From: Rhododendron vialii
Lineage: Eukaryota > Streptophyta > Magnoliopsida > Ericales > Ericaceae
Reading direction: 5' to 3'
Assembly: GCF_030253575.1 (NCBI RefSeq)
Contig: NC_080569.1
Span: 22,318,001-22,382,000 of the forward strand
Length of the DNA: 64,000 nucleotides
This document shows, in pieces, positions 1 to 64,000 of the stretch. Below the pieces are notes generated by a model. That model saw only the letters and a program-made list of their open reading frames with translations, was not told the DNA's origin and did not search any database. How positions within the stretch are numbered: the stretch's first letter is position 1; every line of letters starts with the position of its first letter. Made by a program: the position numbers and the translations under genes.

Positions 1-54
1 TGTACTCCAGTTTTCGGGTTTCAATGAAATTTTGTTCAGCACAGTACAAAGAAC

Positions 55-1265
55 CACTACTACAAAATGGTATAAAGGTCACGGTTCAAAAACTAAAAAG
101 ATCTCACTTTTTGTAAAAGCGTAATAAAATGTTATGGACTATAGTTTTAATCTCAGTTATATGAAAAAACTGAGATGGAAAGATTTTTTAATCTTAGTAA
201 TCTAAAAAGTGAGATTGTAACTTCAAGAATAGATCTCATTCTCAAAAAACTGAGATTATATATGAAAGAATATATCTCGTTTCGAAAAAAACTGAGATGA
301 AAAGATTTTTTAATCTCAATAATCTAAAAGTGAGATTGTAACTTAAAGAATAGATCTCGTTTTTGAAAAACTGAGATAAAAAGAACTTTTAATCTCAATC
401 ATCTAGAAACTGAGATCATAAGTTAGAGAATACATCACATTTTTTTTTAGACGTGAGATGAAAGCTCTTATATAGGAAAAGTTGAAAGTCGCTTACCCCT
501 TAATCGACTACGCGCACAAAACCCCTAAATAAATGTCACTCTCAACCATTCTACAAAAAAATATTTCGTCAAAAAATGGGGTACTTTCCGCGATGAAAAT
601 ATATTTCGTCACCAAATGGATATCTTTGGTGATGAAATTTATGAAGGTTGCGTTTCGTCGCCAAATGTATTTTGAGTACAACTCTATGCTCAAAACTCCA
701 TTAATTGAGATAATTCAAATTGGGTTTGAACAATAAGACAAAGGGCTACAACTTTCATGTTTATCAAAATTTCTAATTTTAATATTTGAAGGTTCAAAAT
801 GATGTTCGAAATATACTTTAATGTTAAACGCATATGTTATATATTAAATATTTCAATTATAAATTGAAAAGTGTGTGTGGTGCAGTTGGTTGAAACTTCT
901 ATGCAAAACTTAAGAGACTTAGGTTCAAAACTCAGCAGGATAAATAAAGAGGGATTTTTTCCTTTAGGAAAACGCCACTTTCAATCTCGGTTTTTTCAAA
1001 AACTGAGATTATTACTCCCTAAACAACCACAGTTTTATAATGAAACAGAGATGTTAAGCTATTAAAGGTCACAGTTTTGTCTTTTTTAATCACAGTTTTT
1101 ATGTTTTTAGTCACGATATTAATGAGTTTTAATCACAGTTTTTATCCTGTGGTTAAAAGATAGAGACTTTTAGTTACACCTTGATAGACCACGGTTTTGA
1201 ATGCGAGATTAAAAGTGAAAGATCACACCAAATAACTGAGGTCTTTATCTATTTTTGTAGTAGTG
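55..1265. mobile_element. Non-autonomous CACTA (En/Spm) transposon, complete
   Basis: The left end reads CACTACTACAAAATGG and the right end TTTTTGTAGTAGTG, the classic CACTA terminal inverted repeat. A 3-bp duplication AAC lies on both sides (52-54 and 1266-1268), as expected for the superfamily. The first 450 bases repeat an ACTGAGAT / ATCTCA word many times in both orientations, matching the subterminal repeats to which CACTA transposase binds. The right third has further short forms of the pattern. At 1.2 kb with no transposase-like reading frame, it can only move with help from another copy. A SINE-like tRNA-derived segment sits inside it. Ends and class are seen directly; the mobility statement is inference. 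Confidence 0.9.
866..950 (+). repeat. SINE-like tRNA-derived head inside the CACTA element
   Basis: The segment has a box-A-like GGTGCAGTTGGTTGA and, about 45 bases later, a box-B-like AGGTTCAAAACTC. This is the pol III promoter spacing of plant tRNA-derived SINEs. No poly(A) tail or target duplication was found, so it is probably a fragment. Confidence 0.45.
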
Positions 1266-1421
1266 AACGGAGCACTTTCGGCGGAAGGTATGGTCTATTC
1301 ACTGATTTCACGGCTTTCTATTGCTTTGTCCACACGTTTTGAAAAATCTACTCCAATAAAAATTGACCTGGTCAAATAGTTTTCTTTCTCGAGTTCATTT
1401 CTCTCTCTCTCACCAGATTCC

Positions 1422-3655
1422 ATGAAGGAGAACAACACCACCACCACCACATCAAGTGAGATAGCAAGCACGATTCGTGGATTCTGTCAAGACATTCGCT
1501 CTCCTCTAATTCACGTCAAGGATCTCCGAAAGCACGGTGTTACCCTATACTTCCTCATTGACTGTAAAATCCTGATTTTTTTTAAATTATAGTCACGTGG
1601 TCCGAATGGGAACCGGACTCATTGTATGAGTTATGCAACGATGGGATTTTACCTTAAAAATCCGACACTGCCACGATGACCTTTAAATTATTATTAGCTT
1701 GTGTTGAATTTTTGGAATTTTTCGGAGACCGGAATCCGAACGCATATGGACCGAAATCGAGACGAGCCCAAACCGACACACCACACTACGTGTCACGGAC
1801 TCGTTCTTTGAAATTACAGGTGTAACTTTTCCATCTGATTCACCTCCTTTCCACCGTAGTATATATATAACTATTATAAGTATTTATTAAATTAAAAGAC
1901 AAAGCAAAGTAAAAAGGAGAGAGAGATCCCTGTAGCTTCACTTTCTCTGCCGAAATCCTCCGATTACCATTCCGTTCGTTTTCCGGAAAATTTCTATAGT
2001 TCCTATCGGTAATCTTTCTCATCTATTAATCTATTTTACAGTTAGGAACAAGAGATATGTATACTGTTTATAATAGAGGAAGAAGAAATGGGGCTAAATT
2101 TCTTACAACTCGCACACGTTCAGCGCACAGAGCACCTCTCTTTCTTGCGCAAGAACTTTACCGCACCCGATGTGCCGAAGAACTTAATTAAAGAGTAAAA
2201 CTACTACTTTCGGCAAAGAGTTTGGTTCCGGAACTCGCCGCCGTAAATTGATTTAAGTAAAATTATTTATTGATTATTTGCCGAAAGAAATTGAAATATG
2301 AATTGATTAAACTAATTAAACCCAGTGCTTATCATAAGTGATGAAATCTTTTCCAAACTTCTACGTTAATTTTTGTACCAACAGCTCTAGGAATAGTGCT
2401 AGATTAACTAAATACCTCCTCTGTAATTGAACTAATATAATAATAATAATAGTACTTATGCCGACCCGACGGCCTAATGAAGAAATTCCAGTCAATCACT
2501 AAATTAAGTTCAACCGTAACATATGGTAATTTGTGGTACATTTTGTTAGGTACCAGTGCCTTGGGCTAGTTCGGTGCCACGTCAAGTTAGACGCATCATT
2601 TTTGGTGAGTTGCGCATACCTTAGTTACATGTATTTTTCTGAATTTTGGGATAAAATGCCATTGCTTGTTTTTGCTGAAAAGTGTGGAATTCGATCCTCT
2701 TACTTGATTTAATTGGTGATGTTGAGTAAAATACATGTGATGGCCTGTTTATTAAATCTTTGGTGTTACGGTTAATTTAGACCATGGCAATATGTTTTGG
2801 GAACTTGAATTTCACTTCTTGTTAGTTCATGCTTGTGATAATATGAATCATTCAAACGGTGTCTCGAGCGCTAGGGGACATGTAAAGAAACTAGTGGCGT
2901 GAAGTAATAAGGTAGGAGATGCAGCCAGGCATCACCGGGTAATGATATCTTACCACTCTTCAATGGGGTCGCTCCCCAACCGACTGGCAAAAATACCGTT
3001 GAATGCTATTATCGCTCAAAAGTGAAAAACTTGAAAGGGAAATGAAATGAAAAGGGTCCATCTCTTGGACTGAAGAAATGAGCTTTCGGACAAAAATGCT
3101 TGTACTAGATGGTCAACGAAATATTTGAATTGTTGCTTTGAACTGTTTTATAATGTGGGGTATTTCCATGGTCAAACTTGTAATTTTGGTATACGTTTCT
3201 CACCCGAGCTTCGGCTTATGAAAACCTTTTCCAATTTTTCAGGTTAAGGTAGAAAGCAAATTGTGGACTGAATGGGGTGCTAGAATAACCATGAAGAATC
3301 ATGTGTAGTCTAATGGTTTGTAATTATTATACTTGTACACTTAGAAGCTCTGGGATTATGTTATTTATTCTACGCTTCCGCATACTTTGCTTATATGGTT
3401 TAAAATGACAATGATGTGAGAAATCCCTAAACTGGATTATGAGCAGGCCTTCGGCGGCTTAACACCCGCTTGGCCGGTCACGACTTCCAGGGTCGGTTTT
3501 GGGTCGTGACATTGACAAGGACCGCAAGCTCGTCCACGACGTCCCCGCAGTCTACTTCGTCCAACCCACTCAAGCCAACATCGACCTCATAGCCGCCGCC
3601 GCCTCCCGATTCTCTACGATTCGTTCCAACTCAATTTCTCGTCTTCTATTTCTGT
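1422..3655 (+). pseudogene. SLY1: SLY1 (Sec1/Munc18-family) N-terminal pseudogene, split by a solo LTR
   Basis: Two blocks match the start of plant SLY1, the SM protein that regulates SNARE pairing in ER-Golgi traffic. Block 1 (1422-1562) includes SPLIHVKDLRKHGVTLYFLI. Block 2 (3517-3653) includes VHDVPAVYFVQPT and then, after a one-base deletion near 3611, LYDSFQLNFSSSI in another frame. A solo LTR separates the blocks exactly at a duplicated TTGAC, so they were once continuous. Homology stops near 3655, before the central and C-terminal SM domain. The start (MKENNTTTTT) also differs from the SLY1 N terminus I know. It is a truncated, frameshifted, interrupted copy with no likely product. 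Whether it is a retrocopy or a captured fragment is unknown. Confidence 0.8.
1563..3511 (+). mobile_element. Solo LTR (1.95 kb) inserted in the SLY1 pseudogene
   Basis: The block starts TGTAAAATCC, ends GGGTCGTGACA and is flanked by TTGAC on both sides (1558-1562, 3512-3516). TG...CA ends with a 5-bp duplication are the signature of LTR retrotransposon integration. No gag-pol reading frame lies between, so one LTR probably remains after recombination between two. The ending is of a type common in plant Ty3/gypsy LTRs, but the family is not proven. The orientation is inferred from the terminal sequence. Confidence 0.85.
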
Positions 3656-4758
3656 GCTTCATGTCATTGTCGGCATGTCGTAGAAGAGAAGATGAGATCG
3701 GCTTCTTCCCCTTCCTGGTCTTCTGTGAGGTGATTTTACAAACATTTAGGTGCTTTCTTCCAATTTTGCGTAAACCATAATGATTTGTGTGGTATAAATT
3801 TAGAACCCTAGAAAAGAATCGAGATGGTGGATCTAAGTAGAGTGCCGCTCAGATATGGAAAGCTCGTAATCAGCAAAACTTTGTCAGATACTGGGTTTTC
3901 GCTGCTTCCTGAGTTTAGCTTTGTTAAACGAATAAGCCCTTAAACCCTAGCAGTGTGTTTAAAAGAATACTAATATTATTAATAATAAGGTATCATTTTT
4001 TACATTTCTCACCGAATCGCTTATTTGGATTGGGTGAGAAGCTCTATCCAACATTTTTGTCTTACCAAATCATTCAATCTAAAGGAGTTGTGACTAAGTT
4101 AAAGCATATGCATCTCCTAGCAATGCCTTTGGATTTTGCTTGGTTAATGCCTCTGAATAGTGCTTGGTTTTGTGTTTCTTTGACAGGATCTGTGAGAAGT
4201 CAAATTCTCTAACTAGCGACGCCACCGACATTTGTTTCCCTGCGAGTTTTTGGTTTTTAATCCCTCAAAATTTGGAAGCTTTCAACTTCAATTTTATCAA
4301 CATACTTTATTTCCATTATTTCGCAATTGGAATATTTTGGTAAGTGTTGTTTAACTTAAATTAGATATGAAACGAGTTCCAATCCATTTTAAAATTAGAT
4401 ATGAACACAGACATGAAATGAAGGGATTCAAGGAAATCGCTGTTTAAAAGGTGGAGGATTTACTTTTTCTATTTGGATACGATGAAAATGAGAGAGTTAT
4501 TCCTTTTGGAGTAATTGATGTCCCCATACATGGATAAAAATGAGTGCTGCTTGTCCTTTGCTTCAATGGATGTTCCTCATTTCATTCTAATTTCCTTTTC
4601 TCTTGGCATTCCTTAAATGCATGTTTCTTATTTCTTTTTGGACAGGATTTGGGCTTGGAAGACTGTCATTTTACTATGTATCAAGCATGTCCAATTGTTT
4701 TTACCTGTTTTCAATGTTGTACGTCGATTGTCTTATTCTTCAGTTATCAAGTTTTTTA
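3656..4758. other. Noncoding stretch between the SLY1 remnant and a MITE
   Basis: This is AT-rich sequence with no recognisable coding homology. Short open frames (for example 3955-4212) show no known motif. I see no gene here. Confidence 0.5.
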
Positions 4759-4995
4759 GAGTAATGCTACACACACAACATTTGTGCACAGATTTGTTGT
4801 GGGACCCACTACGGGTCCCACACAAATAATCCAAGCCGTTCATTAAATGTAAAACATTTTTTCAAGGGCCTCCGTGAAAAATAAGCTCAATCCGATACCT
4901 ATAAGTGCTTGATTTAATCATCTAACTTTTCATTATCCTGAAATTCGAATGAAAAGTTAAATCTTTGCACAAATGCTGTGTGTGTAGCATTTCTG
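4759..4995. mobile_element. MITE with 9-bp target duplication
   Basis: Inverted ends GAGTAATGCTACACACACA and its counterpart ending in GTGTAGCATTTCTG enclose 237 bp. AGTTTTTTA is present on both sides (4750-4758, 4996-5004). A 9-bp duplication points to Mutator-like transposase, although the TIR is short. The interior, with an ATTAAATGTAAAACATTTTT word, recurs near 57.7 kb, so this is one of several family members. Confidence 0.8.
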
Positions 4996-5004
4996 AGTTT
5001 TTTA

Positions 5005-5463
5005 TGCTATCTAATTGATACGTATATTGCTATATGTGGTACTGTAACCTTAACTCAGTGCTTACAAATCCCAAACATAATGTGGTGTAATCTCGTCTGC
5101 TATCAATCCAAGTAGATAACTTTGCTGTCAAATTACTGTTCACAGAGTTTATCTTAATGTATGCAATGTGATAATATGAATCAGTCCTTTCACCATTATG
5201 CAAGAGGATGAGAATTTATAAGTTTTGTAAATAGAAAATAGGGAAATTACTTTGAGAACAAACAAAATACGTATATTAACTTTCTGACTACCAATTAACT
5301 TTAGCAGGTAAAAATTCATTGTAATGTTTGTTTTGGATTGTCGTCTCTGTGGTGAATCTAGATTAATTTCATTGACAAAGTCCGTGTTCACTCCTCTATA
5401 TTTAGATCCATTTCTCCTGATTCATTGATGGAACCAATTGGATTGTTATGTTTTGAGTTATGC
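5005..5463. other. Noncoding stretch with a Helitron-related segment
   Basis: Around 5260-5300 the sequence resembles the subterminal part of the Helitron that ends at 42861 (shared words include TATATTAACTT and CTGACTA). It lacks the terminal hairpin and CTAG, so it is at most a fragment. Nothing else stands out. Confidence 0.35.
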
Positions 5464-5719
5464 AGCAGAGACTGCGGGTAGAGCTTTGCCGTATCTCGAT
5501 TTGGAAGGAGAGAAGAGCGCCATTGGATTCGATGTAAGATTTCTCACCAGAGCATTCTTATTGTGTTTCATATCCTGAATCTGGCTTCTTATTCTTTAGG
5601 GACTTTTTCAGGTGTGGGCTTGACTACGTACTTAACTGCTAAGCAGATTTAAGGCTTGTGGACATACACTAAGATGCACTCTACCGCTAAAATACACCAA
5701 TTTGCAAAGATTGGTAAGG

Positions 5720-5798
<79 letters not shown>

Positions 5799-6560
5799 CA
5801 TTCCTTTACCATTTCTAGAACACATTCCTTGCCCAAACTACCGGCGATCGAATGTTATGAAAAAGGTATCTATACTAGTGTTATACCTTTAAAATTGACA
5901 ACTGTATCTCTAAAGTTGGACGCGTCTCATTGTAAGTCTAGCATATTAGCCTTTAATTTAATGCAAGATTACGCCCCTCGCTTCTTTTATTTTCTTCTTG
6001 TGCTTTGTGTTAAGTAGCGCCGTTGAATTGGTGATGCATGCATTGTAGTATGGATAAAATGATTTCCTTTATTAACCCGGAAAAAAAAAAAAGAATGAAG
6101 CCTCTGGGTATATAAAAGAACCTATGCGCTCTTTTCTTCCTTAAAATTGCACCCTTTTCAAAATTCCTCCGCGACATTGGTGTTCAGGAATTTTTGGGGT
6201 ATAACTTTTAAATTGGAACTAGAGAGCAGTTTACTTAACCCATTTGTTTTGGCCACGTGCTTGTTCTTTCTGCATAATTAAATCAGAAGGAAGTTTGTAT
6301 TCTCTTTTTTTTTTTTTTGTGTGGTGACATCTATTCGTTTGACTATCCAATCTTCCCTGTCCAGCATCTGGATTTCCAGTTCAACTTTTATAAGTTTTTG
6401 GGGAGTAAGTTGAGTGAAATTCCTTTAGTTTCCACGTGTTTCAGGTGTCAGAAACAATACGAGTACTAAACAACAAGGGGTTAGAGTTTCACAAATGGAG
6501 CGGTGACCTTTCTCAACTACTGCAGAATGTGAAGGAGAAGCTGAATAGAGTTGTGGTGGT
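5464..6560 (+). pseudogene. Two possible exons of an unrecognised gene
   Basis: A segment near 5464-5533 reads AETAGRALPYLDLEGEKSAI and continues to a GTAAG donor. A second, after TTTCAG near 6446, reads [20 protein letters not shown], continues [17 protein letters not shown] and ends at a GTAAATAA donor near 6561. Both are open and have plant-like splice borders, and the protein looks natural (hydrophilic, amphipathic). I do not recognise the family. The intron between them holds a long CT microsatellite. With a Helitron 3' end downstream at 7455, these could be captured exons, but I found no matching 5' end. It could also be the remnant of a resident gene. Confidence 0.35.
5722..5795. repeat. 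(TC)n microsatellite, about 37 units
   Basis: An uninterrupted TC run. It creates a spurious Leu-Ser repeat frame. Confidence 0.97.
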
Positions 6561-6561
6561 A

Positions 6562-7340
6562 AATAAATATGCTGGAGTGTTGGTGCTTTTTATTAGTATA
6601 ATTAGATAGGCACATAGATGAACTTATACAGTTAAAGATATACAGAGAGAGGAAGCAGGCCAAAGACATGAGAAAGAGAAAGGGAGATGGCAGTGGCGTT
6701 GGATTCCGCAGTAGGGGGTGGTAGCCACTTTGGTGGATTGATGATTGCTAGAGGGGATGTGTGTACATATGAGTTGCAACAAGTTTTCATTATCCTGATC
6801 AACCATATAGAAAGTCAATGGTGGGCGAGCTGTATGTAGTATAAATTTTGTGCGCTTGAATCAATTGCTGCAGCTACGGACTTTTTCCAATTGTTCTCAT
6901 TAGTTACCTCCTTTTCTACTTCCACTTGTTCTTTTTTTTTTTTTTGGCCGAGGCTAATACTGAACACAATGCTTCTTTGCCCAAACATCATTCCCGCTAC
7001 TTGATAGCTTCAAATTTTCATATAAATTTATGTTATGCCATGTTATTCTTTCAATTTGCTGGACATTTGAAAATTGTACACCAAGTTGCCAACATATGAG
7101 AACGCTACCACTGAACTTTCCATGCATCAGTTGTATCGATGATGACAGCAACAATTCATACGTATTTCCCGAAGTGTAAACCGTACAGCTCCAAACACAA
7201 CAATTTGACCAGTTATTCTGTCCGTGAGCTGCAATCCATTGACCACACAATTTGGCAAAAACAATAGTTGTACAACACATAAGATGTGCCCAAAAAACAA
7301 ATTCCTTCTATTTCAAAAACTAAAACTCATTTTTGGTTCA
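6562..7340. other. Noncoding stretch
   Basis: AT-rich, with short T runs. The open frames on either strand (for example 6954-7280, minus) have no recognisable motif. Confidence 0.45.
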
Positions 7341-7344
7341 ATAA

Positions 7345-7455
7345 CATCTTTACTATTTCTCTACTATCTCATCACTATAAAAAGCAAAAACACTTCCTGA
7401 TATCAATTCATCCAATGAGCACGCGAAAACATGCGAAGCATGGGCATTAGACTAG
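7345..7455 (+). mobile_element. Helitron 3' end (5' end uncertain)
   Basis: The 3' end has the hairpin CATGC-GAA-GCATG, nine more bases and then CTAG at 7452-7455 followed by T, as in plant Helitrons. The last 60 bases align with the end of the Helitron at 41815-42861, and the hairpin stem differs by a compensated base pair. A TC-start candidate about 110 bases upstream (TCTTTACTATTTCTC near 7347) would make a very small element. The true 5' end may be much farther upstream. Confidence 0.6.
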
Positions 7456-7857
7456 TAACATGTCACAAGTAGACTATCATCAAATCCTGGCACAGCCACC
7501 GGAGAGTGTGGATAATGATTAGAATGGTCCATGACCAGCCTAGCTACATGCCATAAGCGCAAGGCCCATACGATGCTGCAAACTACGGCCCAGACGGCTG
7601 GATAGTCACCTGACCATTGGTACTCCAATCCAACCCAAAACAATAAAAATTTGCCAACCAAATGTCTGGATCAGTCACAAATTCTCTCTCATCTAATTTA
7701 ATTGCTCTCAGTATCAACATAGGTTTTCAGATTCTCTCCTTACAAAATAAATACTTATTTGTAATTTTTAAACTTAAAAATAATAAGTTTACTGAAATCA
7801 AAAAATATGCAATACAAATCTTGTTTAATAGATTTCGATGAGATCTATCAAACTCTG

Positions 7858-7860
<3 letters not shown>

Positions 7861-7941
<81 letters not shown>
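7861..7941. repeat. Compound (TA)n(CA)n microsatellite
   Basis: About 25 TA units pass directly into about 15 CA units. Confidence 0.97.
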
Positions 7942-7944
<3 letters not shown>

Positions 7945-8067
7945 AACCTATTATTTTTAAGCTAAAAAATAAGTATTTTTTTTTAAGTATTTATTTGAGA
8001 AAGCGGAACGGGTTTTGTCTACAACTTGCAATAAAGGCTTTTGATTTGAAGAAATATGAACACATCT

Positions 8068-9844
8068 TGTAGAGACCCGTAATTTATTTAATTACTGAAA
8101 ATGATTAATTAATGTCTAAATGTGAAAGGTGGTTTATTAGGTGATTGTTTGATTTGGGGACTTAAGTGAATGAATTGAAGTTTGAAGGAGTTTTGATGTA
8201 ATAAAAAAGATATATGAGTATATAAGGTGTGTGTTCGCGTTGTAGGAGATATTTTATCTCCCATTCACTCTCTCTCATCCATCCCCCTCCCTCTCTCATC
8301 CGGCCATCTCTCTCTCTCCTCTCCTCTCACTCAAAACTCCACCTCAATCTCACAAAATCTTCAAGAATTAACCTCCATCAAGTCTTCCATTCGTGTTCTT
8401 GAGTTCAGAGATCTGTGGGTCAAGCTTGAAACGAAGTTTCGGAGTTCGAAAGGTTAGGGCTCGTTCAAAAACGTTTGAATCTCGGCCATTGTTGCGAGGT
8501 AGAGACTTCTTTACCTCTTCTATGTATTTATGTGTTGATTTGGTGTAGATTCGTGCCTTGGGTTGTTGGATTTTGGTTATTGAGCATGCCTTGAAAATCT
8601 GTTGAAATCGCTACCCGAAGCCCCGTGGTATCGATACGAATTATGTGGCATATCGATACAGTAAGCTTATCTTTTTGGACAGTTAATGTTATATCGATAC
8701 GGATTATGCGCATATCAATACCAGGAGCTTAACTCCAGTTTTGCTCCTGCTGCTCTTCTGCGATTGTTTTGACCCCCAATCACTTCTAAATCCTTTTGGA
8801 CACCTCCTAACCTATCTTAAGCTTGTCTAATTGACTTCCTTTGACTTCTCGATGTGATCCTTGTTCCGTTGGTCTTCCTGTTAATAAGAACCGAATGAAG
8901 AATTTATTTAGTTAAAACATCGTTAAAGTGTATTTCGTACATTGTTGGCATTTGTGATCGTTCTTGGTGCATTTATGATGACGTTAGTATATCGTAAGAT
9001 GTTTTATCTATGAATGTGTTCATGGGGAAGTCCTAGATTGCATATTGTATTGGAATATAGTCGATTGGGGTCGGAAGTAGATTTAGGGAAACCCGTAACG
9101 CAAGGAGTGGTAATACGGAGACTTAGGGGGGTTTCGTAATGCGAGGGGTGGTAATACGGTAACCCGAGTTGCTAGGAATCACCGTGACGCAAGGGATGGT
9201 AACATGATAATCCTTGTGGAGTGATACGATAATGCAAGGAGTGGAAATACCGATGGTGGGAGTTTGGGTTAGCGAGTTGAGTTGGGATTGTCGGAGTCAT
9301 GTAATTGTGTCATGTGACTTACGCACTTAATCTAGATAGAGGTTCATTGACGAATTGATTGAATACTATCTGTCGAACTGCATCTCCTTATCCTCTTTCG
9401 TTTGCACTTATCAACATATTTGCATATAGAGTTAGTGAAGATTTTCCTACTAAGCTAATGTAGCTCAACAAAATTCTTCTTTTCAGGTTCTAATACTGGG
9501 CAATAGACTGCATGCAATGGTGTGCTTGGACATGAAGATTTTTGGAAGCTAATTTCATTTAGTTACTTATTCATCTTTATAATAGACTTACTTTTGGCCA
9601 AAGATGGCTTCGTAACTAATTTGCTCGTAAACTATCTATTCACTAAAGTTTGTAATATTCTAAACATGTTGTACTTGTATCTAAGCTAATTTGGGCCGTG
9701 GTGCCAAGATTGTATTTCACTAAACTTGGGGACTTATTTGTAAATGAAACAGGTGGGGAAACACTTTTGGTAATGTGTGTGACTCGTGAGGTTCTTTTAT
9801 TAAAAATATATTATTTATTTATGTTGAAAATCAGGGACGTGACA
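8068..9844 (+). mobile_element. Solo LTR (1.78 kb), family A
   Basis: Starts TGTAGAGACCCG, ends GGGACGTGACA and is flanked by CATCT on both sides (8063-8067, 9845-9849). There is no internal gag-pol. It is homologous along its length to the LTR at 47526-50260. Two repeat systems lie inside. One is two pairs of near-palindromes (GTATCGATAC 8628, ATATCGATAC 8650, ATATCGATAC 8691, ATATCAATAC 8712). The other is four copies of a roughly 46-bp unit built around GTAACGCAAGGAGTGG between 9089 and 9255. A CT-rich tract near 8260-8330 may be part of a promoter or leader. The Ty3/gypsy assignment is inference from the ends. Confidence 0.88.
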
Positions 9845-9849
9845 CATCT

Positions 9850-10296
9850 CAATTATGTCAGCACTCATTCCTATTTCCTTCAAGATCAAAAAGAAAAGTA
9901 CTGGCTAGTCTCATTGCAAATTTGGTGTTTCGCAAACCTTGAGTTTCAGGCCACATGGCCGATGTTGTCCCATTTCATGCGCTGAATTCTATCGTTCTCA
10001 TTTTTAACACTTGAAAGAGTAATATTGTAAATGCACATTACAAGATGACAAAACAGAGAGTGCAATTATAAAAAAAAAAAAGTATTAAAATCAATTACCT
10101 AACAATAAAAGATAGCTTGCCCTTTCAATCCAATTAATGAACTCGGAATAGAAGCTTATTATTTTCAAGTTCCTAATTGAAAACAGCACATTGGAAAGCA
10201 AAAGGTCTAGGTAAAAAAGCCAACATAATTACCAATACTGGTAAGCAGCCTAGTACCATTAGTAGAAAACTAAGACACGTAAATCTTTTCGATAAC
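9850..10296. other. 3' flank of the glycine-rich protein gene
   Basis: AT-rich DNA with no coding signal. On the minus strand AATAAT-like words near 10155-10165 could serve as a polyadenylation signal for the gene at 10297-10623, but this is weak. Confidence 0.4.
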
Positions 10297-10623
10297 TCAA
10301 GGCAGGAGTCCAGCTGATCCAAAGCCTACGCTGCCACCAGCTCCACCACCACCACCACCACCACTTCCGCCATTCCCAGAACCAACTTTACTCCCACTAC
10401 CACCACCAGCCGCCGCTCCACTGCCCAAGCCACCAGCAGGAGCATGGCCAAACCCTCCACCGCCGCTCCCTACTCTGCCGCCAAAATGTGGCGAGTGGTG
10501 ATGCCACTTCCAGTTTGTCGGCTCCATGTCAGCTCCTCCACGCTTCTCCACTTCAATCCTCCTTGCGGTTGCAGTGCAAGCAAGCGCACCGATTAGCACC
10601 AGAAGAAGAAACTTAGCTGCCAT
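10297..10623 (-). CDS. Small secreted glycine-rich protein (GRP-like)
   Basis: A single-exon 108-aa protein. Residues 1-20 (MAAKFLLLVLIGALACTATA) form a clear signal peptide with cleavage likely just before RR. A short charged and His-containing stretch follows (WKWHHHSPHFGGR). The C-terminal half is Gly/Ser/Ala-rich with Gly runs and ends GSAGLLP. This design matches plant glycine-rich proteins of the cell wall or apoplast; a structural or defence-related role is known for such families but cannot be shown here. A TATATATAAT box on the minus strand at 10681-10690 sits about 60 bases upstream of the start codon, which supports this start and implies a short 5' leader. The frame is intact. Low-complexity Gly codons make closer assignment unreliable. 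Confidence 0.82.
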   Translation of the reverse strand: MAAKFLLLVLIGALACTATARRIEVEKRGGADMEPTNWKWHHHSPHFGGRVGSGGGGFGHAPAGGLGSGAAAGGGSGSKVGSGNGGSGGGGGGGAGGSVGFGSAGLLP

Positions 10624-10680
10624 CTTTAATTTGTGGTGAGAAGTTGATGGTTTGGTGATGAATGGGGTTGGGAAAAGGAG

Positions 10681-10690
10681 ATTATATATA
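10681..10690 (-). promoter_or_regulatory. TATA box of the glycine-rich protein gene
   Basis: TATATATAAT on the minus strand, 58 bases before the ATG at 10623. The spacing fits a plant core promoter with a leader of about 30 bases. Confidence 0.6.
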
Positions 10691-10952
10691 GGAGTTTTTG
10701 CCTTGTTCGGTAGTTCTTAAGCACAAATTAATCATTCAAACTCATCCGAATTGTGTGATCGATTTAGGTGGTTATGAAGAAGAAGAATCATGACTTAATC
10801 TCTACTCACCACAGCGCCACACCATTTTGATGGTCTACCAAGTTCTCGTAGGCAGATCGACCTTGCAACAAGCCATGCCTGTAGGTCTTGTAATGATTTT
10901 GTTAATTAAGTAGCGTTTGAAAATTTTGGAGGAAAATTTGATGGTCTACTGA

Positions 10953-11072
10953 GTTGATTTTGGCGCTCCACTTTTGTACGCAAGCGCTCTATTTTTAACG
11001 TGATGTTACTATTAATTTCATGTACAAAGTGGAGCGCCTGCATACAAAAATAGAGCGCTAAAATCAATTTCC
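10953..11072. mobile_element. Small foldback element
   Basis: GATTTTGGCGCTCCACTTTT on the left is mirrored on the right by a stretch ending GAGCGCTAAAATCAATT, giving a roughly 120-bp imperfect hairpin with GCGCTC words inside each arm. No clear duplication was seen. It lies upstream of the glycine-rich protein gene. Confidence 0.5.
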
Positions 11073-11283
11073 ATCTAGAAACTGTAATGGAAAAGGATAA
11101 AAAGTTATCCATAGGAGAAAATACTACTCATTTTACGTTGAAGAAAGAATACTTATTTCAAACAAAATGGAAACTATTACTTTCATGCTTAGCAATAACC
11201 AACTGAAATTTTATGTGTTTAAATCTGGGCATTTTGAGGCCCATAGGTGTTTGGGCCTCGGCACTCTTGGTGTTTTTCTTTTT

Positions 11284-11566
11284 GGAAAGTCTTCAATAAA
11301 CACCCCTTTAAGGTGTGTACCATATGCACCTATTGTGTGGTTCATATTGTGCCATCTCATAAAAATTCCTTGTAGGACCGGTCATTCATAACATTTTATT
11401 TCGTATCGTAACTTTTATACTAAAAATTCGTAACTTTTTATCAATATGATTCGTAACTTTTTAGCAATAGATTCATAACATTTTGAGAATCATAACATTT
11501 TAGTGTGTTTTAATAAATGTGCATATGATACACACCCAAATAAGGGGTGTGTATTGTAGCACTTCC
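11284..11566. mobile_element. MITE with TIRs of about 50 bp
   Basis: The left arm holds CACCCCTTTAAGGTGTGTAC and CATATGCAC. The right arm is its reverse (GTGCATATGATACACACCC, then GGGGTG and CACTTCC). The interior is AT-rich with repeated CGTAACTTTT. T-rich flanks make the target duplication ambiguous. A LINE-like tail (TAATAAAATG...TTTTTGCCAATAAAAAAG) follows near 11645-11680. Confidence 0.6.
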
Positions 11567-11942
11567 CTTTTCTTTTTCATCCAACTCTTGGTTGGATTTT
11601 CCTTTCCTCTTTCTTGAACTTGATGTACTTTTTGTCAAATTTTATTTTAATAAAATGTTATTTTTGCCAATAAAAAAGAAATAACCAACTGAAATTAAAC
11701 CCATATCATTTGGTAAATTTAGTTCACACCAAAGTTAGGGAGCCGATGACATTAATGCTTCTCAAGACTACCCGGCCAATATTAATCTCCCAAACAAAAT
11801 TAGAGTGCTTGAATGTCTTGCTAATCCTTCTCATATTTCACTAAATAAATTTCCAAACCAGGAATAATAAAAGAAACTCTTGCTCCATTTGCCAAGTTCG
11901 TCTAAATTAGCTTCCTTTTTAAGAAAGGGATATGCATGTAGC

Positions 11943-12062
11943 TTAACCTAGAGTTAGCTCAAGAGACAATTCAGTTTCATCCACCACAGATAGCTCAGAA
12001 TATTTGGACTGATCGGACGACTCTTGCTGGTCACTATCCTGCAAAAGCAAAACAGAAACTGC

Positions 12063-12144
<82 letters not shown>

Positions 12145-15100
12145 GCAGTCAAATAATTGAAATTTTATGTTTGAGGCAAATTTTTATTTTTTCTTATATT
12201 TCTTTCTATCAGTCTTTGTTTTTTAAGAAATTCTGTTGTAATGCTGTTTGGGTTATATGGTTTTTGGGTTCGCAATCCATAAGATGAATCACTATAGCGG
12301 TGAAAGTTTTTTACTTTATCATTAATAATATAATCAAGAGTTCTATCTCTTTGATTATTCTAACTATCTAGTACTACTATTTAATGCATTAATTTGTTCC
12401 TGGGTGGGGTATTCATCTCCAATCAATAAATATAGATTATTAACCACCACGAGCCAGTAACTCGTATAAAAGTTTCAGCTGTTAGAAAGAGATGCAACTT
12501 TATTATTTATATTTTTAACACGCCCCCTCACGTATATATATCTAGGTTTCCTCCATAAACGGGTTAAACACGTATAAATTTTAATCGTGGACAGTGAGAT
12601 TCAAATGCTAAATCTATTGCTTACTCTAATACCATACTAGACTGTTATCATCAACTTATCTAAAAGTTTAAATTGGTAGACAGATTGACAACTTTATTAT
12701 TCATATTTTTAACAAATTGCAACTCATTTTATTACTACTTCCTTAGAGATTGGATGTTTAATTTGGTTTAACATTTTGCTTCATGAATCATTTTCATGAA
12801 GCGGGGTTTTTCTTTCTCTTGATTTCTTCTTTATAATTTTTTTTTCCCGATCACAAAGAGATTGTTTACCTGGGCAATGGAGCTACTGAAAAAATCTTTG
12901 AACATTATTTTCCTGTCATTCCTAGTCTCTCGCATCTCTTTCCTGCACAATTCAAACACATTCGGCATATAATTTGTGTAAGAAGATGAAAATTTTCTCT
13001 TTTCTTTCTCAGCAATAAGGTAGTACTTAATTAAATAGTGCAACCCATCGATTTGTACAATTCATCTCACTTCTAATCCCCGTCAAAATAAATTAAAATT
13101 ACTTCCTGTACGTCATTTGTGAATGATTAGCTGAGAAAAATGACAAAAATTAAAGCACTGATATATGTTACTAAGATAAACAAAGAGGAAATTACAAACC
13201 ATGTTGCTGGAACGCAAGCGTTCTTTGTGACCTCTTCAAAGTTGCAATTTCCCCGGCTTTCATTGATAATCAGTCCCTTATTGTAGAGATGATGAATTTT
13301 CTCACGGTAGATAGGGCTTGATTGTGCGAAGCTACTATTGATATGTGGAATTTCTTGCAGTTTTTCATTCTTGTTTGCTTCCACTTCTGCTTCACCACCA
13401 AAATGCAAAAAAGTAATAAAAAAAAACAAACAAACAAACAAACAAAAAGAAAAAAAATTCAAATAACCGGAAAGAAATGGAACAGAAAAATTGATGGTTA
13501 TTTGATAATTAAAAATGGTGTAGTAGTGAAGACTACTTTAACAATAAATCTGCATGACGCATTAATTTCTTCCCTAAATCTACATACACAACTCTTGACC
13601 ACAACTGTGTTCGGAGCAATTTAATGCATGTCAACTCATGTGCATCGAACGACTCCAGACGTAATTGTGTCCATAGCCAATTCATATTTCACCGATTCAA
13701 ATAGTGACTGAAATGGGTTTAATGGGTTCGTATGAGGAAAATATGTATTGATCTCTTATAATGTCAAAAAATGTTATTGTTGTGTCATTGAAGTCATTTT
13801 TTTCCCCTTTAACATAAATATATTAATTTTGCTTATATTATTTTCACTCTTTCACTATCGTCATACTCTCATTTTTTATCCTTAATTCATATGAATTTTC
13901 CTAATTATATGGTTATTATTTTACTTAAAATTCAAGTTAGTCTAATTAGGAACCTCTACGGTTTAAATGTTATGGCCTATGGGTACATACACTGAGTGGA
14001 ATGCTTCAATATATTCATCTGGCTGAATTTAAAAAAAAATAAAAAATTGTTATAGGTATGACGGTGAGAAAATGAAGGAAATGGGTCGGGTCGTGTTTGG
14101 GTTGGCTTGACTCATATTCGACCCAACCCGTTTCAACCCGTTTAATATTGACCCGTATTCAATCCGCGACCTATTTCAACCCACCCAAACCTGTCCATTT
14201 ACCACCTCTAGTTTTGTCTGAGTGGGGACAGGACTCAAGAGTGAGGGTGTACGTGGGGAGTATTTTTGGGGTTTTTTTGCAAGCTTTCTAGTAGTCTTCT
14301 TGAGTTGTGTTTAGCGTTTGGTTTCTGAGTTTTGGGCTTGGACCCATTAGGTGGCTGGGCTTGGCCCATCAGGTGTTTTACGGGCCGCTTTGTCCCTTGG
14401 GTGTATAGACTTTTGCCCTTTTGGTATTTCGTCCAATCTTTTATTGGACACTTGATGAATCTTTTGTCGAGTTTTAATAAAAAAAAATTTGCCGATAAAA
14501 AAAAAAACACCGGTTCCAATATTGTCATGCTTATGCATTCCCAGTTAAGGTATTTCACGTGTAGTTAAAGAACCATTAATTATCAACACAAGCAAATCAG
14601 AATAAGTACAAATGTTATTGTTGTGACTTTATTAAAGGCAACATATATATAGTGCGTCAACTAATATGTCGACCTTTCTTCATCTGCTTTAATTTCGCAT
14701 GTTATTCCAAAACAATAAGAATTAAGTGCATATTAACTATGGTAATCAATGCGTCGGGATAAATGCGAATAAGATAATTATTTCTACAAACTCTTTTTAA
14801 GTTGATGATGATAATTTGAATTTTGAAATGACTTATTACTGGATTGCTGTATTAAATTATTTAAATGCAACATAGGTTAATAAAATTTGTCACATTCTTT
14901 AGCTAGATTATTAGTTGGCCAAACTTTTTTTTTTTATATCATCCGGTGGAAAAATTACATTTAAAGATTTTTTTTTTTGGACAGCGAAAAAACGACCATA
15001 TTATTAATAACTCAACCAAAAGAGAGATACAGGGGGATAATAAGGTAGAAAGAAAACTACATCAATTTAATTATCTGAGGTCCGTAACGGCTAAATCAAG

Positions 15101-16072
15101 CCCAATACATATTAACCTAAGAAGTAGCCCGATAAAGAAAAGAAATAGACTAACAACAAAAAGCTAAAACTCCAATTCAGGAGAACGAGTACTTAAATTC
15201 GTGCATCCGGCCATACTTGTACACCCTTTACAGAGAACTTAGGGGGTCAAATCTTGTCGAAGGGAAAAATTGGGTTTTAATTCTCCTTTTCTAGGATTCT
15301 TTTCTTGATAATTTAGTTATTCCCCTCATGACGAGAGGCTATTTCTTGGTTATTATGCATTGGGTTTAATTTTAGTTGCAGTAGACTTACATGATTTTTT
15401 TTGTAATGAGTGGAGAGAAATAAATAGAAAAAATTTATTGGAGATCATGGTCAAGGGTTTTGAGATCCCAAACGAACAAGGTGTCATCTTTGAATGTAAC
15501 GTAGAGGGGGAAAAAGTTTCTGAAAAAATGTAAGGCAACATTTTAAGGATACAAAAGGATATATACCTTGTTGTACCATCTGCTCATTTCTCATGCTCCT
15601 ATACATCTGTTCACAACCCAAAATCAAACTATGAGAAAACCATTGTAAGAAACTTCTTTCTTCTTTGAGAAATTTCTTTCATTTTTCCGTTCAAAAAAAC
15701 CAAAAAAAAAAAAAATTCACAGATATTTGTTCTTTATATATATATCTAAAGATACAATGGAGTAGACTGTATCAAAACCTGAAGATGGCTCTTGACATGA
15801 GATATAGTGAGTCCTTTCACATTCATCAATTGCAAAACCATCTTTGGAGTTGCCCCTGCCCAATAAAATCCAGCAAAACCAATGGAGAAACATCTCAATT
15901 ATGATGCTAAATAAAGAAAATAGAAAAAAAAAATCATGAATAACTTGTTTTTTTCCAACGTTTGGTACTTTTATATCATCAAGTTATGTGACAAAATACT
16001 TTTCTAAAAACAAAAGACCATGGCATATTTGATAAGCTCATCTGGTTGGTTCCAACACCTCACCATTGATGG

Positions 16073-16136
<64 letters not shown>

Positions 16137-16292
16137 GTCTTCTCCACCTAGGCGTTCAACTGCATGCACGAAGCATTGGTGAAGATCATGAGTCCACCGA
16201 AGCCGAGGCATCTTAGAACGGACGTAAGGTCTGACGCTGCCTTTCAAATTCAGCTCCGGAGGACTTCCTTCTCTATCTACTAACCTCTTCAT
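11943..16292 (-). CDS. GARP/G2-like (MYB-SHAQKYF type) transcription factor with EAR motif
   Basis: Six exons joined on the minus strand: 16292-16136, 15855-15779, 15606-15567, 13386-13200, 12942-12870 and 12038-11943. Together they make 630 nt, 209 aa, with GT/AG borders and matching phases. The DNA-binding domain spans about residues 25-81 over exons 1-3: MPRLRWTHDLHQCFVHAVER, then ATPKMVLQLMNVKGLTISHV and KSHLQMYR. This is the single MYB-like repeat of plant GARP proteins. The last residues, LSLELTLG, form an LxLxL EAR motif, which in known proteins recruits TOPLESS-type co-repressors, so a nuclear repressor is likely. The overall plan resembles the MOF1-like group; this is from memory. 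A TATATTTA box at 16366-16373 puts the in-frame ATG at 16358 before any likely transcription start, favouring 16292. GA microsatellites sit in the leader, beside the first donor and near the last acceptor. Intron 3 (2.2 kb) holds LINE debris. The exon 4 acceptor is a tandem AAGCAG, so one-residue variants are possible. Confidence 0.88.
12066..12141. repeat. (GA)n microsatellite in intron 5 of the GARP gene
   Basis: About 38 units. On the sense (minus) strand it is a CT tract ending about 28 bases before the exon 6 acceptor, in the position of a very long polypyrimidine tract. Confidence 0.95.
12460..12720. repeat. Degenerate repeat in intron 5, related to the 43-44 kb array
   Basis: Phrases such as ACACGCCCCCTCACGT, a comment-like TAATACCATACTAGA and a second copy of ACTTTATTATTCATATTTTTAAC resemble the repeat unit at 43126-44455. 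The similarity is loose. Confidence 0.35.
14280..14505 (+). mobile_element. LINE 3' tail in intron 3 of the GARP gene
   Basis: The stretch ends GAGTTTTAATAAAAAAAAAT, TTGCCGATA and poly(A). The TAATAAA...TTTGCCGA(G/T) plus poly(A) ending recurs with the LINE-derived tails at 29.3 and 54.9 kb. Only the 3' end is present, as in typical 5'-truncated insertions. Confidence 0.55.
14965..15200 (-). mobile_element. LINE/SINE 3' end in reverse orientation
   Basis: A T run followed by GGACAGCGAAAAAACGACC and ATTATTAATAACTC reads on the minus strand as a retroposon tail ending in poly(A). No coding part remains. It lies in intron 3 of the GARP gene. Confidence 0.4.
16076..16130. repeat. (GA)n microsatellite abutting the GARP exon 1 donor
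   Basis: On the sense strand it is a run of about 27 CT units starting immediately after the donor GTAAG. Confidence 0.95.
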
Positions 16293-16295
16293 TAT

Positions 16296-16297
<2 letters not shown>

Positions 16298-16331
<34 letters not shown>
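16298..16331. repeat. (GA)n microsatellite in the GARP 5' leader
   Basis: About 17 units, a CT tract on the sense strand ending a few bases before the ATG at 16292. Such CT-rich leaders are common near plant transcription starts. Confidence 0.9.
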
Positions 16332-16335
<4 letters not shown>

Positions 16336-16365
16336 AGATGGCTCCATGCCAACAACAAAAGAGAA

Positions 16366-16373
16366 TAAATATA
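16366..16373 (-). promoter_or_regulatory. TATA box of the GARP gene
   Basis: TATATTTA on the minus strand, 74 bases before the chosen ATG. Transcription would begin near 16335-16340, downstream of the alternative ATG at 16358. Confidence 0.5.
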
Positions 16374-17013
16374 AGATGAGACTGTTGCATGGTTTTGTCA
16401 TTATGTGCAGCTTCGTGGGCCCAGTTGAGGTTAGTCTAGTCTTTTAGGGTTTCGAATGTAAGAGGAATGGAATTTCAGACTTGGGATAAGTTCAAAAACC
16501 TCTCATATGATTGGGTGAAAATAGGAAGTGAAATATCAAAAAATGAAAATGATTTGGACACAAATGTCTGTATACCAACGGAAGCACGCACAGAAGTGTT
16601 CTTGATCATTCGATGCGTGTAGACTCAACGTGTATTATGTGCGCATGTGCGTCGGATAGTTCCAGATGCATTTGTGTCCATATATCAATCAGTACGTATT
16701 AAATCAGGGGCTTCAATTCCATCTAAGAAGTTCTTCATGTGAAATACTCTTCTAGACATTCTCTCATTAGGTTATCTCGAAACATTCTTGTCTTAAAAAA
16801 TGTGGAAAACATAGGGTGCACACCTCTGCTTTTGTTAGCATTCAAGAGCAGAGACTTTTCTCCCATCTGTGAACCAATCACAGAAGAGCACGTAAGCATT
16901 AAAAGACAAAATGTGAAAACAAACTTTTTGCACTTGGCATGGGTTACAGAGGTCAGTTACAAAAACAGAGGGTTTATTTGATGTAAGGCCTAACACTACA
17001 AATACAAAAACTA
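16374..17013. other. Upstream flank of the GARP gene
   Basis: No coding or repeat signal recognised. It would hold the proximal regulatory DNA of the GARP gene. Confidence 0.4.
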
Positions 17014-17241
17014 CTCCTTTCCAGAATGTTAAACCTTTTTGAGATAACGTGTTATTTTTAATTTTATATATTTTTTAATCTGAATGTTAACGAATATGTA
17101 ATATGAATCTTATTTAATAGATTAATCTAATTAATTAAACAAAATTTTCAAAATTACATAAAATTTTATAAATCGAAAGATTTAAGAAATTTAAAATAGC
17201 ACACAGTCTCAAAAAAGTCAAACATTTTGGGACTGAGGGAG
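17014..17241. mobile_element. Stowaway-type MITE
   Basis: The ends CTCCTTTCCAGAATGTTAAA and CATTTTGGGACTGAGGGAG are the Tc1/mariner-derived Stowaway termini (degenerate CTCCCTCCGTCCC). TA duplications lie at 17012-17013 and 17242-17243, and the interior is AT-rich. Confidence 0.75.
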
Positions 17242-17243
17242 TA

Positions 17244-18414
17244 GTAAATAGACGATCACGTTGCTAGTGTTTATTGGACTCTTAATTTCAAGATCAGGTG
17301 GTTGTGAATCATGATTAACTCCCTTAATTTTGAGTGGAAATACTTGCAATTGTGGATAACAAAGGGATCTACACCTATAACATATCTAGAAGTCACAAGT
17401 TGTATTGTGAGAGAATAACGTATTTTGTAAAACAATAAATAAGTACTTAAAAAATAAGAACTTTAAGAAAACGAGGCATTAGATTTGTGCGTGCCTAATT
17501 AATTCTTATTTTGCAAACAAAGATTGAAGATGTGATCAATTCCTCAACTTTCAATATCCTAAACTTGTCTTATTCACCACTTTATTTGTTGGGTAAATCC
17601 AACCTTTTAAATTAAAAAAAGTCACTAAAAAAACAAAAAAGCACAGATGTAAAAAGTGGGTAAAGTTCAAAATAAGGCTGACAAGTGCGTTGCATGTCCT
17701 TAGGGAAACATACCAAAACGGCAAAAACCCCCCACTAGTTCAACCTTTCCTCACTTTGAGACCATTTCCCCCTTTATTCCGGCACAAACTCTTGCTCAAA
17801 CTTCACAATCTCTTTCCTCTTCTTCTTTTTCATAATGGCAAGCTTGCGCACACGTTTGACTAATTTTGAAATTCCGAAGTCAACGACCAAGAAAAAATCC
17901 TCTAATAACCTTAATGTTTGCAATGTTTGACCTCCATAGAATTTGAACATGAGACCTCATAGCGGTCAAAGACTTGTTTCTTTCTCACAATCGCTCGACC
18001 AAACCCCTTGGAATTATTACAAACTCCTTCTACATAGTACATTCCTTATCCCATATGAATCCAACAAAAAATGCAAATCACCCACATGACACATGTCTAC
18101 ATGACACGCCATGTGTTATTCATCGATTTACTTAATTCCCATGTCTCTCTTTTCTCGAGCGGCGACACGTTCAAAGCGGGCCCCGCAACCTTGCCCGTCC
18201 CCATTGGTGGTGTTGATGCAAGTTTGTTATAAGATTGAAATGTGGGTGAATGCTTCCTTCAACCCCAGCCAAAAGTGGCCGAAACCAATTTTCTCAGAAG
18301 CGGTTTCGGATGGGGAGATATTCCTTGTTTGGCTTGGCCAAAGCATGGACAAGTGTTTTATTGATGTCGTAAGCACGAATAATGCCAGTCAGAAGAAATT
18401 CGGTTAGGGGAATG
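17244..18414. other. Noncoding stretch
   Basis: No recognised coding homology. The open frame at 18111-18407 (98 aa) has no motif I can name and overlaps no promoter-like signal. Confidence 0.4.
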
Positions 18415-18439
18415 AGCAGATGGGTTATCGATGTCATAC

Positions 18440-18658
18440 CAAGACTTCTGTCCTACAAAGGTTTGGCCAAGTAAATATGAGAAAGTAAAAGTGTTTGTAT
18501 TCTATAAGATTGTGTGTTCAAATTTCATGGAAGCCAAACATTTCAAACTTTGGGATCACTAGAAGGTTTGCCCGGTCATTAACTTCAGGGCCCAAGAATT
18601 AGTCAAGGTGCGCGTAAGGCTGTAAGCTAGCCCCGGACATCTGGTTATATAAAAGAAA
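18440..18658 (+). mobile_element. tRNA-derived SINE (Au-like 3' end)
   Basis: A box-B-like GTTCAAATTTC is followed by GGGCCCAAGAATTAGTCAAG, GTGCGCGTAAG and CCCCGGACATCTGGTTATA. This matches the conserved 3' region I recall for plant Au-type SINEs (GGTGCGCGCAAGCTGGCCCGGACAC). The 5' border is approximate. Confidence 0.65.
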
Positions 18659-18835
18659 ACTTATGTCTTACATGTATTATGTGCAAAACGATTTCTATCA
18701 TTAAATTTCTAATAAATCGACAAGCATAAAATAAACCTTTAAAAGCATACTGAAATAATTTTCGACATGTACGCTCATATGATTGCTTAACAAATAAAAA
18801 TAATCCAGGGCGAGTTTCTTATAATTTTTTTAGAA

Positions 18836-19222
18836 CCCTGCTACAGGTACGGCAATGGCTGTACAGCAGCCACGTACAGATGGATTTTGAGCCCGTCTCG
18901 GATCCTGCAAAGATGATCGGAGCCGCTCATTTTGTTTCAAACATTACAGTTAGGGTCCCTGTAAAAAATCATCTCAATCCGATATCGGAAATGGTGTTTA
19001 TGCATCATCCAACTTTACTTCAGAATTTAGCCTAAATTTTGAAGCAAAGTTAGATGATTCATAAATACATTTTCCAACATCGGATTGAGATGATTTTTCA
19101 CAGACACCATAATCGAAATGTTTTGAACAAAATGAGCGACTCCAATCATCTTTTTGGGATCCAAAACAGGCGCAAGCAAGATCTGTACCCGGTTGCTGTA
19201 CAGCTTTTGCTGTAGTGCTATC
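18836..19222. mobile_element. Long-arm foldback MITE
   Basis: Two long inverted arms meet near 19030 at CAGAATTTAGCCTAAATTTTG. Arm words include GATCGGAGCCGCTCATTTTG and ATCGGATTGAGATGATTTTT. Outer ends read CCCTGCTACAG and CTGTAGTGCT. It is the same family as 31125-31345 and the near-perfect palindrome at 61818-62166, but more decayed. Confidence 0.75.
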
Positions 19223-19606
19223 TTTACTGATTTTTTTACTACCGATAGTATTAATCTCATTCTTCTCAATCTTTTATAACAAAAAGAAAAGATTAGTGAA
19301 AGTGCAGCGCTAACGTGTGCAGTTGAGGCAATTGTTTTTTTGGTAAATGCATTTGAGGCATTTTAACACATAGATAGACTAGAACCTTGTTCCTTCATGA
19401 GCCGATCACGAGTTTTTTCTGGACGAGTTTTTATAACTAAAAATTGTCGCGTAATTATCTTATTAAATAACGAACAGTATTACTTCAATTCTTCTTGATA
19501 TCTTTTTTTTTTTTAAAAAGGTCGCTTATCATGTTTTTTAAATTGCAATTTTGCAATTGAGAGAAAAACACGATTTCAGTAAGGCAAAATGACGGTCAAT
19601 GATATG

Positions 19607-19690
19607 TTTTGATAATTAATACCCGCCAAAGATATTTTTAGCATTAACAAATGTTCTTAGCTTATCTTTGGCGGGTATTAATTATCAAAA
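19607..19690. mobile_element. 84-bp hairpin with exact 28-bp arms
   Basis: TTTTGATAATTAATACCCGC continuing CAAAGATA is exactly reversed at 19663-19690, with a 28-base loop. It may be a tiny MITE. Flanking GACGGTCA and GGCGGTCATTTT suggest slightly longer imperfect arms. Confidence 0.7.
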
Positions 19691-20019
19691 CCCGTCCCGG
19701 GCGGTCATTTTCCCTTTCAGTAACAATTAGACAAAAAGATCATATTCAAGATTCTTCCGCGTCTTTACCAATAATACAGTAAAATCAGCATCAACAATTA
19801 TAATATGTTGTTGAAATTAAGAATCCAATTTTCTAAAAATAATTTTTGGAATTCCCACGGAATTAATGTTAGAATTGCCCAGAGGATGTGAGAGGTATGG
19901 TGTCAACATAGACTCTTTTTTTCCAACTAAACATAATCATCCCATTAATATCAAATAAAAAGTACAACTATACCTGACCACACAAACATGTATAAACAAA
20001 CACAGCATATAAGGTCATT
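19691..20019. other. Noncoding stretch with a possible reverse retroposon tail
   Basis: TTTTTTTCCAACTAAACATA followed by CATCCCATTAATATC near 19914-19950 looks like a LINE 3' end on the minus strand, directly upstream of the plus-strand LINE. Confidence 0.35.
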
Positions 20020-20024
20020 TCCAA

Positions 20025-22700
20025 CTCCCACGAAGGTTAGTCCGTTTCGGCCCATTAGTCTTTGTACCACAATTTACAAGGTCATTGCCAAAGTCTTGGC
20101 TAATCGTCTTCATTAGTTTCTGCCCTCTATTATTTCGGAAAACCAAAGTGCTTTTGTAGGGGGTCGCCAGATAACAGATAATGTACTTATTGCGCATGAA
20201 CTAACACACTACATTCGGCATAAACGGTCTAGCACAAAAGGGGTGGCTGCATTTAAACTTGATATGACCAAGGCATACGATCGAGTGGATTGGCATTATC
20301 TTGAGCAGGTAATGAGGCAGCTAGGTTTCCACACCTTATGGATTGGATGGGTCATGGAATGCGTAAAAACGGTATCCTTCTCTATAACCGTGAATGGGGA
20401 AGCTGGGGAGTCTTTTCACCCTAGTAGAGGTATTCGCCAAGGCTGCCCTTTATCACCTTATTTATTTCTATTGTGTGGTGAGGGATTTACAGCGCTTTGC
20501 ATTGATCATGTAAGTAAAAAGCTTCTCTATGGCTTTCGTATTAATCGTCATTGCCCGGTTGTTTCCCATTTATTATTTGCGGATGATTCTGTTGTGTATT
20601 ATCAAGCAATGGAGCGAGATTGTGCTGCTCTATATAATATTATGGAGTTGTATGAAGCTGATCTGGTCAGAAAGTTAACAAAGACAAGTCATCGATTTTT
20701 TTCAGTCCAAACATCTCATCTGAAGCTCGTCTTACATTAGCTAATCGTGTCGGGATCTCCATGTAAGCCAAAGAGGCTAAGTACTTAGGCCTCCCTGTCT
20801 TTCTTGGAAATTCCAAGCGTGAGCTTTTCTCATATGTGAAAGACCGTACGATTAAACGGTTAAGATCATGGATAGATTCAAGGCCAAACTCAGCTGGTAG
20901 GGAAGTCTTAATCAAATCAGTTCTCTTGACAATTCCAAGCTATGCTATGTCCTGTTTTCGGTTGCCCAAACAGCTAATGAATCAAATCTCTGCCGAGATT
21001 GCAAAATTTTGGTGGGGTTCAAAAGAAGCGGAACGCAAAATTCACTGGATAAAATGGGATAAGCTGAGTCGGTGTAAAGGCAAAGGTGGATTGGGGTTTC
21101 GTGACTTGGACGTTTTTAACAGGGCCTTGATAGCTAAACAAGGGTGGAAGTTGATTTCCGGTGAACCATCTCTCTTCAAACGAATTTTCAAGGGCAAATA
21201 CTTTCCCAACACGACTTTCTTCAATGCAAATGTAAGTAGCCAGGCATCGTGGGCTCTGAGAAGCATTTGTTGGGCTAGAGAGTTACTCAATAAAGGTTGG
21301 AGGTGGCAGGTTTGTTCAGGAAAAGACATTCGAATTTGGGAGGACCATTGGCTACCAAAACCACCAGCTTTCAAGGTCAGCCCGAGTTCGGTAATAAGTA
21401 GCACCATAACTTATGTTTCTGATCTTATTGACAATTCCACAAAGACTTGGAAGATGCAGCTGATCAAAGAAAGTTTCAATGAAGAAGAGACAACTGTTAT
21501 CCTTTCCTTGCCTATTAGTACCACGCAAAGAAGGGATCGCAAAGTATGGCATTACTCCCCAAATGGTGTATTCACTGTAAAATCTGCTTATTGCTTGGAA
21601 AAAGAGAGCTTGATCAATGAGCTGGATAATCACGGAGCTCAAACTAGTTCTGCTAATGTGATGGCACTGATTTGGAAGAAGTTATGGGGCTTGCCTATCC
21701 TCCCAAAGATCAAATTTTTTGCTTGGAAGTGTTTCAATGAAGCTCTAGCAACCAACTCAGCCCTAACCGCTAAGAAGGTACGTTCTGATCCAATTTGCTC
21801 ACTGTGTGGAAATGCGGAGGAATCTATTTGTCATTTGTTGTTCCGATGTGATTTAGCTTCAAAAGTGTGGATTCTTTCACCTTTTCGTCTTAGACCTGAG
21901 GAGCTTGAAAACTGTAGACATATGTCTGACTGGTGGCATTGTATTTGCGATCGTATCCGTTTAGCTCATCTCCCCTTTTCAACATTGGGTCTTGGCCTTT
22001 CATATTGCTGGTGGATCTGGAAAACTCGAAACGATTTGGTGTTTAATGGTACAAGTTGGCCTGCGAGGTAGTTAATGGAAAGGCACAAGTAGATTTTTTT
22101 GAGTTTCTAGAGGCAAATGTCAAGCCTTCCCCTATTCAAGTGGCTTCTTCAAATCCTGAGACTTTAGTTTAGAAAAGACCTGAGGAAGGCATGATAAAAA
22201 TTAATGTTGATGCAGCGGTATCAAAGGCAACGAGCACTATTGGCACAGGAGCAATTGCTCGGAATGCGAACGGCTCCATTTTGGAAATCTTTAATAAGTC
22301 ATATGAAGGTCTCACCTCTCCACGGCTTGCGGAGGCTATGGCAATTAGAAATGGATTGAATTTGGGTGTTGCTCTGAATGTAGGACGTGTTCTTATTGAA
22401 TCGGATGCGGAATCGATTGTCCGAAGCTGTTCCATGTCAAAAATCCACCCTCTGATATTGCAGTTTTGGTACAAGATTGTTTAGTTTTGAAGGATTCATT
22501 TCAGTTGTGTGATTTTAATTTTGTCAAACGTGATTGTAATAGGGCTGCACATGCTTGTGCAAAGAAAGCCCTTTCTTGTAGTTTGTCCGGTTTGTGGACA
22601 ACTACCTTGCCCCTTTGGGGCTCCTCTCTCTCTGATGGTTAGGCGTTTTTCGGCCTTTCAGATTAATAAAATCTTCTCTCTTTTGTTAAAAAAAAAAAAC
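20025..22700 (+). mobile_element. Decayed, 5'-truncated LINE (L1 type) with RT, zinc-finger and RNase H remnants
   Basis: From about 20030 the plus strand encodes plant LINE reverse transcriptase: FRPISLCTTIYKVIAKVLAN, SAFVGGRQITDN, FKLDMTKAYDRVDW, GIRQGCPLSPYLF and LLFADDSVV (the catalytic ADD). Stops, and a frameshift near 20665-20760, split it; the frame resumes at 20836-22071 with the thumb/connection region (WWGSKEAERKIHW) and a zf-RVT-like CSLCGNAEESICHLLFRC. A third piece (22191-22484) has the RNase H start INVDAAVS and the ESDAESIV region. The 3' end is GATTAATAAAATC...TTTTGTT plus poly(A) at about 22689-22700. The upstream gag-like ORF and endonuclease are missing. It is inactive. 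No sure target duplication was found. Confidence 0.9.
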
Positions 22701-23431
22701 AACCAGCACAACACATCCCGGCAAAACAAAAGCCCAACATAACCAAACTAATAAAGCAAAACAAAACATAAAAGAACACCCCAACCATGCCCTTAATGCT
22801 AACAGATACCTACAAAACAACAATAAGAAACAAGAGACAGAAATAAATCAATGCAAAACACGTCGCTGAGGGATACGGTAAGTACGAGGGTCACCATAGC
22901 TGTCTCCAATCACCCTTTACCGTCAGCATAGAGTCTTGGAAGAATTGTTTTAAGCTAGTGCTCGGTGATTTTACAATTTGACAGTCTATTAATAAATAAA
23001 AATTCGTTGTTCCAAAAAATTAATTTGATAATCAAAATTGTTGGTTGCATATTCATTAATTTCGGCCCGTTTGTCGGACGGATATGGTTTGAGTGGATAA
23101 GAGGTGAATATGTTTTAAGGGGGATTATTTAAGGAGGGAGATTACCTAATAATTAGTTTGGGTAATAGTTGATATGGGTGAATACGAGTGGATAATGTGA
23201 TAAAGTACTTGGTTACCCTCATTTAATCATTTCATCAAGAATACAAATTGGTTTGAGAAGTAAGTTGGTCTTTTCTCCACCCGGATAAGCTAATCCGGCC
23301 TAGGATGGAAGGTGTTGTTAGTTAACACCCTTGGAGAGGGATAAGCTCTTTCCCTCCTCTCTTCTCCCCCTTCCTTCTCCCACCAACAAATACCTTTCTT
23401 TCTTCTCCCTCTCCTTCCCTTATCCTCCCAA
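22701..23431. other. Noncoding stretch between LINE and Copia element
   Basis: An A-rich segment after the LINE tail, then an AT-rich region with imperfect inverted phrases (ATATGGTTTGAGTGGATAAG near 23085; TCCACCCGGATAAGC near 23277). No gene seen. Confidence 0.4.
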
Positions 23432-23436
23432 CAAAC

Positions 23437-24092
23437 TGTTGGAAAAATTCGACAAATTAAAACGTAATTCCAAATAACAATTTCACTAATAACATTGCGA
23501 TTACAGAATAAATATAAACAAAACAAGTTACATAGAACAGAAATACAAACGGATTTACAGAAGATGAACCAAGTCCTGTGTGATACCACAGTCTCCTTAA
23601 GAAAGATTCGCCGCTTACCGAAAGTGTTGTAGTATCTGTCGACGTCTTCCTCCCAGGATTGGCTCAGCTAAACCGCAAACCGTTAGAACACCACTGTCAA
23701 CCACCTTGGCAAACTAACTATTGCATGTCTCTCTCTCACACAAAGAACGAATTTCAGAGCTCTCAGAGTTGGTGAATTTTCTGATACAGAATGAAGAATG
23801 GACTGCCCATTATATACAGCTATAGTGGCCTTTGTAAAAGTCAAGAAATGAATACGGGAAATTGATTCATTAGCCTTGAGTAGGGGAGAACCAACATACA
23901 AAACTGCCAGAATGAATAACAAGTGCAAATGCTAGCGTTAACCTATATTCGTGGGGTATTATTCAGCCAAAACTGCTGGAAATTTAAAGAGCATTGTCCA
24001 GATTCAACGAACCAACGGAGCCTGTTTGGTTGTCTCGAGAGACCCTCCGAATGTCCCAATTATCATTCATAAAATATGGAAATTTTCCAACA
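23437..24092 (-). repeat. Copia 3' LTR (complete, 656 bp)
   Basis: Begins TGTTGGAAAA and ends TTTTCCAACA on the plus strand, so the ends are inverted repeats. Bases 23624-24092 align with 29991-30459. The two copies differ at scattered sites, so the insertion is not recent. Confidence 0.92.
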
Positions 24093-24094
24093 AT

Positions 24095-24114
24095 CCCCCC
24101 CCCCCCCCCCCCCC
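24095..24114 (-). promoter_or_regulatory. Copia polypurine tract (G20)
   Basis: A run of 20 C on the plus strand is 20 G on the element's sense strand, two bases before the 3' LTR. That is the position of the polypurine tract that primes plus-strand DNA. A pure G run is unusual and may have expanded by slippage. Confidence 0.75.
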
Positions 24115-24389
24115 GAATGAAATTGGCAGGCAAATTGATACAAAGTACAAAGTTGACTTGGAGAGAGAGAGAGACAACGGATAATTCCTGCATAGCTGGC
24201 TTTTGACCTGGAACCTTCTCTTGTGATAGCCTATCAGGTTTACTAGTAGACCAGTGTACGATCCTGCTTTGAACTGTTCTACCGCCGATATAAACTGAGA
24301 CAACAGACGTCACATAGGACATCTCCTGACGTAGTTCAGTTATCATTGTTAGGTTCATTTTGGCCATGACACCCCTTTCCTGGTTCTGC

Positions 24390-24570
24390 AGGCACTTTTT
24401 AAACTTCGCGCGCTCGCTCCGAAAACTCCCGAACTCGATTTTGGGTGTTTTTTGGACTGTTGGAAAGCTTGGTAAGTCTACTTTCTAACCCAAGTGGTTT
24501 AGATCAAAAGTATTTTGCACATCAAAAGATATGATGATTTTACCCTCAATTGGTCGGAAAATGAGAAAGA
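24390..24570 (-). repeat. Segment shared with the nested solo LTR
   Basis: The stretch around CTCGCTCCGAAAACTCCCGA and CTACTTTCTAACCCAAGTGG closely matches 26207-26345 inside the solo LTR. It lies where the rest of the Copia RNase H should be, so it is probably a remnant of an earlier insertion of the same LTR family that replaced it. Confidence 0.6.
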
Positions 24571-24992
24571 TAAGCCCTATTATTTACAATATTGAGGGAT
24601 TGTCAATCATGTCTTGGATTACTCGTGTACCTACTCAATCTGCTGACTGAGTATGCTATATCGAGCCTTGTACAACTCATCAACTACATCAGGCTCCCAA
24701 TTATCCGAGAATACTCTAGTTGAGATACGTACGCCTTCCCCCCACCCCTTTCTTGGATAAATGGAGATTTAAATCAACTAGGGTTCTTGCGACACTTGAA
24801 TCAGATGGGTTAAACTTTTGAAGAATCTTGTCAACATAGTGTGTCTGAGACAGCGCAAGTCCGACAAATGTTCTGGTGATATTGACACCCAAAATGACAT
24901 CTGCAAGGCCCATATCCTTCTTGTCAAACTTCGAGTTTAACATATCCTTAGTAAACCGAATGACCCTTTCATTGCTACCAATAATGAGCATG

Positions 24993-26643
24993 TGCTTAGC
25001 ACCACAACCTTGCCTTCAAATATAAGGTTAGAAAAAACCCAAGCGTAGGGTTAGATCGTCGGTAGCATAATAAACCGGCAAGACCGGGATCGTACCATAG
25101 GAAATCAGAGATAGCTTAATTGAATTGTAGGTTTTAGCTTAATCAGATTATAGGTTTTATATGGTGGGTTTCGGCGTTTAAGACGGCCAACTTGGTTTTG
25201 CTTTAAACAGTTGAAATGCTAAGTAAAAAGACTAGAAAAGATGTTTAGACTTAAGTAAAACAGGCGGCAAGGTCTAGGGGATTAAACCTCCCGATGACTT
25301 AGCCTATTTAACCATTTTTCATAACAACTTAAGTTCAAGACATAGACAATCTTGAAACCAAAGCACTCAACGTTAAAAGCCGAGCATAATCATGGTTTTA
25401 GCTCTGAAAGGACTTAATCTTTTTTGGAAGAAATTTAAATCAAACGCCGGGAGCGTTAAAAACCCCAAGCCCCATGTGCAAGCCGAAGGTTAAAACTCCG
25501 GGCAACACACGGTCAAAGAAAGTATTAGCCCTTTTGGTTTGGCCGAAAATTAGAGATTAAACCTTCTCCTTACTAAGGCCATGATCAAGTTATAAAAAAA
25601 ACCATTAAAACAACAAAGCCATGGGAGAGAGATCACCCCATGACCAAGCCTATGAACTACTCATACATATTGAAAAGACTAGAAATTATGCTAAGAGTTG
25701 AATCATGATTAACCGATAGAAACAAAAATAAACTTGATATTAAGGAGAATCTAGTCCGTAACTACAACATTAATAAACAAGAAAACAATAAACAAACTAA
25801 ACTTACTTGAGTTCTTGATGGAAATTACAAGAGAGAAAGCTTGCTAGCTATGAAGTTCCTAGAAAGATGAAAGACTTAAAGCATAGGCCTAAATCTAACT
25901 ATTGGCCATCCTTTCCATAAAAGGCATACATGCCTATTTATAGGGCTTTAAAGTTAAGTTACAAAGGACCAAAAAGTCCCCCAAAATATCCCAAAAACAT
26001 TCCTTAAGTGAAAACTTTCCATAAATGAAAGGTTGAAATAGATAACAAAAATCTGCAGATTTTTCCATGCAGTACCAATACTAGAAATGCCTTAGTACCG
26101 GTACAAGGCTTCAACGGGCTGGAAAAACTGATCTCTAGACACCCAGTACCAGTACTGGGAGTTGGCCAGTAGCGGTACCCGCTTGACAAATTTTTGGGCA
26201 AACTTCGCAGGCTCGCTCCGGATACTCCTGAACTCGGATTTGGGTGTTTAGAAAGCTTGTCGAGTCTACTTTCTAACCCAAGTGGTCTGGATCAAAAGTA
26301 ATTTTTACATCGAAAGATATGACAATTCTTCTATCAGTTGGTCGGAAGATGAGTGGCTTTGGTAAGATCCTCACTTCTCCTTCAATTCCCTTGACCCTTG
26401 GGCGACCCGAGCAACCTCCAAACCATCTCTTCGAGCACCACAATGGGGTGGCACGTGGCCTTGAGTACTTGGTTGCACCCGGAGTATTCCTTAGCGTTCA
26501 AACTTGCCTTATTTATACAAATTACCTGAAATACACAAAAACCTATCTTACGTGCAATATTGCATAAAAACGATGACATATGTATAAACACAACATACTA
26601 GAGGACTTAAGCACCAAAAATATGTATTATTGGGTGCTTATCA
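24993..26643 (-). mobile_element. Solo LTR (1.65 kb), family B, nested in the Copia RT
   Basis: On the minus strand it starts TGATAAGCACCC and ends GGTGCTAAGCA. Target copies are GCATG (24988-24992) and ACATG (26644-26648), one mismatch. The Copia reading frame resumes exactly across it (LYVDDM, then LIIGS). Its 3' part holds the phrase found in the LTR at 52307-53772 (TACGATCCCGG, ATTATGCTACCGACGA, CTACGCTTGGG). It contains two pairs of near-palindromes: GTACCAATAC 26072 with GTACCGGTAC 26095, and GTACCAGTAC 26146 with GTAGCGGTAC 26169. No coding frame. Confidence 0.88.
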
Positions 26644-29194
26644 ACATGTCATCAACGTAGAGACACAAAATGACTTACCCTTTGTCTATGTCTTTGACAT
26701 AAAGACATTTGTCACATTCGTTGATCTTGAAACCACTCGACAACATAGTATTGTCAAATTTCTCACGCCATTGTTTCGGTGCTTGCTTTAGACCATACAA
26801 TGATCTAACAAGCCTAAAAACCTTCCCTTTTTGACCTGGCGCAGAAAAACCCTCAGGTTGTTTCATGTAGATCTCTTCATCTAAATCGTCATTTAGGAAA
26901 GCTGTTTTTACATTTATTTGATGAATCTCAAGGTTTCGCAAGGCCGCGACTGCTATTATCATTAGAATGGAAGTAATCCTCGAGACTGGTAAGTAAGTAT
27001 CAAAGTAATCTAGGCCTTCTTTTTGTCTATATCATTTGATAAAAAGCCTAGCTTTATACTTATCTATTGACCCATCTGCTTTCATCTTCCTCTTAAAGAT
27101 CCATTTGTAGCTGAAAGGCTTACTGTCTGGTGGCAAATCCACTAGCTCCCATGTATGGTTCTGCAATATAGAGTCAATTTCACTCTTGATGGCCTCTCTC
27201 CACAAAGGACCTTCAGGACAATTTACACCTTCCTGGTACATTCGAGGCTCATGTTCCACCAAATAAGTCAAAAAAATCTGGACCAAAAGATGTTGATGTT
27301 CTAGCTCACTTGCTACGTCTTGGTTCGACTTCAACTTGCTCTTCTTGGTCTCATTTGCTTTCATTAGCCGGATACAAAGTCTGTTTAGCAGAACTTGACT
27401 CTGCAACGGATCTATAAGGGAATATGTGTTCAAAAAACACTGCATTCCTAGACTCCATGAGAGTATTCTTGTGAATATCTTGTATATTTGACTCATACAT
27501 ACGAAATCAATAGGCACTACTATCATCTGCCTAACCGAAGAACACACAATCAACGGTTTTAGGGCCTATCTTCTCCTTCTTAGGAGGAGGTATAGCCACC
27601 TTCGCTAGATAACCCCATGTTCGTAAAAATGTATAGGTAGGCTTCCTACCCTTAAACAATTCATACAAGGTTTTCCAACGTCTTTGCGAGTTATTTTATT
27701 GAGGATGTAATTGGCGGTGAGAATAGCATCTCCCCACATGTTCTCAAGCAACTCAAAACTGATCAATAGAGCATTTATCATATCCTTCGATGTACGATTC
27801 TTGCGCTCAACTATCCCCGTTAGTCTGAGGCGAATAAGGTGTTGTGGTTTCATAGATAATCCCGTGTTGGGCACAAAATCCTCCAAACGGTAACTGAAAT
27901 TCACCACCACAAACACTTCTGACCACCTTAATCTTTCTGCTCAGTTGATTCTCAACTTGAGTCTTGTAATGAACAAATTTGTCCAAGTCTTCATCCTTAC
28001 TTTTCAGCAAATATACATAGCAAAACCGAGTGCTATCATCGATAAAAGTAATGAAATACTTGTTACCGGCCCGAATTTGGACATATTTCAAATCACACAC
28101 ATCAGTGTGGATTAAACCCAAAGACTCTGTGCTTCTTTCCACTACTTTGAAAGATGCTTTTGGCATTTTAGCCTCAACAAAAGTCTCACACTTGTGTTTT
28201 CTATCAAATAAAAAAGCTGGAATGTGGTCCAAGTTAATTAATCTACGCATAGAATCGTAATTAACATGACCTAGTCTACCATGCCACAAAACACATAAGC
28301 AACTAGGGATTTCATTTTGTTCTCATAGGAAATTTTAGTCATTATATTCATTTTGAATAGACCATCGGTCATATAGCCTTTCACTACATACATTCCAGCT
28401 TTAGTCAAAGTGACCCTATTTGCCTCGAAAACCAGACGAAAGCCATGCTTGCTCAACAGAGAACCAGATACCAAATTCTTGCGAATATCTAGCACGAACA
28501 ACACATTATTCAGAGTCAATTCTTTTCCCGAAGTCATCTTCAGGACCACTTTCCCCTGCCCCGCAACATCCGAGGTAACTTAATTCCCCATAAACAGCTT
28601 CTCACCGTTAGTAATCAACTCGAAGGTAGTGAACAATTGTCTGTCACAACAGATATGACGTGTAGCCCCAGTGTCTACCCACCATTCCTGCGGGTTCGAA
28701 CCAACCATACTCACTCCAAATACCATAGCTGTGAGGTTAATATCGGACACTCTTGCCTCCACTTGAGCCAAGTGCGCCTGAGAGCGAGAGTTAAGCGGCT
28801 TCGTACACTCCGAAGCTGTGCCCGAACTTGTCGCAGTTAAAGCATTTACGCTGAAACTTCTCTCTTTGTTTCTTGGCGATGCCACCTCTCGATCCCAGAT
28901 TGACACCCTTATCCTTCTATTTACCAAATTGTTTGTCAGACCGCCTGTCAGAACATCTGCCATTCTGGTTTTTCTTTACACTGGAAGACTAACCATGCTC
29001 CACCATATTTGCCTTGGCCATGTAAGAGGCCTTTGCACTCTTATCCATACTCCGATTCTCCTCTTCAATATGAAGCTTGATGAAAAGAGCCTACAAGGGC
29101 GGCATTGTGGATCAAAGCCAAATTGACCTAAAGCTGTATACGTTGGAAGATATCAAAAGAAACCTTAACGGTGTTAGAAGACTCATTATTTAGG

Positions 29195-29332
29195 TGTCTT
29201 TGGGTGTATCTTTCCTTTTATTTTCCTTATCTTTTTGGGATGTGGTGAACTTTCTGGTTCTCTCTTCCCCTTTACTTGATGTACCCTCTTCGAGTTTAAT
29301 AAAATTTTCTTTTGCCGAGCAAAAAAAAAAAA
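29195..29332 (+). mobile_element. LINE 3' tail inserted in Copia gag
   Basis: The gag frame is broken by a plus-strand segment ending GAGTTTAATAAAATTTTCTT, TTGCCGAGC and A12. The same tail occurs at 54884. The 5' border is approximate. Confidence 0.6.
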
Positions 29333-29990
29333 GGCCTCCAAGGTCATCTCCTTATTCTTGAACACGAGATAGCTCTTGAACTCTTTCCATGCTGGGGGTA
29401 GCTTGTGGATGACAACAGCCACTTGGAATGCTTCACTCAGAATCATCCCTTCAGTTCTAATCTCATTGAGCTGTAGCTGCAACTCCATCATATATCAAAG
29501 AACCGGCCCACAACAAACTTTTTGGACCCGGCACCCTTGATTTTATACTTCCTGTCTAAAGAATCTCACAATTCCTTAGTCAACGGAGCCTCGCCATACA
29601 CAGAATACAACGAATTATCCAGAGCAATCAGGATATAATTCTTGCACATTTTGTCATGCTGTTTCCATCTGGCCACATCAATTCACTTCTGAGTGTCGAA
29701 GTCGTTCCCATCAATAACAGGTGCTTCCTCGACAAGCCACTTTGCCAAGTTCAAGGTGGTGAGATAATACAACATCTTTTGTTGCCATTTTTTAAAATCC
29801 ACCCCAACAAACTTGTCTGGCCTCACCACGGGAGACATTGGAATGAAGGGAATCCCAGGAGTAGGAGCATGAGTTGAAACAGCACCACCGCCATTTTCAT
29901 TGCCACTAATACTACTAGTTTCTTTGTCTTTGTCTTTGTCTTTGCCAGTGACCGTAGTTTTCCCTTGCTCAGTTGTCATGTTTTCTGAGG

Positions 29991-30459
29991 GTGTTGTAGG
30001 AATTGTCGACGTCTTCCTCCCAGGGTTGGCTCGGCTAAACCGCAAACCGTCAGAACACCACCGTCGTCCCCCTTGACGAACTAACTACTGCATGTCTCTC
30101 TCTCACACAAAGAACGAATTTCAAAGCACTCAGAGTTGGTGAATTTTGTAATACAGAATGAAGAATGGATTGCCTATTATATACAGCTCTGGTGGCCTTT
30201 GTAACAGCCAGGAAATGAATACGAGAAATTGATTCCTTAGCCTTGAATAGGGGAGAACCAATATACAAAACTGCTAGAATGAATAGAGGTTGCAAATGCC
30301 AGCATTAACCTCTATCATGTGGTATTATTCAGCCAAAACTGTTGAAAATTTGAAGAGTCTCGTCCAAAGTCAACGAACCAACGGGAGCTCTTTCAGTTGT
30401 CTCGGGAGACCCTCCGAACGTCCCAATTATCATTCATAAAATCTGGAAATTTTCCAACA
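29991..30459 (-). repeat. Copia 5' LTR, truncated (469 bp)
   Basis: It matches 23624-24092 over the same length, but the part equivalent to 23437-23623 is gone. In the element's sense the LTR runs straight into the gag start about 10 bases later, leaving no room for a tRNA primer site. The deletion came after insertion, since both outer ends and the CAAAC duplication are intact. Confidence 0.88.
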
Positions 30460-30464
30460 CAAAC

Positions 30465-31124
30465 AAGCCATTAATGTTTCCAACAAGCTTATTTGTTTGT
30501 ATTGTATATATAATAATTAACATTAAGAGGAAATGATAAAAAACATGCAGCACATGTTGTCGCGAACTTGAGGACAATTCACCAGTTTCATTATGACGTG
30601 AACTGGTAGAATTTTGGGTAGGAATAAGTTGGCCGTACTTTTAAAAAAAGTTGTCCTTTTGCACAAAGAGAGGAGAGAGAGCCAGAGACTGAGAATTTTA
30701 TAAATTTTAGTACTATATAATTTATCAGCTGTTTTAGAAAAATATTCATTTTTACGAAAGTTTGCAAAAAATTTGTAAACTTCGTGTTATAAAATTACCG
30801 TCAAAATTCAAGACTTGAATAGGAATATGTGCACTGAAAGAACTCAAGAACCAGTACGGCGCAAAACAAATGGGTGACATTTTTTTCTTGGCAAACATTA
30901 GTGGTGGTTGTTGAAGTTAGTAAAGTTTGAAACACGGTCAAATGCACTGGAGTACTTGGCTCTTATCACTGGGCTACCACTCTACTTACAAAGAGGTCAC
31001 ATATTATATAGTATTAAAGATCTTTTGCAGTTCATCAAAATGGAAAATCAAATGGTACCCAATTATCCATATAGAAAGGGATTTAAAGAAGAAAGCAACT
31101 CAAAGGTTAAAGAGTAAAAGGGGT
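30465..31124. other. Noncoding stretch
   Basis: AT-rich; no recognised gene or element ends. Confidence 0.4.
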
Positions 31125-31345
31125 TTTAGTTTCAGAAAAGGCTTAAATTCTGAAGTGATTTTGGGTGTTTTGTTAACGCCTCTAACGATATCAAACGAAG
31201 CTCATTTTTTACAGGGACTTTAAACGACATATTTTGAACAAAATGAGCGGCTCCAATCATCTTTGTGCGACCAGAGGCGGGAGAAAATGGGCTCTGTGCA
31301 CAGCTGCTGAGCACAGGTTGCTGTGCACGTAGCACAGCTCTTTTA
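31125..31345. mobile_element. Half of a foldback MITE
   Basis: From AAATTCTGAAGTGATTTTGG to GTGCACGTAGCACAGCTC it matches the right arm of the palindrome at 61818-62166. The left arm is absent, so it cannot fold on itself. Confidence 0.7.
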
Positions 31346-31720
31346 GTTTTGAACCGTGCTATTGGTACCGAACCAAAACTGTACAAAAAATGTACAACGG
31401 CACGAGGGGCCCACTTTTGGGTCTCACACAAAAGATCCGAACCATCCATTAGTTTTTAAGTAATATTTCCGAGTGTCCTTCGAAAAAAATCAACTTTATT
31501 GAATATGTGTAAGTAATTGATCCAATCTTTCTAGTTTCATTCAGAATTTAGGATCCTAAGTTTTGAATGAAACTTGAAAGATTGAATCACCACTTATATC
31601 CAATGGAGCTAATTTCTTACAAGGGACACTTGAGAAATTATTGTAAAATTAATGGACGGCTCAGTTTTTTCGTGTGGGATCCAAAAAAGGACCCCACATG
31701 CCATTGTATATTTTCTGTTC
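31345..31720. mobile_element. Imperfect foldback MITE
   Basis: Inverted arms join near 31560 (TTTCATTCAGAATTTAGGAT against GTTTTGAATGAAACTTGAAA). Outer words include AAATGTACAACGGCA and TGCCATTGTATATTTTCTG. It adjoins the half element on its left. Confidence 0.6.
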
Positions 31721-31925
31721 AGTTTTGGTTAGGTTCCACTATCACTATGGTTTTTTGTGTTGTTTTCCCTTTCGTTGTTGGTGTGTTGGCGATGTCCCCG
31801 TTTTTTGTTTTTTTTTTTTGTATCTTGCCAACATTCTCTTTGTGGGTTTCGGGTTGCTTTCGCTTGCTCCCGTACTTTTTAATCTTTGTTCCCATTTCAG
31901 AGATTAATAAAATTTGTTTTGCTGA
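31720..31925 (+). mobile_element. LINE 3' UTR fragment
   Basis: A T/G-rich stretch ending AGAGATTAATAAAATTTGTT and TTGCTGAGAAAG resembles the LINE 3' ends elsewhere in the window. No coding part. Confidence 0.4.
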
Positions 31926-32150
31926 GAAAGAAGGGGTTTTGTGAACGGTGTTTGTTGACTGTGGAAAAGGCCATATCAGAATATGGATAGGGCAATTGTT
32001 TAGGATGGTTTCAAACTGGTCATGTTAATTGTTTGATGCCCCAACGATCGGAGACAACAAAACTAAAGCCAGATATACTATAATTCCTGAAATATCCGAA
32101 ACTCTGTTTATTTTTTTGAATTTTCAAACTAACCATACAAATTTCAAGAC

Positions 32151-32553
32151 TAGGCTCCATTTGTTTGGGCGTAAAATATTTTACCTATTTTCCGGGTGTT
32201 TGGTTGTGTAAAAAATGATGAAAATATTTTACATGTAAAATATTTTTCATTAATTGGATGAAAATGACTTATCCTTAAATCTTCCGTAAGTTATTTTGCA
32301 AAATGAACCCGCAGCCTTGTACTGCAATTCTGACCCACTGCTCACTGCTCAGTTTCATCGATTATCAGTCCTAACCACGTTCAATTCCGATATTCTCAGA
32401 TCTCTCCACCGTTTTAAACCCCTCCTCTCTCTCTCTCTCTACATTTTTTTGTCGATTTCTGAAAATATTTTTCAACTGCCAACCAAACACCGAAAAATAA
32501 AAATTTGAAATTTCTTTTCTGAAAAAACATTTTACATCGAAACAAACAGAGCC
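32151..32553. mobile_element. hAT-like MITE
   Basis: The ends AGGCTCCATTTGTTTGGGCG and CATCGAAACAAACAGAGCCT are inverted repeats, followed inward by TAAAATATTTT / AAACATTTTA. The type (GGCYCYRTTTGTTT) is common in plant hAT MITEs. No exact 8-bp duplication was seen. Confidence 0.6.
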
Positions 32554-32684
32554 TCGACTTTTCTTTAGTTCTCCTAACTAATCCTTGGGTGTATGTAGTA
32601 ATCCGCATGCCACATGTATTAATTGTCAGGTCTACAGCCTCTAGAAAAGTTTAAATATTTAATTTGTGCAACACTTTACAAACA

Positions 32685-32689
32685 GCGGG

Positions 32690-32732
<43 letters not shown>

Positions 32733-32757
32733 GCGTGTTCGATCCACGCTCACCGCA
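32685..32757 (+). tRNA. trnF-GAA: tRNA-Phe (GAA)
   Basis: A 73-nt intronless cloverleaf. The acceptor GCGGGGA pairs with TCACCGC with one G-A mismatch, which I recall as normal in plant cytosolic tRNA-Phe. The D arm has the box A TAGCTCAGTTGGGAGAGC. The anticodon GAA is at 32718-32720 in the loop ACTGAAGAT, and the T arm has box B GTTCGATCC. Discriminator A; CCA is not encoded. A CAA motif lies just upstream (CAACACTTTACAAACA) and a T run just downstream (CATTTTTCTC), as in active plant pol III genes. It looks functional. Confidence 0.97.
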
Positions 32758-33059
32758 ATGCATTTTTCTCGCCCTTTTTGTGTCTGTTTCTAGATTCCAA
32801 CAGGTTTTACCATTTTTCCCATTTCGTTTTTCATTATTGCTTTTGTCTCTTTTAATCTATATAATATTTTTTATGATTTCGACAACTTTTTATTATATAA
32901 CAAATTAAAATCTATTAACTTTGATTGTTTTGCCTAGTTGTTCTGGTTGCTTGGCAAGCAATTCAAACTACCAAAGCCTAACCAAAGATACAAAGAACAT
33001 GGACTAATTTTAACAAGACTTATCTACCTATCAAACATCAAACAAAGCTGAAAAGAAAA

Positions 33060-34002
33060 GGGCAAATTTCACTCAGACCCCCTGAGGTATCTGACAATGA
33101 CAGAAAATACCCTTCAATTTTCAAAAATGACAGAAACCTCCCCTATTTCACAGTTTGGGTTTCATTCCGTTAGTTCCGTTCGTGAAATGGACGGAAAATG
33201 AAATTTTCAATTTTATTTAGTTCTACAGTAATCTTAGGGCTCTTATTGAACGTCATAGAGCAAAAAATTAATTATGACCCTTTTGGATAAAATGATCAGA
33301 AAAATAAGATCTTCGCACCGATTCAAACGGATTAAAAATTTGAGCACTTAAGTATCTTCTCTTCATTTGGTTCTATGGCTATCTCAGGGCCCTCATTGAA
33401 AGGCTTGGGGTCAAAAATTAACTATGACCATTTAAGATAAAATGATAAAAAAATAAAAATCTTTGCACCGATTCAAACGAATTAAAATTGGAGCACTTTA
33501 GTATCTCCTCTTCGTTTAGTTCTACGGCTATCTTAAGGCTCTCATTGAAAATCTTAGAACTAAAAATTAATTATTGCACTTTAGGATAAAATAATTAGAA
33601 AAATAAGATTTTCGCACTAATTCAAATGAATTGAAAATTGGAGCACTTTAAGTATTTGCTCTTCATTGAAAGCCCTAAAATCAAATAAAGAGCAAAATTT
33701 TAAATGCTCCAAATTTTAATTCGTTTGAATCGGTACGAAGATTTTATTTTTTTAATTATTTTATCCTAAATGGTCATAATTAATTTTTGGTTCTAGGACT
33801 TTCAATGAGAGCCCTAAGATAGCTGTAGAACTAAATAAAATTGAAGATTTCATTTTCTGTACATTTTCCGTCCACTTTACTAACGGAACTAACGGAATGA
33901 AACCCAAACTGTGAAATAGGGGAGGTTTCTGTTATTTTTGAAAATTGAGAGATACTTTCTGTTATTGTCAGATACCTCAAGGGGTCTGAGTGAAATTTGC
34001 CC
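33060..34002. mobile_element. Mutator-like MITE with long TIRs (943 bp)
   Basis: Left end GGGCAAATTTCACTCAGACC and right end GTGAAATTTGCCC, with an exact 9-bp duplication AAAAGAAAA (33051-33059, 34003-34011). The inverted arms extend for at least 200 bases and include CCTCCCCTATTTCACAG and its reverse. The interior has several copies of a unit with ATTCAAACGAATTAAAATT and GGAGCACTTTA. The same unit occurs in the 5.7-kb element at 46072-51749, so the two are related. No transposase remains. Confidence 0.92.
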
Positions 34003-34214
34003 AAAAGAAAACAATCAGTTCTCTTGGACACAGTCAGAGAACACAGTTGTACACTCCAAATCAAAGGGAACAACAGAATCAAGGATTTGCAGCTCCAGCA
34101 GGAGCATTCCTCTCCGAATTCAAATGCTAGCTGGGAGATCCCAACTCACACACACAGCCTTATTCCTCGAAGTAGGCTTCCCACTCCAGCAAGAGCATAC
34201 TGCATCCGGCTAAA

Positions 34215-34789
34215 AAGCACGGATACAGGATACGGATACGATACGATACGGATACGCAGATACGTGATTTTTTCAAAATGAAAGATGCGATACGTTGTGG
34301 GATACGTTAAATATAAAAGTAAATACAAAATATATTATATATAATTTTTAATTCCATTAATGATTAAAGTTTTTCATTACACAAGTTCACCATTTCACAT
34401 TCCAAGAGAGATATATTTACATCTAGTTATATATAAGTATATCTACATAGTTATATATATACATACACACAACACGAGAGAGACTTGCAAGTTTGTCGAG
34501 AGAGATGAGAGAGGATATCGTCTATGTGTTTCTAGTGTCGATTGGTGAGGGAAAAAAAAAAAAATAGTTCTAATTGCAATTTGAACCCATAAATTTTAAG
34601 TAATAACATATTTACTCTCGCACGTATCCAACACGTATCCGCACGTATCTGAAATGTATTGGGATACCAAAAAAAAATTCTAAAAGCAGGATACTTTAAA
34701 AAAAAGTATCGGATACGTATCCGGAGAGTATCGGTATCCAATACGGATACGATACGTGATACGGAGGCCAAAATAGAGTATCCGTGCTT
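34215..34789. mobile_element. hAT-like element with ATCC/GGATACG subterminal repeats
   Basis: The ends AAGCACGGATAC and GTATCCGTGCTT are inverted. Both subterminal zones are filled with GATACG / CGTATC words. The pattern is widespread in plant hAT elements. I could not find an 8-bp duplication, and no transposase frame is present. Confidence 0.6.
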
Positions 34790-34791
34790 CA

Positions 34792-35702
34792 TAGGGGCCC
34801 ATCCGGGATGGAAATCACCGCTCTTCCGACTATCTGGTCTGCATTTGAAGCTTTCTTTTGGAAAACCAGTGGTTTCTTTCATAGACACCAGCAGCTGTGC
34901 CAAAGAAATCTTCAACACTGTACTCCTGATTGATCCCTCTTTAGCATTTTTGGTATACTGGGAGAAAGCTGACGGTCAATAACGACACAAATGTGGTTTT
35001 TTTTTTGATCAGCAAATGTGGTTTTCGTTTCAGATGTTACACAGAGTGCATTCCTGTTCCACAGCCATTCCCAAGCCACTCAATCTGCCCATTGTGCTCA
35101 ACCTTTGAAAGACAGCCATCTATACTATAGATAACCTTCTTCGAAACCTCTTCCCAACCTCCTCCCAACCATATAACTTTGTGCCAAGATTTATCTTCGA
35201 AGCTTCTAATTGTGATATCTCAGGTCACAAGAACAAAGCAGTTAATACCATTGCCCTAGTTTCAAAGGAAAATACTAATATATTGTCTTGGTCGAAGGTT
35301 CATTACCATAATTATCTATCAACAGGCAAGTAATGACAGCAAACCGTATGGCAAAATCACCACCAAACCTCTGGAATTGTATTTCATAGGGACATGGAAC
35401 ATAACAGATTTACTCTCCCACTATCTTCAATCGGGACTATTTATAACCAAAACTACAGTGGGGCAAAATCTTCCCACAAAGGAAACTCTACCAAAACAAG
35501 AAAGAGAGAACACTATACATAAGTGCCATACAAGAAACGAACATCATGCACATTGCGACATTAATGCGCTCAAGTGAAATTCCCATGAGCACTACAGTCT
35601 TTCCCTGTGCGTTTTGTTGACGATTTGCATTCCTGAGTCCATTTCTGCTTTTCATCCTCTATTGAGAGGAAGATTCTTGCATTAACGATACCTAGTTTAT
35701 TC
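34792..35702. other. Noncoding stretch downstream of APS reductase
   Basis: No coding homology recognised. The part next to 35703 would hold the 3' UTR of the minus-strand APS reductase gene. Confidence 0.4.
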
Positions 35703-38700
35703 TCATCGGAGAGCATTCACGAAAGCCATCAAGGAATCGACATCCCTCTTCTCCGAGGGGTACTTAATGGGCCGAGAAGAGTGTTTGGGGAATAGGAGTA
35801 TTGTAGGGAAGCTTCCTAGCTGCAATTCATTCTGAGCAAATGACTTCTGATCACCATCTGCATTGAACTTTCCCACCTTCACACCAGTCCCCGCCAACTT
35901 CTCTGCCAATTCAACATAGGATCCTTCCATCGCCTGCTCAACAAAAATAAAGGAAAAAATATGTTTGTAAGCATAAGCAAAATAGCCATATTTCAAAATA
36001 ACATAGCCAATCACTTTTTACTGAAACAAATGATCACCTGGCAAAAGGGGCACCAAGGTGCATAAAGCACAACAAGCCAAGGCTCCCTCCGATCCTCAAG
36101 TTTAAGCAAGTTCTCTACCCCAGCCCTGCTAAGATTCACGATACTTTGTGCTTCGAATATATCGGGAATCATTGTGGTTCCATTTCCATGGGCAGCCCCA
36201 TTTCCAATCCCATTGACATGTCCTGCATTTCCCTCCTTGATATTCCCTTTATGGAGGCCGCATTCCTTAGCCTTGGCATCCTCCCACCACCACCTTCCCT
36301 CTCTCTCATGCTGCCCAGGTAGTACCGGCCTAGTGCAAGGCTCGCACCCAATCGATATATAACCTTGTGAGTGCAATGAATTAACAGGTACATTCATCGC
36401 TCTAAGGAAGTTCCAAATGTCATGGCCCTCTACATTTGCCACAGGGTTCCACTTCACCAAGCTACCGACCCCACCATCCATTCCTTCAAAAACGGGGTCC
36501 ACTTGGACTACCGGGATTTCAGCTCTAGTGCCAGGGGATTGGTCTTTCCTTTGTCCGGTGATCCAGGCGCGTAATCCCTTTAGAGCCCTCCTAAGGGGTC
36601 TAACTTTCCTAACCCGGCAGCACTCCTGGTGCCCATCCTCATAGAAAGAGAACAACCCCTTGCTCCTAACTAAAGCCTGGACTTCAACAGCATCCGGAAA
36701 CATGTACTCAATGTGGATGCCATACTGCTTCTCAACTGTGTCAAAGAATTTGTAAGTCTCTGGGTTTAGTCTCCCCGTGTCTAGGCTGAATACCCTAAAC
36801 GGTCGACCAGTTAAGCGTGCGTACTCGATCAAAGCGACATCTTCAGCACCACTGCAAAAGAATCGATTTTTGATAAGAAACTCAATGGTCAATTCTGAAT
36901 CAAACTTTTTATGCATCCGCATGATTTCAGTCAGATAATTGGACAAAGAAACAGAAAAGATCACAGCTTTAATCGAAAAACCGTTCCTAATTAAGAAATG
37001 TGGCATGCTGAAATCCCTTTAGCTTCTCCAATTCATTATCTTCTTATCTTTTTGTTTATCTTTTCTTTCCGATTCATAAATTCATGATCCAAACAAACCT
37101 AAATGTTTGTAGGAAAATGATGTGTTGTTACATATCAGGTTCTTCGTCTCGTCCATAAAACTTTTTCCTGCTTCTCTTATATTGTCTTTTACGTACATCT
37201 TACTTATAAAATCACATAACATATTTTGATCTGAACAAATCACATATCTATTCACCTAAAAAACTAACTACTCCCAACATTTAAGTTTTGAAGTAAATTC
37301 ATTTAAGAATCACATTATACCATGCCTAAGGTCATCACTGCAAACGAAAAATATCTTTCAAATGCAACGATATTCTTAAAATTTGAAAGAACTAATCATA
37401 TTGTTCATAGCAAAGAATATTCAGAAGCGACTTGCTTCATTTTTAACCCCACCAAGAAGTGGATCCGGGGTGCTGTAGTGCACCCGTGTAGGACAGCACA
37501 CGACATCTTATCAATCAATGGTCCACATTAAAAATCAATTATGTCCTAAATGATTCTTACCGGTCATAATTAAAAATCCTATCTCAACCATTCATTATCA
37601 AGATCGTTGGTCTGTGTGCGGACTACAGAGTGCCTTGCAAGACCTTGCACTACAGAATTTCCCAATCCCAATAAGTACAAATAATCATTCACTGATTAGT
37701 TAGAGCTAACTAATTGAACTAAAAAAAAAAGGAAATGCACCTCTGATCTAACCAAATTTTAAAAATTTATTACTCCCAAGAGAGAGAGAGAGACAGCTGA
37801 GCTGATATTATTATATCCAACATAACTAAAAGAACATTTTTGGAACGGACCCACTTGTATGTGAGAGGGGTGTGATTGAGGTGTGCCACACCGATGCCTC
37901 TTGCATTTTTGTTTTGGGAGAACCCCTATACTCTAATAGCATTCCAATCACTGTAATCTCTACATTTGACAAGTAATTAGGGTAGTGATAATGTACCTGA
38001 AAGCAATTGCAATGTCATTCCCAAATTTCTCAAGGGCTTTATCCATAATTTCAAGAGGCGAAGCATTTTCAAGCTCCTTAGCCAGTTGCTCAAAGTCCTC
38101 GGAACCCTCTACTTTCTCGGACACCTCTGCAAATGCAACCCAAGTTAAGGGGCAAACCGGTCAATACACAATCCCTCTAAATAAAGTCCCCACAATAAAC
38201 ATGAGAGAGAGAGAGAGAGAGAGAGAAGAGAATCTCAAGAGAATATGCGTACCAGGAGCGGCGATGGTTTTTGCAGCGAGAGGAACAACCGAGTCGGAGC
38301 GTTTGGGTTCCGCGTTCAGTGCCTTCACCGCAGTCCGTCTCCGCGAATAACTCACGGCCGCCGATTGACAATGAGACCAGTCCGACGGCTGATAAGAAAC
38401 GAACGTTGAACCTGCGAAAATGAAGCAACTTAATACAGAGTGAAGATCTAATTGGAGCCCAAAAACATCTGAGAAATCCCATTCGAAAAGGCTGATTAAA
38501 TATAAATATTTGAACCGGTTGGCCTAGTGGTGGACTTAGGCGTTTGCTCCGTTTTAAAGTCTCAGGTTCAGAACCTCTTAGGTCCTATTAACTCGATTCC
38601 TATCAACTCAATTGGGGCCAGTACATACAGAACTTTCCTCTCGGTTTAATTGGACCCGCAAGTATGCCTTGGAATTAGGCACCCAGAATTAGTTGTGGCG

Positions 38701-38861
38701 AGCAAAAGTTGGCCCGAACCTGAGCTAAAAAATATTTGAAAATTTTGAATTAAACATCTGTATGTGTGTGTGTGTATACCTTTGGTTTGGTCCCGGGAAG
38801 AATCGAAGCGCGAGGAAATTGAGGCGGAAATAGAAGGGGCAGAAGTGATAGACAGCGCCAT
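35703..38861 (-). CDS. APR: 5'-adenylylsulfate (APS) reductase, plastid, plant type
   Basis: Reduces APS to sulfite and AMP with glutathione, the key step of sulfate assimilation in plastids. Five exons on the minus strand: 38861-38780, 38411-38253, 38126-37997, 36851-36038 and 35933-35703. They total 1416 nt, 471 aa, the usual length, with GT/AG borders and phases that fit. Residues 1-75 are Ser/Ala/Arg-rich, a chloroplast transit peptide. The reductase domain (about 110-325) carries the iron-sulfur cysteines C201-C202 (HQECCRVRK) and C293/C296 (GCEPCTR), the SLDTGR loop, and the catalytic C321 in KECGLH. A Gly/Asn/His linker (about 326-350) leads to the thioredoxin/glutaredoxin-like domain with WCPFC (C391, C394). 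All key residues are present and no stop interrupts it. I chose MAL at 38861 over the in-frame ATG at 38876 because known APR proteins begin MAL. Which paralogue (APR1-3) is not decidable. A SINE sits in intron 1. Confidence 0.95.
38490..38735 (+). mobile_element. tRNA-derived SINE in intron 1 of APS reductase
   Basis: Box-A-like TTGGCCTAGTGGTGG and box-B-like AGGTTCAGAACC lie about 45 bases apart. The 3' part ends TGGCCCGAACCTGAGCTAAA, like Au-type SINE ends. It runs antisense to the host gene. Confidence 0.7.
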
Positions 38862-38998
38862 TGGAGATCTGACCAATATCCTTTTTCTGGGTTTCTCTCT
38901 CTCTCTTTCTCTAGAATTGCCTGGGCTTTGTAACGATGTGTTTTTTGTTCACTTCAGAAAATTGTGTGTTCTGGAGGAAGAGAGAGATGAAGGGGGAG

Positions 38999-39006
38999 AT
39001 TAAATA
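38999..39006 (-). promoter_or_regulatory. Possible TATA box of APS reductase
   Basis: TATTTAAT on the minus strand, about 140 bases before the ATG. The leader between has a CT-rich tract (38898-38915). Confidence 0.4.
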
Positions 39007-39233
39007 ATGGCCACGAGAGGGGGGCGGCTTTTAAGGTTCATTGAACCTGGACGGGTTTTTTTTAATCCGGTACGTGGCGAAAACGGTCAACTATCGTGAA
39101 ACCCCCTTTAACTATGAGCTTTTTGCAATGACAACCCTAATGTTTCAAAAATCAACAGTAGATAGCCTTCAAGGATTGGCTGCCCCAATTGGAAATGCAA
39201 TTAATGTCATTAATGGATTTTAATATTTCATTA

Positions 39234-39599
39234 CTCCATCCGTCCCACATTTTCAACACGGTAGTTTTTTTTTATGACATTTCTTATGAGAGATATTCGG
39301 ATTTTTTTTCACTTGATTCTTGTGTATCGTCAGAAGTAATGTTTTAGAAAATGAAAAATAATACTACATCAGTCCGTTTGTAAGTGTCACTTGCAAAAAG
39401 AGCTGGAATTTTTGTATAAAAAACTAAAATACTTTCTGCATAATTTTTATAAAAAAAATTGCCCCAATTTAAAGAACTAATTGAGATCATTGTTTTGGTG
39501 CAAACACATTGAAAAAATATACTAAGAAATTACTTTATTTTTTCTAAAAAAATGCAAGTCTTTTTTTCATCGGGGACAATTAAAAGGGGGTCGAGAGAG
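39234..39599. mobile_element. Stowaway-type MITE
   Basis: The left end CTCCATCCGTCCCACATTTT and the degenerate right end GGGGGTCGAGAGAG are bordered by TA at 39232-39233 and 39600-39601. The interior has a second CAGTCCGTTTGTAAGTGTCA near 39370, so two copies may be merged. Confidence 0.6.
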
Positions 39600-39746
39600 T
39601 ATGAGGAATCTAACGAAACATTCCAAACATATCTATCTATAGCATGTTTCCATTTAAAAATTAATTAATTCTTGGTAGAAAACCAACAATAACAAAAAGT
39701 AACATACAACGGTAGTTAAACATTAGCTTTCGTCATTCATGCCATG

Positions 39747-40780
39747 CAACGTTTTGAAAATCAGACCGGACCGGCCGGTTCAACTGGCCTCTTCGTCCCA
39801 TTTGGTTCAATCCAAAAACTGTTTTATAAAACCAACCTATTTTCTTAAAAATCGCCCTGGAAATCCGGTTAAACTGGCTTTAACCGGGGAACCGAAAAAA
39901 CCGCTGCGGTTTTAAGGACCCAGCCTATTGAAAAATGGAGTACTATTGCTTTTGCCAGCCTTTGACTGTGCTGAAAGAGAGTTTGTTAGGGCTCAGAATA
40001 AATAAAGAAGTCAAACTTGTGTTTTCCGTGGCAAACGGATGAGGAACTGGGGTAACCATCTTTGAAATTTATTTTTTTTTTTACCGAAAACTCTACCCAC
40101 GCAGACATACACAGATCTCCATAGATTTTTTGTGAGTCCACTTTTGAGTTTCACAAAAATATTTAATTTGTTCATTAAATTTAAATATTTTTTGAGGGCT
40201 CCTGTAAAAAATCAGCTCAATATGATAAACGTTTGATCCAATTTTACAATTTTTCATTTGAAATTCTAATCCGAAATTCTGAATGAGAAGTTGTAAGTTT
40301 GTATCAGACACCTAAATTTAGTATATTTAGTTAATTTTTTACAGGAATCCTAAAAATAATATTTTAAAATTAATTAATGAATTGATTGGATCATTTTTGT
40401 GGAATCAAAAAAAGTGGACCCCACAAAAAAATCTGTGTAGAATCTGTGTACCTATTGTCTGTGTGGGTGGCAGAACTTTTTTTTTCTAAAGGAAGAGCAT
40501 TTCTTAACTCCCAGTTTTTACAAGGTTAACCATGACATTTGACTTGGCAGATTAAATCTATGTTACATTATGTGATCTATAGGCAACCTTTTACGCTCAA
40601 CAATATAACGCAAATATACGATTTAAAATATATATTCGTTTAAAAAAATGCATATATAGATTTTATTATTGCAGATACACGACATGACGGTTCAACTCCA
40701 GTTCACCCTCAGTTTAACTGGTGACCCGTCTGCCCGCTCTCTTTTCTGATTTGCTCACCGGTCCTGTTTTTAAAACATTG
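39747..40780. mobile_element. hAT element (1.03 kb) with a MITE nested inside
   Basis: The left end CAACGTTTTGAAAATCAGAC and the right end GTTTTTAAAACATTG are inverted. The 8-bp flanks are ATGCCATG (39739-39746) and ATGCCATA (40781-40788), one mismatch, as for hAT. Subterminal GGACCGGCCGGTTCAACTGG / CCAGTTCACC-type words are typical of plant hAT. A foldback of another family occupies 40087-40475. No transposase was recognised. Confidence 0.8.
40087..40475. mobile_element. Foldback MITE inside the hAT element
   Basis: CTACCCACGCAGACATACAC with CAGATC on the left mirrors ATCTGTGTACCTATTGTCTG followed by TGTGGGTGG on the right. Long imperfect arms meet near 40270. Related to 57605-57985. Confidence 0.65.
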
Positions 40781-40788
40781 ATGCCATA

Positions 40789-41814
40789 TGCTAATCATAT
40801 AATCAATACACTTGTAATAAAAGGACCTAGCATGGTAAGCCAAGGCATGGTGTGAAATTACATTATTGCCTTCCAAACTTTTTCTTTTCATTTTGTCCTT
40901 GCAAGTGTTGGTGTTTGGATAGTTTTGGTATTTGACATTATCAATCAATACACTTGTAATTAAAGAATGTAGGATGGCAAGCCAAGCCACTTGGTGAAAA
41001 TGACCGATTTGTTCTTGTAGTTTGTTAGGAGAGTGGCTACACCAAGTATAGCCATAATGTGATTTGACATAAATGCCCTCATTTATTTATGATGAAAGAG
41101 GTATTTTTGTAGTTTGGTATTTTGTTGGAGGGCAAAATAGGGAATTGTGTTTGGCATAGCCATATCGTGAAAAGATGAATTTGCCCTTGTAGTTTTTAAA
41201 GGGACCGTATTGGACTTTTGAGGGTATTTTGGACTTATCTTGTTTAAGAAAATTGAGTGGTTATCCTTATTTTGTGTTTTTTTTTCCTTAATTTATGGTT
41301 TACTTTTGAAGTACTTCCTTCACTTTTCCCCCCTTAATTTATGGCTTACTTTTGACCTTTGAAGTACTTTTTTCATTCTCCCCCCCCCCGGGCCCCCCCT
41401 TAATTTATGGTAAATGTTGCTTTGTCAAGAAAAAAATGAGGTACATTGTGAAAAGATGAATTTGCCCTTTTAATTTGGCAAGGATGGATTTAAGAGGTTG
41501 ATGTATTTTTTGTAGCTTGATATTGAGTTTAAACGCAAAAGGGAGAAGAGTGATAAGCATAGCCATTTCATGAATATATGATATTACCCTTGTAATTTGG
41601 CAATAGTAGATTTAATAGGTGGGGTATTTTAGGTATTTTTTGTTTTCCTTTGCTTAGTCAAGAAGAAAATGCTTTTCGAGGGGTATTTAGGGGATTTTAA
41701 GTCTTTCTTTTCTTAGTCAAGAAGAAAAGGTTTTTCGGGGATATTTTAGGTATTTTAAGTCCTCATTTTCTTAGTCAAGAAGAAAAGGTTTTTCCGTAAT
41801 TTAAGGGTATTGAA
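40789..41814. repeat. Degenerate direct repeats, no gene
   Basis: Several phrases recur in tandem. AATCAATACACTTGTAAT with AGCATGGTAAGCCAAG-type text appears at 40800 and 40945. CCTTAATTTATGGYTTACTT appears at 41330 and 41285. TTTTCTTAGTCAAGAAGAAA recurs three times between 41650 and 41790 with a spacing of about 60 bases. No coding signal. Confidence 0.55.
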
Positions 41815-42861
41815 TCTATATAAAAACCTGTCTCCTTCTCTCTTTGTTCTCGGCTGCAAATTCGTCTTCATCATTGTTCAGAAGGTCCTGATCTCTTTCT
41901 TAGTTCATATGTTGTTTAATTTAGTATTGCATATATTTGTTGGCATGAAATTGCCATATCCATATTGTTGAATGTTTGCAAGCGCTTAGAGCTGCAGAAG
42001 GATTGGAAGCTATTGCAACCATAAAAGCAATCAACACTAGCTGGCTGCATCCAACAATTAACCAATGTACACTGCACCGAAAGCCCATTCCTCTAATTAT
42101 GCTAAAATTTTCTCAGTTATTCAATTTTATGATGCACTTCATGTCCTTATGGTTCTTGAATTTTGCAGAACTTGGAATCTGATGTCACAGTCGACATTGT
42201 TCCAAACGTGAAGAGCATGAAGTCTATGTTGGTACGTATTTTAGTCCCTTTTTTCAAAAATTATGAAAACCGCAGAAGCATAATACTTAATCTAGACATA
42301 TGGTTTATTGGTTAAAAACCAAAACCTTTAAGTGTCTTTGTTACATGTTTTTGCTTTGTTGGCAATGAAGATAATATATCTTTTGCAACTTATATAATAA
42401 TCAAACATTTGAACATTTTGTTATCTAAATTCCTCATATTCCAACATTGCTTAGCGAATAAATAATATGTCAACACTCACTAATCAAATTTGCCTATTTC
42501 ATGCAGGTATCTCCAACTCATTTGGCTATGGTTGGCATAATGTGGTGGTTGTTTTCGCTCCATTCAAGCCTTAGATGAAGGTAAATCGAAGTAACCTCTC
42601 TCTTCACCTTTTTCCTTTTGAAAAAATTTGGTTTTGGTATCATTTTGATTGTCTAAAGCATAACTACAAAATATTCGAGTATATCACGGTTTTGTCATTT
42701 TATGATATTTGAGTGATGGTTGTTGAAATTAAACCGCTCAACGTACTTGAAAAATATACAGCTGGTGATATGAACAAAAATAACATATGTATATTAACTT
42801 CCTGACTATCAATTAAATTAATGAGTACGCAGAAACGTGCAAAGCACGAGCATTACACTAG
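41815..42861 (+). mobile_element. Helitron carrying KAS I exons
   Basis: The 3' end has the hairpin CGTGC-AAA-GCACG, nine bases and CTAG (42858-42861), followed by T. The proposed 5' end is TCTATATAAAAACCTGTC after an A at 41814, so the insertion lies between A and T. The last 60 bases align with the Helitron end at 7455. There are no TIRs and no target duplication, as expected. It contains three exons and two introns from the 3' part of a beta-ketoacyl-ACP synthase gene. The 3' end is strong; the 5' end is a best guess. Confidence 0.68.
41981..42574 (+). pseudogene. KAS1: Beta-ketoacyl-ACP synthase I (KASI) 3' fragment with introns
   Basis: Exon A (41981-42066) reads EGLEAIATIKAINTSWLHPT and then INQ. 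Exon B (42169-42231) reads NLESDVTVDIVPNVK and then loses one base where KKHEVNV is expected. Exon C (42507-42574) reads ISNSFGYGWHNVVVVFAPFK and P before TAG. These match the C-terminal end of plant KAS I/II, which elongate fatty acids in plastids; the family has GFGGHN where this copy has GYGWHN. Splice borders remain, so genomic DNA was copied, not mRNA. Upstream exons with the catalytic Cys and His are absent. It lies inside a Helitron and is a captured, broken fragment. Confidence 0.85.
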
Positions 42862-42961
42862 TATTTTCAAAAGGATCGCATATACTAAAAGGGCAGTTAT
42901 TACAAAAGCAATAATGCCAGAAGCACCACACTCACCTGTATCATTGGTGCTTATAAAGTAG

Positions 42962-43125
42962 TTTTTTTTTTTTGTCCAAAATGTTGAGAGGTTCTATTGA
43001 TAGGAGAAATAGTACATTAAGAAAAGCATAATCCCCACAATACAACACAGCAGGCGAATCAAGCCACAAGAAAGAGACCAGCAAGAAAAGCACCCCACTC
43101 CCACACACAAACCTTCTGGGTGTAG
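42962..43125 (-). mobile_element. Possible LINE 3' tail, reverse orientation
   Basis: A T13 run followed by GTCCAAAATGTTGAGAGGTT and an A/C-rich stretch reads as a retroposon tail on the minus strand. No coding part. Confidence 0.35.
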
Positions 43126-44455
43126 AAACTTTATATTCATCTCAAAATTAATTGGCAATAAGTGGAGAGGTCTCAAATGTTATTAAGTAATCACTCATTC
43201 AACTCTCAAGCAATATGAGACTCTATTTCTTTAACATCCCGCCTCACGTGCAATTGTGTTTGAGGTCTATCACGTGTGGCCACTTTTGGGTCCTATCATC
43301 GTGTAGCATTTTTGCTGATCTCATCGTAGGATGTGGATTGTAAATTTTTAAAATATGAGTAGGAACGGACCTTGCTTTAATACCATGTAGAAATTTTATA
43401 TCCATCTCAAAATCAATTAGCAATAAGCAAAGAGGTCCCAAATGTTATTAAATGATCACTTATTTTACTCTCAATCAATGCAGGACTCTATTTTCTTAAT
43501 ATTCCCTCATGTGCAGCCGCGTTTGAGGTCTATCATGTGTGATCACTTTTGGGTCCTATCTTCATGCAGCATTTTTGCTAGTCTGTCATTGTGGGGTGTG
43601 AATTATAAATTTTTAAAATATAAGGTGGAACGGGTCCCGCTCTGATATTATGTAGAAACCTTATAACCAACTCAAGACTAATTTTTAAAATATGAGGTGG
43701 AACGGGTCCATCTCAAAATTAATTGGCAATAAGTGGAGAGGTCCCAAATATTATTAAGTGATCACTCATTCAACTCTCAAGCAATATGAGACTCTATTTC
43801 TTTAACATTCCTCCTCACGTGCAGCCGTGTTTGAGGTCTATCACGTGTGGCCACTTTTGGATACTATCATCGTGTAGCATTTTTGCTGATCTCATCGTAG
43901 GGTGTGGATTGTAAATTTTTAAAATATGGGTTGGAACGGACCTCGCTTTGATACCATGTAGAAATTTTATATCCATCTTAAAATCAATTGGCAATAAGCG
44001 AAGAGGTTCCAAATGTTATTAAATGATCACTTTTTTACTCTCAATCAGTGCAGGACTCTATTTTCTTAATATTCCCTCATGTGCAGCCGCGTTTGAGGTC
44101 TATCATGTGTGATCACTTTTGGATCCTATCTTCATGTAGCATTTTTGCTAGTCTGTCATTGTGGGGTATGAGTTATAAATTTTTAAAATATAAGGTGGAA
44201 CAGGTCCCGCCCTGATACTATGTAGAAACCTTATAACCAACTCAAGACTAATTTTTAAAATGTGAGGTGGAACGGGTCCCGCTCTGATACCATGTAGAAA
44301 TCTTATAACCTATTCAAGACCAATTGACAATGAGCGAAGAGGTCCCAAATGTTATTAAGTTATCACTCGTTCCACTCCAAAACAAGGATGTATAGAGTTG
44401 TATAGGAAATTACCTTCAATGATTTGAAACTCTATTTCCTTAACACTGGGCACAA
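43126..44455. repeat. Degenerate tandem array, unit about 265 bp
   Basis: A unit starting GTAGAAATTTTATATCCATC and holding AATTGGCAATAAGYGAAGAG, CACGTGNNGCCRYGTTTGAG, CACTTTTGGGTCCTATC and GGTGGAACGGGTC...GATACCATG recurs at about 43126, 43386, 43703, 43956 and 44294, with two short partial units near 43651 and 44221. Two alternating subtypes (43126/43703 and 43386/43956) indicate a doubled higher-order unit of about 575 bp. Confidence 0.85.
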
Positions 44456-45070
44456 CATTCGTAGCTGAAAAATAGCACAACCAAACTAATGGAAACTCCC
44501 GAAGGGGAGGGAACAGCCCCATCAAGGGTAGGAAACCAAATAAACAAACGCAACAGAGAAAAACAAACCAAAACCTACAGAAACAAATCTACACTCCTAA
44601 ATCTAGTAACCGAGATTGCAGATCACCGCAGCAACCACACCCACACCATCCAGCAACACCAACAACTATCTTCGTCCCACAATAACAAACCTGTCAGGGC
44701 TCGAACAAGCGACACTTAAATGATAAGGCCGAGTCGGCCTGATAACACCGATAAAACTCGCACAGTGAGAAAGATTGGAAAAAAGAGCACATAGGTGGAT
44801 TTCACGCTGACAATTGGCGCCAATTATTACCAATTATGCAGTGCCACGCAAGTAGTTATGATTGGTGTTGCGGTGGAGTATTGTCAGAGCCGGCCTTGAG
44901 CTAAAACTTGTATTGCGATCTCTTTAAGCTTCCAAAAAAATTTAAATTTTAGGGGCCCTCAAACTTTTTTTACCCCTTATAATAGTCTAATAAAATGGCC
45001 TCATTTTTAATTTTTAAGTCCCTGAAAAAGTCAGGGCCGACTCTGAGTGTTGTGTCCCCAACATTACTGT
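44456..45070. other. Noncoding stretch
   Basis: An A-rich segment resembling retroposon sequence on the minus strand (44520-44620), then an AT-rich region with the inverted words GAGCCGGCCTTGAG and GTCAGGGCCGACTCTGAG (44888 and 45030). No gene. Confidence 0.4.
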
Positions 45071-45072
45071 TA

Positions 45073-45301
45073 CACTCCCTCCCAATTTAAATATCCCTTA
45101 CGGTTTAACGTGCATTTTCTAACTCCAAAAAAATATACTTCTACATATTATTATTTTTATTTTCTTACACCAAATTAAAGTGTTCATTGAGTACTTTAAT
45201 TTAGTGTAAGAAAATTAAAAAACAATACGTAGTAATATATATTTTTGGGGTTTGAAAATGCGCAAAAACCGTATGAGACATTTAAATTTGGACGAAAGGA
45301 G
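45073..45301. mobile_element. Stowaway-type MITE
   Basis: The left end CACTCCCTCCCAATTTAAAT mirrors the right end ATTTAAATTTGGACGAAAGG with AG, bordered by TA. Long inverted arms (CTTACACCAAATTAAAGT against ACTTTAATTTAGTGTAAG) make a near-complete hairpin. Confidence 0.7.
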
Positions 45302-45303
45302 TA

Positions 45304-46062
45304 GAAGTTTGTTTGTTCTCTTGTATTATTTTTCTCTAACTATTCTCCCTCAAATATGAACGCGTGTATTGGCTAAAGTGTCGAAACCTAAAATACATTA
45401 GGTTAATGGGGGTAACTCAGAAATGTTAGTTAATTAAAGGGGGTACTACGGTGTATTATTCCGAGAGTTGGCTACTTGGCTAGCCTCATTTCCATCATCG
45501 CTTTCGTCACGTGAAGAGACGTGGGCCATGCGATTTTCTCTGGCTTTTTTTTTTTTTTTTATCTGCACGCTCACGTGGGCCATATGATCCGCTCCTTGGT
45601 TGGGACTTGAGAGTGGAAACCGATTTTCGGATTCCACACCGAGTTCGTTCGTTCGTTCGTTCTTTCTTCGTCCTTTCCTGGATCTATCTCATTTTAATTT
45701 TCTTTTCGGGGTAAGAAAATAGAGAGTAAGAGTATCTCCAGTTTTCACTTATATTTTTCTTCAAATTTGAGTCAAATTTTAGGTAAAAATTCATTTTGGG
45801 TAGACACATCTCCAACCATCAAACCCAAATTTTACACATCTCCCTTTTTCTCTCTCTCTAACTAGCCGTTGGAGAAATGGGTCAAGGCAAACGTTGTCTC
45901 AGATTTGGGCAAAAAAATGGGTAAAACCCAAAATAGGAAAGGGTTTGGGTCAAAGATTGGAGAGAGATTTTTGTGATTTTTTCCTCATTTTTAAATTTGA
46001 GTCTTAAAATGGGTCAAGGCTGGGGATGCTCTAACATACGCCCACCTAGGGGTCCCGCAGGA
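45304..46062. other. Noncoding stretch upstream of the Mutator-like element
   Basis: A foldback-like pair, GTAAGAGTATCTCCAG near 45728 and GGCTGGGGATGCTCTAACATA near 46017, with inverted AAATTTGAGTC / GACTCAAATT phrases inside suggests a MITE of about 310 bp (45725-46037). The rest has no signal. Confidence 0.45.
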
Positions 46063-46409
46063 TTAAAAGTTGGGTAAATTATTCTGACCTCCCCTGAGGT
46101 TTCTGATAAATATACGGGATCACCCCTCTGGTTCTAGAAATTACTCCCAAATAGTACAAATAGCTTGAGTTACATTTGTCCTTCCTTGCTTTACATTGAA
46201 ACTTATTGTCATACAATTAACATGTCACAAGTATGAAATATTATTTATTTTTTAAATGCTAAAATAAATAACGAATAGAAAAAATTAAATTACCTCTTTA
46301 CTTTTTGATGGTGTGTTTTTTTCTGAACTTGGTTCAAATGTTGTTTTTTATTTTCTTATAATAAGTTCTCATTATCCATGCTCATAAATGGGAAAGCCAA
46401 CTCTTTTTA

Positions 46410-46645
46410 CTCCTTCTGTCCCCATTTAATAGTTTCTCATTCTATTCTAACTGAATAAAAAATTAGTTATATATTTGAATTGCTTATAAATTTTATACTC
46501 AATATGGATCTTGTTTGATAAATCTTAATTAGTTCTATAAGATAAGATTTTTAAAATCTCGTTAAACATTATAAATTATAAGATATAATCGATTGAAAAG
46601 TGACATAAACTTTCAAAAGGAACTATTAAATTGGAACAAAGGGAG
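46410..46645. mobile_element. Stowaway-type MITE in the left arm
   Basis: The ends CTCCTTCTGTCCCCATTTAA and TAAATTGGAACAAAGGGAG are bordered by TA (46408-46409, 46646-46647). AT-rich interior. Confidence 0.8.
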
Positions 46646-49355
46646 TATTAAATTTTTTGTTGATAGGCGAGGAAGTATTAAAATCTTAGATTCGTATGAG
46701 AACAAAATAAGATCATAAAGTAAATTAGATGAATATTGTCTTTAGGTTCCCTTGTTAACTTTTAGACATAAGTTATTACCTTTCAGATTGTTATAGAGTA
46801 TAGATGAGAAGAATAAAAGAAGAATTTTTTTTTTCTTCCTTTTTATCCTCTAAACTATGCACATTTTTTTTTACTTAGTTTATAAACTACCAATTTGATG
46901 ATTTCATCCCATCAACTATCATACTGTGCTGATAAAAAAAAAAACTATCATATTGTTACGTACTTAGTCCAATAGATAATGAAAATTAGGAATTTGGACG
47001 GAAAATGCAACGTAAGGCTTGGTTTGAGAGCAGATACTTGATTATGAGAGCCCTAGAGATAAAATTAATTATGACCCTTTAAGATAAAATTAATAATCAT
47101 AAAAATAAGACATTCGCACTGGTTCAAATGGATTGAAAATTGGAGCACTTTAATTTTTTAACCATATTTTTTTAATATATGAACCGTGACAAAAAAATTA
47201 AGTGCATTAATTTTTAATCCGTTTGAACAGGTGCGAAGATCTTATTTTTCTGATCATATTATCCTAAAGAGTCATATAATTTTTATTTCTAGGGCTCTCT
47301 AATTAATATATCAGAGCCTTACGTAGAATTTTATAGAGGCTGGTGACACATACTTATTTTTTCAAAAAATAACTGAACTCCTTATATAAAATTTAGACTA
47401 TTTATATATTTAAAATATGATTAAAAATTAAGCATTCCAATTTTCAATCTATATGAACCGGTGCGAAGATTTTATTTTTTTGATCATTTTATTCTAAAAT
47501 GTCATAATTAATTTTCGTCTCTAGATGTAGAGACTCGTATAATTTTTTAATTCTCGAAATGTTATAGAATTGCCGAAATTGGGAAAAATGTGAAGAAGTG
47601 TGGTGGCTATTTGATTTGGATTTAAAGTGTTGGAATTGATAGTAGAAGGATGTTTGTGTGGTTTAAAATTGTACCAGGTACGTAGGAGATTTATATCTCA
47701 TATCTCTCTCTCACTACACACACTGCACTCCTCTCTCTGTCTCTACCGTCCCTCTTTCTCTCTCTCTCTTTCTCTATCTCTCACACAAAACCCCACTCAA
47801 TCATTCAAAAACCCACAAGATCAACCTCTTTTCCCACCTTACAATCACGTTTTTGAGCTTGGGTTTCGTTGGGTTAAACTTAGGAGGAAGCTTTTTGGTT
47901 GATTTCAAAGTTCTTGGAGCTAGGGCTTGTTTGAATCGCGTGGATCTCAGTCTTTTCTTCGAGGTAGGGATTCCTTCTCCTTCTCTATGTGTATATGTGG
48001 TGTACCATTCGAGCTTGAATCATCACCCGTTGCATCATCAAAATGTGTCAAAACTGCAGAAAATCGTCGCTTGAACAGCGTGGTATTAATACCCCACCCA
48101 TTTGAGGGGTATCATTACCCGATCCAAATCTGGATAGTTTCAGCTTCAGTATCGATACCCTTTTTTGGGATATCGATACCCTAGATGTTACTGGTAACAT
48201 CTTGCTTCGTTTAAAATGTTTATTCTCTTATATTGTTTTGAACCCCAATCTCCTTTAACACTTTTTTGACCCCTCTGAATCTCTTTCAAGCATGGTTAAT
48301 TGAATTTCTTTGATTAATCTAAGTCATCCTTGTTCCGTTGGACTCTCACTATCAAGGAAAGGTTAGAAGGTTATTTGATTAAAACTATATCGAAATGTCT
48401 CTTATGTGCTTGATCGTATGTGTGTGGATAATTGTGGCACATTTGTAATGTTAGTATGATGTCGTGAGATGACTTGGGAATAATGGAATGAGTTTACCTT
48501 GGATATTGAATCGGTTTACACGTATGTGTAAGGAAATGGGGTGTAAGGGTCTTGTAACGCAAGGGGTGGTAATACGGAGACTCGAGTAGGTCTCGTAACG
48601 CAAGGGGTGATAATATGGTGACCCAAGTAGATAGAGTTCACTATAATGCAAAGGATGGTAATACAGTAACTCTGGGTGTGATTGTACTGTAACGCAAGGA
48701 GTGGAAAATACAGTCGAGTGTGACGTGAGATAGATTGTGGTGTAGCGGATGTCGTAACTTGAACTATATGTTTATTGATATTGTTGCGTACAATAGATTG
48801 GAGATGTAATGAATGTCGGCTTGTTGCATCTAAAACACCATATTCCGCTTGATATCTTGGGAATTGCATGACTTCGTAGAATGTATCCTTTGTGCTATCA
48901 TGAAAGAGTTGTGAATTGTTGCGCTATCTTAGATTGAGCTGTGTTCACTATACCACTCCTTTCATTGCACTTGTCTTCATGTTTGCATATAGAATTGGTG
49001 GAAGATTTTTTTACTGGGCTAGTGTAGCTCAACCTTTCATCATTTCCAAATACAAACATCGGGCAATATCTTGCATGCATTGTGTAATGGGATGTGAAAG
49101 AACACTTTTGGAAGTCAACTTGGATAGTTACTTACCCATCTTCGTAATGATTTTCTTTAACAGAGATGTATTCGTAACTTGAATTTCTTAATCACCTTTT
49201 GATGGAAACGTTTGTAAACACTAAACTTATTTGTACTTTCGTTAAATTTCGTTAAGTTTGGGGCCGGAGTGTCAATGATGTAATTTAGTTAAATTTGAAG
49301 TTGGTTTTGTAAGTTGGACTGTGGGGAACTTAGAACACTCTTTTGGGATATTATC

Positions 49356-50185
49356 CAAGGTTTTGAATACCGTTTCGGACATGGTACCGGATTTGTCACT
49401 GAAACGGTACGTACCGGTACTGGTATGTTATCGGGTACCATTTTTAGATTTATCGTTAAAAATAAAAAAATAATATGTACATATAGTTATAACCTTGTTT
49501 TTTTCCGTTACTTTAAGTCGTTAAGTCCTAGTAGACTATTGAAATTTAAAAAAATTCACTTAAAACATTTACTTTTAATAATCACTATAGCTGGACCATG
49601 GCATAAATTGCACTTGTAGTGCATAATTTTTCCCATCTCTTCTCTTTCCGTCAAAGTCAAAACCAACTGAAACCCCCGTAGTATCTCGATCCCAATCTCT
49701 CACCCCCGCCAACTGAAACCCCCTCCCCTCCCCAGGCAAAATACTCCGCCTGGAGCTCGAGAACTTCAAGTCCTACAAGGGCCTCCAAACCATCGGCCCC
49801 TTTTTAACTTCACCGCCATCATCGGCCCCCTTCTTTAACTTCAATCTCCGGTTCCTCGGCGTCCGCACGGGCTAGCTCAGGGGATCCTAGCTGAAGGACT
49901 TGATCTACGCCTTCATCGACAGGGAGAAGGAGCAGCAGGGGAGGCGGGCGTTCGTCCGGCTCGTGTACTAGCTGGGAAGCGGGGCTTGGATCTTCTTCTG
50001 GGTTCTGTTTGCAAAATACCGAACGAAATTTCCGGTAAGCCCATCTCAACCGAGATCGTCCGGATTAGCTGGTACCGACCGGTAAGGCCCGGTATTTAGA
50101 CCGGAACGGTATTGAAGGCTTATGGTACCGGAATCTCACAAATCCGGGATGTACCGGCCTGTACGAAATGAGATTCACAACCTTG
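49356..50185. mobile_element. Pack-type hAT element carrying an SMC1 fragment (830 bp)
   Basis: The left end CAAGGTTTTGAATACCG and the right end GATTCACAACCTTG are inverted. The 8-bp duplication ATATTATC is exact on both sides (49348-49355, 50186-50193), which marks hAT transposition. Subterminal GGTACCG / CGGTACC words are dense at both ends. The middle is suddenly GC-rich and encodes part of SMC1. There is no transposase. Confidence 0.88.
49726..49988 (+). pseudogene. SMC1: Captured N-terminal fragment of cohesin subunit SMC1
   Basis: Frames read SPGKILRLELENFKSYKGLQ, TIGPF, NFTAIIG, LGVRTG, LKDLIYAF and DREKEQQGRRAFVRLVY, the start of the SMC1 ATPase head of plant cohesin. The Walker A motif is lost: where GPNGAGKS should follow TAIIG there is a rearranged stretch, and a one-base loss shifts the frame near 49803. 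Three glutamine codons expected from the family read TAG, consistent with C-to-T change at CAG (CHG) sites. The block is much richer in G+C than the surrounding DNA. It cannot make a working protein. Confidence 0.85.
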
Positions 50186-50922
50186 ATATTATCTATGTAA
50201 TGCGAAGACTTTTTTTCCGAAAAGGTTTATTTATTAATGTTAAAAATCGAGAACATGACACTAGAGCTCTTATAATCAAGTATCTACTCTATATGGTTCC
50301 AAATAAAAAGCAGACACTTAATTATGAAAGCCCTAAAGATAAAAATTAATTATGACCCTTCAGTGTAATATGATCAAACAAATAATATCTTTGCTTCAGT
50401 ATAAATGGATTGAAAATTGGTGCACTTAATTTTTTTGAGAAGGTTCATATATTAAAAAATATGATTAAAAAATTAAATGCTCCAATTTTCAATCCGTATG
50501 AACTGATGCAAAGATCTTATTTTTTTATCATTTTATCCTAAGAGGTAATAATTATTTTTTGTCTTTAGGACCCTCATAATCAAGTATTTGTTCTACAGGG
50601 TCTTAAACAGGGCCTTACGTGTCATTTTCCGTCCAAATTTTTAATTTTCGTTATTTATTGGACTAAGTAAGTAACGGTATGATAGTAGAGGAGATGAAAT
50701 CGTCAAATAGATAGTTTAGGGACTAAGTAAAAAAAAAGGTTCATAGTTTAGGGAATTAAAAAAAACTCATAAGAAAATAAATAATTGGACCAACTATAAT
50801 AAATGTTTAATGATAAAGAAAAATCTCAATAAATTTTGAACTTTGAATTTTTTCTATTGGTTATTTAATTTAGTATTTTAAAGAATAAAATTTTCTTTTA
50901 TACTTGTGACATGTTAATTGTA

Positions 50923-51507
50923 CTTCCTCCGTCCTATTTTAAATGTCCCCAATAGCAAAAAGATAAAGAAACAGAAATCCTATTGGTACCGACGGGTACC
51001 ATAGGGAAAATGTACCGACGGCCGCCGGACGGCCGTCTCCGGCCACCGGACGGCCGATCCGAGCCGTCCAAAAATTTTAAAAAATAAAATCGAGTGGGCT
51101 TACGCGAGAATCAATGGCATCCGAGGTGTGTAGGGTACTTGATCCGAGCACCCATTTTTCGTGTATATTTGTATATACGTGTATATACACGAAAAAGGGG
51201 TGCTCGGATCAAGTACTCTACACACCTCGGATGCCATTGATTCCCGCGTAGGCCCACTCGGTTTTATTTTTTAAAATTTTTGGACGGCTCGGATCGGCCG
51301 TCCGGTGGCCGGAGACGGCCGTCCGGTGGCCGTCGGTACATTTTCCCTATGGTACCGTCGGTACCAATAGCACTACTCCAAAAAACCTCAATAGCACTTT
51401 TAATTTGGTGTAAAAAGATTTTAAAAAAAAAGCTATAAAAGTATTTTTTTTGGGTTTTGAAAATGCACAAATTTCCATAAAAGACATTTAAAATAGGACA
51501 AATGGAG
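50923..51507. mobile_element. Stowaway-type MITE containing a foldback element
   Basis: The ends CTTCCTCCGTCCTATTTTAA and TTAAAATAGGACAAATGGAG are bordered by TA (50921-50922, 51508-51509). The central palindrome at 50981-51369 is a separate insertion. Confidence 0.8.
50981..51369. mobile_element. GC-rich near-perfect palindrome (foldback), 389 bp
   Basis: TATTGGTACCGACGG at the left is exactly reversed at the right. Both arms carry GTACCGACGGCC, GGACGGCC, CTCGG and the phrase GAGGTGTGTAG / CTACACACCTC. The arms meet near 51175 at GTATATACGTGTATATAC. Few mismatches separate the arms. No coding frame. Confidence 0.88.
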
Positions 51508-51758
51508 TATAACAATAGATTTTAATATCAAAAACGGGTGGCCAATGTAAACCAAACTATTTGTAATAAGGGTATGACAGTCTTTTATTCATTAATGTTA
51601 ACACTGTTACGCCAATTTTTATGGCAAAGGGACTATATGCATATTACGTAGTAGTTTGTAAAGTAAGGGAAGTGTGAGTAATTTTTCGAACCATAGGGTG
51701 GATCAATGTATTTGTAAAAAACCTCAAGTTAGGTCAGCATAATTTACCCTTAAAAGTT

Positions 51759-52301
51759 TGAAACTGAAAATCCTACTCGCCCATTAATGTTCATTATCTT
51801 TCTTTGTTTTTTTAATCCAAAGCACACTTCATTAAAGTCGTAAAGGTAAATTACGGCCGGTTGTGTTCGGTTCACATTTTAGTTTAGTTTTTCAATCATT
51901 ACCATATTTCTTTCTCTAATCATTACCATATTCTTCATTTCTTTCTCATCTCTCTATCTCTATCTAATCATTACTCATATATTCAATCATTATCCTATTT
52001 CTCAATCCACCCACTACAAAAACTAAACTAAACTAAACTCTCAACCAAATAAAGCCGACGATTCCTTCCAAATACAATGAAATGGAAACTAAAATCAACC
52101 CATCTCGGAGGATATTCACTCAAAACAAGGAGACAAAGAGACGATGGAGTCTATGTCCTAAGCCGAGTCGCAACTCACTACTCACCGCCTCTAAGGGTCG
52201 TTCACGAGGAGCTAGAAACCTATCCATCCACCCGCCTAGGACTGGCTAAGACAATTAAATCACAGACAAACAAATGCTAAACCGAAGGAAACATGAACGA
52301 A
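51759..52301. other. Noncoding stretch
   Basis: Repeated AATCATTACCATAT phrases (51890-51990), then a segment that resumes beyond the solo LTR at 53778 and may be old retroposon sequence. No gene recognised. Confidence 0.35.
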
Positions 52302-52306
52302 CACAA

Positions 52307-53772
52307 TGATACGCACCTAAAATTGCTTGATCGTGGTGCTTAAGTCCGTTAGTTTGAAGTGTTTTTAGCCTTTAATTGTCGTTTTTATTCAATATTGCTC
52401 CTAAGGTAGTTTGTTAAGTGTTTCAGGCAAAACGCCCTTAAAAGGTGTATTTTGAGTGCAAAGCCAACCCCCAAGTTAATTCAAGAATCATCGCCCGGTG
52501 GAACTGGTGCCAAAGTGACCAAAGAACGAAGGCGAGAAGCATCAGGCAAGCCAACGGTCGTCGAGTGTCAAGACTGGGAGGCTGGCTTGAAGATCCAGAG
52601 ATAAGCTTCCCGTATCGATACGGATTTTTCCCGTATCGATACGCGTTGGTTATCTTGCCAAGCAAAGAGTCCCGTATCAATACGATCATAATCTGTATCA
52701 ATACGGGATTGTTACGGGAGATTGGCCTTTTCAGCTTAACGATGTGGTATCGATACGTTGCTTAATCTGTATCGATACGGAGAGCTTTCGGCCAGATATT
52801 TTGCTACTTTTTGGGTTTTTCATTTATGGAATACTTGCCTTTTATAGTATGTTTTTAGATATTTGAAGAGAGAGAAACCCATTGTGTATAAATAGGGGTC
52901 TCCTCTCTCCCCTTTGCTATCTAGTTCTTTATTAGCTTTAATTTTTCCTCCATTAATGTTCTTTCAAGCTTTTCTAGTGTAATCTCTTAGAACTCAAGTA
53001 AGTAATTCTCGTTTGTTAATTTCTCGTTTATTAAAGTTGTTCCTACGGACTAGATCTTTTATAATATCAAGTTTGTTTTCGTTTTTATCGGTTAAAAGTC
53101 ATGTCTCGTTTTTATGCTTTCTTTTATGCTTTAGCTATGTGTGAGTAGTCGATAGGCCAAGTCTCGGGGTAATCTTTCCCGAGTACTCAGGTGGTTATTT
53201 GGTTCTCAAACCTTCGGGCTTAAAATCATGGTTTTCGGAATCGGATTAACCTAGCCTTTTTGGTCTAAGCGAGGCGTGTTAACTCCTTGGTATGAAGTTT
53301 AGTCAAGCGGTCTTGGCAAGCGACATATTGAGGGCTCGTGGCCCCCTACGTGTTAGATACATTAGCAAAAATAGGTTGATTTAATTCCGATTAATCACAT
53401 CTTCCGATAAATGTAGTCTTTTACAGCTAAATCTTCCGGGCGTGAGCACGCGGTCGTGACTCTCGCCTGAGTTATAATTGAAAACCGGTAACGGCTTAAG
53501 TCAAGGGTTAGACGAACCCTAGACTTGCCTCCTTTAAGTTAAACGAGCATTTTCCAGTCTTTTGCCTTGGTAATTTTCCACCGTTAGAAGTAAAATCAAG
53601 TTGGCCGTCTTAAACGCCACAATCCACCTTACAAAACCTACAATCCAATTAAGCTATATTCGAATTCTCTGTGGGTACGATCCCGGACTTTCGGTTATTA
53701 TGCTACCGACGACCTAACTCTACGCTTGGGGTTTTCAACCTTATATTTGAAGGCGAGGTTTGAGGCGAAGCA
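52307..53772 (+). mobile_element. Solo LTR (1.47 kb), family B
   Basis: Starts TGATACGCACCT and ends GAGGCGAAGCA; CACAA lies on both sides (52302-52306, 53773-53777). It is related to the nested LTR at 24993-26643 (shared TACGATCCCGG, TTATGCTACCGACGA, CTCTACGCTTGGGG). It holds three pairs of near-palindromes: GTATCGATAC at 52612 and 52633, GTATCAATAC at 52674 and 52695, GTATCGATAC at 52747 and 52769. No coding frame. Confidence 0.9.
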
Positions 53773-53777
53773 CACAA

Positions 53778-54487
53778 CATAACAGAAAAATACAGCAAAC
53801 ATGGACTAGTCCACAAGCATGCCGGCCGAGGGGATTCGTAAGTCGCCGCCTTTCCGAATCGCTATTGGGTCTCGGCCAAAGCGGAGGAGATAAACATTTT
53901 CGGCGAGCCCTCGCTGGCACGAGTAGGCTCCGGGCACGAGAACTGAGTAGAAAACCTCTACTCCCTCACACCACGGCGCCGTCTGCTGCACTCCTCCTCT
54001 GTGTCTTCAACTCCCCAAGGCTGCTGAGCAAGGCTCCAGAGCCATGCCCCAACCGTTATCCTTCCACCACCGGCACACTTGAGTGAAAACTGTGGTTTAT
54101 TCACCCACCACTGCACTAGCCGGATCTGGGGGAAACCCAAACCAGGAACAAATCCGGACAGGGGAAACCTGCCGGAGATACTCCGGTCACAACCGGAGAA
54201 ACCAGACACTGAAACAGGAGAAAAAAATAGAATGCCCCCAATCTCCCCTCTCCATTATTTGAACAACCAAACCCCTAAACAACCACAACAAAACCACTGC
54301 ACCACTGCCGCCGACACAAATCGAGCAGATATGGTAGAGACGGAAAGGGTCGAGCCCGGGCAAAGGGACCCACGGCCTCCCCCTTCATTGACCACAAAAC
54401 ACGAAACCCCCGACTGAGGGCAAGCAGAGTAAACGAAAATGGGGGAAATGGAGGCAGAGAAGGGGGGGGGGGGGGAGTCTTGGGTGG
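53778..54487. other. GC-rich noncoding stretch
   Basis: Noticeably GC-rich with C-rich runs and a G run near 54459-54476. Open frames on both strands (53760-54086; 54079-54417) show no motif I know. It may be part of a retroelement leader split by the solo LTR. Confidence 0.35.
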
Positions 54488-54662
54488 AGTGACTCTATGC
54501 ACTTTCATCTGTGTTCTCTATGCACTTTCATTTGTGTTCGTAACATTTCTGATCTACTTAATACTACGAATATAGAGTAAATTTTTCCATCCATATTTTT
54601 CTGATATACGGTTTTAACATATATATTTTGCTAAATACAATCCCAATTAGTAATATGGTAGG
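54488..54662 (+). repeat. Direct repeat, copy 1
   Basis: The phrase from GTGACTCTATGCACTTTCAT to CAATTAGTAATATGGTAGG recurs at 55330-55511 with few changes. Each copy contains an internal duplication of CTATGCACTTTCAT. Confidence 0.85.
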
Positions 54663-54883
54663 GTGGAGGCGGCGGAGGGCAGGACCCCTCCGAAACCCTA
54701 GCTACTGAGGAAGAATCTTCCTATAGAGAGAGAAAATGAGAGAGAGAGAGAGAGGGGCTAAGAAGATTATTCAATGTTCATGATCTACAACGGCATTGCT
54801 GCGTGGAGTACATTAATAGAATAAAATGCCAAAAAATCTGCTCCTCTGTCTCAATTTGTTGATCCTAAGAAGTCTTGCAATTT

Positions 54884-54903
54884 GCCGAGCAAAAAAAAAA
54901 AAA
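54884..54903 (+). mobile_element. 20-bp retroposed LINE tail with 14-bp target duplication
   Basis: GCCGAGC plus A13 lies between two exact copies of AAGTCTTGCAATTT (54870-54883, 54904-54917). The same GCCGAGC-poly(A) ends the LINE tail at 29.3 kb. Confidence 0.75.
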
Positions 54904-54917
54904 AAGTCTTGCAATTT

Positions 54918-55329
54918 TAAAAGGAAATTGATTTTGTTATTTCTCTTTTTGTTAATGTCACTTATTTTCTCTCACAAAATAAATCATTTAATAAAGACAC
55001 AAAGAGAAATGACATTAACAAAAAAAAGAGTGACAAAATCACTCATCTTTTAAAATGGAAAAATATTAATTACTTTATTCTAGCTTTTTGTCTAACTTGT
55101 CCTTCCGTACTCTGTAGGGTCGAGTAATTTTGGATGCAATTTTTTGGATGGATGGTGGAATACTACAGTATTACTAGTTAAGTACGAGCACATAATAGTA
55201 GTATTATAAAGATGACTAGGACACACAACAAATTGCACATATCTGGATACTACTGTAGGTGTTCAGTATCATCCACTGTGTAGGAGCCTACATATACCCG
55301 AAGAACACGCTTATATTGGACGGTTCCGA
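54918..55329. other. Noncoding stretch with a hairpin
   Basis: TTATTTCTCTTTTTGTTAAT and ATTAACAAAAAAAAGAGTGA-type inverted words (54937-55035) form an AT hairpin. No gene. Confidence 0.4.
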
Positions 55330-55511
55330 GTGACTCTATGCACTTTCTTTTGTGTTCTCTATGCATTTTCATTTGTGTTCGTAATATTTCTGATCTACTT
55401 AATACTACGAATATAGAGTAAAATTTTCCGTCCATATTTTTCTGATATACGTTGATCATTTTTAATGTATATATTTTGCTAAATACAATCCCAATTAGTA
55501 ATATGGTAGGG
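55330..55511 (+). repeat. Direct repeat, copy 2
   Basis: The second copy of the 54488-54662 sequence, offset by about 842 bases. Confidence 0.85.
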
Positions 55512-55735
55512 GGAAAATTGAATACAATTGTGCTAGTGCCACAAACACTTATACAAAAATATACAAACTCTCTCACATTCGGTGTGGGGCATATAGACAC
55601 TGCACGTACTCCATGTGTGTGAACTCCACACCCGGTAGGCATGAATGAATGTGTGTATTTGTGTGTGAGTATTGTTTGTGGTTCAAATGAATAGAGTATT
55701 TTGTGTCGGCCCAAATCCCTCGATAGCTGTTGGCC

Positions 55736-55976
55736 TGAGGTCCCGTTCCAAAAATTTTCTTAAAAAATAAGCGGCTTATTTCACATTTTCAAACTCAAAA
55801 ATAAAGTAAATGAAAAATAATTTTTCAAATTTTTTTGCATCATATTCTCATCGAGATCATCCAAACAAGATCCATATTACATATTTTTAAATTTTAATAA
55901 ACCCATGATTTTTGAGCTTGAAATTGTCTTTTTAAAAAATATTGACTTATTTTTTGTTCCGGAACGGAGCCTCAAG
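55736..55976. mobile_element. hAT-like MITE
   Basis: The ends GAGGTCCCGTTCCAAAAATT and TTGTTCCGGAACGGAGCCTC are inverted, and AATAAGCGGCTTATTT and TTGACTTATTTTT are subterminal. No exact duplication found. Confidence 0.55.
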
Positions 55977-56207
55977 TTCCCAAAGGTGTGTGTCCTGATC
56001 ATTATCCTATGGCTGCGGTTAAATTGGAGGGTAGTGAAGGCTGTGTGTGTGGCTCAAGAATTAACAATTCAGTTGCAGCAACTTGCAACTTGTGGAAAAA
56101 GCTTAGGGAGAATTTTTGGATAATAAAAGGGGAGGAAAATTGCCAAAGAGAGGATAACTGTTTTCCTCCGCTATTTTCTTGTGCTCATCATGAACTTTTG
56201 ACCATCA

Positions 56208-56556
56208 ATTCGACAATAAGTCATTCTCATTTGGGTTTTTTTTTTATTCAAAAAAATTCACATTTTGTTAATTTTTCGTCAATTTTTTAAGGATTATTGT
56301 TTCGTCATGACGAGAAAAATCTAAAAAGTAAAAAATTACGCTTAAAACCCAATTTTTTTAAATAAATACAAAAATAAGCCAAAATCTTTTTTGTCTTTAT
56401 TAAAAAAAAGGTTTCGATCGTAATTTTTATACTTTTTAGATTCCTCTCGTCATGACGAAGCAATAATCCTCAAAAAAAAATTTAAAAACTAACAAATGCG
56501 AATTTTTTTTTTTGAATAAGGACAAAAAAAAGCCAAATGACTTATTAAGCCGAACA
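56208..56556. mobile_element. Foldback MITE
   Basis: AATAAGTCATTCTCATTTGG and CCAAATGACTTATT bracket it. TCGTCATGACGAGAAAAATC and CTCTCGTCATGACGAAGCAA are inner mirror words. The AT-rich arms meet near 56385. Confidence 0.7.
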
Positions 56557-56636
56557 ATACTCCTACATTACAAGGGAAAAAAAACCTATAAAAATTCTAC
56601 TCTGTCTTTCGCTAAATGCTCACCAAATGGAGTGTC

Positions 56637-57485
56637 CATTACGGATGGGGCCGACTATTTATAACCACAAATTCATTATACGTAACATGTTTTAAAATAA
56701 ATCACTTTTGGACAAAAATACCCCTAAAATTACTGCACACAACCCACTCCTCCTTCTCCCTTCTTTCTCCCCGTTACACCACCACTTCAGACTGCGCCAC
56801 CATCATCACACCAGATTACCAGATTCGACGTGTTTCAAAGCCTAGAATTCCCAATGAAGGACTGTGTTTCAATGGGGAATTCTTGATTGGAAAAAAAACA
56901 GATGAAAACTCGATCCGAAAATGACGACGACGACGCCACCGATGCCACTGCAAAAACTAGTCACATCGCGCATTCACAAAATGCATAATACGAAGCATTA
57001 TGCATTCGAAATCTGCTTTTTTAACAAAAAAAAAAAAGACATGACGCATCTTCATAAAGGGTTCGAATATTAGAATTTGAATTTTGTGGACATTTTTGAA
57101 AGTTAATTTCTGATTTTTGTAGCGATTTTCGGAATTGAGTGTGTGTTGTTGTTGATGGCGGTGATGGTTGTAACTAGAGTTGAGGGGCGGTGATGGCAGT
57201 TACTGGAGTTGGCGATGGCGGTGATGATTGTGGCCAACGGTGGTGGCGATACTGGTGATGGAGGTGGTGATTGTAGCCGACGGGTGTGGTGGAGGAAGGA
57301 TCGTCTAGAGTGGTGGTGGACCACGGTGGTTATGGAGGATTTGGTGGTGGTGCAAGGGAGGGGGCAATTTTGAAAGTTATGAATATTTGTTAGGTTGCAT
57401 ATAGCAAATTGTTTAGAACATTCTATATATAATAAATTTGTGATTGCAAATAGTCGGCCCCTTACGGATTCGGGGAGGCCTACTG
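56637..57485. mobile_element. TIR element, about 0.85 kb, possibly Mutator-like
   Basis: The left GGGGCCGACTATTTATAACC with ACAAATTCATTATA mirrors the right TATAATAAATTTGTGATTGC and AAATAGTCGGCCCC. Inside is a GGT/GAT-rich zone (57130-57360) on the plus strand, which yields a spurious Ser/Pro/His frame on the minus strand. No duplication was fixed. Confidence 0.5.
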
Positions 57486-57604
57486 TATATGAGGGACAGC
57501 AGGGGCAGCCGTATGAGGAGCGTCGTGGTTTCAAGCTGACAAATCATTCCATCGCTTTAGTCCTTGTTTGGCATTGTGGGCATAACCTAAGACAGAAAGT
57601 CTGC

Positions 57605-57985
57605 CACTCAAATAATTCATGCACAAATTGTGCACAGATTTTTTATGAGGTTAACTATGGTCTCATATAAACGATTCTAGCCGTTCATTAAATGTAAAAC
57701 ATTTTTTCAAGGGTCCCCGTGAAAAATCAGCTCAATCCGATACTTATAGGTGCTCAATCCAACCATTTAACTTTTCATTATCCTGAAATTTCAATTAAAA
57801 ATTAGATGATTAGATCGAGAATTTATATGTATCAGATTGAGCTGATTTTTTATGAAGGCTCTTGAAAAAGTATTTTACATTTAATCAACAGCTCGAATCG
57901 TTTATTTGAGACCAACAAAAAATCTGCCCACACAGACAAAAAAAAAATGCAATCTGTGTGCTTTTGTCTGTATGGTAGCAGCTTT
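57605..57985. mobile_element. Foldback MITE
   Basis: The phrase GCCGTTCATTAAATGTAAAA, then CATTTTTTCAAGGG, and its mirror CTCTTGAAAAAGTATTTTAC form long arms centred near 57800. Same family as 4759-4995 and 40087-40475. Confidence 0.65.
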
Positions 57986-59540
57986 ACCTAAGAACCTATA
58001 TCCACCTGTCAATTGTCATCCTTGCAATTTAAATGCAAGCAATATGTTTGGCTTGGGTTTTTGGCTTTTGGTTTCCTTCTTTTGTACTGTAGTTATTATT
58101 TTGTCTTTTCTGATCCTTAAATTTTGGGTTAACATTTTTTTTTGGGTAAACGTTTCATCATTATTCAATTAGTCAGATTGGAAAAGAAAAAATTATAGAC
58201 AAAAAAGTTTAAAAACTTTAATATGGAAGTAAGCAAAGAAAATTTTCTAACTTTTTTAATTCTGTAAAAACTTTTAATTGAGGTACATATGTTTTATGAC
58301 ATTTGACGTTCCTCCCAACGAAATGAGTTTGATTATAAATTATTTTTCACCAAAGATTTAAAAGTTTTCTAAAGTTAAAACAAGACGACGTGAAAATTTA
58401 GTTCAAACTGGGGGTGTGTGTGTGTGGGGTGGTGTTTAATTTTGTTCTTGAAATTTCATCTCATTTGCTAGTTTTGTGGATTGTTCGTACATTTCGCCCA
58501 GAAGAATCAGAAAATAAAAAATATGAAACGGGGGGGGGGGGGGGGGCTGGGGGGTAAGCTCATCTTATACTATATCATATTGGTTTGTTCTTGAACTATA
58601 TCATATTGGTTTGTTCTTGAAATTTCATCTCATGTGCTAGTTTTGTGTCAATGTTTTGTGGATTGTTCCTACGTCTTGACCAGAAGAATCAAAAAATATA
58701 AAATATGAACCAAACTAATGTTTTTCATTAAAAAGAAAAATAGATTAATTTTAAACCTTGCGAAGAACATTTGTCATACCGAAATCAGTATATATAACTT
58801 AAAGGTCCATTCATCTTGGAAAAAAACCACTTTGACACACGAATCCGAACCCATTTATTCCACTTGTCTCAAGATTAATGAATTCTTAAATCATATCTAC
58901 CGACGTCCAATACATAAGAATTTTTGTACAACTAATATTCTTGGCGCGGTATAAAGAGTGAAGGATTCAGCCTATCTTTGTGGAAATGGGAAGAATAAAA
59001 AAATGTGCCCTCTCTAGAAAAGAAAAGGAGGAATAAACCAAGACCATGTATAAAAGAAGGATTATTCCATTTGCACCATTTTGATTCCAGTTCCTCCACA
59101 CCATGAGTTTTGGAAATCAACAGCGACCACCACGAGTTCAAGATATAGCTAGCCACATACAAAATGGGATATACGCCGTACGTAAAACCAAAAAAGGAAT
59201 CGATTTTTAAACAAAACAATTCAAAAAGGGTTTGATTTTTAAACTGAAGTTTTTGGTGGGTGCTCACTCGACAGATTCCGTAGGACCCTACAATACTAGT
59301 CAAAGGCTCAAAGGACCATGATAGCAAAGTTTTTTTTCTGAGGTCATGGAGATCGCAATTATGGTTTCTTTTCTTTTCTTAAAAACAAAAGAAAAAGAAA
59401 AGAAATGGTGGGCTGATCGAGTAGATATCTCTTGTTTCCGCAGCACATCATGGCTGACTTTTTTGAATTGGACCACCACGAAAAGATGCGTAGTTAATGC
59501 ACTGAATTTGGACCATATCGATCGAATGGTTCATTTTATC
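57986..59540. other. Noncoding stretch with short duplications
   Basis: A segment of about 85-100 bases (TTGTTCTTGAAATTTCATCT ... CCAGAAGAATCA) occurs at about 58442 and 58611. ACTATATCATATTGGTTTGT is doubled at 58567 and 58594. A G run (about 18) lies at 58530-58548. No gene. Confidence 0.55.
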
Positions 59541-59559
59541 CGGACCCGGGACCCTGCCT

Positions 59560-59755
59560 AGTGGCATTCCTGCCAAGCGGTCAATCTGGCCGTTCATCTC
59601 GAAATCAACGGCTTGGATCGAAAAATCTTTTTCTTTTTCCTTTTTTTTATTTTAAAATCCTTTCGATACCTTTACATCTGGGCCGTTCAAAACACTTTTG
59701 GACGTCGAGATGTGCTCTGCACCCCTGCTTGGCAGGGTCTCCAGGTCCCGTTTAT
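59560..59755. mobile_element. Degenerate foldback MITE
   Basis: CCTGCCAAGCGGTCAATCTG and GGCCGTTCATCTCG on the left mirror CGAGATGTGCTCTGCACCCC and GCTTGGCAGG on the right. Weak inner pairing. Confidence 0.45.
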
Positions 59756-59863
59756 CCGGCTATCAGCGCAAACTCATTTCTAATTTGGATGAGGCTGCTT
59801 CCGGATTTTGTAGGAGGGTGTTCAAAAACTACTTTTACTATTATACTTGATATGCTCTGCTAA

Positions 59864-60490
59864 TCAATTACTAATAATTATGCACAAGATCTCATATATA
59901 TTAGTGTGATCAAATAACATAACGGTGCATAGAATCACAATTAACGAGTTTTCGTACTTTGAGCTAAGCCGACACCTTGATCCAATGATATACATCTGAA
60001 GGAAATCGAGGCAAATATAGCAGTTGGCATGAACAATTTTTTGAAAGATATTCTTCGATCTCATTTCGTCCCTATCTGTATATGATAAGCATTTTTATCG
60101 TAGTTATGAATCCGAATGAAAATTGTACAAACAAACTGGGATTCACTTAGAAATATTTTGAGTGTTAGTATCAAAATACTTTTTGTAGAAGGTGAATCTT
60201 GAAACATGGTTCAAGAAATTTAATGCTATGGATAGTAAATGAATACGTTTTATGTACTGTATGCAATGTAAATTTGAGAGAGAAGACATAGTACAATATT
60301 GATACCAATAGATTTTTCCTCTTTTTATTTTTTATTTATAGCATTATGAGTGTGGGTTAATTAATTTGTATGAGCTAGTGTGTTAGGTGTTCAACTATGA
60401 GTTACTACTTGGGATGATGGTTGTTCATATTATTAAGCAATATATTCAAAAAGAACCTACATAAAATTAATACTAGAAATTTCAAAAAAA
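59864..60490. other. Noncoding stretch
   Basis: AT-rich DNA with no recognised feature. Confidence 0.4.
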
Positions 60491-60499
60491 AATAAAAAA

Positions 60500-60730
60500 T
60501 GAGGATGTTAATTGCCCACCCAGCGGGGGTTCACAGCGTTCCTCGCGGCAGCTTCGGATTCATTAAGGTGTGGTGGCAGATCGGGTGAATCCTTTATAAA
60601 GATTGCCCACCTAGCTAACAAGAAAATTCTTTAGGTCTCGGGTGGCTTAGTGTCAGTGTGCTATTGATCCTTTTAATTTTTGTAATCTTTTATAAAGGTT
60701 AATAAATTCTTTTTGCTTAGAAAAAAAAAC
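60500..60730 (+). mobile_element. LINE 3' end
   Basis: A segment ending TATAAAGGTTAATAAATTCT, TTTTGCTTAG and A9 fits the LINE 3' ends of this window. No coding part. Confidence 0.45.
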
Positions 60731-61005
60731 TGTACACAGTACACCCAAGGCTGGGTGTGCAGTCGCCACTGATCAATCTTTCCACCCTAGATTAATTTTA
60801 ATATTTACATCTGGAATCTCACGAATGGAATGTTACAACAACCTAAAATTAATAAATTCTTTTTACTTAGAAAAAAAAAAAAAGTTGCACACCCAAGGAT
60901 GGGTGTGATGTGTGTGCAGTCGCCACTAATCAATCTTTCCACCCTAGATTAATTTTAATATTTACATCTGGAAATTTCTCACGAGTGGAATGTTACAACA
61001 ACCTA
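60702..61005 (+). repeat. Tandem duplication of a retroposon tail and its flank
   Basis: The block TTAATAAATTCTTTTTRCTT ... poly(A) ... CACCCAAGGNTGGGTGTG ... CAGTCGCCACTRATCAATCT ... ATGTTACAACAACCTA occurs twice in a row (about 60702-60850 and 60851-61005). Differences are few, mainly in poly(A) length. Confidence 0.85.
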
Positions 61006-61334
61006 CGCAACTTTAAATATTGGGGAGGTCCATATCAAATGAAAAAAAAAAATTCTATATAGTAATTTGTTTTTATGACATTGACTAAAGAAGCAAAAAT
61101 TTCCTCCATTCATTAATAGAGTGTCATCGAATCGGGATGAAATTTTGATTAGAAAACTATTTCTTTTTTACATACCGGTTTTTTTAAAATTTCCCACACT
61201 TATTGTTTTAATCAGAATTTTTTTTCTTATAAATCTTTGAAAATGATTATAAAGATTTAACGGATTAAGGGCACATCGGCAAAACGCCACCCGAGAACCA
61301 AACTCAAAAGAAGCCAATGAGCCAACCAAAACAT

Positions 61335-61720
61335 GAACCCGGGGTGAGTGTTGCGTAGCTCCGTGTTGCGCGGTCACCGGCATCGGTCCGACGATCGGAG
61401 ACGTCCATTGCGTAGAGCTCATCGAGTATTACAAGTGTTCCAAAAATCAACTCAATCAAATATCGTTAACTGCCTCATCGGAACACATATAACTTGAAAA
61501 GAAACAATGCAGTGGTTTTTGATCCAATGTTTCGTATCCATTAAGATTATTTTTTTTTTCAAGTTATATGTATTTCGATGAGGCACTTAACAATATTTGA
61601 TCGAATTGATTTTTGGTATACTTGTAGTGCTCCACGAGCTCTACACAGTGGATATCTCCAATCGTCGGACTGATGCCGACAAGGCTGCGCCGACGGCCGT
61701 GCAGCACCCACCCCGGTTCC
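61335..61720. mobile_element. Foldback MITE with 9-bp target duplication
   Basis: The left end GAACCCGGGGTGAGTGTTGC mirrors the right CACCCACCCCGGTTCC. CCAAAACAT flanks it exactly (61326-61334, 61721-61729). Long arms with GTCCGACGATCGGAGA and its reverse meet near 61530. Confidence 0.85.
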
Positions 61721-61817
61721 CCAAAACATCACAAAGAAAAAACAAAACCGAAACATTCATTGAATTTTCCCACACTTAACTATTCCAGAAAACCTATGTC
61801 AACTAAGAGCTGTGCTA

Positions 61818-62166
61818 CGTGCACAGACTGCTGTGCACAGCAGTCTTTTTCTCCCGCCCCGGATCGCAGAAAGATGATCGGAGCCGCTCATTTTGTTCAA
61901 AATATGTCGTTTAAGGTCTCTGTAAAAAATGAGCTTCGTTCGATATCGTTAGAGGCGTTAACAAAACACCCAAAATCACTTCAGAATTTAGCCTAAATTC
62001 TGAAGTGATTTTGGGTGTTTTGTTAACGCCTCTAACGATATCGAACGAAGCTCATTTTTTACAGAGACCTTAAACGACATATTTTGAACAAAATGAGCGG
62101 CTCCGATCATCTTTGTGCGACCCGGGGAGGGAGGAAAAGGCTGCTGTGCACAGCAGTCAGTGCACG
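61818..62166. mobile_element. Near-perfect palindromic foldback, about 350 bp
   Basis: The two arms meet at CAGAATTTAGCCTAAATTCTG (61982-62002) and are nearly identical over about 125 bases each side of the centre. The outer 45 bases are less well matched. Arm words are GATCGGAGCCGCTCATTTTG, GTTCAAAATATGTCGTTTAA and CGATATCGTTAGAGGCGTTA. The outer end CTGCTGTGCACAGCAG is itself a palindrome on each side. Same family as 18836-19222 and 31125-31345. Confidence 0.92.
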
Positions 62167-62646
62167 AATCATTTCTGGTCAACTAATTACCAAGCAATAT
62201 TATCTGTAACTTTGACTAGATCGGTGTAAAATATGACTTTTTCTGAACAATTTGTTGTTTTTCTCTCCCATTCGGTCAAGGATCGGTTCTCCCTTGATAT
62301 GATGCAAATTCAATGGAAACAGTACTGGAGCTCATTTTCTGAATTTTTTTTTTATTGTTTTTCAGTTTTTCTAGCCTTATGTTACTTATGCGTTAATTTT
62401 GATTCCATTGTTGAGTCGTTCAAACCTTGTTCGGTTTGAATTTTGAGAGAGATTTTTAAAAATAATATTATTACTAATGCGTTAATTTTGAGCCACATTC
62501 TTTCAAGTGGTTGTTGGCCACTCTAGTATAGTATAATCTGCTTGGCATGAAGTGGAGTGGTGTAAACTGGTGTGGTTTAAATACCATGTGCCCAGATGGA
62601 ACATGATTCTTTGGAGGATTTTCAGATTGTGTCTGTGTGCTATGTG
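62167..62646. other. Noncoding stretch
   Basis: No recognised gene. A phrase ACTAATGCGTTAATTTTGA near 62470 recurs in modified form near 62980 (GTGAGTTAATTTTGATTCTA, TTGTTGAGTCGTTCAA also at 62410), so a local duplication is likely. Confidence 0.4.
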
Positions 62647-62845
62647 GTAATGGGACTTGGCGGGCTGCTGTTCCTAAGATAGCAGCATTCACCAGCGCTC
62701 AATCTCACCGTCCAAAAGTGTTTTGAACTGTCCGATGAGTTCTTTTAAAATTTGGACCATTGATTGTCGAGACAAACGATGAAATTGGGCGATACTGACT
62801 GCTGCTATCCCTAAGGGACAGCAGCCCCCAAGTCGGCAGTAATGG
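62647..62845. mobile_element. MITE with GC-rich TIRs
   Basis: TGGGACTTGGCGGGCTGCTG followed by TTCCTAAGATAGCAGCA on the left mirrors TGCTGCTATCCCTAAGGGAC and AGCAGCCCCCAAGTCGGCAG on the right. No duplication fixed. Confidence 0.65.
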
Positions 62846-63444
62846 GGTGGAAAGCCATGACCGTCTATTCTTTGCCTATTCTTTTTCTGCTCAAATTTTG
62901 GTCATGTCTTATGCAAGAATGATGTGCATAGAGGGACAGTTGGTCAAATTTGGGGTCATTTATCATAATCTTTACTAGTGAGTTAATTTTGATTCTATTG
63001 TTGAGTCGTTCAATGATAATGTCGAAACCGTAAATTTGTGTCGTAAATTTTCTTCATAAGAGTTTCGAACTCTACACATGATCCAAGTTTTTAATGATGT
63101 CAACAAAGAACAGTTAATTTTTTTTTTTTTTTTTACCTTACCAAGTTCTTTATGATTTTATGCATAAAGTGGTTGTTTTGGTTGTGTTTTCTGGGCGTTA
63201 TAAAATTATTTTACCTTACCCAAAAACAAACAAACAGTTTTGATAATGTCATTATACCATGATCCAAGACCAATTAATTATTTCATGGTTACTTTAAGTG
63301 ATTTAAGCCCAATCCGTCTCCTCTAATGTGTTGGATTGGACCTAAGTAATGGGCTAATCCAGTATTTAACTGAAAGATCTGTTGAAGTCCAACTTAACCT
63401 TAAGCCCAATTTGTAAATTTTGGAAAGTGACAATTAGCTTAAAC

Positions 63445-63600
63445 CAAGGTTTTGAATCTTGTATCATATCGGCTGTTACGTACTGGTATTTACCAAATCC
63501 AGTACACTTTTAATTTTGTTCCGGTTGAAATACTGGTTGGAATTATACCTAATTTAAGCCTTAAACTAGTAAATGTAATTCTATAATAATGGTATCAAAG
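63445..63600 (+). mobile_element. Possible hAT left end
   Basis: CAAGGTTTTGAATCTTGTAT and following ATCGGC / GTACTGGTA words resemble the left end of the hAT element at 49356. No matching right end lies in the window. Confidence 0.35.
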
Positions 63601-63719
63601 AGCTGTGATTGAATCATTCCTTCATCTAGATTTATTTGGTCTCAAGTCACCATCCAATGCATTATGCAAAACGATAGCTACAACGGTCTCATTTCAATGA
63701 TTCAAACATTAATTTTGTA

Positions 63720-64000
63720 CTCCCTCCGTCCATTTTTTAGAGTTCAGTATTCCATTTTGGGCTGTCCCTTAATAAGTGTCCATTTTGTAAAGTTAGTAGG
63801 TAAAAGTTGGTGAATTTTTCATTTTGCCCCTAAAAGTAGATTTCATTTTGAAAAATTAGTGAGTAAAAATATAATAATGATATTTACATAGAGGGTAAGG
63901 AGAGAAAGTGGAAGTAAAAGTTAATGTGAAAGGTGTAATAATAATGTCTTTTTAATAAGTTGGAATTACGAAGCAAAATACTTAAAAAGGGACGGAGGGA
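63720..64000. mobile_element. Stowaway-type MITE, cut by the window end
   Basis: Starts CTCCCTCCGTCCATTTTTTA after TA at 63718-63719. The window ends inside the right terminus at AAAAAGGGACGGAGGGA. The termini are close to consensus, so it looks young. Confidence 0.88.

Follow-up and report, generated by a model that had tools for sequence, protein, structure and literature searches.

How plant retrotransposons recruit the transcription machinery of their host and avoid mutual silencing has, to our knowledge, been worked out best for a small number of stress-induced copia elements. The locus described here raises the question of what a regular arrangement of short palindromes does in LTRs, and why the same arrangement should occur in LTRs of different families. 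It lies in a 64-kb stretch of plant DNA, hereafter the window (C13:22318001-22382000 of a 532.6-Mb genome of 13 contigs), for which a preliminary description had reported paired near-palindromes of the form GTA-NNNN-TAC.

Motif pairs in the window and in the genome

All 18 near-palindromes that had been reported from four places in the window were recovered at the spacings given for them, with two starts corrected (48082 to 48083 and 48108 to 48109; Table 1). Fourteen of them match GTANNNNTAC exactly; those at 8650, 8691, 8712 and 48170 start with ATA and are not exact. Pairing and spacing had been suggested for a test against shuffled sequence, and they proved to be far above chance. The window contains 21 copies of GTANNNNTAC, more than any of 100 dinucleotide shuffles (9.33 +/- 3.01). 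It also has 6 exact pairs at a distance of 20-26 bp; in 200 shuffles such pairs averaged 0.005 and never exceeded 1.

The genome-wide counts point the same way. Pairs of the form GTATCGATAC-N9..16-GTATCGATAC number 2089, whereas the control, which is the reversed-letter pattern and likewise a palindrome pair of equal composition, occurs once. When the spacer was allowed to range over 0-30, 2206 pairs were counted (control 1), so that 94.7% of them fall in 8 of 31 spacer lengths. Exact site pairs 27-57 bp apart number 1324 (control 1), and pairs with any core and a spacer of 9-14 number 5772 (control 513). A chance origin of the motif pairs is rejected by the window shuffles and by the genome control. 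In a viral collection, GTATCGATAC pairs were found at 6 loci with one pair each, and in 257 Gb of bacterial and archaeal contigs they were found in 49 stretches, many from one metagenome assembly, which we regard as background only. One Kiritimatiellae assembly has GTATCGATAC pairs repeated mostly 44 bp apart (L085, L086, L087 and other contigs); these are possibly repeat arrays of its own.

Table 1. Positions of the LTRs, the site arrays and other features of the window
Feature	Position	Strand	Remarks
Solo LTR, family A (probably Tekay/Del-like)	8068..9844	+	TSD CATCT on both sides
Tetrad	8628..8721	+	8628 GTATCGATAC, 8650 ATATCGATAC, 8691 ATATCGATAC, 8712 ATATCAATAC; starts +22/+41/+21
LTR, family B (probably Athila-like)	24993..26643	-	family C homology blocks; flanks GCATG / ACATG, 4/5 bases match
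CCGG-core tetrad, decayed	26072..26178	-	26072, 26095, 26146, 26169 (+ strand positions); starts +23/+51/+23
LTR, relative of family A	47526..49285	+	starts TGTAGAGACTCG; 49285 is the end of the last BLAST match to the A LTR
Tetrad	48083..48179	+	48083 GTATTAATAC, 48109 GTATCATTAC, 48149 GTATCGATAC, 48170 ATATCGATAC; starts +26/+40/+21
Solo LTR, family C (probably Athila-like)	52307..53772	+	TSD CACAA on both sides
Hexad	52612..52778	+	52612, 52633, 52674, 52695, 52747, 52769; starts +21/+41/+21/+52/+22; four sites exactly GTATCGATAC, two GTATCAATAC
GTAC-rich near-palindrome cluster	49401-49440		includes GTACCGGTAC; no paired arrangement
Two long inverted repeats	50980-51370, 61813-62171		arms 94-97% matching, almost loop-free
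Direct-repeat array	43078-44385		start-to-start 265, 306, 265, 336
Non-LTR reverse transcriptase pieces	20243-22071	+	by eye from translations
Copia-type polyprotein pieces	27032-28963	-	by eye from translations
331-codon open frame	36011-37006	-	plant APS reductase-like by eye
tRNA gene	32685-32757		the window's one Rfam hit that reaches the gathering score

The elements that carry the array

The four places had been described as solo LTRs. This holds for the LTRs of families A and C, which have 5-bp TSDs, and the flanks of the family B LTR agree at four of five bases; solo status is not established for the LTR at 48 kb, because its true 3' end was looked for by matches to the A LTR and was not found. 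The family A LTR is 84.5% identical to the L041 LTR over 1791 aligned bases, and the family C LTR is 91.9% identical to the L039 LTR over 1470. The two LTR families of the preliminary description correspond to two groups: the array at 8628 goes with that at 48083, whose LTR is 67.7% identical to 8763-9247 over 499 aligned bases, and family B (26072) goes with family C (52612) as a distant relative, at 72-74% identity in three blocks.

Family A is represented by 40 scored copies of 104 candidates, several of which stand about 7.0 kb apart as LTR pairs. Its internal part encodes gag, RT, RNase H and integrase and has the PBS TGGTATTAGAGC; after the integrase there is a weak chromodomain (PF00385, E 4.4e-4, 20.5 bits, below the curated 25.1). 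Copies of family C stand 11.9 kb apart and also form rows of the type LTR-internal-LTR-internal-LTR. Two three-LTR rows are equally spaced by 11.9 kb (C12:2031168-2055222 and C9:22956571-22980617) and another by 5.46 kb (C6:31992526-32003674). The internal part of family C contains gag-protease-RT, RNase H-integrase, an extra PF20167 ORF and a TGGCGCC PBS. In both families, PF00078 RT, RNase H and integrase stand in Ty3/gypsy order. A TGGCGCC PBS, the order RT-RNase H-integrase and a PF20167-type ORF after pol, which we take to be the marks of Athila, are all present in family C. By such lineage marks, family A is likely Tekay-like and family C likely Athila-like. At L040:4437-5663, a 409-codon open frame with a PF20167 domain follows the integrase and is preceded by a tetrad of its own.

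The TCGA pair matches listed, all on C1, represent 30 places, of which 24 were compared (7 search loci and 17 fetched; 1043049, 4602375, 4605390, 6919486, 12374606 and 12765615 were omitted). Masked BLAST and alignments among these 24 C1 places grouped ten with families B and C (L046, L052, L058, L060, L063, L067, L069, L073, L074, L076), eight with family A (L045, L055, L064, L065, L066, L068, L070, L075) and four in a third group (L054, L061, L062, L071). The remaining two, L057 and L072, were unplaced; L057 has one 76-bp match to Athila-like L073. The third group is LTR-like, with L154 and L155 being 96.6% alike and lying 6.3 kb apart in the same direction. L152, which has direct GGGC pairs, gave no match to the other LTRs compared. 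Three LTR groups or more (Tekay-like, Athila-like and the third) share the array, with two to four pairs per LTR, and its motifs recur in units of about 62 bp. Between the three groups, BLAST with masked exact 10-mers gave no match of at least 60 bp at E 1e-5; derivation of all copies from a single recent common LTR segment, which the preliminary description had raised, is thus rejected.

Spacing and helical phase

The 85 distances between neighbouring sites in 20 representatives fall at 17-26 bp (53), 40-43 bp (19) and 50-55 bp (13), which are 2, 4 and 5 helical turns. Over the range tried, 8-14 bp, the best period is 10.4 bp (score 0.778). Two block nulls, in which spacings are redrawn per family or per group, did not reach this fit in any of their 5000 draws each, and wider draws reached it in 5 of 20000. 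Near copies (L046, L058, L062, L065, L066, L067, L070, L075, L076) were left out of the period test, in which the L045 gap of 63 was split at a two-mismatch site and one L068 spacing was entered as 41, the correct value being 42. Among the 50 listed site pairs 27-57 bp apart, all on C1, 33 are at 40-43 bp, 17 at 48-54 bp and none elsewhere; these pairs overlap with the loci of the period test, and three at 40 bp span an intervening site. Since two units about 21 bp apart make up a pair and such pairs recur about 41 or 52 bp further on, the units would share one face of the helix.

Conservation and decay of the sites

The sites are kept while the sequence around them drifts. All four sites of each LTR at L041/L042 are exactly GTATCGATAC; at L039/L040 the same holds for the six sites in every LTR and for the four in the internal region. 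For family C, 25 distinct haplotypes were obtained from 30 fetched of 40 scored copies (426 candidates). Non-CpG cells were changed in 1 of 1000 cases in the sites against 238 of 3794 in linkers and flanks, CpG cells in 10 of 500 against 13 of 400 outside, and variable columns were 1 of 40 against 43 of 152 (Fisher p = 2e-4), in a sample whose copies are related by descent and were found with a 221-base query including the six sites, which gives a slight bias toward sites. In eight further Athila-like LTRs, with the best pair excluded, mismatches amounted to 11 of 304 in sites against 458 of 1139 in linkers, the C1 loci having been picked for an exact pair and so being biased toward intact sites. 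The seven haplotypes of family A go in the same direction by cells changed (1/196 against 26/714), and their variable columns, 1/28 against 9/102, do not differ significantly (p = 0.69). GTACCGGTAC is the most frequent word at each of the four sites in 21 aligned copies of family B (that of the window and 20 of 40 scored), in which changed non-CpG cells are somewhat fewer in sites (37/672) than in linkers (177/2143); so small a difference is expected of old, dead copies and gives conservation no support. Taken together, the helical period and the conservation of the sites support the earlier view of a phased binding-site cassette kept by selection.

The changes that do occur are mostly of one kind. 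Of the 15 departures from the family 10-mer in the window, 13 are C>T or G>A, as are all 17 among the distinct haplotypes of families C and A and 48 of 57 in family B. Decay by C>T and G>A is typical of methylated, silenced copies, and it accounts for most of the core variety in the window.

The conserved part is essentially the 10-mer alone. In 47 pairs of 18 representatives, complementarity of the flanks is above one quarter just beside the 10-mer (36-53% at position 1, 30-34% at position 2) and amounts to 15-34% at positions 3 to 5; position 2 is G in 85 of 188. GATTA is shared across lineages by 8 of 47 spacers, where 1000 shuffles gave 1.0 on average and 6 at most. With GATTA limited to those spacers and to 5 of 18 representatives, the idea that a conserved spacer element belongs to the unit as a constant component is rejected.

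Core types and core switching

Different families use distinct cores: TCGA, CCGG, GGGC/GCCC and GCGC. Genome-wide, GTACCGGTAC pairs of the CCGG type number 188 (control 0), and GTAGSSCTAC pairs, which comprise GGGC/GCCC and GCGC cores together, number 81 (control 0). Mixed TCGA/CCGG pairs number only 4, both orders together, against 348 expected if cores were drawn freely, although copies within a family are not independent as this expectation assumes. Among 50 GTAGSSCTAC pairs listed, GGGC stands with GCCC in inverted arrangement in 26, the same core is repeated directly on one strand in 8, GCGC stands with GCGC in 14 and with GGGC in 2. Non-palindromic cores thus favour the inverted arrangement among the pairs listed. 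A strict rule of inverted partners is rejected by the 8 direct pairs among 34 listed, of which kind L152 is an example, and GTAACGTTAC as a fourth palindromic core is rejected by its single pair genome-wide (control 0).

The third group provides a case of replaced cores. L154 (C1:5870900-5871900) has the cores GGGC, GCCC, GCCC and GGGC at positions where L054, L061 and L071 have TCGA or its one-step decay; the third site is partly lost in L155 and decayed in L153. Compared to L054, L154 is identical at 24 of 24 arm positions, 4 of 16 core, 30 of 53 linker and 216 of 296 flank positions. The corresponding values are 24/24, 4/16, 19/53 and 191/295 for L061, and 22/24, 4/16, 24/53 and 174/295 for L071. 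Because the search pattern that led to L154 requires the arms, the arm identity is partly due to selection of the locus; the replacement of the cores is not. Among the Tekay-like LTRs, L055, L070 and L075 have one further pair that consists of GTATAGATAC with GTATCTATAC, and five of the seven sites of L045 read TTATCGATAC.

That cores agree within an element and differ between families, as had been described, is borne out by the scarcity of mixed pairs, by L154 and by family B. The co-change of cores that had been read from differences inside the window did not survive the comparison with relatives, which mostly have one 10-mer everywhere. The joint TCAA at 52674/52695 is found in 0 of 24 other haplotypes, two of which have TCAA at one of the sites only, so that it looks like two separate decay events. 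With the excess of C>T and G>A, co-change inside the window is rejected. The genuine co-change of cores is between families and is much larger than the differences within the window. Core types act like separate channels, mostly with one core per element.

Position relative to promoter and open reading frame

In Athila-like and third-group LTRs, the array is upstream of a TATA-like box. TATAAATACC follows the last site by about 60-100 bp in all seven aligned rows of the third group, and TATAAATAGG follows it by about 110 bp in family C. In Tekay-like LTRs the box, TATATAGG or TATATATAGG, stands near +140 and the sites start at about +535 to +575 of the LTR, which places the array about 400 bp downstream of TATA in the five with a box found (A, L045, L055, L064, L070). 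The occurrence of the same array on either side of TATA is compatible with an enhancer. One element of family C has a second, internal tetrad (L040:3728-3821), about 620 bp before its PF20167 ORF (4437).

A proposed function and its alternatives

A short dyad that is repeated in phase and kept next to drifting neighbours is built as one would expect of a cooperative enhancer array bound by a dimeric protein. We consider it probable that these are regulatory arrays, acting as LTR enhancers in two or more Ty3/gypsy lineages and in the third LTR group; one host dimer would bind each palindrome, all on one face of the helix. The unit is the 10-bp dyad GTAN-CG-N'TAC, where N' is the complement of N, with GG/CC or AG/CT in the middle in some families. 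A homodimeric host DNA-binding protein would occupy each unit, neighbouring dimers would touch each other, and the whole would act as an enhancer, presumably an activating one, for the LTR promoter; the second tetrad of family C would serve the extra ORF. Because the PF20167 ORF of family C is not seen in family A, a host binder is likelier than one encoded by the element. More tentatively, the lineages might share GTA-NNNN-TAC as a phased docking code and switch all cores at once, with arms and phasing fixed. The core types may reflect different binders or escape from a silencer.

The palindromes could instead fold in the transcript and be cut to small RNAs, as a hotspot that evolves fast because the host targets it. 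There is a precedent in the small RNAs that map to palindrome clusters of Sirevirus LTRs, as far as the accessible part of PMC10760457 describes them. Here, the sites strengthen predicted folding in all nine cassettes examined (z -2.8 to -6.8 against scrambled sites), and the linkers deepen it in four of nine (z -4.6 in L074, -4.4 in L055, -3.7 in L064 and -2.7 in C), with an unclear effect in the other five (Cint 0.1, L061 -0.2; L071, A and L069 -1.2 to -1.7). The preference of non-palindromic cores for inversion, 26 against 8 among 34 listed, would also suit a stem. However, nothing in a stem would call for loops and linkers with a period of 10.4 bp, complementarity of the flanks fades after 1-2 bases, and the partners in the 8 direct pairs among those 34 are unable to make a full stem together; a sequence that served merely as a silencing target would, moreover, be expected to be lost rather than kept. 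We regard a role as hairpin or small-RNA hotspot as rather unlikely. A binder encoded by the retrotransposons themselves appears unlikely. It would fit the joint difference of all cores of an element, the repeated units of about 62 bp, the extra PF20167 ORF of family C and the presence of VANC6 motifs in an unrelated element too, as given in the accessible part of PMC5735166. However, the Tekay-like ORFs scanned (eight ORFs from five loci in all) included no PF20167-type ORF, so that a single TE-encoded protein would need to act in trans on several lineages. We know of no DNA-binding role of PF20167.

It is very unlikely that the cassette was passively shared, spread by recombination or template switching and now functionless: GATTA is common to some spacers across lineages (8/47), but the sites are kept even where linkers differ by 40%, and the arms stayed the same at 24 of 24 positions while the cores changed en bloc. 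Least likely is a role as insulator or boundary element with a zinc-finger protein as its binder. The centre TATCGATA is presumably the core of the fly DRE/BEAF site, and this identity of the inner 8-mer applies to the TCGA type only; the CCGG, GGGC and GCGC types do not fit, and the literature matches listed, in their accessible text, name no plant factor for TATCGATA.

If host dimers indeed read these phased sites through interchangeable cores, a core switch would be a change of partner or an escape from a silencer, and an arms race between a protein family and its targets could be read from sequence. A direct search for the binder is feasible, as the array is sharply defined, present in about 2000 copies in one genome and common to several LTR groups. 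For testing the cores as separate regulatory channels, the genome supplies natural mutants: copies that have decayed, variants in spacing and four or more types of core.

Comparison with known systems

Tnt1, Tto1 and ONSEN carry tandem stress-response boxes in U3, which are repeated enhancers bound by host factors. Their motifs differ from the one described here, and we know of no phased tetrads common to unrelated lineages among such boxes. LTR regulatory regions are often repeat arrays and sometimes palindromic, according to the accessible part of PMC10760457. In the open literature, as far as its text is accessible, no paper was found on the motif as such, and matches to the 10-mer look like primers or constructs. 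The main text of a survey of LTR binding sites (PMC11656987), in its accessible part, has neither GTATC nor TATCGATA, and the accessible part of a study of sunflower Tekay elements (PMC12844716) discusses VANC and an extra ORF, not the array motif found here.

The targets of VANC proteins in VANDAL elements, as presented in the accessible part of Hosaka et al. 2017 (PMC5735166), resemble the array in being a short motif in tandem repeats of non-coding TE DNA, and in that their units diverge together and the motif varies between related families, as in L154 and family B. Unlike the array, the VANC21 motif YAGTATTAY is described there in one orientation and not termed a palindrome, and the hosts of VANC are DNA transposons that encode their binder. 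Loss of DNA methylation on binding is a further trait of the VANC system. No VANC protein was found among the eight ORFs from five loci scanned with Pfam. The maize Sirevirus small-RNA hotspot (Bousios et al. 2016, via the accessible part of PMC10760457) is likewise a palindrome cluster in a regulatory LTR part with strong predicted folding; here, in contrast, the sites are spaced in phase and essentially nothing beyond the 10-mer is conserved.

The LTR RMs of Sireviruses are palindromic repeated boxes, which the accessible part of Bousios et al. 2010 (PMC2829016) calls Sirevirus-specific and absent from classic elements. From what that part reports, both systems have short palindromic LTR boxes that are kept within an element and differ between elements, and both have extra boxes before an extra ORF, which is ENV-like in Sireviruses and the PF20167 ORF here. 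Counting one LTR and the internal part, there are ten boxes per element in family C (L039/L040) and four in family A, the other elements being represented by their LTRs; the number used to define Sirevirus RMs is at least eight. The RM Tnd-1, ACAATCGATTGT, shares the inner ATCGAT with the present array, again as far as the source is accessible. Compared to the Ty1/copia Sireviruses, however, the two groups tested here are Ty3/gypsy. All Sirevirus RMs except Tnd-1 have a CGG-CCG core in the text available, whereas the main core here is TCGA and only the CCGG type overlaps. The GTA/TAC arms, the helical spacing and the presence of one array in several groups are further differences from what is described there. 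Sirevirus boxes are placed upstream of TATA in the same text, as is the array of family C and the third group, but not that of Tekay-like LTRs. Collectively, these comparisons identify palindromic LTR arrays of Sirevirus-like design in Ty3/gypsy elements, for which Sirevirus RMs and VANC targets are the nearest known kinds.
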